Counted from the stretch's first letter, positions 1 through 30,582 are shown. The stretch is 30,582 nt of DNA from a virus (IMGVR_UViG_3300032293_001018:1-30582); one strand, 5' to 3'. A program made the numbers and translations. The notes: a model not told the origin generated them from the sequence alone.

Positions 1-240
1 ACAGAATTAACAGGAGAAGAATCTATTAAAATTGTTACTTTTGAGTATATGAATTTTCTTTATTATGTTAGATGTTTTGAAAACATAATTCAATTTATTA
101 AAGGACAAAGACATAGTGAACTATTAACAAACGGAGAAGTTCCAACTCCTGAACAACATATAGAACACGATCTTAGAAGAGAGTTATATAATGGAGATAG
201 ACAGCCACTCCAAGAATGGTTAGATACTAATGGATACTAA
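1..240 (+). CDS. Hypothetical protein, 5' end outside the window
   Basis: The reading frame is open from base 1 to a TAA at 240, giving 79 visible residues; the start lies upstream of the window. An internal ATG at 49 exists, but the frame before it (TELTGEES...) is open and protein-like, so I read this as the C-terminal part of a longer protein. The visible part is charged and helical in character (aromatic-rich YYVRCFENIIQF, then a polar EHDLRREL stretch) and ends WLDTNGY. I do not recognise a family. It ends 17 bases before the next gene and is probably co-transcribed with it. Confidence 0.6.
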   Translation, partial: TELTGEESIKIVTFEYMNFLYYVRCFENIIQFIKGQRHSELLTNGEVPTPEQHIEHDLRRELYNGDRQPLQEWLDTNGY

Positions 241-257
241 TAACATAAATTTATTAA

Positions 258-917
258 ATGCCAGTTACTATATTTAATGGATCAAGTAGAGTGTCTTCAG
301 GAAATTTTTCTGTAGGTGCCCGTTCTGGACCAACAGCAATATTAATAGGGTATATTCAAGCGACGGCACCTGCATTTATTGATGATTGTACAGCAACTTT
401 TACTAATGTGTTATGTACAGTTCCTTTGTATGTTTCCTCTCAAGGAGATTTAGGAAATACCACTGTCTATTCATTAGGTCAATTACCCCATAATAATGCA
501 TATCCAGATGCTGGCTCTCCTTTTTATACAAATACAGGATTAACAACTAAATTAGCTAATGCTGGTGGAAGAGTGTATGGTTTTAATACAAATTTTAATG
601 GTGTACCAAATAGACAAATAAGAATATCTACAGAAACTCCAAATGATTATAATGGTTGGTCTAAATGTTCAATAATTGCTTATGGGTATTATGTAGTATC
701 TGCAACTAAAGTAAATGTAGGAAGTACAAATAGAGCATATGCACCAGATGATGATAGTACAACACCATATGTAGGACAGGTATTATATGATACTATTGGT
801 TCTGGACCTTTCCCCGCTCCCCCAACTACAATAGCATGGGCTTTAAGTCCCAATGTAACAGCTACCCATTTAATAACTTTTGGATCTTCAACTACCGTTG
901 TAAGTGCCGTATCATAA
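258..917 (+). CDS. Ser/Thr/Gly-rich hypothetical protein, probably virion-associated
   Basis: A 219-residue protein starting at ATG 258 behind an AT-rich leader with no Shine-Dalgarno box. It is rich in Ser, Thr, Asn, Gly and Tyr and low in Lys/Glu, with short alternating hydrophobic stretches, as expected of a beta-rich surface protein. It has three Cys (two near residues 43-52, one near 138), no signal peptide and no membrane segment. I do not recognise the family. Composition and position among fibre and tail genes suggest a decoration or fibre-associated protein; this is inference only. A TAA ends it 60 bases before the glycosyltransferase cassette, and a promoter-like motif sits in that gap. 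With its Ser/Thr content it could be a substrate of the downstream enzymes. Confidence 0.7.
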   Translation: MPVTIFNGSSRVSSGNFSVGARSGPTAILIGYIQATAPAFIDDCTATFTNVLCTVPLYVSSQGDLGNTTVYSLGQLPHNNAYPDAGSPFYTNTGLTTKLANAGGRVYGFNTNFNGVPNRQIRISTETPNDYNGWSKCSIIAYGYYVVSATKVNVGSTNRAYAPDDDSTTPYVGQVLYDTIGSGPFPAPPTTIAWALSPNVTATHLITFGSSTTVVSAVS

Positions 918-950
918 AAATAAAATATTTAATTTACAATAAAAATTTAT

Positions 951-960
951 ATATTTATAA
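951..960 (+). promoter_or_regulatory. Late-promoter-like motif ATATTTATAA before the glycosylation cassette
   Basis: An exact ATATTTATAA lies 17 nt before ATG 978. The same word recurs at similar distance before sheath, tube, tail assembly and fibre genes. The core TATTTATA is the reverse complement of the T4 late promoter TATAAATA, so the resemblance is suggestive only. If it is a -10-type element, the 5' UTR would be very short. Confidence 0.55.
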
Positions 961-977
961 TAACAGAATAATAAGTT

Positions 978-2933
978 ATGACAATTTTTTTTATCGCTCC
1001 ACACCTATCTACAGGTGGAATGCCTCAATATCTTTACAAGCAAATAGAGGCTTTATATAAAGAACATACAGTATATTGTTTAGAGTGGGATGATGTAACA
1101 GGAGGGAATCTTGTAGTTCAAAGAAATAGGATTAAAAACCTTTTAGGTAAAAGACTTATCACTTTAGATAAAGATAAACACCATTTATTTAAGCTAATCG
1201 AAGAATGTAATCCAAATATAATACACCTTCAGGAAATACCTGAAATGTTTATGCCTATTGATGTTGCTGATAAATTCTATTCAATAAATAGAAAGTATAA
1301 AATAGTTGAAACATCTCATGATTCAAGTTTTGATATAAATAGAAAACTATACTTCCCAGATAAATTCATGATGGTAAGTCAATATCAAGTAGAGACTTAT
1401 AAGCCATTAAATATCCCTATTGAATTAGTAGAATATCCTATAGAGTATAAAAAAAGAATTCATACTAGAGAGGAATTACTAAATAAGTTAGGTTTAGATC
1501 CTAATAAGAAACACGTTATAAATGTAGGATTATTTACTCCTAGAAAGAATCAAGCGGAGGTTATTGAGTATGCTAGAATGCTTAAAGACTATCCTATTCA
1601 ATTTCACTTTATTGGTAACCAAGCTGACAACTTTCAACAATATTGGCAGCCTCTAATGAAAGACTTTCCTTCAAATTGTAAATGGTGGGGAGAAAGAAGC
1701 GATGTAGATACTTTTTTTGAAATGGCTGACTTATTCCTATTTACTTCTAGAGGTCATGCTACTGATAAAGAAACAATGCCTCTAGTAATTAGAGAGGCTA
1801 TTAGTTGGAAAACACCATCACTTATTTTTAATTTAGATGTTTATTTAGATTATTTTAATAAATTTAGTAATATAAACTATCTAGATTTTAATAGTAAAGA
1901 AAATAATATTCAAAAAATAATTAAAAAATTAAATATAAAACCAATGATAAATTATAATATATGGAGTAGATGGGATGCATTTGAACAAAAAGTATATTAC
2001 GGAACTTCAGAAGATATAAACTCGCCTATAACAGTAGCACTAAAAGAATACCAATCAGACGGTGTATTATGGTCTGGTGATTATGATGCGCTTCATAAAA
2101 ATATAGAATATTGGATGGTTCCTATAAATAAAAATATGTGGGATTATGAAAAAGATCCAAAATTTGGAGGAATAAAAATATGCATCTATAAAAAAGAAAA
2201 CGATGAGTTAATATATGAACATCCTTACTTTCAAAAATTTGTAAACATTCCAAGAGTTTCTTTAAGTAATAGTATTCCATATCATTTAAATTATAAAGAA
2301 TTTTTTATTGAGGGTAAATACAAAAAATATTTTAATAAAAAATTTGATAATATAGTAGATGCTGGCGCTAATGTTGGAGTGTTTACTGAATATTTAATTC
2401 AAAATGAATTAAGTGAAAAAATAATAGCAATAGAATGCGATAGTAAAGCATTAAAAGACTTAAAAAATAATTTTAAAAGAGAATATAGAGTTGAAATTAT
2501 TCCTAAAGCACTTAATTCTACAAATGACAAAATTACTTTTTATCAATCAAAAGAAAATCCAGTAATAAGTAGTGTTATTCCCCCTGATAAATTAAAAAAT
2601 CATATGGCTGGAGTAAAGGGAAACAATGAAGTAATTGTAGATACTGTTACTATAAAAGATCTTGTAGATAAATTAGGTACTATAGATTTACTTAAAATTG
2701 ATATTGAAGGAGCGGAATATGAAATTATTAAAAATGTAAATCCGTCTTTATTTAAAAATATAAATAATTTACTTATTGAATGTCATTTTTTTGAAGAAGA
2801 TTATTTAGAAAAATATAGCAGTTTAATTAAAAAACTATCTGATAATGGATATAAAGTTGAAGAATTTATTAAAGATCAGGCAATAACACATAAAGGAGCG
2901 AGTGAAGTAATATTTGCTACTAAAAATAAATAG
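978..2933 (+). CDS. Bifunctional GT4 glycosyltransferase - FkbM methyltransferase
   Basis: A 651-residue two-enzyme fusion. Residues about 1-340 form a GT-B glycosyltransferase of the GT4 type: an N-terminal nucleotide-fold start with a Gly-rich loop (APHLSTGGMPQY), a second Rossmann half beginning near INVGLFTPRKNQ, and an EX7E donor-site motif at E265/E273. Residues about 340-455 are a Trp-rich beta-like linker module. Residues about 456-651 are an FkbM-type SAM-dependent methyltransferase: SAM motif VDAGANVGVF from residue 460, acidic IECD next, and LLKIDIEGAEYE at 571-582. Family knowledge: GT4 enzymes transfer nucleotide-activated sugars, and FkbM enzymes O-methylate sugars or related hydroxyls. 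The fusion suggests sugar addition followed by methyl capping. ATG 978 is preferred because the fold begins at once. The next gene starts 2 bases after its stop. Sugar and acceptor are unknown. Confidence 0.82.
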   Translation: MTIFFIAPHLSTGGMPQYLYKQIEALYKEHTVYCLEWDDVTGGNLVVQRNRIKNLLGKRLITLDKDKHHLFKLIEECNPNIIHLQEIPEMFMPIDVADKFYSINRKYKIVETSHDSSFDINRKLYFPDKFMMVSQYQVETYKPLNIPIELVEYPIEYKKRIHTREELLNKLGLDPNKKHVINVGLFTPRKNQAEVIEYARMLKDYPIQFHFIGNQADNFQQYWQPLMKDFPSNCKWWGERSDVDTFFEMADLFLFTSRGHATDKETMPLVIREAISWKTPSLIFNLDVYLDYFNKFSNINYLDFNSKENNIQKIIKKLNIKPMINYNIWSRWDAFEQKVYYGTSEDINSPITVALKEYQSDGVLWSGDYDALHKNIEYWMVPINKNMWDYEKDPKFGGIKICIYKKENDELIYEHPYFQKFVNIPRVSLSNSIPYHLNYKEFFIEGKYKKYFNKKFDNIVDAGANVGVFTEYLIQNELSEKIIAIECDSKALKDLKNNFKREYRVEIIPKALNSTNDKITFYQSKENPVISSVIPPDKLKNHMAGVKGNNEVIVDTVTIKDLVDKLGTIDLLKIDIEGAEYEIIKNVNPSLFKNINNLLIECHFFEEDYLEKYSSLIKKLSDNGYKVEEFIKDQAITHKGASEVIFATKNK

Positions 2934-2935
2934 AT

Positions 2936-3760
2936 ATGGTTTTTTTTCTATATAGTAATAAAGCATATGAACACCAAGCAATAGCTTGTATAAAATCTTT
3001 ATCTAATAAGATAACAAATGATGTAAAAATAGTTTATTATACTATTGATTTTAAAAGTGATTTTGAATTTACTAATTTAGTTAAAATAAAAATACCTTTA
3101 AAACCACAATATCCTACATTTCATTATTACAAAGCAGAATTATCTTTACTCACAATGGATTTATTTCCTAATGAGTATTATATGTTTTCGGATACAGACA
3201 TATTATATTCTAAAAGATTTTCTTTTACTAATTTAAAACATAATTTACCTTATCCTAAAGCTAGTTTTGGTCCTCATGAATATCCATTTATGTGGGAATT
3301 AAATAGTATAGGAGAAAGAACTGTTCTTAATGAAACAAGATTAATGGAATATCTTAACGTTCCCCAAAGATCGCAAAGATACGTTTGGTCTTGTATATAT
3401 ACTTTTAATTCTAATTGTAGAGATTTTTTTGAAGAATATAGTTCATTATGCAACTATACTTATCTATTAGATAAAAGATGGTACTATTATCCAATGCATG
3501 ATGAAACTCCATTTAACGTTTGTTTGTGGAAAAGAAACGCAACAGAAAATTTAGGATTCGCTTTTTTAAATACTCATTCACCCAATTCAGTTAAATTAGT
3601 TGAAGAAAATATAATTAAAGATAAAAATCTGAATTCTAACATTGATGAACTTGGTAATGATTGGGAATACATATACGACTCAGAACAAATTATTGCATAT
3701 CATGGATTTAAAAATTCCGAACCTATAAATCAGACACTTGATTATTTATTAAAATATTAA
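2936..3760 (+). CDS. GT-A type glycosyltransferase (DxD motif)
   Basis: A 274-residue protein with the layout of a nucleotide-diphospho-sugar (GT-A) transferase of the GT8-like kind. It opens with a beta strand and 'SNKAYEHQAIACIKSL', typical of the N-terminal sugar-nucleotide fold, and carries YMFSDTDILY with the metal-binding D86-T-D88. Two conserved-looking later blocks are rich in Trp/His (KRWYYYPMHDET near residue 180, and IIAYHGFKN near the end), positions where GT-A enzymes often place an acidic/His metal ligand. There is no signal peptide or membrane segment, so it should act in the cytoplasm of the infected cell. ATG 2936 follows the upstream stop by 2 bases and the next gene starts 1 base after its own stop, so the unit is translationally tight. 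The exact GT family is uncertain. Confidence 0.7.
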   Translation: MVFFLYSNKAYEHQAIACIKSLSNKITNDVKIVYYTIDFKSDFEFTNLVKIKIPLKPQYPTFHYYKAELSLLTMDLFPNEYYMFSDTDILYSKRFSFTNLKHNLPYPKASFGPHEYPFMWELNSIGERTVLNETRLMEYLNVPQRSQRYVWSCIYTFNSNCRDFFEEYSSLCNYTYLLDKRWYYYPMHDETPFNVCLWKRNATENLGFAFLNTHSPNSVKLVEENIIKDKNLNSNIDELGNDWEYIYDSEQIIAYHGFKNSEPINQTLDYLLKY

Positions 3761-3761
3761 T

Positions 3762-4703
3762 ATGAAATTATTAAATACAAGTTTTGATAAAAACGAATGT
3801 AAATTATATATTCAATGTACAATAGATACTGAAATTAGCAATTGTAGTATAGTAGTATCTGATTTACATTTAGATTGCGCTTATTATACATGGGACAATT
3901 TAATAATTTCTAAAGCTTTTAATTGCTGGATAGTTCCCTTTAATACAAAATTAGTAAATATAGTTTTACAAAATAATAAATTTCCTGGTTTTTGTGTTAA
4001 AGTATATGGTCCTAATAAACGATTACTACAAGTTGATAAATTTGTAATGAATGACGTTGATCCTTTAATAAAAAGATTGTATACTACTCCAACACACGAT
4101 GATGTCGGACCTTCATATGTTGATTTTTTCTTTGGAGATTTATGTGCGGGAATGGATACAAAAGGTATTGTAATAGATGCTGGTGCTAATGTAGGATTTT
4201 TTACTTTATTTGCTAAAGAAAATGGAGCTAAAAGAATATATAGTATAGAACCTGACCCTTTACCTTATAGCTTTTTAGAATCTAATTATAAATACGACCC
4301 TTCAATTATTACTATAAATAAAGTATTAAGTCATAAAAATGAACCTGTTGATTTTAATATAGTATTAGTAAATTCAGTAGGTAGTGGTATGAGTGAACAT
4401 AGAATAAAAGATGATAGTGTATTTCCTACTAAAATAGATTCAATATCCTTACACAATATATTAAATATAGAGCCTATAATTAATCTTTTAAAACTAGATA
4501 TTGAAGGAGCTGAATATGATGTATTAGATAATTTAGATAGCAAATATTTTAAAAACATAAATCAGTTGTTTATTGAATTTCATAAAGATCCGAAACCTAT
4601 TTTTAATAGACTTATTAATGAAGGATATCAAGTAGAGTATAGACATTCAAACGAAAATGATATTGCTGGTTTCATATATGCTAAAAAATATGAAAATAAT
4701 TAA
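3762..4703 (+). CDS. FkbM-family SAM-dependent methyltransferase
   Basis: A 313-residue protein. Residues about 1-125 form a beta-rich N-terminal module resembling the linker module of the upstream fusion (shared pattern W-x2-D ... W-x-VP-x-N ... F-x-G ... VY). The catalytic domain follows: VIDAGANVGFF at 137-147 is the SAM-binding glycine loop, IEPDP is the acidic strand end that contacts SAM ribose, and LLKLDIEGAEY at 242-252 is the FkbM hallmark, nearly identical to the first FkbM domain. Family members O-methylate sugars or other hydroxyl groups; a role in capping sugars added by the neighbouring transferases is an inference. The 3' end overlaps the following gene by 14 bases, arguing for co-translation. 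Confidence 0.85.
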   Translation: MKLLNTSFDKNECKLYIQCTIDTEISNCSIVVSDLHLDCAYYTWDNLIISKAFNCWIVPFNTKLVNIVLQNNKFPGFCVKVYGPNKRLLQVDKFVMNDVDPLIKRLYTTPTHDDVGPSYVDFFFGDLCAGMDTKGIVIDAGANVGFFTLFAKENGAKRIYSIEPDPLPYSFLESNYKYDPSIITINKVLSHKNEPVDFNIVLVNSVGSGMSEHRIKDDSVFPTKIDSISLHNILNIEPIINLLKLDIEGAEYDVLDNLDSKYFKNINQLFIEFHKDPKPIFNRLINEGYQVEYRHSNENDIAGFIYAKKYENN

Positions 4704-6771
4704 TATTACTCCAGGTTTAATACCTATCCCGCCTAATGGTTGGGGAGCCGTAGAAAAGATTATATGGGAAATACATAACTGCCTCCTAAAACTAGGCCAC
4801 GACTCTACAATCGCGTATCTGGACGATATAAATGATTATGACATAGTACATATCCACGTGGCAAACTTAGCAAACCTAGCGCATCAAAGAGGTATTCCTT
4901 ATTACTTTACTATGCATGATCACCATGCTTATCTATATGGTAAAGATTCTAGTGTATACAAAGAAAACTTACAAGCTATAAAGAATGCGCAAAAGTCATT
5001 TGTACCAGCTAAATTTTTAGTAGACTATTTTGAAGGCCTGCCTGAATACTTTTCTCATGGAGTAAATACCGACTACTTTATTCCTAGTGGAGTTAAAGAA
5101 CACAAATTATTATGTGTTGCTAATAATGGATTTATTCATGATCAAGCTGAAGATAGAAAAGGTTTTAGTTATGCAATTGAAGCTGCTAAACAATTAGATC
5201 TTCCTATTACTATAGCAGGGCCTAGTAACAATAAAAACTATTTTAAAAAGTTTCCTTCTGATTATAACAAACTTACTATTCTTTATGATTTAACTGAAGA
5301 TGAATTAAGAGACTTATATAAAGAGCATAGTATATTTGTTCATGCATCTATATTAGAAGCGGGACATCCTAATCTAACTTTACTTGAAGCTATGGCATCA
5401 GGACTTCCTGTAGTAGGAACTTATGAAGAAAATAATGAATTAAAAGGGCTAATTAAAGTAGAAAGAAATACAAAGCAAATAGTAGAGATTATATCTAAAT
5501 TAATAAACCCAATAAAATACCTTAGATATTCTAAACTGTCTAAAATAACAGCTGCAGAATTATCATGGATGAATAGAACAAAAGAGCTAATAAAAAAATA
5601 TTCTAATAATATGAAAGATCAACTTATGCAAGGTTATGAAACTACAAAAATATTAGCCATACCCTCAAAAGAACCAGTTCCTCAATTTAATATTAATTTT
5701 ATTCAAGGAGCATTTTTTGAAATTGTAGGAGGAAAACAAGTAGATTATGATATATCTTTTATAGATAATAAAACCAATAAAGTTTTACACTCAGGTAAAA
5801 TATCTTCTAATTGTTGGATTAAAGCTAATAAACAAAGTTTTATTGATTGGAAAATAATAGCATTAGATGGAATTCATGAATATGAATATAATTTAGACTT
5901 AAAAGATAAAAGAGTATATATTGCATTAGACTCTAAATCTTTAGGCGATACTTTAGCATGGTTTCCTTATATAGAAGAGTTTCAAAAAAAGCATAACTGT
6001 AAAATAATAACATCAACATTCTGGAATCATTTTTTTGAAAAAGAATATCCTCAATTTGAATTTGCTAAACCAGGAGAACCTGTTAATAATCTTTATGCAA
6101 TGTATACTATAGGATGGTTTTATAATAAAGATGGAACCATTGACTATAATAAAAACCCTAGAGACTTTAAGCATATTCCTTTACAACAAACGGCAACAGA
6201 CATTTTAGGTTTAGAGTATAAAGAATTAAGACCTAGAATATCGGTTAATAAAAATATAAAAAAAGAAAAACTAATTTCAATAGCAGTACATAGTACAGCA
6301 CAAGCTAAGTATTGGAATAATAAAAAAGGATGGCAAAAGGTAGTTGACTACTTAAAATCTAAAGGATATAAAGTTGTAATGCTATCAAAAGAAGAAGACG
6401 GATATATGGGAAATGCTAATCCTAAAGGCATAGAGTATCTTTCTGATACAAGTATTGAATCTACCATTAAAATATTACAGAAGTCAGAAATGTTTATTGG
6501 TATTAGTAGTGGACTTAGTTGGCTTAGTTGGGCATTAGGAACTAAAACATGCGTAGTATCCGGATTCTCAGATCCAGTAACTGAATTTGAAGACGCAATT
6601 AGAGTATATACAAAAGATGGATTCTGTAGAGGTTGTTTCAATACACATCAATTAGATCCAGGTGATTGGAATTGGTGCCCAAAACATAAAGGAACACAAA
6701 GACAGTTTGAATGCAGTAAAACAATATCAGGAGAAGAAGTTATAAAAGCTATTCAAAACCATATTTCTTAG
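4690..6771 (+). CDS. GT4 glycosyltransferase fused to Aah/TibC-like protein O-heptosyltransferase
   Basis: I choose ATG 4690 (693 residues), not the in-frame ATG at 4657, because MKIINITPG begins a GT4 fold at once. Residues about 1-320 are GT4: ITPGLIPIPPNGWGAVE loop, TMHDHHAY, and the donor-site acidic pair E223/E233 within EAGHPNLTLLEAMASGLPVV. Residues about 328-405 are a beta-rich domain (FNINFIQGAFFEIVGG). Residues 408-692 are a GT9-like heptosyltransferase: SLGDTLAWFPYIEEFQ, HSTAQAKYWNNKKGW from H534, and SSGLSWLSWALGTKT. Four Cys near the C-terminus (C646, C649, C663, C675) in CRGC...NWCPKH...FECS match the iron-binding Cys4 site of TibC. The order beta-domain, GT-B, Cys4 is that of bacterial autotransporter heptosyltransferases (Aah, TibC), which O-glycosylate Ser in repeated adhesin strands. 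The large fibre gene starts 44 bases downstream. The actual sugar donor is unproven. Confidence 0.88.
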   Translation: MKIINITPGLIPIPPNGWGAVEKIIWEIHNCLLKLGHDSTIAYLDDINDYDIVHIHVANLANLAHQRGIPYYFTMHDHHAYLYGKDSSVYKENLQAIKNAQKSFVPAKFLVDYFEGLPEYFSHGVNTDYFIPSGVKEHKLLCVANNGFIHDQAEDRKGFSYAIEAAKQLDLPITIAGPSNNKNYFKKFPSDYNKLTILYDLTEDELRDLYKEHSIFVHASILEAGHPNLTLLEAMASGLPVVGTYEENNELKGLIKVERNTKQIVEIISKLINPIKYLRYSKLSKITAAELSWMNRTKELIKKYSNNMKDQLMQGYETTKILAIPSKEPVPQFNINFIQGAFFEIVGGKQVDYDISFIDNKTNKVLHSGKISSNCWIKANKQSFIDWKIIALDGIHEYEYNLDLKDKRVYIALDSKSLGDTLAWFPYIEEFQKKHNCKIITSTFWNHFFEKEYPQFEFAKPGEPVNNLYAMYTIGWFYNKDGTIDYNKNPRDFKHIPLQQTATDILGLEYKELRPRISVNKNIKKEKLISIAVHSTAQAKYWNNKKGWQKVVDYLKSKGYKVVMLSKEEDGYMGNANPKGIEYLSDTSIESTIKILQKSEMFIGISSGLSWLSWALGTKTCVVSGFSDPVTEFEDAIRVYTKDGFCRGCFNTHQLDPGDWNWCPKHKGTQRQFECSKTISGEEVIKAIQNHIS

Positions 6772-6815
6772 TATAATTTATAAATCCCAAATATGTATTA
6801 GAAAGATAGTCCGAG

Positions 6816-9800
6816 ATGGGATTTCGTATAGAAGCGCCTAAACAAGACGGTAACGCCAGGTTCAATACTCTAAAAGTTAATCTAAATGAAAATAATTTAG
6901 CTACTAGAGTAGTTGTTGTAGACGGAGAAGGTAATTTTTATTACGGAAGCGGCGGCGGAGGTGGCACTGGTGGAACAAATGGTACTTCTGGCGTAAATGG
7001 AACAAATGGTACTTCTGGTGCAAATGGATCCTCAGGTACTTCAGGAACCGGTTTTAATACGATAGCTAATCCTTTACAAGGCAGATTACTAATTTCTGAT
7101 GGTAGTGTTAATCGTGCGTCTGCTTCAGCAGCTTTATTTTATGATACTGGAAGTTCTACTTTACAAGTTACAGGATCGTTAGTAACAGATAATTTAACAG
7201 TTAATGCTGATGTATTTGAATTTACAGGTTCAATTAATATAAGTGGATCTTTAACTACTGATCAACTAGTAGTAAATGCTGATGTATTTGAGTTTACAGG
7301 ATCATTAAAAGTAAGCGGCAGTATTAGTGGTTCACTACATGGCACATCAAGTTGGGCTGTGAGCGCTTCTTGGGCACCTAATGCTGAACAAGCAGCAACT
7401 GCATCTTTTGTAACTGCATCAAATGTTTGGGGACCATTTGGTTCTAATAGTATAAGAAGTGCATCATATGCAGCAACAGCATCTTCGGCAGACAATTTTT
7501 ATATTAGAGCAGATAGATTTGAATTTACAGGATCTCTTGAAGTTGATGGAGGGATTACTGGTTCTTTATTAGGTACAGCTTCTTATGCAATTACTGCATC
7601 GCATGCTTTAAATGTAGTAGGAACCGCAAGTTGGGCTTATAATGCATTAACTGCATCTTCTGCTGATGATTTTTATATACGAGCAGATGTATTTGAGTTT
7701 ACTGGTTCATTAAGAGTTAGTGGTAGCATTACTGGTTCATTATTAGGAACCGCAAGTTATGCAATTACAGCTTCGCACGCATTAAATGCAGTAGGTACAG
7801 CATCTTGGGCATATAATGCTTTAACAGCATCCTCAGCAGATGATTTTTTAGTTAGAGGTACTTTAACTGCTCAAACAATTGTAGCCCAAGTAATTACTTC
7901 TAGTACGCAATATATAACTGGATCGACTATATTTGGCTCTCAACAATCTAATACACATCAATTTACAGGATCAGTTTCTATAACTGGAAGTTTAACAGTA
8001 GATAATCTAACTGTTTTAGCAGATGTGTTTGAATTCACAGGATCGGTAATAGTTGATGGTGGAATTACTGGTTCACTATATGGTACTTCAAGTTGGGCTG
8101 TAAGTGCATCATGGGCACCAGCTGCAACTCAATCAGATACAGCGTCTTTTGTTACAGCATCTAATGTATGGGGACCATTTGGATCAAATAGTATAAGAAG
8201 CGCATCGTATGCAGCAACAGCATCATCAGCAGACGATTTCTATATTAGAGCAGATGTATTTGAGTTTACTGGTTCATTAAGAGTTAGTGGAAGTATTACA
8301 GGATCATTATTAGGAACTGCTAGTTATGCTCCAAATATATATAACACAGATGGAGAATTAACAGGAAATAGAACAATAAGTGCTAGTTTTTATAGTCTTA
8401 GTGTAATTTCTACTAAATCAACTGGTTCAACATTTACAGTATCACACATACAAACCCAATCAAATGCTACAGATACAGCAGATATTGGGATGCAAGTTTC
8501 TTATAATCTTAGTGCATCATCAGCAACTAATCAACTTGTAGCAAGAGCATTTCAATTAAGTGTAGCAAATAATTTAACTGGTAGTGGAATTTTACAAAAT
8601 TTAAGAGTATTTAATTTAGCAGCTTTTTTTGGTACAGGAACAACAACTAGTGATGCAGATTTAGTTTATTTAGAAAGAGGTAATCTTACAGGAACTATAA
8701 ATAATTATAGAGCTATAAGAATAGCTAATTTTACAGGAACTAATAGAGGCGGTATTGCAATAGCTGCAATAGGCGGTACTGGTAATGCCGCTTATGTAAA
8801 TATGGGAAGTATAGTAATCCCAAATGGTAGATGGGGTATATATCAATCCGAAGTAGCTATTAGTAACTATTTTGAAGGAAATTTTTCAATAGGAACTACT
8901 CAAACAGGTTCTTATAAATTACATGTTATAGGTAATACTGGAATATCTGGAAGTTTAACAGCTACAGGATCTATTTTCTTTCCTAGTCTTATTGAATCTC
9001 CTGAAACTAATGTAGTTTTAGTAAACACTTCAACTGGTCAATTACATTATACTGCATCTTCTGCTTTAATACCACTTACAGCATCTTATGCTTTAACAGC
9101 ATCTCAAGCATTAACTGCATCTTCTGCTGATGACTTTTATATACGAGCAGATGTATTTGAATTTACAGGATCATTAAAAGTAAGCGGTAGCATTAGTGGT
9201 TCACTACATGGTACTTCTAGTTGGGCTATAAGTGCTTCTTGGGCACCTGCAGCAGCACAATCAGACACCGCATCATTTGTAACAGCATCAAATGTCTGGG
9301 GACCTTTTGGTTCTAATAGTATTATAAGTGCATCATATGCAGCTACTGCATCTTCCGCAGATGATTTTTACATAAGATCTGATGTGTTTGAATTCACAGG
9401 TTCACTAAGAGTTAGTGGAAGTATTACAGGATCATTATTAGGTACTGCTAGTTTTGCTACAACTGCTTCATACGCTTTAAATGCAGGATCAGCATTTCCT
9501 TTTTCAGGATCTGCAGTTATAACAGGAAGTCTTGTAATAACAGGTTCCAGTTCTAGTACAAGTTATTTACTTAATGCATCTGGCACATCAAAATTAACAA
9601 CTATACATGTTGAGAATTTAAAAAATCCAGCTATTGGAGCAAGTGGCCAAATAGACGTATTTGTTGTAAATAATCCAGGAGATGCTGGATATCAAAAATT
9701 ATCAATTTTAGCTGGAGGAAGTCCATACTCAACAGTATTAAGAACATCAGGTGAGGGAGGTGGAAGCAGAGGTATGATACTTGATGCATCTGGCCCTGGA

Positions 9801-10898
9801 GGAGAAATATATTTTGGTACGAGTAATGTAAATAGATGGTTAATTAGCGGTACATATAATGCTTCAGGATCTGGCCATATATTTCCAATTGGGGATGGTC
9901 TTTATGATATAGGAAATCCTAGTGCAAAAGTTGCAAATTATTATGGATTAAGAAGTTATATATCAAATTTATTAAGTGTAACAGGATCTGTATTAATTTC
10001 AGGAAGCTCAACAATAACAGGATCATTAAGAGTCAGTGATGGTATTACAGGATCTTTATTTGGTACTGCTAGTTTTGCATTAACTAGCTCAAATGTATTA
10101 GGAGGAACGACTAATTATATACCTATATGGAATGGACAAACTGTTTTATCAAGTAGTGCAGTTTATCAGTCTTCTGGTAATTTAGGTATTGGATTAACAA
10201 ATCCAACTTCAACAATACACATCTCAGGAAGCGCAAATGCTACACTAGGTCTTAGAATAGAAAACGCAAATTCTTCTAATGCAGATGCATTTTCATCATT
10301 TCAAGCTGGTAGTAGTGTAGCTAATAATAGATTTATAAATGTGGGTTATGCAGGTCAAGGAGTTATTTTACAAGGTGCTTACAGACCAACAGGAAGTTTT
10401 ATAGTTTCTAATGGTAACGGTGGACTTAACTTCTTAGCAACAGGTAGTGGTAATAATGCGCATATAAGATTCTTTACATCTGCTACAACTGTAGGGGGCG
10501 CAGAAAGAGTAATAATATTAGATAGCGGATATGTAGGTATAGGAACATCAACACCGGCGTATCCTTTAGATGTTAATGGAACTGCTAGGGTTACTACATT
10601 AATTGAAACTTCTACAAGAACACTAAAAGAAAATATACAATCTTATTCAACTGACTTAGAGAAGTTTAAAAACCTAAATCCTGTTTCATTTAATTGGAAA
10701 GATACTAAAAAAGAAGACATAGGTTTAATAGCAGAGGAATTAGAAGATTTATTCCCTGAATTTGTATCTAAAGATGATACTGGCACTCCTATAGGTATAC
10801 AATATGGAAAACTAGGTGTTATATTTATAAATGTAATAAAGGAGCAACAAAAAAGAATAGAGATATTAGAGAATCAAGTTAAACAATTAATTAAGTAG
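6816..10898 (+). CDS. Large tail fibre with collagen-like segment, modular repeats and C-terminal S74 chaperone domain
   Basis: A 1360-residue fibre. The N-terminal ~40 residues (MGFRIEAPKQDGNARF...) are a probable anchor. Residues 44-79 are a Gly run followed by about ten collagen-like GXY triplets (GTN, GTS, GVN, GAN). The body repeats a module (ADVFEFTGSL-x-V-x-G-x-ITGSLLGTAS...) in eight versions separated by Ala/Ser/Thr-rich stretches with the block NVWGPFGSNSI. Later it shows NLGIGLTNP and YVGIGTSTP repeats, typical of trimeric fibre shafts. The C-terminal ~95 residues form an S74-type intramolecular chaperone: STRTLKENI with candidate Ser-Lys dyad S1266/K1271, then IGLIAEELEDLFPEFV and a coiled-coil tail. 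Such domains trimerise the fibre and are then self-cleaved. The Asp that usually follows the Ser is Thr here. Its Ser/Thr wealth and position make it a prime glycosylation candidate. Confidence 0.88.
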   Translation: MGFRIEAPKQDGNARFNTLKVNLNENNLATRVVVVDGEGNFYYGSGGGGGTGGTNGTSGVNGTNGTSGANGSSGTSGTGFNTIANPLQGRLLISDGSVNRASASAALFYDTGSSTLQVTGSLVTDNLTVNADVFEFTGSINISGSLTTDQLVVNADVFEFTGSLKVSGSISGSLHGTSSWAVSASWAPNAEQAATASFVTASNVWGPFGSNSIRSASYAATASSADNFYIRADRFEFTGSLEVDGGITGSLLGTASYAITASHALNVVGTASWAYNALTASSADDFYIRADVFEFTGSLRVSGSITGSLLGTASYAITASHALNAVGTASWAYNALTASSADDFLVRGTLTAQTIVAQVITSSTQYITGSTIFGSQQSNTHQFTGSVSITGSLTVDNLTVLADVFEFTGSVIVDGGITGSLYGTSSWAVSASWAPAATQSDTASFVTASNVWGPFGSNSIRSASYAATASSADDFYIRADVFEFTGSLRVSGSITGSLLGTASYAPNIYNTDGELTGNRTISASFYSLSVISTKSTGSTFTVSHIQTQSNATDTADIGMQVSYNLSASSATNQLVARAFQLSVANNLTGSGILQNLRVFNLAAFFGTGTTTSDADLVYLERGNLTGTINNYRAIRIANFTGTNRGGIAIAAIGGTGNAAYVNMGSIVIPNGRWGIYQSEVAISNYFEGNFSIGTTQTGSYKLHVIGNTGISGSLTATGSIFFPSLIESPETNVVLVNTSTGQLHYTASSALIPLTASYALTASQALTASSADDFYIRADVFEFTGSLKVSGSISGSLHGTSSWAISASWAPAAAQSDTASFVTASNVWGPFGSNSIISASYAATASSADDFYIRSDVFEFTGSLRVSGSITGSLLGTASFATTASYALNAGSAFPFSGSAVITGSLVITGSSSSTSYLLNASGTSKLTTIHVENLKNPAIGASGQIDVFVVNNPGDAGYQKLSILAGGSPYSTVLRTSGEGGGSRGMILDASGPGGEIYFGTSNVNRWLISGTYNASGSGHIFPIGDGLYDIGNPSAKVANYYGLRSYISNLLSVTGSVLISGSSTITGSLRVSDGITGSLFGTASFALTSSNVLGGTTNYIPIWNGQTVLSSSAVYQSSGNLGIGLTNPTSTIHISGSANATLGLRIENANSSNADAFSSFQAGSSVANNRFINVGYAGQGVILQGAYRPTGSFIVSNGNGGLNFLATGSGNNAHIRFFTSATTVGGAERVIILDSGYVGIGTSTPAYPLDVNGTARVTTLIETSTRTLKENIQSYSTDLEKFKNLNPVSFNWKDTKKEDIGLIAEELEDLFPEFVSKDDTGTPIGIQYGKLGVIFINVIKEQQKRIEILENQVKQLIK
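7278..7589 (+). repeat. 312-bp in-frame direct repeat, copy A
   Basis: The first of three 104-codon units of equal length in the large fibre gene. Each runs from ADVFEFTGSL to TASYA/TASFA and includes TSSWAVSASWAP and NVWGPFGSNSI. The protein is strongly conserved between copies, while many third codon positions differ. Boundaries were set by aligning the translations by eye. Confidence 0.8.
7509..7682 (+). repeat. 174-bp tandem direct repeat, unit 1
   Basis: A 58-codon unit (ADRFEFTGSL ... TASSADDFYIR) followed directly by a second unit. The last 34 residues before DDF agree with unit 2 except for one Val/Ala change, yet I count 17 synonymous codon differences among those 34 codons. It overlaps the end of 312-bp copy A because both are built from the same smaller module. 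Confidence 0.8.
7683..7856 (+). repeat. 174-bp tandem direct repeat, unit 2
   Basis: Abuts unit 1 with no spacer and encodes ADVFEFTGSL ... TASSADDFLVR. After it the frame passes into a different sequence (GTLTAQTIVAQ). Synonymous differences from unit 1 include Ser codon switches between TCT and AGT, which need more than one base change. Confidence 0.8.
8019..8330 (+). repeat. 312-bp in-frame direct repeat, copy B
   Basis: The second 104-codon unit, from ADVFEFTGSV to GTASYA. It encodes GITGSLYGTSSWAVSASW, NVWGPFGSNSI and SITGSLLGTASYA like the other copies. No indels relative to copies A and C were seen in the translation. Confidence 0.8.
9147..9458 (+). repeat. 312-bp in-frame direct repeat, copy C
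   Basis: The third 104-codon unit, from ADVFEFTGSL to GTASFA. Residues match copy A closely (SLHGTSSWAISASWAP), but codons differ at many third positions. The region between copies B and C holds unrelated fibre sequence, so the three copies are dispersed rather than tandem. Confidence 0.8.
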
Positions 10899-10899
10899 A

Positions 10900-11391
10900 A
10901 TGGCTCAATTACAAAGTACATCTGTTACAGGTTCTTTAGTTGCTACTTCATTAGAAGGAGATAGCTTATTAATTAATGCAGACGTATTTGAACTTACAGG
11001 ATCTTTAAAAGTTTTAGGTAGCATAACTGGATCTTTATTTGGTACTTCTAGTTTTGCAATGACTGCTTCTTATATTGAAGGATCTAATATAAAAGGAATT
11101 TCTGGATTTAGAATAGGAACAGGAAGCATATCAGCTAGTGTTAATATAACTCCTGAAAATTTATTTTTAATTAATTCAGGTTTTACTCAATACTTTAACA
11201 TATCTAGCTCAGGAGATACGGATATATATAGTAATTTATTTATAGTTCGTAATTTTACAACAAAACAACCGGTTTTAACAGTTAGTCAAAGCGTAGTTCA
11301 GATAGCTACACAATCATTTGATCCTACAGGAATAACACAACCAGGATCTATTTGGTTTACTTCTGCGTCTATGTTTGTAGGCTTAGAATAA
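10900..11391 (+). CDS. Short fibre-like protein sharing the ADVFE-TGS module
   Basis: A 163-residue protein starting at ATG 10900, one base after the large fibre's stop. Residues about 25-60 (INADVFELTGSLKVLGSITGSLFGTSSFAMTASY) are a clear copy of the repeat module of the upstream fibre. The rest is a Ser/Thr-rich beta-type sequence ending FTSASMFVGLE. It has no S74 chaperone domain and no collagen segment. It could be a short tail fibre, a fibre tip or collar protein, or a remnant of fibre duplication that has kept its own start and stop. An exact ATATTTATAA lies within the upstream gene at 10821-10830 and might serve it, though that is farther from the start than usual. Confidence 0.7.
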   Translation: MAQLQSTSVTGSLVATSLEGDSLLINADVFELTGSLKVLGSITGSLFGTSSFAMTASYIEGSNIKGISGFRIGTGSISASVNITPENLFLINSGFTQYFNISSSGDTDIYSNLFIVRNFTTKQPVLTVSQSVVQIATQSFDPTGITQPGSIWFTSASMFVGLE

Positions 11392-11408
11392 ACTTATTTG
11401 AACTAAAC

Positions 11409-11418
11409 ATATTTATAA
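11409..11418 (+). promoter_or_regulatory. Late-promoter-like motif ATATTTATAA
   Basis: An exact copy of the recurring word in the 45-bp gap after the short fibre gene, 18 nt before ATG 11437. Sequence and spacing match the copies before sheath and tube. Confidence 0.6.
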
Positions 11419-11436
11419 ACAAACAAAATATATTAA

Positions 11437-12747
11437 ATGGCAACTTGGAAAAAAGTCATAACCTCTGGTAGTCAGGCAGAACTTGCAACATTAGGAGTAG
11501 ATAGTTCACTTACAGTAAATGCTGATGTATTTCAATTTACTGGTTCTATAAGACTTCAAGGAGGGATAACTGCGTCAAATAGTGGGGTGACTTTATTAGG
11601 TACTTCTAGTTGGGCAGTTAGTGCATCTTGGTCACCTGGATCAAATCAATCAGAAACTTCTGTTAATTCTGTAATTACTGATACTACAACAGGAACTGGC
11701 CCTTATTATGTTACTTTTGTAGATGGTACATCAGGTAATAGAGCCATAAGAGTTGATAGTAATACATTAACATTTAATGCTACAACTAATACATTAACTG
11801 TAGCTAACTTAAGCGGTACTTCATCTTGGGCATCAAATGCTTTAATTGCTAGTGCATCTACGGTTACAGATACTACAACAGGTGTTGGTCCTTTTTATCT
11901 TACTTTTGTAGATGGCACAACAGGTAATAGACCGTTAAGAGTTGATAGTGCAACTTTGACTTTTAATGCTACTGATAATTTATTAACTGTAACAGCTTCT
12001 CGCGCTCTTAGTGCATCGACTTCTAATCAAGTAGCAAACTCTTTAACAGCCGGTGCTGGTTTAACTGGAACAACATTTAATGGTTCTGCAGCATCAACTT
12101 TTGATGTTGGAGCAGGCGCATTAATCACGGTTACAGCTGATGCAGTTCAAGTATCTACATCATCTCTTACTACAAATCAAATTCCAAAATTAGGGACTAA
12201 TACTTTAGCAGGATCTAATATATCAGATACTGGCACTCAAGTTCAAATTGCAGCAGGTGCATCTTCTGGTTTAAGTGTAGCTGCAGGTGGTGTAACCGTA
12301 AGTGCAGGAGGTGTAACTGTAACAGGAAATTCTACATTCAATAGTAATTTAACAGTAGCTGGTGACTTAACAGTTGCAGGTACTGCTAGTTTTCAAAACA
12401 CACAAAACTTATTAATTGGAGATAGATTCGCAGCATTAGCTTCAGGATCTACTACATTAACAGAAGGAGGTATTATAATTGTCTCTTCTACTGGTGCCGG
12501 CGGAATGTCTGGTTCTGCTTTTTATTTAGATACAACAAGTGCTGGTAGTTTTGGAAGATTTGCTGTAGCATATAATGTTCACGCATCTGCATCGTCAATA
12601 ACTCCAGACGAATATGCAGTAACTGTAAGAATAACTGGATCAACTAATCCTGTAGATGCAACTCCACCTACTTGGGGTGGCCAAGTATCAGGTCCAGGAA
12701 ATATGTGGATTAATACCGGTACAGGAGATATTTTTATTTATGTTTAA
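11437..12747 (+). CDS. Tail fibre-like protein with WKK-x-ITSGS N-terminal anchor
   Basis: A 436-residue Ser/Thr/Ala/Gly-rich protein. It opens MATWKKVITSGSQAELATL, which matches the start of the second large fibre (MPSWKKIITSGSSDASLAAL), so the two probably share an attachment point. Residues about 27-65 carry the ADVFQFTGS ... GTSSWAVSASW module of the first large fibre. Two internal repeats of about 60 residues follow (VxDTTTGxGPxYxTFVDGTxGNR at about 80-110 and 144-175). The C-terminal part (about 320-436: LIGDRFAALASGSTTLTEGG ... MWINTGTGDIFIYV) looks like a compact globular head with no S74 chaperone. A whisker or short-fibre role is inferred. It is a plausible O-glycosylation substrate. 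Confidence 0.75.
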   Translation: MATWKKVITSGSQAELATLGVDSSLTVNADVFQFTGSIRLQGGITASNSGVTLLGTSSWAVSASWSPGSNQSETSVNSVITDTTTGTGPYYVTFVDGTSGNRAIRVDSNTLTFNATTNTLTVANLSGTSSWASNALIASASTVTDTTTGVGPFYLTFVDGTTGNRPLRVDSATLTFNATDNLLTVTASRALSASTSNQVANSLTAGAGLTGTTFNGSAASTFDVGAGALITVTADAVQVSTSSLTTNQIPKLGTNTLAGSNISDTGTQVQIAAGASSGLSVAAGGVTVSAGGVTVTGNSTFNSNLTVAGDLTVAGTASFQNTQNLLIGDRFAALASGSTTLTEGGIIIVSSTGAGGMSGSAFYLDTTSAGSFGRFAVAYNVHASASSITPDEYAVTVRITGSTNPVDATPPTWGGQVSGPGNMWINTGTGDIFIYV

Positions 12748-12764
12748 AAAAACTTTAATTAGTT

Positions 12765-12977
12765 ATGGCATTTAATTTAAAACAAGTTGTTGTTGCAGGA
12801 GAGTCTACTTCTTTAACAGATACAGGGAAAGCTATAAAATCAAGTGATTTATCTAAAGAAGAATTACAATATCTATTAACACTTCTTAAGAATGCAGATC
12901 TTAAAGGGCATCAAATAGAGATGTTCTATTCAATGATAGTTAAATTACAGAATCAATATATTTTAGTAAATAAATAG
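12765..12977 (+). CDS. Small helical protein between fibre genes
   Basis: A 70-residue protein with ATG 12765 in the context TTAGTTATGG, a start context repeated before several genes here. The N-terminus (MAFNLKQVVVAGESTSL) resembles a degenerate form of the neighbours' WKK-x-ITSGS starts, and the rest is predicted helical (SKEELQYLLTLLKNADLKGHQIEMFYSMIVKLQ). I do not recognise a family. Its size and place between two fibre genes would fit a fibre assembly helper or connector, but this is speculation. It is followed after 6 bases by another small helical gene. Confidence 0.6.
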   Translation: MAFNLKQVVVAGESTSLTDTGKAIKSSDLSKEELQYLLTLLKNADLKGHQIEMFYSMIVKLQNQYILVNK

Positions 12978-12983
12978 TAAGTT

Positions 12984-13226
12984 ATGTTAGATATATTTTC
13001 TATTGATCTCACACAAAATGAGATTCTATTTGTTAGACAGGCGCTAGACCTGGTAACAGTTTCAGGAAAAGATGCAAAATTCCTTGCTAATCTTCAAGTT
13101 AAAATAGAACAGGAGCTTTTAGATATAGAAGCTCAAAAAAGAAAAGAAGAAGAAAAAAAGCAAGTAGAACTACAGCAAATCATTCAACACGAACAGACAA
13201 AATCAACAGGTAAAAAGAACTCCTGA
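12984..13226 (+). CDS. Small coiled-coil protein between fibre genes
   Basis: An 80-residue protein starting at ATG 12984. It has a hydrophobic helical N-terminal half (LTQNEILFVRQALDLVTV) and a highly charged Lys/Glu/Gln coiled-coil C-terminal half from about residue 43 (KIEQELLDIEAQKRKEEEKK). There is no signal peptide. The family is not recognised. Together with the preceding gene it forms a pair of small helical proteins directly before a 1242-residue fibre. By analogy with phages that keep small coiled-coil chaperones next to fibres, an assembly role is possible. Its stop overlaps the first base of a promoter-like motif. Confidence 0.6.
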   Translation: MLDIFSIDLTQNEILFVRQALDLVTVSGKDAKFLANLQVKIEQELLDIEAQKRKEEEKKQVELQQIIQHEQTKSTGKKNS

Positions 13227-13235
13227 TATTTATAA
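13226..13235 (+). promoter_or_regulatory. Late-promoter-like motif ATATTTATAA with an unusually long leader
   Basis: An exact copy of the recurring word, but 74 nt before the next ATG (13310) instead of the usual 13-22 nt. The extra leader contains two stem-loops. Confidence 0.55.
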
Positions 13236-13248
13236 TAGAATAATTTGT

Positions 13249-13291
13249 CGGCCCGAAAGGGAAGTAGGCTTAACATAGTGTTAAGTTTCTA
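13249..13291 (+). promoter_or_regulatory. Structured 5' leader with two stem-loops
   Basis: In the leader of the second large fibre, CCC-GAAA-GGG (13252-13261) forms a hairpin capped by a GNRA-type GAAA tetraloop. CTTAAC-ATAGT-GTTAAG (13269-13285) forms a perfect 6-bp hairpin, which can be extended by TAG (13265-13267) pairing with CTA (13289-13291). It is more GC-rich than its surroundings. No U-run follows, so it does not look like a terminator; translational control, RNA stability or processing are possible. Confidence 0.5.
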
Positions 13292-13309
13292 ACCACAAAA
13301 CGTAGTTGA

Positions 13310-16300
13310 ATGCCATCTTGGAAAAAAATTATAACTTCTGGCTCATCAGATGCCAGTCTTGCAGCTTTATTTGTTACTAACGCAGTAACCTCTAGTATAT
13401 TTTCTGGTTCTAGATTTATAGGAGCTTCATTTACAGGCTCATTTACTGGATCACTTAGTGGTTCTTTATTTGGTACTTCTAGTTTTGCAGTTAGTTCTTC
13501 TAGAGCCACTACATCTTCTTTTGCTTTAACATCTTCTTTTATTAGTACTACAGGTACAAATGCATTCGTTCAAGGAGGAAATTCTTTTGGTGCCGCAGCA
13601 CTTATAGGTACTAATGATAATCAAAATTTTGCAATAGAAACTAATGGATCTACTAAAGTAACTGTAGATACATCAGGTAATGTTGGTATTGGCACTACGT
13701 CTCCTACCGGATCTTTACAAGTAAATGGAATTTTATCTATATCAAATAATGCAGTAATCGGTCAAGGTAATGCTTATGGAACAATTGGTGCTGCTAATTT
13801 TACTACATTAAAATTATATGATAGTTCAACAGGAGATACAGTATTAAATAATCAAGGATATAATATACAACTACAAACAGCTGGTAGTTCTAAATTAACT
13901 ATTGCAAATGGAGGTAGTGTTGGTATAGGAACTAATACACCTAGAGATACATTAGACATAGTAGGAAGTGCTATTTTAAGAAGTACATATAATCTTAGTT
14001 GGGGAAATACATATGGAGCAGGAGTACCTACAATTACAGGTATATCAGGATCATCAGCAGTTTTAGCATTTTTTCCAGCAGGAAGTACATCAGGAGAAAA
14101 AGTTAGAATTAATTCTGCTGGTAATGTTGGTATAGGTACTACATCACCATCTTACACTCTAGATGTATCAGGAAACATACATGCAACAAATACAGTGTAT
14201 GTTGACGCTAGTAACGCAGCATATCTTAGAGGCGGTGATGACCATGAATGGTGGGATATAAATGTAGCTAACACTGTTGGGTTATATGGAGTATCAAACT
14301 CAGCAGTAGGCGCTATTAAATTAGGTAGTGGAGGTCCAACATTATATGGTGCTAGCAGTAATTTAGGTATAGGTACTACATCACCCGCTACATTACTAGA
14401 TGTAAACGGAACAACAGTATCTAAATTATATGGGGGTAGTGGAAGTGCACCAAACTATGCGCAGTTTGATGCTTTTATGGGAGGAACAGATCCAACATAC
14501 GGTAATAATTATGCTTACTTTGGAATGCATAGATCGGGATTTGTGAGTTGGCAATTAGGAATGATAAGTAGTAGTTTTGTAATTGCTAGAGGTGGTGGTG
14601 CTTCTCAATTTACTTTGTGGACTGATAGACCGTTTGCTATTGATGGGTCTAATAATGTTGGTATAGGTACTATAACACCCTCAACAAGACTACACATAGC
14701 AGGTTCGACTCAAAGTACAGCAGCTAGTGGAGTAGCAAGATTAGGATTTGCTGATAGTTCATCTGTAGCTTTATTCACAAATGCAGACCCAGCTTATGGT
14801 ATGTTATTTGGTACACTAAGCTCAGGTAAAGGATGGATACAACAACAAAGAGTTGATGGAACTGCAACCTCATATGATCTAGCATTACAGCCTAATGGAG
14901 GTAATGTTGGCATAGGTACTACCTCTCCTACGTATAAATTAGATATAGTAGGAGCATCAGTAGGTACGACTGCAGGAACTCAAGAATTATTACAAGAATT
15001 TAATGTAACAACTTCAAATAATGATTATTTAGAACTTACAAATACAAGAGTATCTAATGGATCTACTTGGGAAACTGCTGGATTTAGAATCCAACAAAAA
15101 GTTGATTCTACTTGGATGGGATACATTCAATTTAATGGAAATAATAATGGAGGTATTTCATTTGGTACAGGACTTAATGCAGGAGCACCTCTTAATATAC
15201 CAGAAGCACTAAGAATAGTTAATGGCGGAAACATAGGAGTACGCGTGACATCACCTAGTTCTTACTTAGATATTGGAGGAGCTCAAGATACCGCAGGTCA
15301 AATATCCTTACAACTAAGATCTGGTAATAGCAATGCTAATTTTAGCAGTAATCAAATCACATTAGGATATAATAACTCGGCAACTTATAGACATGCTATA
15401 AAAACAAGACATAATTCAGGAGCAGTTTCTGGAAATGCTATTGATTTTTATACTTGGAAACAGAGTACAGATGATCTAAATACAATAGGTACTCAGCATG
15501 TAATGTCTTTAGATGGTCCAAATGTTGGAATAGGAGTTACATCACCAACAGGTAAATTACATGTTAGTGCATCTGGAAATCCAGTTATTTTTGTAGAATC
15601 AGACACTGACGGAGATTCTACTTCAACAGTTTTAATTAGTGGAAATAAATCAGGGGCTCCTAACTATACTGCAACTACTCTAGAATTAAGATCTAATATA
15701 GATTATAGAGGTAGAGGTATATTAATGACGTATACTGGAGGATCTGAAAAGTGGTTTGCTGGAGTTCCATATACAGGAGGAGGATATCAAATAGGATATA
15801 GTACTACAGCTCCATATGATCCACCAAATGCGGCGTTATATATTAATTCATCTAAAAATATAGGTATAGGAACTACTACTCCTGGACAAAAATTAGATGT
15901 AATAGGAAGACTTAAGTTTAGGTCTGATACATCTACAACTCCTGGATTTTGGTTAACAGGTAATGATGGCTCAGAAGATGTATTTGTTGGACTTCAAAGT
16001 ACTACGTCAACAAGTGCCTTTGGAGTTTATTCAGCCGCATCTTGGAGATTTACTATATTAAATGGAGGTAATGTAGGTATAGGAACAACTAATCCTACAG
16101 AAAAATTACAAGTAGATGGTACTATAGTAACAGATTATACTATAGCTGATACTCAAGGATATAGGTTAATAAAACCTAAAAATGGTACATATATTACCCA
16201 AACTAGTACAGTAACGGGTGCTATAAAAATTACTTATCCTGTTGGATATACAAATACAATGCATACTGTAAAAGTAAAAGTTTATGAGTATGTAACTAAT

Positions 16301-17038
16301 GAATCATTTACAATTACTTTTGGTGGATATAATTACTCTGATACTCCATCTTGGTATAATTGCTTTGCTTATATAGAAGGAAATCCTGCTATAGATAGAA
16401 ACTTTAATGTAAGATTTGGTTATGATGGAACTTACATGGTTGTTTATATAGGTGAATTAAGTTCTACTTGGAGTTATCCTCAAGTGTTCATAGAAGAAGT
16501 AGGATTGGGATATAGTGGTGTAAGTTCTACATGGAGAAATAATAACTGGACTGTAGGATTTGAAGCAAGTGCATTTAGTAATGTTACAGCGACAGTAAGT
16601 AATACAGCAGCACATACTTTTGTTAGAGATGGTGCAAATGCTTATTATTCGCTTGGTAGTATTGGTATAGGCGCGTCTTCTCCTGCATATAAATTAGATG
16701 TATTAGGTACAATTCGTGCAACTGGAGATGTTATTGCATATTCTGATGCTAGAGTAAAAGACAATGTAGAACCTATTGAAAATGCACTAGAAAAAGTAAT
16801 ATCATTAAGAGGAGTAAGCTATAATAGAAAAGATACAGATGATAAATCACGTAAGATTGGAGTAATTGCCCAAGAAGTACTTCCAATAATACCAGAAGTA
16901 GTATCTAAAGATCAAAATGGTAATTATAGTGTGGCATATGGTAATATGGTAGGACTATTAATTGAAGCAGTTAAAGAACAACAAAAACAAATAGACGAAC
17001 TCAAATATTTATTAGAAAATAAGAAAAAGAAAAAATAA
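13310..17038 (+). CDS. Large tail fibre with repeated NVGIGT shaft motifs and C-terminal S74 chaperone domain
   Basis: A 1242-residue fibre. The N-terminus (MPSWKKIITSGSSDASLAAL) is shared with the 11437 gene; residues about 35-75 are a short TGSLSGSLFGTSSFA module. The shaft holds at least 11 copies of a beta motif of the form G-N-V-G-I-G-T-T-S-P-x3-L-D-V-x-G, interleaved with variable domains. A probable receptor-binding or carbohydrate-binding domain with many Trp/Tyr lies near residues 960-1110. The C-terminal ~98 residues are a canonical S74 intramolecular chaperone: SDARVKDNV with Ser-Lys dyad S1145/K1150 and the following Asp, IGVIAQEVLPIIPEVV, then a Lys-rich coiled-coil tail. Family knowledge: the chaperone trimerises the fibre and is released by self-cleavage after the Ser. 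The stop overlaps the next start (TAATG). Confidence 0.88.
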   Translation: MPSWKKIITSGSSDASLAALFVTNAVTSSIFSGSRFIGASFTGSFTGSLSGSLFGTSSFAVSSSRATTSSFALTSSFISTTGTNAFVQGGNSFGAAALIGTNDNQNFAIETNGSTKVTVDTSGNVGIGTTSPTGSLQVNGILSISNNAVIGQGNAYGTIGAANFTTLKLYDSSTGDTVLNNQGYNIQLQTAGSSKLTIANGGSVGIGTNTPRDTLDIVGSAILRSTYNLSWGNTYGAGVPTITGISGSSAVLAFFPAGSTSGEKVRINSAGNVGIGTTSPSYTLDVSGNIHATNTVYVDASNAAYLRGGDDHEWWDINVANTVGLYGVSNSAVGAIKLGSGGPTLYGASSNLGIGTTSPATLLDVNGTTVSKLYGGSGSAPNYAQFDAFMGGTDPTYGNNYAYFGMHRSGFVSWQLGMISSSFVIARGGGASQFTLWTDRPFAIDGSNNVGIGTITPSTRLHIAGSTQSTAASGVARLGFADSSSVALFTNADPAYGMLFGTLSSGKGWIQQQRVDGTATSYDLALQPNGGNVGIGTTSPTYKLDIVGASVGTTAGTQELLQEFNVTTSNNDYLELTNTRVSNGSTWETAGFRIQQKVDSTWMGYIQFNGNNNGGISFGTGLNAGAPLNIPEALRIVNGGNIGVRVTSPSSYLDIGGAQDTAGQISLQLRSGNSNANFSSNQITLGYNNSATYRHAIKTRHNSGAVSGNAIDFYTWKQSTDDLNTIGTQHVMSLDGPNVGIGVTSPTGKLHVSASGNPVIFVESDTDGDSTSTVLISGNKSGAPNYTATTLELRSNIDYRGRGILMTYTGGSEKWFAGVPYTGGGYQIGYSTTAPYDPPNAALYINSSKNIGIGTTTPGQKLDVIGRLKFRSDTSTTPGFWLTGNDGSEDVFVGLQSTTSTSAFGVYSAASWRFTILNGGNVGIGTTNPTEKLQVDGTIVTDYTIADTQGYRLIKPKNGTYITQTSTVTGAIKITYPVGYTNTMHTVKVKVYEYVTNESFTITFGGYNYSDTPSWYNCFAYIEGNPAIDRNFNVRFGYDGTYMVVYIGELSSTWSYPQVFIEEVGLGYSGVSSTWRNNNWTVGFEASAFSNVTATVSNTAAHTFVRDGANAYYSLGSIGIGASSPAYKLDVLGTIRATGDVIAYSDARVKDNVEPIENALEKVISLRGVSYNRKDTDDKSRKIGVIAQEVLPIIPEVVSKDQNGNYSVAYGNMVGLLIEAVKEQQKQIDELKYLLENKKKKK

Positions 17039-17388
17039 TGGCAATTAATTACAATTGGAACTTTAATCCACTAGAAGCATATCCTACAGCATCTGGAGAA
17101 ACAAATGTAGTATTCAATGTGCACTGGCAACTTTATGGATCAACAGGATCTTATCAATCATCAGTAATAGGAGTACAACCCGTTACTTATGAATCAGGTT
17201 CTGCATTTACTCCTTTTAATGATCTAACTTATGATATAGTTTATAATTGGATGACTGCTTCAATGGGTACTGCTAGTATGCAAAATTGTGAAGCAACTGT
17301 TGCTCAACAAATACAAAATCAAATTAATCCTCCTGTGTTAATAGAACAAGCTCCTTGGTTAACAGGATCATTACCAAATACACCATAA
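17038..17388 (+). CDS. Small fibre-associated phage protein
   Basis: A 116-residue protein whose ATG overlaps the upstream fibre stop by one base (TAATG), implying coupled translation. It is rich in Trp/Tyr/Asn (INYNWNFNPLEAYPTASG, VVFNVHWQLYGS) with a helical middle (MQNCEATVAQQIQNQI) and a short tail. I do not assign a named family. The MAINYNWNFNPLEAYP type of start is, to my recollection, seen in small proteins next to fibres of marine phages, but I cannot verify that here. Coupling suggests it is made with the fibre and may cap or attach it. Confidence 0.65.
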   Translation: MAINYNWNFNPLEAYPTASGETNVVFNVHWQLYGSTGSYQSSVIGVQPVTYESGSAFTPFNDLTYDIVYNWMTASMGTASMQNCEATVAQQIQNQINPPVLIEQAPWLTGSLPNTP

Positions 17389-17399
17389 TAATATTTTTT

Positions 17400-17864
17400 A
17401 TGCCAGCAAGATTTATAAACGTAAACAATTCAGGACGAGCTAGATTTACAAATGTAAATAACTCAGGACGTGCAATATTTGGAGAAGGTGGATCTCCTGC
17501 AACAACAACTACTGTTCCTCAGGCTGCAATTAATATATATGCTACTCAAATAGCTCCAACAGCAAGTATAGATTTTCATTATTCTACAGATAATGGAACT
17601 ACTTGGAATTTTGTTGGTACTTCTGTAGGTGAAACATGTACTAATGTAGCTACTGTAACTGTACCACAAGGAACAAGTTTAGTATTAAGAGCTGGATCTA
17701 ATACTAATATTAATACTGTTTATTCGTCTAATAGAACTAATGCATCAAGTACTTGTCCTACATGGGATGCAGGTTCTGATGCATGTACTTGGCCAACATT
17801 GACTAACGTTCCTACTAGAAATGTTGCATTTACAATAAATCAAGAACAGACAGAAGCTTGTTAA
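17400..17864 (+). CDS. Small Thr-rich surface-type protein with N-terminal NVNNSGRA repeats
   Basis: I choose ATG 17400 (154 residues) over an in-frame ATG at 17355, because the extra 15 residues overlap the upstream gene and read as unrelated sequence. The N-terminus has two copies of a short repeat (FINVNNSGRARF / FTNVNNSGRAIF), a Gly-rich hinge and a Thr run (PATTTTVPQ). The remainder is a beta-sandwich-like domain (IDFHYSTDNGTTWNFVG, an Ig-like pattern) with four Cys. The pattern anchor, Thr-rich linker, beta domain resembles decoration proteins on phage tails or heads. The Thr run is a plausible O-glycosylation site. Function is inferred, not recognised. Confidence 0.6.
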   Translation: MPARFINVNNSGRARFTNVNNSGRAIFGEGGSPATTTTVPQAAINIYATQIAPTASIDFHYSTDNGTTWNFVGTSVGETCTNVATVTVPQGTSLVLRAGSNTNINTVYSSNRTNASSTCPTWDAGSDACTWPTLTNVPTRNVAFTINQEQTEAC

Positions 17865-17877
17865 AATATAATTAGTT

Positions 17878-18672
17878 ATGGCATTACCAGCTAGTGGGAT
17901 TATATCAATGAGTATGCTCATAACAGAGCTTCAAAATGAAGGTCGTACTAGTAATATAGAACTATCTAAAATTGGTAGTTTATTAGGTAGCGATGCTAAT
18001 ACTGGTTCAGGATATGTTCCTGTTAATAGAAGCGCTCCTACAAAACCTACAGATGATGTAGTTCCATCAGCAATATCAGAATGGTATAGTTATGATCATA
18101 CGGCAAATCAAAATTGTGCAACAGGAGATATAGATACTCCTATTTTATTAGGTAGTTATTTATATTATAGAGTAAATGTAACAGGAAGTTCTGGAGCAGG
18201 TTCTAGTATAACTATAAGTTCTCCTGATAATGTAGTTCCAAATTTATCTACTATGAGGTTTCAAATATATACCTCATATCCATTTACTAATACAGGAACA
18301 TTAACAGGATTTCCTGTATTTGACGGAACTTTTAGTAATACTAATTCACAAACATATAATTATACTTTATCTTCAACTTCTGAAGTTTTATATCTAGTAA
18401 TGTGGAAAGAAGGTAGTCAAGATCAAAATATATTAACTCCTATATATTTTATGACAACTCCGTCATGTGGAAATGTTGATAATATTAGAGCAGTAGTAAC
18501 GTCAAATAATGATCCTACATTAGCAGCAGCCTCAGCAAATTCATCTGCATTACTAAATCCTAGAACAAATGCCTTAATTACCGGATTTAATTATGTTAGA
18601 GATGAAGGTGGTAGTATTTATAATATAAATTCAAGTACAGCCGTAGTAGGATCTCTGTATGCAAACTGTTAA
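17878..18672 (+). CDS. Virion surface protein with MALPASG-type anchor
   Basis: A 264-residue protein in the start context TTAGTTATGG. The N-terminal ~40 residues (MALPASGIISMSMLITEL ... LSKIGSLLGSD) match a start often seen in phage structural proteins of this kind (MALP-x-SG-x-IS), taken here as a virion-attachment segment. This is followed by a Pro/Ser-rich hinge and a WYSYDH motif. The remainder is a beta-type domain with few charges and three Cys, ending at a C-terminal Cys. It has no membrane segment. It belongs by position to the run of four small surface-type genes after the second large fibre. The molecular role is not known; fibre or decoration protein is the likeliest reading. Confidence 0.6.
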   Translation: MALPASGIISMSMLITELQNEGRTSNIELSKIGSLLGSDANTGSGYVPVNRSAPTKPTDDVVPSAISEWYSYDHTANQNCATGDIDTPILLGSYLYYRVNVTGSSGAGSSITISSPDNVVPNLSTMRFQIYTSYPFTNTGTLTGFPVFDGTFSNTNSQTYNYTLSSTSEVLYLVMWKEGSQDQNILTPIYFMTTPSCGNVDNIRAVVTSNNDPTLAAASANSSALLNPRTNALITGFNYVRDEGGSIYNINSSTAVVGSLYANC

Positions 18673-18683
18673 AATAATGTTTT

Positions 18684-18983
18684 ATGGCTCCATATTTTAG
18701 ATTTAATATTCCTTGTGCAACAACAACAACAACTACAACAACTACGACAACAGCACCTCCATGTTATTGTTATACAATAATTGCAGATAGTGGAACTACA
18801 ACAATATCATATTCAAGATGCAGTGATGGTGCTACAATTAATTTAGAAGTTTTATCTGGTGAAACAGGATACGTTTGTTCTAGAGATACTCCCGTTTATG
18901 TTAGTGGTGCAATACCTACAATATTTGCGTGTACATCTACTGTTGATTGTACATCAAATGTAAATTGTAATGGATGTAGTTAA
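18684..18983 (+). CDS. Cys-rich small protein with an 11-Thr tract
   Basis: A 99-residue protein. After MAPYFRFNIPCA come 11 consecutive Thr (residues 13-23, mostly ACA), then APP and a compact beta-type domain with nine Cys in the whole protein, several in the last 20 residues. The chain thus looks like a short anchor, a mucin-like linker and a small disulfide-capable domain. Thr runs flanked by Pro/Ala are classic O-glycosylation targets, and a protein glycosylation cassette lies in the same late region, so this is one of the best acceptor candidates here. No signal peptide. Family not recognised by name; similar Thr-run plus small domain proteins are, from memory, frequent in environmental phages. 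Confidence 0.65.
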   Translation: MAPYFRFNIPCATTTTTTTTTTTAPPCYCYTIIADSGTTTISYSRCSDGATINLEVLSGETGYVCSRDTPVYVSGAIPTIFACTSTVDCTSNVNCNGCS

Positions 18984-18984
18984 T

Positions 18985-18994
18985 ATATTTATAA
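18985..18994 (+). promoter_or_regulatory. Late-promoter-like motif ATATTTATAA
   Basis: An exact copy directly after the Cys-rich gene, 14 nt before ATG 19009. Confidence 0.55.
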
Positions 18995-19008
18995 TAAAAT
19001 AAAAATTT

Positions 19009-19188
19009 ATGATTTATCAAGTACAAATGCAGTTTATACCAGGGAGTGATCAAATTTGGGTAGCTAGACTAAATCCAGATGATCCAATCTATGAATATCC
19101 TACTCAAGAAGAAGCGCAGTTAAAAGCTGACGAACTTAAATTAGCAGACCCTACTGATCGTCAGTATAGAGTAGTAGAAATTGGATAA
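19009..19188 (+). CDS. Small acidic hypothetical protein (59 residues)
   Basis: A short ORF filling the otherwise empty 255-base gap: ATG 19009 to TAA 19188. It reads MIYQVQMQFIPGSDQIWVARLN, then a DDPIYEYPTQEEAQLKADEL stretch and a C-terminal strand RQYRVVEIG. Beta-strand, helix and strand elements give the impression of a small alpha-beta fold, and the TQEEAQLKADEL helix is well formed. Support comes from a promoter-like motif 14 nt upstream, another such motif just after it, and protein-like composition. Function unknown. Confidence 0.65.
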   Translation: MIYQVQMQFIPGSDQIWVARLNPDDPIYEYPTQEEAQLKADELKLADPTDRQYRVVEIG

Positions 19189-19213
19189 AAATTTATTTTT
19201 CTATTATTTTCGT

Positions 19214-19223
19214 ATATTTATAA
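19214..19223 (+). promoter_or_regulatory. Late-promoter-like motif ATATTTATAA
   Basis: An exact copy, 15 nt before ATG 19239. The sequence continues ATAAAC, so the + strand here also contains TATAAATA, the T4 late promoter word. Confidence 0.6.
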
Positions 19224-19238
19224 ATAAACAACTATTTT

Positions 19239-19508
19239 ATGTTACAGATTATTCTAGTTCTTGCAATCGCTTGTGTTGCTGCATACTTCATCGCCACTTC
19301 TAGAAAAAGCAAAGTAGAAGAAGTAAGTAAAGATACACCAGCTCCAAAAAATCCAACATTCGATCCAGTAGTTCCTGCTCCAGCACCAGTAGAAGTAATT
19401 AAGCCAAAAGCTGAACCTATTGCTAGTGTACAACAAGTAGAAGAATTAAAAGAAGCAAAAAAAGTAATAAAGAAAAAAGCTGCTCCTAAAAAGAAAACTA
19501 CTAAATAA
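19239..19508 (+). CDS. Small membrane-anchored Lys/Pro-rich protein
   Basis: An 89-residue protein with one N-terminal hydrophobic helix (residues 2-19, LQIILVLAIACVAAYFIA) followed by a basic stop-transfer patch (TSRKSK). This predicts a type III-like single-pass protein with a cytoplasmic tail. The tail is Pro/Ala/Val-rich (PVVPAPAPVEV), then helical and strongly Lys-rich (KKVIKKKAAPKKKTTK). The family is not recognised. A lone inner-membrane protein in a tail gene block could be a lysis-related or host-envelope protein, or help locate virion assembly, but nothing in the sequence decides this. A terminator follows. Confidence 0.65.
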   Translation: MLQIILVLAIACVAAYFIATSRKSKVEEVSKDTPAPKNPTFDPVVPAPAPVEVIKPKAEPIASVQQVEELKEAKKVIKKKAAPKKKTTK

Positions 19509-19539
19509 ATTGACTTTGTTTTTTTAATATAAAAAAATA

Positions 19540-19570
19540 GGCTCTCTGTAATTAGAGGGCCATTTTATTT
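19540..19570 (+). terminator. Rho-independent terminator
   Basis: GGCTCTCT (19540-19547), loop GTAATT, AGAGGGCC (19554-19561) form an 8-bp stem with one G-T wobble, followed by ATTTTATTT. An A-rich stretch precedes it. It lies 31 bases after the stop of the membrane protein gene and before the next promoter-like motif. Confidence 0.8.
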
Positions 19571-19585
19571 CTCACATTAGTTTAT

Positions 19586-19595
19586 ATATTTATTA
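19586..19595 (+). promoter_or_regulatory. Late-promoter-like motif, variant ATATTTATTA
   Basis: A one-base variant of the recurring word directly downstream of the terminator and 13 nt before ATG 19609. The terminator-promoter order supports a new transcription unit. Confidence 0.5.
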
Positions 19596-19608
19596 TAAAA
19601 AGAACGTT

Positions 19609-19845
19609 ATGGCAAAACTTACAGAAAACGAATTAGAAAGACTTCATCAAGTAAGAAAAGATTCTCTAGAAATTGCATCTGCATTAGGAGAATTACAATA
19701 TCAAAAAACAGTTTTAGAATTGTTGATGGAAGATCAAAAACAAAAAATTAAAGATTTAAAAAAATCTGAAGGTTTATTGTTTGAAGAACTAAAAGACAAA
19801 TACGGAAACATCAACATAAATATCGAAACTGGAGAATTCCAATAA
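19609..19845 (+). CDS. Small coiled-coil protein upstream of the tail sheath
   Basis: A 78-residue protein that is almost entirely an amphipathic coiled coil (LTENELERLHQVRKDSLEIASALGEL, then DQKQKIKDLKKSEGLLFEEL), with a short C-terminal strand (YGNININIETGEFQ). It has no signal or membrane segment. ATG 19609 lies behind a promoter-like motif and a terminator, so it starts its own unit. I recall similar short coiled-coil genes beside tail genes of marine myoviruses but cannot verify homology; function is unknown, with assembly factor or minor structural protein possible. Confidence 0.65.
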   Translation: MAKLTENELERLHQVRKDSLEIASALGELQYQKTVLELLMEDQKQKIKDLKKSEGLLFEELKDKYGNININIETGEFQ

Positions 19846-19866
19846 AGTGTTTTGAATAAAGGATAG

Positions 19867-19876
19867 ATATTTATTA
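19867..19876 (+). promoter_or_regulatory. Late-promoter-like motif, variant ATATTTATTA
   Basis: A one-base variant 19 nt before the tail sheath ATG at 19896. Sheath is an abundant late protein, supporting a late-promoter reading. Confidence 0.55.
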
Positions 19877-19895
19877 CTAGATAAAAATAATATAA

Positions 19896-21653
19896 ATGGC
19901 CGAAACACTTATTAGCCCAGGAGTTTTCTTAAATGAAAACGATCTATCCCAAATAACACAAGGACCTATTACTGCTGGCGCAGCTCTTTTAGGACCTACA
20001 GTAATTGGACCTGTAAACATTCCAACATTAGTAACTTCATATTCAGAATATAAAGCTCTTTTTGGAGCTGCGTTTGTTTCTGGTGGAGCTAACTATGAGT
20101 ATTTAACTTCAATTGCAGCACTTAACTACTTTGAGCAGGGCGGAGATTCTCTTATTGTTACTAGAGTAGCTTCTGGTTCTTATACAGCAGCAACTGCTTC
20201 TGTAGCTTCTATTGGAGCTACTACTTCTTTTGAACTCGAAACTCTTTCAGTTGGTAATTTAATGAATAACTCAGGTGGAACTTCTGTAGATGGTTCTTTA
20301 CCATCAGGATCTTCTGCTAATATTCGTTGGGAAGTAACTGGAGTTGATACTGGTTCAGGTGTATTTAGTATGATTATCCGCCGTGGTGATGATTACAATA
20401 ATAGTAAAACTATTCTTGAAACTTGGAATAATCTTTCATTAGATCCAAATCAAAATAACTATATTGCTTATGTAATTGGTGATCAAACACAAGCAATTCG
20501 TCAAGATTCAACTGGAGATTATTACTTACAAACAACCGGATCTTATCAAAATAAGAGCCGCTATGTAAGACTTAAATCAGTTAATCTTCCTACTCCTGGA
20601 TATTTTGATCAAACTGGAATTCCTCAAAATCAATATACATCTTCACTTCCTGCTTTAGGATCTGGATCGATTAATGGAGCATTTGGTGGTGCATCAGGTG
20701 CTATATTTGGTTCATTCGGTAAAGCTGCAATGAATATGTTTGAAGCAATACCAGTTGCAAATTCAGTAGTAGCTACACCAGCAACTAATATTCAAGGTAT
20801 ACATCCAGCAGATTATGCAACCGCAATTAATCTTCTTGAAAATCAAGATTCTTATAATGTGAATGTAGTATATGCACCAGGATTAAATAGCCAAAATGCA
20901 GCTACTACAGTAGGTAGTTTATTAACTCTTGTTCAAGGTAGAGGAGATGCAATTGCAGTAGTAGATATGGCTTCTTATGGACAACAAATAAATGCAGTTC
21001 TTACTCAAGCAAACTTATACGATAATTCGTATGGCGCAACTTACTGGCCATGGGTACAAGTTAGAAGCCGTGAGACTGGTAAAATAAACTTTGTTCCTGC
21101 TTCTACATTAGTACCAGCAGTTTATGAATACAATGATAAAGTTGCTGCTGAATGGTTTGCACCAGCAGGTCTTAACAGAGGCGCACTTTCTACAGTACTT
21201 CAACCAGAAAGAAAATTAACAGTTAACGATAGGAACTTGCTTTATCAAGGTAAAGTTAACCCAATCGCTACATTCCCTGGAGTTGGTACAGTAATATATG
21301 GTCAAAAGACTCTTCAACAAAAACCATCTGCACTTGATCGTGTAAATGTAAGAAGATTGTTGATTGCTCTTAAAGACTATATTGGTCAAATCGGCGAAAC
21401 AATCGTATTCGAACCAAATACTCAGGTAACAAGAAACAAATTCTTAAATCAAGTTAATCCATACTTAGAATCAGTACAACAAAGACAAGGTCTTTATGCA
21501 TTCCAAGTAGTAATGGATGAGACTAATAACACTCCAGATGTAGTAGATCGTAACCAATTGGTTGGTACAATATACTTACAGCCTACAAAGACTGCGGAAT
21601 TCATTCAACTTGACTTCAACATTCTTCCAACTGGCACAACATTTGGTCAATAA
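19896..21653 (+). CDS. Contractile tail sheath protein (T4 gp18-like)
   Basis: A 585-residue protein with the hallmarks of phage tail sheaths: N-terminal SPGVFLNENDLSQITQGPIT, an early GPVNIPTLVTSYSEYKALFG block, and AALNYFEQGGDSLIVTRVAS. The conserved C-terminal domain has APAGLNRGALSTV, VNDRNLLYQGKVNPIATFPG, IYGQKTLQ, NVRRLLIALKDYIGQI and the final strand region with LQPTKTAEFIQLDFNI. Sheath subunits form the contractile helix around the tube, and the C-terminal strands interlock neighbours. It identifies the phage as a myovirus type. Codon use differs somewhat from the fibres (more CGT/CGC Arg), as expected for a highly expressed protein. Length is in the normal range for long sheaths; the middle (residues ~95-280) is a variable insertion domain. 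Confidence 0.93.
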   Translation: MAETLISPGVFLNENDLSQITQGPITAGAALLGPTVIGPVNIPTLVTSYSEYKALFGAAFVSGGANYEYLTSIAALNYFEQGGDSLIVTRVASGSYTAATASVASIGATTSFELETLSVGNLMNNSGGTSVDGSLPSGSSANIRWEVTGVDTGSGVFSMIIRRGDDYNNSKTILETWNNLSLDPNQNNYIAYVIGDQTQAIRQDSTGDYYLQTTGSYQNKSRYVRLKSVNLPTPGYFDQTGIPQNQYTSSLPALGSGSINGAFGGASGAIFGSFGKAAMNMFEAIPVANSVVATPATNIQGIHPADYATAINLLENQDSYNVNVVYAPGLNSQNAATTVGSLLTLVQGRGDAIAVVDMASYGQQINAVLTQANLYDNSYGATYWPWVQVRSRETGKINFVPASTLVPAVYEYNDKVAAEWFAPAGLNRGALSTVLQPERKLTVNDRNLLYQGKVNPIATFPGVGTVIYGQKTLQQKPSALDRVNVRRLLIALKDYIGQIGETIVFEPNTQVTRNKFLNQVNPYLESVQQRQGLYAFQVVMDETNNTPDVVDRNQLVGTIYLQPTKTAEFIQLDFNILPTGTTFGQ

Positions 21654-21670
21654 AATAAAACAACCTTAAG

Positions 21671-22180
21671 ATGAACGATAATACAATTTTAAGAATTAAA
21701 GTACCTGCTCACCTATACGAAAGTGTAAAAGAGCAATTAACATTGACTGAAGCCAAAAAAGGTGGTAAAACCTACGGTGACTGGACAGTTGTGAAAGAAA
21801 AAAAACTTCCTAAAGACGGAATGAAAAAAGTAGAAGAAATGAAAGATGGTAAAAAAGACAGATCTTTAGATGAATTAAAAAAAGCTAAAGATGCTCTTGA
21901 TAAAAAAATTCAAGAGATGGAAACTTCTGATAAAAAAGCAAGCGTAGAAGAGGCTGTTAGTCCTGAAATAATGGATGCTATTAGTCAAATAGTAGATTTT
22001 GCAAAAGATAACGCAGGATTTCTTGCGGGTGTTGGAGGTATTACTGGTATTGCAAAAATGATTGCTGATAAAATCAAACAAGATCCTGAAGCTAGAAAAT
22101 CTCTCGACCAAAAAACAGGTGCTGGATCTACAGATACTAGTTTTTTTGAAGAGAAGAAAAAAGACGCAGAAGATAAATAA
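21671..22180 (+). CDS. Lys/Glu-rich hypothetical protein between sheath and tube genes
   Basis: A 169-residue protein of very high Lys/Glu/Asp content with a hydrophobic helical segment (FAKDNAGFLAGVGGITGIAK, residues ~113-132) flanked by charged helices. The N-terminus (ILRIKVPAHLYESVKEQL) looks like a short folded strand-helix unit; the middle (EMKDGKKDRSLDELKKAKDA) is a charged coiled coil; the end is polar and probably disordered. I do not recognise it. The position between two major tail genes, which usually adjoin in T4-like phages, makes it a likely tail assembly or scaffold-like factor. The hydrophobic segment is too Gly-rich to call transmembrane with confidence. Confidence 0.65.
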   Translation: MNDNTILRIKVPAHLYESVKEQLTLTEAKKGGKTYGDWTVVKEKKLPKDGMKKVEEMKDGKKDRSLDELKKAKDALDKKIQEMETSDKKASVEEAVSPEIMDAISQIVDFAKDNAGFLAGVGGITGIAKMIADKIKQDPEARKSLDQKTGAGSTDTSFFEEKKKDAEDK

Positions 22181-22192
22181 ATTCGTTGTCGA

Positions 22193-22202
22193 ATATTTAT
22201 AA
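22193..22202 (+). promoter_or_regulatory. Late-promoter-like motif ATATTTATAA
   Basis: An exact copy 22 nt before the tail tube ATG at 22225. A small hairpin (ATTCG-TTGT-CGAAT, 22181-22194) immediately precedes and slightly overlaps it. Confidence 0.6.
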
Positions 22203-22224
22203 GTAGAATAAAACTTAACATACA

Positions 22225-22710
22225 ATGCCAGTATTGGATCCTAATGAAATAATGTTCACAGCGTTTGAACCAACAGTATCAAATAGATTTGTGATGTACA
22301 TTGATGGTATTCCTTCTTACATGATTAAGAAGGCAGACGCGCCAGGTGTAACTTTAAATGAGATTAAACTCGACCACATTAACGTTTACCGTAAGATCAA
22401 AGGTAAAGCTGAATGGAGAGACATGAGTTTATCTTTATACAATCCAGTATCTCCTTCAGGACAGCAGGCTGTAATGGAGTGGGTACGTCTTCACCATGAA
22501 TCAGTAACTGGACGTGATGGTTATTCTGACTTCTATAAGAAAGATATTAACTTGTCTATTTTAGGTCCAGTAGGTGATATTGTAAGTGAGTGGATTGTAA
22601 AAGGCGCTTTCATTAAAGAAGCTACTTTCGGAAACTATGACTGGTCAACATCTGATCCAACTGAATTAACTTTGTCTATTGGTATGGATTATTGCGTACT
22701 TAATTACTAG
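22225..22710 (+). CDS. Tail tube protein (T4 gp19-like)
   Basis: A 161-residue protein matching the T4 gp19-type tail tube in size and pattern: N-terminal FEPTVSNRFVMYIDGIPSYM, a central GVTLNEIKLDHINVYRKIKG strand-turn-strand, and a long helix region SPSGQQAVMEWVRLHH. These are followed by DINLSILGPVGDIVSEWIVKG and the closing strands with EATFGNYDWSTSDPTELTLS. Tube subunits form hexameric rings stacked inside the sheath and give the channel for DNA. It has its own promoter-like motif and ends at a strong hairpin terminator, so it may be made as an abundant short transcript. Confidence 0.92.
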   Translation: MPVLDPNEIMFTAFEPTVSNRFVMYIDGIPSYMIKKADAPGVTLNEIKLDHINVYRKIKGKAEWRDMSLSLYNPVSPSGQQAVMEWVRLHHESVTGRDGYSDFYKKDINLSILGPVGDIVSEWIVKGAFIKEATFGNYDWSTSDPTELTLSIGMDYCVLNY

Positions 22711-22730
22711 AATAATTATATACTTAAAGG

Positions 22731-22760
22731 AAAGGCCTCTATCACTAGAGGCTTTTTTTA
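22731..22760 (+). terminator. Rho-independent terminator after the tail tube gene
   Basis: GCCTCTA (22735-22741), loop TCAC, TAGAGGC (22746-22752) form a perfect 7-bp stem followed by seven T. Upstream AAAG can extend pairing into the T-run, so it could also act on the opposite strand. It separates the tube gene from the tail assembly gene. Confidence 0.88.
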
Positions 22761-22782
22761 TTTTATAAAATTAATTATTCTT

Positions 22783-22792
22783 ATATTTATAA
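22783..22792 (+). promoter_or_regulatory. Late-promoter-like motif ATATTTATAA
   Basis: An exact copy, 13 nt before ATG 22806 and after the terminator. The + strand also reads TATAAATA here, as at 19214. Confidence 0.6.
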
Positions 22793-22805
22793 ATAAATAC
22801 GTTTT

Positions 22806-23561
22806 ATGTCTGAACAAAAATTTAGTTTACCAACAGAAATTGTTAAGTTACCTTCAAAAGGTTTAGTTTACCCTAAAGAAAATCCTCTATCTTCTGGAGA
22901 GATTGAAATGAAATACATGACTGCAAGAGAAGAGGATATTTTAACAAACTCTAACTATATACAACAAGGAATAGTTTTTGATAAGCTTTTCCAATCTATG
23001 ATAGTTAGTAAAATTAATTACGAAGATTTAATAGCAGGAGATCGTGACGCAATTATGATTGCATCTAGAATTTTAGGATATGGAAAAAACTATCCTATAA
23101 AATATAAGCATCCTGTAACAGATGTTCCTGAAGAAGTAGTTATTGATTTAAGTTCTTTAAAAGATAAAGAAGTAGATTTTTCTTTATTTAATAACAATAA
23201 TGAATTTAGATTTGTTTTACCAAACACAAATAATGAAGTTACATTTAGAATATTAACTCAAAAAGATGAATTAGATATAGAAAAAGAAGTAAAATCTCTT
23301 AAAAAACTTAATATATCTAATGATATTACAGTAAAATTAAAAACTCAAATAACTTCCGTAAACGGTAATTCAGATAAGAAGTTTATTAGGGATTTTATTG
23401 ATAATGGATTGTTAGCATCAGATTCTATAGAACTTAGAAAATACATTAAAGAAGTATCTCCAGGAATAGATTTTAGTTTTACATTTGTAGGATCAGACGG
23501 ATACGTTGAGGAGGGCGTATCATTGCCAATTGACGTTTCCTTTTTTTACCCTAAACTCTGA
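22806..23561 (+). CDS. T4 gp26-like tail/baseplate assembly protein, upstream frame
   Basis: A 251-residue product. The N-terminus (LPTEIVKLPSKGLVYPKENP ... LSSGEIEMKYMTAREEDILT) is typical of the T4 baseplate gp26-type family (LPSKG-x-x-YP, SG-x-x-x-x-K-x-MTAREEDIL), followed by NYIQQGIVFDKLFQSMIV and a domain around ILTQKDELDIEKEVKSL. The frame stops at TGA 23559-23561 after VSFFYPKL. The sequence that should continue the family's C-terminal part (DYRTNLFSQIHEIVFFGKGG) lies in the +1 frame without a gap, so the full protein is probably reached by frameshift. It occupies the slot between tail tube and tape measure, where many tailed phages encode tail assembly chaperones made as short and frameshifted long forms. 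That positional analogy is inference; the family call rests on the N-terminal motif. Confidence 0.72.
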   Translation: MSEQKFSLPTEIVKLPSKGLVYPKENPLSSGEIEMKYMTAREEDILTNSNYIQQGIVFDKLFQSMIVSKINYEDLIAGDRDAIMIASRILGYGKNYPIKYKHPVTDVPEEVVIDLSSLKDKEVDFSLFNNNNEFRFVLPNTNNEVTFRILTQKDELDIEKEVKSLKKLNISNDITVKLKTQITSVNGNSDKKFIRDFIDNGLLASDSIELRKYIKEVSPGIDFSFTFVGSDGYVEEGVSLPIDVSFFYPKL

Positions 23562-23835
23562 TTATAGGACTAATTTATTTAGTCAAATACACGAAATTGT
23601 ATTTTTTGGAAAAGGTGGATATACTTTTTGGGATGTCTACAATATGCCTATTTGGTTAAGAAAATATATTTATACTTCTATAAATGAATTTTATGCCAAA
23701 GAAAAACAAGAATTTGAAAAGAGTTCTGGCCAAGAAAAAATAACTGCGAATTCAAAAATTCCTGAAAGTGCTAAAAAGCTCCCAAAAGTTAATGTCCCAG
23801 ACTTTGTAACTACGGTTAAAAAACCTAAAAAATAG
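23506..23835 (+). CDS. C-terminal part of the tail assembly protein, in the +1 frame
   Basis: This frame is open only from 23491 to TAA 23835. It has no ATG before 23644; the earliest starts are TTG codons (23506, 23530) buried in the upstream gene. The first ~18 residues after TTG look like out-of-frame noise, whereas from DYRTNLFSQIHEIVFF on it is clearly a protein: FGKGGYTFWDVYNMPIWLRKYIYTSINEFYAKE, then a Lys/Pro-rich tail. The block reads as the natural continuation of the upstream product (FFYPKL then DYR). I therefore treat it as the distal exon-like part of one ~340-residue polypeptide made by +1 (or -2) frameshifting, or as a gene split by a recent indel. As a free protein it would need the TTG start. 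Confidence 0.6.
   Translation: MRRAYHCQLTFPFFTLNSDYRTNLFSQIHEIVFFGKGGYTFWDVYNMPIWLRKYIYTSINEFYAKEKQEFEKSSGQEKITANSKIPESAKKLPKVNVPDFVTTVKKPKK
23541..23561 (+). other. Candidate programmed frameshift site
   Basis: A run of seven T (23541-23547, read TTT TTT TAC) and a CTC-TGA (23556-23561) sit where the frames hand over. A +1 shift at either leads into the DYRTNLF frame. A -1 shift meets TAA at 23552-23554, so it is excluded. Slippage at UUU-UUU keeps perfect tRNA pairing; a shift at CTC-TGA would resemble the stop-codon-dependent +1 shift of RF2 mRNA. Confidence 0.5.
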
Positions 23836-23844
23836 CCATTTATA

Positions 23845-23854
23845 ATATTTATAT
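23845..23854 (+). promoter_or_regulatory. Late-promoter-like motif, variant ATATTTATAT
   Basis: A one-base variant located 17 nt before the tape measure ATG at 23872. Confidence 0.5.
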
Positions 23855-23871
23855 AAAAAACAAGTACTTTA

Positions 23872-26592
23872 ATGGCTGAAGCTCCACAAGATAATAGGAA
23901 AAGTGCAGAAGAAGCATTACAAGCTTCTAAAGATGTCCTTAAAACAGAAGGGGATATAAACGGCCAATTAAAGGAGCGCGTTAAAAACTTACAAAAAGTA
24001 ATAAAGGCTCATGATGATATTATTGGAAAAATTAAAGCCAGTGAAGAGTTAGGAAAAGACCTTAAAGAACTTGACTTAGACATTTATAAAAATCTAAGAC
24101 AAAGAGTACAAATGGAAGATGCATTAGGTAGAATCCAAATGGAAGGTCAACAGAGAGGAATTGATTTATTATCAATAGTACAAGAAAAAAGAGAGAGTAT
24201 AAAAGCATCTCAACTACAAGAAAAACAAGCTCAAGCAGAATTAAACGAGAAAAAACAACAATTATTAGAAATAGAAAATAAAGATTTAGAGCTAAAAGAA
24301 TTAATAAATACAAAAAAGCAAGAATTAAATAAATCTTTATTTGAAGAAAGTAAAATAGAAGCTAATTTAAATTTGTTAAGACAAGAAGCTTTAGGTTTAC
24401 AAGGTAAGCACCTAAAAAAGAAAAATGAAGAAATACAAAGAGTTGAGAAAAATTTAAATACTTTAAAAACTAGTATTAAATTACAAAATGAATCTTTTAA
24501 CGAAGAAGAAAAAATATATTTAAATTTAGAAAAACAAGTAAAAGAAAGAGAGAAATCATTAAGTATTATACAAGGAACAATAGTTTCTCAAAATGAATCT
24601 TTTACAGCAGAAGAAGCTATAGTAAGAACTTTATTAGAGGAATTAGAACTTAATGAAAAAAATAATAATGCTCTAAAAACTAGACAAGCACAAGAAGTTC
24701 TAATAGCAAAAAGAATGGGCATAACTGGAAACCTAATAAAAGGTAGTTATGGTATATTAAATAAGCTAGGAATAGGTTCTTTTATGAACTTAGCTGCTGT
24801 TACTCAAAAAATGCAATTAGCTGCACAAGATGGAGCTAGTAGATTAAAAATATTAGGTATAGGAGTAAAAGCTACTTTTGAAGCCATAGGTGACGCATTA
24901 ACAGATCCCGTTACTGTTGTTACAGGTTTAATTAAACTAATGAAATTTGTGTATGATTCAGCAGTAGGGTATCAAGCAAAAATGTTTCAAGCTGGAAAAG
25001 ACTTAGGCTTAAATGTAACTGAATCTACAAGATTATTTAAAAACTTTCAAGGTATTGCTGCATCTAATGGACAACTAGCTATGACAGCTAGACAATTAGT
25101 AGAAACATACGCACAAGTAAATAATACTTTGGGTGTTATGGGTCCACGAAATGCTGAGTTTTTAACAACTACTACAGGTATACAAAGAAGAATTGGAGCA
25201 ACAGCTGAAGATATGCAGGCTTTTCAATTCTACTCAGTAGCAACAGGAAAATCTTTAGCTCAAGGATATTCTTCTATTATAGGAAGCGCAAAAGCACAAG
25301 GAGCTAAACTAAAAATTGCTATGACTGAAAAACAGATCATGGAATCAATTAGTAAAGTTTCTGCTACTATATTTAATAATTTTAAAGGTAATGTTAAGCA
25401 AATAGGAGAAGCAGTAGTAAAAGCTACTAAATTAGGTTTATCACTAGATCAAGTTCAACAAGCAGGTTATCAGTTATTAGATTTTGAATCTAGTATAAGT
25501 AAAGAATTTGAAGCTCAATTATTAACAGGAAAAAATATAAATTTATCTAGAGCAAGACAACTAGCATTAACAGGAAGTACAGAGCAGTTAATGGAAGAGA
25601 TTACTTCTCAATTAGGATCTCAAGCAGAGTGGAATAAAATGAACGTTATACAACAACAGTCTTTAGCAGAAGCTATGGGAATGAATAAAGAGGCTGTTGA
25701 TGAAATGTATAAAAAACAACAATTAATATCTATATTGGGAGCTGAAGCTGGGGCTTCAAGTAAAACTCAATATGATTTATTATTAAAACAAGGTAAAACA
25801 CATGATGAAATATCGCAATTAATAGGCGATAGAGCTGCTTCAGATGCACTAGCTGCTTCTGTTCAAGATAAAATGGCAGCAACAATGGAAAGAGTTAGAG
25901 ACGCTATTGGAGAAATGACTTCTAGATTTTTACCATTAATAGAAAAATTTGCTAATTTTATAAGTAATGCGGACAACTTAAAAATGATATTTAAGAGTGT
26001 AGCCGGAATAATGGCCGGATTGGTTTCAATTAGCGTGGCTTTAAGTGTACAAAAAAGAATACAATTAAACACTCAAGTTCAAGAGGCCATTTTACAAAGA
26101 CAAAATTTAGTTTTACAAACTAGATTAGTAGCTATACAAGCATTAAAAAATAAAGATGCAGTAAAAGCAATAGGATTACAAAATTTACAAGCAGTTGCAG
26201 CAGGTAGAACCGCTGCTTTAGATGCAGCAGGATCTGCAGCAAAAATAGCAGGAGGATCTTCTTATTTAGGACCTTTAGCTCTTGGAGTGGGATTAGCTGC
26301 ATTTACAGGTTTAATGGCAATGATATCTAGTGTAGGCGGACCTTCAGGTGGCGGCGGAGGCGGAATAAGTGCGGGTGTAACCGAATTACCAAAACCTGAA
26401 GCAGGAATAGAACCAGTAAATAAAGAAGCAGAAGTTATAAAAGATAATCAATCTCGTAAAATAAACGAAGGTAGAATTCCTGAACCTAAATATTATGTTT
26501 TGCAAGTTGATCCTTTTACAGGAAATAAAATGGAAAGAAAAGTGACTAAAGAATACTATGAAAGTCAAGGTGGACAATTTAAAGATAACTAA
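23872..26592 (+). CDS. Tail tape measure protein
   Basis: A 906-residue protein placed after the tube and tail assembly genes and before baseplate genes, the standard slot. Residues ~1-275 are a long Lys/Glu/Gln coiled coil (KSAEEALQASKDVLKTEGDI and on). Residues ~285-680 are helical Ala/Gly/Gln-rich sequence (GSYGILNKLGIGSFMNLAAV, GRARQ-like stretches such as LSRARQLALTGSTEQL). Two hydrophobic segments follow (about 709-727, AGIMAGLVSISVALSV; about 799-819, LGPLALGVGLAAFTGLMAMI), then a Gly run and a polar tail that ends in a small folded-looking piece (PKYYVLQVDPFTGNKM). Tape measures set tail length, and their hydrophobic segments are thought to help DNA cross the inner membrane. Its stop abuts the next ATG directly. 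Confidence 0.85.
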   Translation: MAEAPQDNRKSAEEALQASKDVLKTEGDINGQLKERVKNLQKVIKAHDDIIGKIKASEELGKDLKELDLDIYKNLRQRVQMEDALGRIQMEGQQRGIDLLSIVQEKRESIKASQLQEKQAQAELNEKKQQLLEIENKDLELKELINTKKQELNKSLFEESKIEANLNLLRQEALGLQGKHLKKKNEEIQRVEKNLNTLKTSIKLQNESFNEEEKIYLNLEKQVKEREKSLSIIQGTIVSQNESFTAEEAIVRTLLEELELNEKNNNALKTRQAQEVLIAKRMGITGNLIKGSYGILNKLGIGSFMNLAAVTQKMQLAAQDGASRLKILGIGVKATFEAIGDALTDPVTVVTGLIKLMKFVYDSAVGYQAKMFQAGKDLGLNVTESTRLFKNFQGIAASNGQLAMTARQLVETYAQVNNTLGVMGPRNAEFLTTTTGIQRRIGATAEDMQAFQFYSVATGKSLAQGYSSIIGSAKAQGAKLKIAMTEKQIMESISKVSATIFNNFKGNVKQIGEAVVKATKLGLSLDQVQQAGYQLLDFESSISKEFEAQLLTGKNINLSRARQLALTGSTEQLMEEITSQLGSQAEWNKMNVIQQQSLAEAMGMNKEAVDEMYKKQQLISILGAEAGASSKTQYDLLLKQGKTHDEISQLIGDRAASDALAASVQDKMAATMERVRDAIGEMTSRFLPLIEKFANFISNADNLKMIFKSVAGIMAGLVSISVALSVQKRIQLNTQVQEAILQRQNLVLQTRLVAIQALKNKDAVKAIGLQNLQAVAAGRTAALDAAGSAAKIAGGSSYLGPLALGVGLAAFTGLMAMISSVGGPSGGGGGGISAGVTELPKPEAGIEPVNKEAEVIKDNQSRKINEGRIPEPKYYVLQVDPFTGNKMERKVTKEYYESQGGQFKDN

Positions 26593-28383
26593 ATGCCATT
26601 AATAGATTTAAAAACTAACCTTAAGAATATAAAATTCGGAAACGACCAACCAGGGTATGGATCGTCAGGTCTACCTTTTATACAAGTTGGTATTCCAAAA
26701 GATCCTTTAATTGTTAGAAATCCTGCAGTTCAAGGTTTAAGAGGTGAGTTTCTTCCAATATATAGACCAGGAACTACAGGCAATTATGATTATCCTATTC
26801 GTGGAGGAAATGCAGATTTTAATATAGGACTTCAAACATATACTATATCTAGTCAAGTAGATCAAATTAGAATAAAAAGATTTTTTGAATCTGCACAAGG
26901 AAAGTCTTTTATACAAAAACAAATAGGTCTTCAATTATCTAATCCAAAAATGGAGACGGCAAATACTCTATTTGGAATAGGTCAAGAAGTCCCGTTACCT
27001 GGTTTATTAGAAAATACAAGAGTTTATAATAAAGGATTAAATACACTTGCTCAAGTAGGTGCAATGGGTTCTGGTGCGCATGCTGTTAGACATGGTACAA
27101 TACCTTTTAATCCTTTTCAAAAAAATTACTATGCTACAGTAAATCAACAAAATATAGAAGGAGATGCAGCAGCAACTAATGTAAATAGATTAGTTATTCT
27201 TTCTAGGCTTAAGTTAAACCAATCTAATAATCCTATAGTAAGTTCTCAAGGATTTGCTAGTGCAGAAAGAATAAATGCATTAGGAATATCTCTCAATAAA
27301 AATATACTATTCCAATATTTAGGAGGTCCAGGTTCAGTTTATGGAGTAGGAAATACGACTGTAAAAAGAGTTGTAGATACTACTAAATTGTCATCTAGAA
27401 CTGCTATGGGTTATGATCAATTATTTGCTCAAAAATCTAATTTTGGAAATGAATATCCTGAAATACAAGATTTTAGATTAGGAACAAAAGGTGAAAAATG
27501 GAGACAGGATACTATGTTAGATGGATATAAATATACATCACGCATGGCATCTCCTTTTGTATTTGATAATAGTAATAATCCCTGGGATAGTACAAGTACT
27601 ACAGATGGATCTACAACTGATATAATTAAATTTGTTTTTGAAGCCGTATCTAATGATAATCCTAACATATCAACAGCATTATTTTTTAGAGCATTTTTAA
27701 CAGCAGGAATAACAGATAATAACTCTGCTAATTTAAATACTTTTAGATATGCAGGTAGAGGTGAAAACTTTTATACATATCAAGGATTTGATAGAAGTAT
27801 AAGTTTTGCTTTTAGAATAGCAGCGCAATCACCTTTTGAATTGCCTTTTATGTATGAAAAACTAAATGCTTTAGTACAACAAGTATATCCTGACTATAGT
27901 GCTGCTGGAGTTATGAGAGCTCCTTTAGTAAAAGTTACAATAGGAGATTATTTATATAGAATGCCAGGTTTTTTAGAAAATGTAAATATTACAGTAGATA
28001 ATACTTATCCTTGGGAAATTAATTTAAGAAAAGAGTTAGCACAACTTCCTCAAGTTGTTGATGTTAATATTACATTTAAACCTATCTTAAATGAACTTCC
28101 AAGTAGAAAAGCTACTATAATTAGTAAACCTAATTTAGTATCAAGTTGGATTAATAGCATACCTGAAAATGAATATACCCCCCTACCTATAGAAGAAGGC
28201 CAAGTACTATCTAGAGAAGAACAAAGAGCAAATAATAAAAAAGCTAGACAAAGTAGAAAAGAGGAGAGAGTTAATCAAAGAACTGATAGAAGAAATGAAA
28301 GAAAAGACAATAGAAGGCGAGAAGAATCAACAAACGAGATTATATCTTCACCAATTAATGTTAACATAAATAATAATGTATAG
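26593..28383 (+). CDS. Probable tail tube initiator / baseplate protein
   Basis: A 596-residue protein whose ATG follows the tape measure stop with no gap. The N-terminal half is Gly/Asn-rich with few secondary-structure cues (NDQPGYGSSGLPFIQVGIPK). The C-terminal domain (~385-510) has FSFRIAAQSPFELPFMYEKL-like sequence, VKVTIGDYLYRMPGFLENVN and TYPWEINL ... LPQVVDVNITFKPI. This pattern of a 'gets x-y-strand then W-E-I-N' is reminiscent of tube-like folds of tail-tube initiators (T4 gp48/gp54 type), but I recognise it only weakly. Residues ~539-579 are a strongly basic Arg/Lys/Asn tail, probably disordered, suited to bind nucleic acid or an acidic partner. The gene end overlaps the gp53-like gene by 8 bases. 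Confidence 0.6.
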   Translation: MPLIDLKTNLKNIKFGNDQPGYGSSGLPFIQVGIPKDPLIVRNPAVQGLRGEFLPIYRPGTTGNYDYPIRGGNADFNIGLQTYTISSQVDQIRIKRFFESAQGKSFIQKQIGLQLSNPKMETANTLFGIGQEVPLPGLLENTRVYNKGLNTLAQVGAMGSGAHAVRHGTIPFNPFQKNYYATVNQQNIEGDAAATNVNRLVILSRLKLNQSNNPIVSSQGFASAERINALGISLNKNILFQYLGGPGSVYGVGNTTVKRVVDTTKLSSRTAMGYDQLFAQKSNFGNEYPEIQDFRLGTKGEKWRQDTMLDGYKYTSRMASPFVFDNSNNPWDSTSTTDGSTTDIIKFVFEAVSNDNPNISTALFFRAFLTAGITDNNSANLNTFRYAGRGENFYTYQGFDRSISFAFRIAAQSPFELPFMYEKLNALVQQVYPDYSAAGVMRAPLVKVTIGDYLYRMPGFLENVNITVDNTYPWEINLRKELAQLPQVVDVNITFKPILNELPSRKATIISKPNLVSSWINSIPENEYTPLPIEEGQVLSREEQRANNKKARQSRKEERVNQRTDRRNERKDNRRREESTNEIISSPINVNINNNV

Positions 28384-28678
28384 ATACGAAAACATATTAG
28401 AAACTAAAGATAATACAGGAGAAAGATATTATAGAAATAATATTTATCCTGATATAGAACCGTCTCAAACTGATTTATATGTTATAACAGTTTTAGGAGA
28501 TAGATTAGATCTTTTAGCTTTTAATTTTTATGGAGATGAAAGTCTTTGGTGGGTAATATCATCAGCAAATTCACTTCCAGGAGATTCACTATATCTAGAA
28601 CCTGGAGCTCAAATAAGAATTCCGTCAAATGTACCTGGAGTAATAAACGAATATAAGTCTGCAAATATTAATAGATAG
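28376..28678 (+). CDS. Baseplate wedge protein with LysM-like fold (T4 gp53-like)
   Basis: A 100-residue protein. Residues ~33-85 show a LysM-like pattern: DLYVITVLGDRLDLLAFNFY, then GDESLWWVISSAN and a final GAQIRIPSN strand. T4 gp53 and LysM-bearing baseplate proteins such as the XkdP/gpX type share this 'Y-x-V-x2-GDRLDLLA-x3-YGD-x3-WW-I-x3-N' arrangement. In T4, gp53 joins baseplate wedges around the hub. The N-terminus (MYRYENILETKDNTGERYYR) is a short strand-turn-strand. The start overlaps the preceding gene by 8 bases and the following gene begins 2 bases after its stop, so the baseplate genes are translationally linked. Confidence 0.75.
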   Translation: MYRYENILETKDNTGERYYRNNIYPDIEPSQTDLYVITVLGDRLDLLAFNFYGDESLWWVISSANSLPGDSLYLEPGAQIRIPSNVPGVINEYKSANINR

Positions 28679-28680
28679 TT

Positions 28681-30582
28681 ATGGCTGGATTAGATAATAA
28701 GATAACAAATATAATAGGAACCAGAATTCCTATATGGGTATTTAATCAACTAGAAGAAAGATCTAATAGATCATCATCTACTTCTAGAACTAATAATGAG
28801 TTATTATATATAGCAAACAAAACTGCTTGGGTTAGATTAGTATCTTCCATAAATTTGAGTGAGTCTGATATGAAATTTTTCAGTTCAGCAGAAAAAGGAA
28901 TACCTGTTTCAATTTCACAACCAGAAGATTTAGCAAAAGAATATATTTTATTTGGAGGAACTTCTAAATATAAAAAACAAGATAATAAAATTATTCAACA
29001 ACTAAGAGCAGGAATTGGTCCAGATAGAGCATATGGAATTTTAGGAAATCAAGAAGTAAAAAAATATGGATATACTCCAATGCCAGGTATTAGTGACGCT
29101 TCTATAGAAACTCAAGGTAGATTAGGTTCAGTTAGGTCTGCAACAATAAATTTTAAATGTTGGGATAAAGATCAATTAGATATAATAGATGCTCTTTATT
29201 TTAAGTTAGGATTTACTATGCTATTAGAATGGGGTCATACTACATATTTTAAAACAGGAGATGATAAACTTTATCATTCTGAAGATTATTTTATAGATCC
29301 GTTTGCAGAAAATGTAACTAAAGAAAGAATATTAGAACAAATAGCATATAATAATAGAAAATCAGAAGGCAACTATGACGCTATGCTAGGACTAGTTACT
29401 AATTTTAATTTTACTTATAATCAATCTGGCGGGTTTGATTGTACAATAAAATTAATGAGCTTAGGTGTATTAGGAGATACAATAAAAATAAATAATGCTG
29501 GATTATTACCTGGATTATTAAAAGAAGAATTAAAACTTTATACAGATACTTTAGCCAGAATAGAAAAAGCAAAACTAGCTGCAGCAAAAGCAAAAGAGGA
29601 AGAATTAGCTAGAAGATTATTAAGTCAAGTACAACAAGGAATAAATAGTGGTGGAGTTACAAAAGAAGGATTTGAAAAAATATCAGGTCAAAAATTTGAT
29701 GTTTATTTACAAGAAGGAAAACCTCAATACGAAAATCAACAACCGCGATACCTTTTTTATCCATCAAATGAAAAAGCAGTTATAGAAAATTCTAATCCTA
29801 AATTTTACCTTGAAAAAGGTAAAGGCCCACAAGTAATAGCTTTAAGAAAATTAAGAGCTTTTTTATATCAAACTGATGATCTTAATCAACAAATAAAAAT
29901 AAACGTTAATAGATTTTTTTCTGTAGATCCATATATTGAACAAGTCTTATTAGATAAAAAAGAAAATGTAGGTAGAAATGCTAGTGGTATATTACAAGAT
30001 ATAACAAAAACAAAAGCATTAAAAGAAGGAGAAAGTAATTGGGATACAGATAGATGGCTTGTTAAAGATAATAGAACTATAACATATAGATATAAATCTA
30101 GTGTAAATGGATTAGAGTATTATGTAAAAATAGGATATTTTACAAGAATTTATAATCCAGAATTTCTACAAGAGAATCAAGTAAAAAGCATATTAAAAGC
30201 AGAAAAGGAACAAAATGGAAAAATACTTGATGTAAAAGAAGGACGAGCTTTTACAAGCGTATCTAATTTTATTAATAATTTAAAAGTAACACTTGAAAAT
30301 GATTCATTTGAATATTCAACAGCTAAAGATAAATATGAAAATGGAATTGGAGTAATAAAAATTAATGTTAAATCTCAAATTGACAATGTTAAAATTGATT
30401 ATGTAAGAGATCAAAGTTCACAAGGTTTAGCTGATGAAACAATAAAAGATAAAATTGTAACTTTAAGATATATAACAGAAGCTTATATAGAATTTTCAGA
30501 TCCTTCTATTATAGCTAATTTAACAGTAGATGAAAAAGTACTTCAACCAACAGATTTTGTAAATAGACAACAAGCAGTAGTA
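28681..30582 (+). CDS. Large baseplate protein, 3' end outside the window
   Basis: The frame opens at ATG 28681 (GTTATGGCT context) and stays open to the window end: 634 residues, no stop. Distinctive blocks are RIPIWVFNQLEERSNRSS, NKTAWVRLVSSINL, LRAGIGPDRAYGILGNQEVK, a segment GRLGSVRSATINFKCWDKDQ and LDIIDALYFKLGFTMLLEWG. The last two (S-V-R-x-A ... W-D-K-D-Q-L-D-x-ID-x-LY ... G-x-T-M-L-L-E-W-G) are the sort of motifs I associate with large hub/baseplate proteins of marine and Bacteroidota myoviruses, here by recollection. A Lys/Ala/Glu-rich helix lies near residues 280-315. Position after tape measure, tube-junction candidate and LysM-like gene fits a baseplate hub or wedge component. The C-terminal half is not seen, so lytic or spike domains cannot be excluded. 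Confidence 0.6.
   Translation, partial: MAGLDNKITNIIGTRIPIWVFNQLEERSNRSSSTSRTNNELLYIANKTAWVRLVSSINLSESDMKFFSSAEKGIPVSISQPEDLAKEYILFGGTSKYKKQDNKIIQQLRAGIGPDRAYGILGNQEVKKYGYTPMPGISDASIETQGRLGSVRSATINFKCWDKDQLDIIDALYFKLGFTMLLEWGHTTYFKTGDDKLYHSEDYFIDPFAENVTKERILEQIAYNNRKSEGNYDAMLGLVTNFNFTYNQSGGFDCTIKLMSLGVLGDTIKINNAGLLPGLLKEELKLYTDTLARIEKAKLAAAKAKEEELARRLLSQVQQGINSGGVTKEGFEKISGQKFDVYLQEGKPQYENQQPRYLFYPSNEKAVIENSNPKFYLEKGKGPQVIALRKLRAFLYQTDDLNQQIKINVNRFFSVDPYIEQVLLDKKENVGRNASGILQDITKTKALKEGESNWDTDRWLVKDNRTITYRYKSSVNGLEYYVKIGYFTRIYNPEFLQENQVKSILKAEKEQNGKILDVKEGRAFTSVSNFINNLKVTLENDSFEYSTAKDKYENGIGVIKINVKSQIDNVKIDYVRDQSSQGLADETIKDKIVTLRYITEAYIEFSDPSIIANLTVDEKVLQPTDFVNRQQAVV

Follow-up and report, generated by a model that had tools for sequence, protein, structure and literature searches.

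A TibC-type heptosyltransferase cassette in a myovirus tail gene block, a probable O-glycosylation pathway for tail fibres

We identify a four-gene cassette in the tail gene block of a virus and propose that it probably encodes a cytosolic O-glycosylation pathway by which the phage modifies its own tail fibres, through Gly-[Ser/Thr]-Ser tracts. The window analyzed here, meaning the whole stretch of DNA, is a fragment 30,582 bases long, taken from a virus record, and holds part of the tail genes of a myovirus; on its sequence we assign the source as Immutovirus-like, the closest cultured sheath being that of Flavobacterium phage immuto. The key cassette domain groups by sequence with the iron-finger protein O-heptosyltransferases (TibC/AAH) and not with ordinary LPS heptosyltransferases, which places in a phage a protein-glycosylating enzyme previously known only from bacterial adhesins. 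Neither virion glycosylation by phages nor the TibC-type enzyme is new in itself. In the open literature, outside which most subscription papers fall, we found neither phage-encoded TibC-type enzymes as a subject nor the union in phages of such an enzyme, heptose genes, and a Gly-Ser/Thr acceptor.

Results

The cassette occupies positions 978-6771 as four abutting genes with six enzyme domains (GT4 and FkbM; GT-A; FkbM; GT4 and heptosyltransferase). The intergenic distances are 2, 1, and -14 nt, and the genes therefore read as one transcription unit. The start of the last gene is placed at 4690 and not at 4657 because relatives begin at 4690. The features discussed below are as follows.

951-958, + strand: ATATTTAT, promoter-like motif, 27 nt before the cassette
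978-2933, + strand: GT4 glycosyltransferase fused to FkbM O-methyltransferase (profile matches); the GT4 part, 978-1931, is the conserved cassette end
1932-4681, + strand: swappable middle; siblings L003 and L019 have it replaced in full, the ends on either side being fixed (DNA comparison)
2936-3760, + strand: glycosyltransferase of GT-A fold with a DTD motif; among solved folds GT6 is nearest (motif and model)
3762-4703, + strand: second FkbM O-methyltransferase (profile match)
4690-6771, + strand: GT4 glycosyltransferase fused to iron-finger O-heptosyltransferase of TibC/AAH type (profile and structure/sequence matches)
5665-6768, + strand: heptosyltransferase domain; catalytic Asp codon 5947-5949, iron-finger Cys codons at 6625, 6634, 6676, and 6712
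6816-10898, + strand: tail fiber with S74 chaperone domain (domain match), proposed glycan carrier
6972-7043, + strand: short Gly-X-Ser/Thr/Asn fiber tract of 8 triplets, proposed acceptor
13310-17038, + strand: second S74 tail fiber (context)
19896-21653, + strand: tail sheath (context)
22225-22710, + strand: tail tube (context)

Profile matches and a fold model bear out the four-gene, six-domain composition given in the first-pass annotation, as well as its setting: sheath, tube, and two S74 fibers are confirmed around the cassette, and an S74 fiber starts 44 nt behind the heptosyltransferase gene. The same annotation had described a late-promoter-like motif common to the cassette and the virion genes, and the counts agree. 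ATATTTAT occurs 14 times in the window, with eight copies in the 650 nt of upstream gaps, where 0.37 would be expected, and it lies 23-32 nt ahead of eight gene starts, including those of the cassette (978), the sheath, and the tube.

The heptosyltransferase domain scores 294 bits against TIGR04414 (1.4e-87; curated cut-off 200 bits) and 1e-58 against TibC (4rap). Its AF2 model (pLDDT 88) contains the TibC-like N-terminal beta-barrel and two-lobed GT-B catalytic domain and matches TibC with a TM of 0.84 over 375 columns, WaaC following far behind. The earlier label of GT9-like O-heptosyltransferase is corrected accordingly: the enzyme is TibC-type and not a generic GT9. In TibC, Asp110 is the likely catalytic base, while Arg286, Trp305, Thr226, and Lys230 bind the donor, Arg286 contacting the adenine; activity is lost or falls strongly when alanine replaces Asp110, Arg286, Trp305, or Lys230, or when any one of the four iron-finger cysteines is missing (PMC4358343). 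By alignment, the window enzyme keeps the catalytic Asp110, Thr226, Lys230, Trp305, and all four iron-binding cysteines (339, 342, 358, 370), residues that are invariant in 77 dereplicated viral homologues. Arg286 is Thr in the window and is replaced in 67/77 viral versus 11/54 bacterial homologues; given its adenine contact in TibC, the donor nucleotide is uncertain and may differ. The hydrophobic pair F265/V266 of the TibC beta-hairpin thumb aligns to Y/M in the window and is varied elsewhere.

Profile searches assign the remaining domains of the first gene (GT4, PF00534, 7.8e-16; FkbM, PF05050, 7.3e-17), the third (FkbM, 8.5e-14), and the fourth, where a GT4 domain (PF13692, 4.6e-11) is fused to the GT9/TIGR04414 domain. 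The 274-aa product of the second gene has zero matches in Pfam, NCBIfam, PHROGs, or PDB sequences. Its DTD motif is invariant, and its model (pLDDT 85) matches GT6-type GT-A folds (Foldseek 1.5e-7, TM about 0.5), from which we assign a GT-A fold with a DxD motif, the sequence being too distant for placement in family GT6.

Relatives of the heptosyltransferase are encoded in at least 588 viral stretches, a count obtained with two short peptide patterns; among annotated phage records, Microcystis phage Mel-JY01 has the enzyme, as do three metagenomic phage records and no others. A rapidly built tree, some of whose branches are long, groups 70 viral with 12 bacterial rows in one clade of 82, separate from the TibC-type rows (SH-aLRT 98). 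In 57/76 viral loci the heptosyltransferase has, adjoining it or nearby, a GT4 resembling the first domain of the window; the bacterial loci examined have none.

Comparison with siblings divides the cassette into fixed ends and an exchanged middle. DNA identity to L003 is 92% over 928-1931, breaks off, and returns from 4690 onward at 87%; for L019 the values are 77% (946-1931) and 76% (4682 onward), so that conservation breaks at 1931 in two relatives. The middle of L003 encodes GT4-FkbM-GT2 within one 1258-aa protein, and other relatives carry rhamnosyl-O-methyltransferase-like, C-methyltransferase, or TylF-like genes there. These breaks and differing middles mark the first GT4 and the GT4-heptosyltransferase as fixed ends around exchangeable tailoring genes; because the middle is swapped between siblings, the glycans themselves probably diversify.

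The likely acceptor, judged from sequence, is a collagen-like Gly-[Ser/Thr]-Ser tract in the fibers. Tract triplets have Ser or Thr at X in 87% and Ser at Y in 71%, with 1.3% proline. Tracts of at least 6 triplets are found in all 11 tail relatives that encode the enzyme and in 1 of the 16 that do not (Fisher 9e-7, where tract pattern and threshold were chosen during exploration and the p value is not that of a pre-set test), and tracts of at least 20 triplets in 10/11 and 0/16, respectively, several of the enzyme-negative contigs showing only part of the region. Only three pairs are independent on the tree, and all three agree at the lower threshold if the weak tract of the enzyme-negative L247 is set aside. 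As a check on this association, we afterwards ran the reverse test on 47 contigs longer than 30 kb picked solely by a (Gly-Thr-Ser)n-like DNA pattern, with 48 controls picked by a Gly-Pro-X pattern (25) or a random 14-mer (23). The enzyme was above cut-off in 18/47 tract-picked contigs versus 3/48 controls (p 2e-4). The control positives were one of the 25 Gly-Pro-X contigs and two of the 23 random 14-mer contigs, the latter two looking like one phage; the Gly-Pro-X positive, G109, and one of the random pair, G131, which is probably one phage with G151, both carry Ser/Thr tracts.

A similar pairing appears in bacteria. Seven of the 12 bacterial homologues in the phage-type clade, from Methylobacter, Methylococcaceae, Methylomicrobium, Polaromonas, and a gammaproteobacterium, adjoin a small GTSG-repeat protein, whose start looks like a signal sequence in most cases; in Methylobacter luteus IMV-B-3098 the homologue beside it is L049. 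Of the 33 TibC-type bacterial homologues, none has such a neighbor. Tract length and location vary among phages. The L002 fiber that shares the start of the window fiber has about 299 triplets, and L003 keeps a short fiber tract together with a separate tract protein of 33 triplets upstream of its cassette. The window's own tract has 8 triplets, and upstream of the cassette the sequence is truncated by the left contig end. L143-type phages, which carry both enzyme and heptose genes, have zero tracts of at least 20 triplets, so the acceptor must differ there. Two further candidates were rejected: ITGS-type fiber repeats as acceptor, being equally common in enzyme-negative relatives, and loss of Arg286 as a tract marker, being essentially confined to one clade with zero independent contrasts.

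Genes for heptose supply accompany the enzyme in part of the viral loci. An HldE-II-like gene is present in 20/76, usually touching the heptosyltransferase stop, and an HldE-I-like kinase stands beside it in 15/76; in L143-type phages, HldE-like genes lie directly behind the heptosyltransferase. The L018 phage, whose cassette type, tail, and sheath are as in the window, has overlapping HldE-II-, HldE-I-, and HldD-like genes (2e-31, 3e-34, 3e-51) elsewhere from the cassette; HldE/HldD match scores are all below curated cut-offs, and the exact sugar is therefore not assured. HldE-I is found elsewhere in relatives in the L018 phage, three L143-type records, and LR756501. Among the relatives searched, a GmhA-like gene occurs only in the contig of L027, and the phosphatase model in this HldE/GmhA/GmhB search gave zero matches. 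No HldE genes were seen within the 30.6-kb window, whose phage may draw on the host heptose pool.

Discussion

We infer donor sugar, step order, acceptor residues, and purpose as follows. The TibC-type domain would place the first sugar, most likely heptose from nucleotide-activated heptose, on Ser/Thr of the tract in newly made fibers; the fused GT4, the second GT4, and the GT-A enzyme would lengthen the chain, and the two FkbM enzymes would O-methylate the glycan. Fiber chains would be modified in the cytosol before assembly, a reaction that needs neither export nor a lipid carrier and so fits the content of the cassette. The sugars could stiffen and shield the proline-poor tract and let the virion surface vary. 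Threonine glycosylation is reported to stabilize collagen (Bann et al. 2000, as cited in PMC3368898), and a proline-poor tract may need such glycosylation; shielding, as by virion glycans in mycobacteriophages (PMC11256854), is another possible use.

The first-pass annotation had suggested that the cassette could build and methyl-cap a short glycan on virion proteins. The building and capping fit the domains and the swappable middle and are otherwise our reconstruction. Virion-protein glycosylation is strongly favored by the protein O-heptosyltransferase family and by its ties to the fiber tract and ADP-heptose genes, but the supposed link to S74 fibers fails: in the survey we ran, an S74 fiber neighbors the cassette in only 9/21 records, and the link is instead to Ser/Thr-Gly collagen-like tracts. 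With more reserve we lean towards a wider reading, that viral protein O-heptosylation is widespread and that a phage-type TibC-like clade, whose nucleotide pocket is altered and which often comes with heptose-nucleotide genes on the phage, modifies proline-poor Gly-[Ser/Thr]-Ser fiber tracts into glycan-covered rods, with exchangeable glycosyltransferase and methyltransferase genes varying the glycan between phages.

The virion could be glycosylated at another site, such as a beta-structured fiber repeat, the small Ser/Thr-rich protein at 258-917, or the capsid. The known acceptor of TibC is a beta-helix (PMC4358343), the window tract is short, and L143-type phages have the enzyme without a tract; we nevertheless consider this unlikely, as ITGS-type repeats do not track the enzyme, whereas enzyme and tract go together whichever of the two is taken as the starting point, and also in bacteria. 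Tail relatives lacking the enzyme exist, so the cassette is dispensable, and it might be a decayed or passenger cluster with no present function. All frames are open, however, gene ends are conserved, and catalytic residues are invariant over the 77 homologues, which makes decay very improbable.

Modification of host surface or DNA is disfavored. Phage glycosyltransferases are known to alter host surface glycans, and GT4 and FkbM domains are common in surface polysaccharide loci, so that the enzymes might act on the host during infection, for example to exclude other phages. Yet the cassette showed no polymerase, flippase, or acyltransferase in the profile scans, the anchoring enzyme comes from a protein-specific family, and the motif and position are shared with virion genes; we rate this reading as improbable. 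Action on phage DNA seems scarcely credible, since we know of no DNA-glycosylating enzyme in the TibC family and no base-modification gene was recognized among the window proteins scanned, even though DNA is a frequent target of phage glycosyltransferases (discussed in PMC12619734).

Glycosylation of the fiber tract, the reading we prefer, resembles several known systems in part. With the TibC/AAH enzymes (BAHT, TIGR04414) the window enzyme shares the fold including the N-terminal beta-barrel, the catalytic Asp, the phosphate-binding Thr/Lys, the Trp, and the iron-finger cysteines, and TibC likewise acts on protein. It differs in being phage-encoded, fused to a GT4, and placed beside GT4, GT-A, and FkbM genes, in its replaced Arg286, in its separate clade, and in its link to Gly-Ser/Thr tracts. 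No autotransporter with strand-loop-strand repeats was found among the window proteins scanned, and we therefore describe a separate phage-type subfamily and not an autotransporter-modifying enzyme. The Gly-X-Thr collagen-like region of BclA, from the Bacillus exosporium, bears short O-glycans with methylated sugars (cited in PMC3368898); the likeness is one of outcome only, as the BclA enzymes and proteins differ. Immuto, the closest cultured relative by sheath, has a similar tail gene order but lacks the heptosyltransferase, the GT4 match, and the Gly-Ser/Thr tract. Mycobacteriophages Che8 and Rita also direct glycosyltransferases at their own virion proteins (Freeman et al. 2023, as cited in PMC11256854); in those phages experiments have shown glycans on capsid and tail-tube subunits, whereas here we infer a heptosyltransferase, methylation, and fiber tracts. 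TibC is functional when co-expressed with its own substrate in E. coli (PMC4358343).

Phage virion glycosylation is documented in few systems. If our proposal is true, it supplies a concrete pathway with a predicted acceptor motif and donor-sugar supply in at least several hundred phage contigs, and it adds viruses, and a second class of acceptor, to the range of a bacterial enzyme family linked to virulence. The long Gly-Ser/Thr tracts of many phage fibers may thereby be explained, and, judging by the exchange of middle genes, phages may vary the sugars on their coat.

Heptose-nucleotide genes, and proteins beside the glycosylation enzymes

The phage of record L018, which shares the window's cassette type and its sheath, carries its own gene set for heptose-nucleotide synthesis.

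L282:8532-10867, overlapping cupin, HldE-II, HldE-I and HldD-like genes of the L018 phage
W02 (LR756501.1) 209213-210175, heptose-7-phosphate kinase-like protein (306 bits, near full-length)
Window 258-917, Ser/Thr-rich protein of 219 aa, directly upstream of the cassette
L049:8953-11143, small GTSG-repeat protein and adjoining phage-type heptosyltransferase, Methylobacter luteus IMV-B-3098
L046:2-3052 and 4750-8430, tract ORF and 1226-aa protein, Microcystis phage Mel-JY01 (PP395634.1)

The 735-kb metagenomic phage LR756501.1 encodes both this kinase-like protein and a GT4-heptosyltransferase fusion.

The Ser/Thr-rich window protein had no match in the libraries searched, and its resemblance to a protein of record L037 is limited to the first 29 residues. 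The Methylobacter pair is possibly a bacterial two-gene glycoprotein module; the GTSG-repeat protein has a signal-like start.

Unusual proteins in viral relatives

In Mel-JY01, a long Ser/Thr-Gly tract ORF (181 triplets) lies on the plus strand, across which PP395634.1 annotates antisense frames. The 1226-aa protein, labelled only 'methyltransferase FkbM' in the record, ends C-terminally in a heptosyltransferase domain. L032:10007-12481 encodes a single 824-aa protein with two tandem heptosyltransferase domains, and neighbours a ribonucleotide reductase gene, not tail genes. The tail fibre L143:3-6983, from one of the L143-type phages (heptosyltransferase and adjacent HldE-like genes, no tract of at least 20 triplets), matches the Gp53-like tail fibre C-terminus and, below that model's cut-off, the intein splicing domain PF14890.
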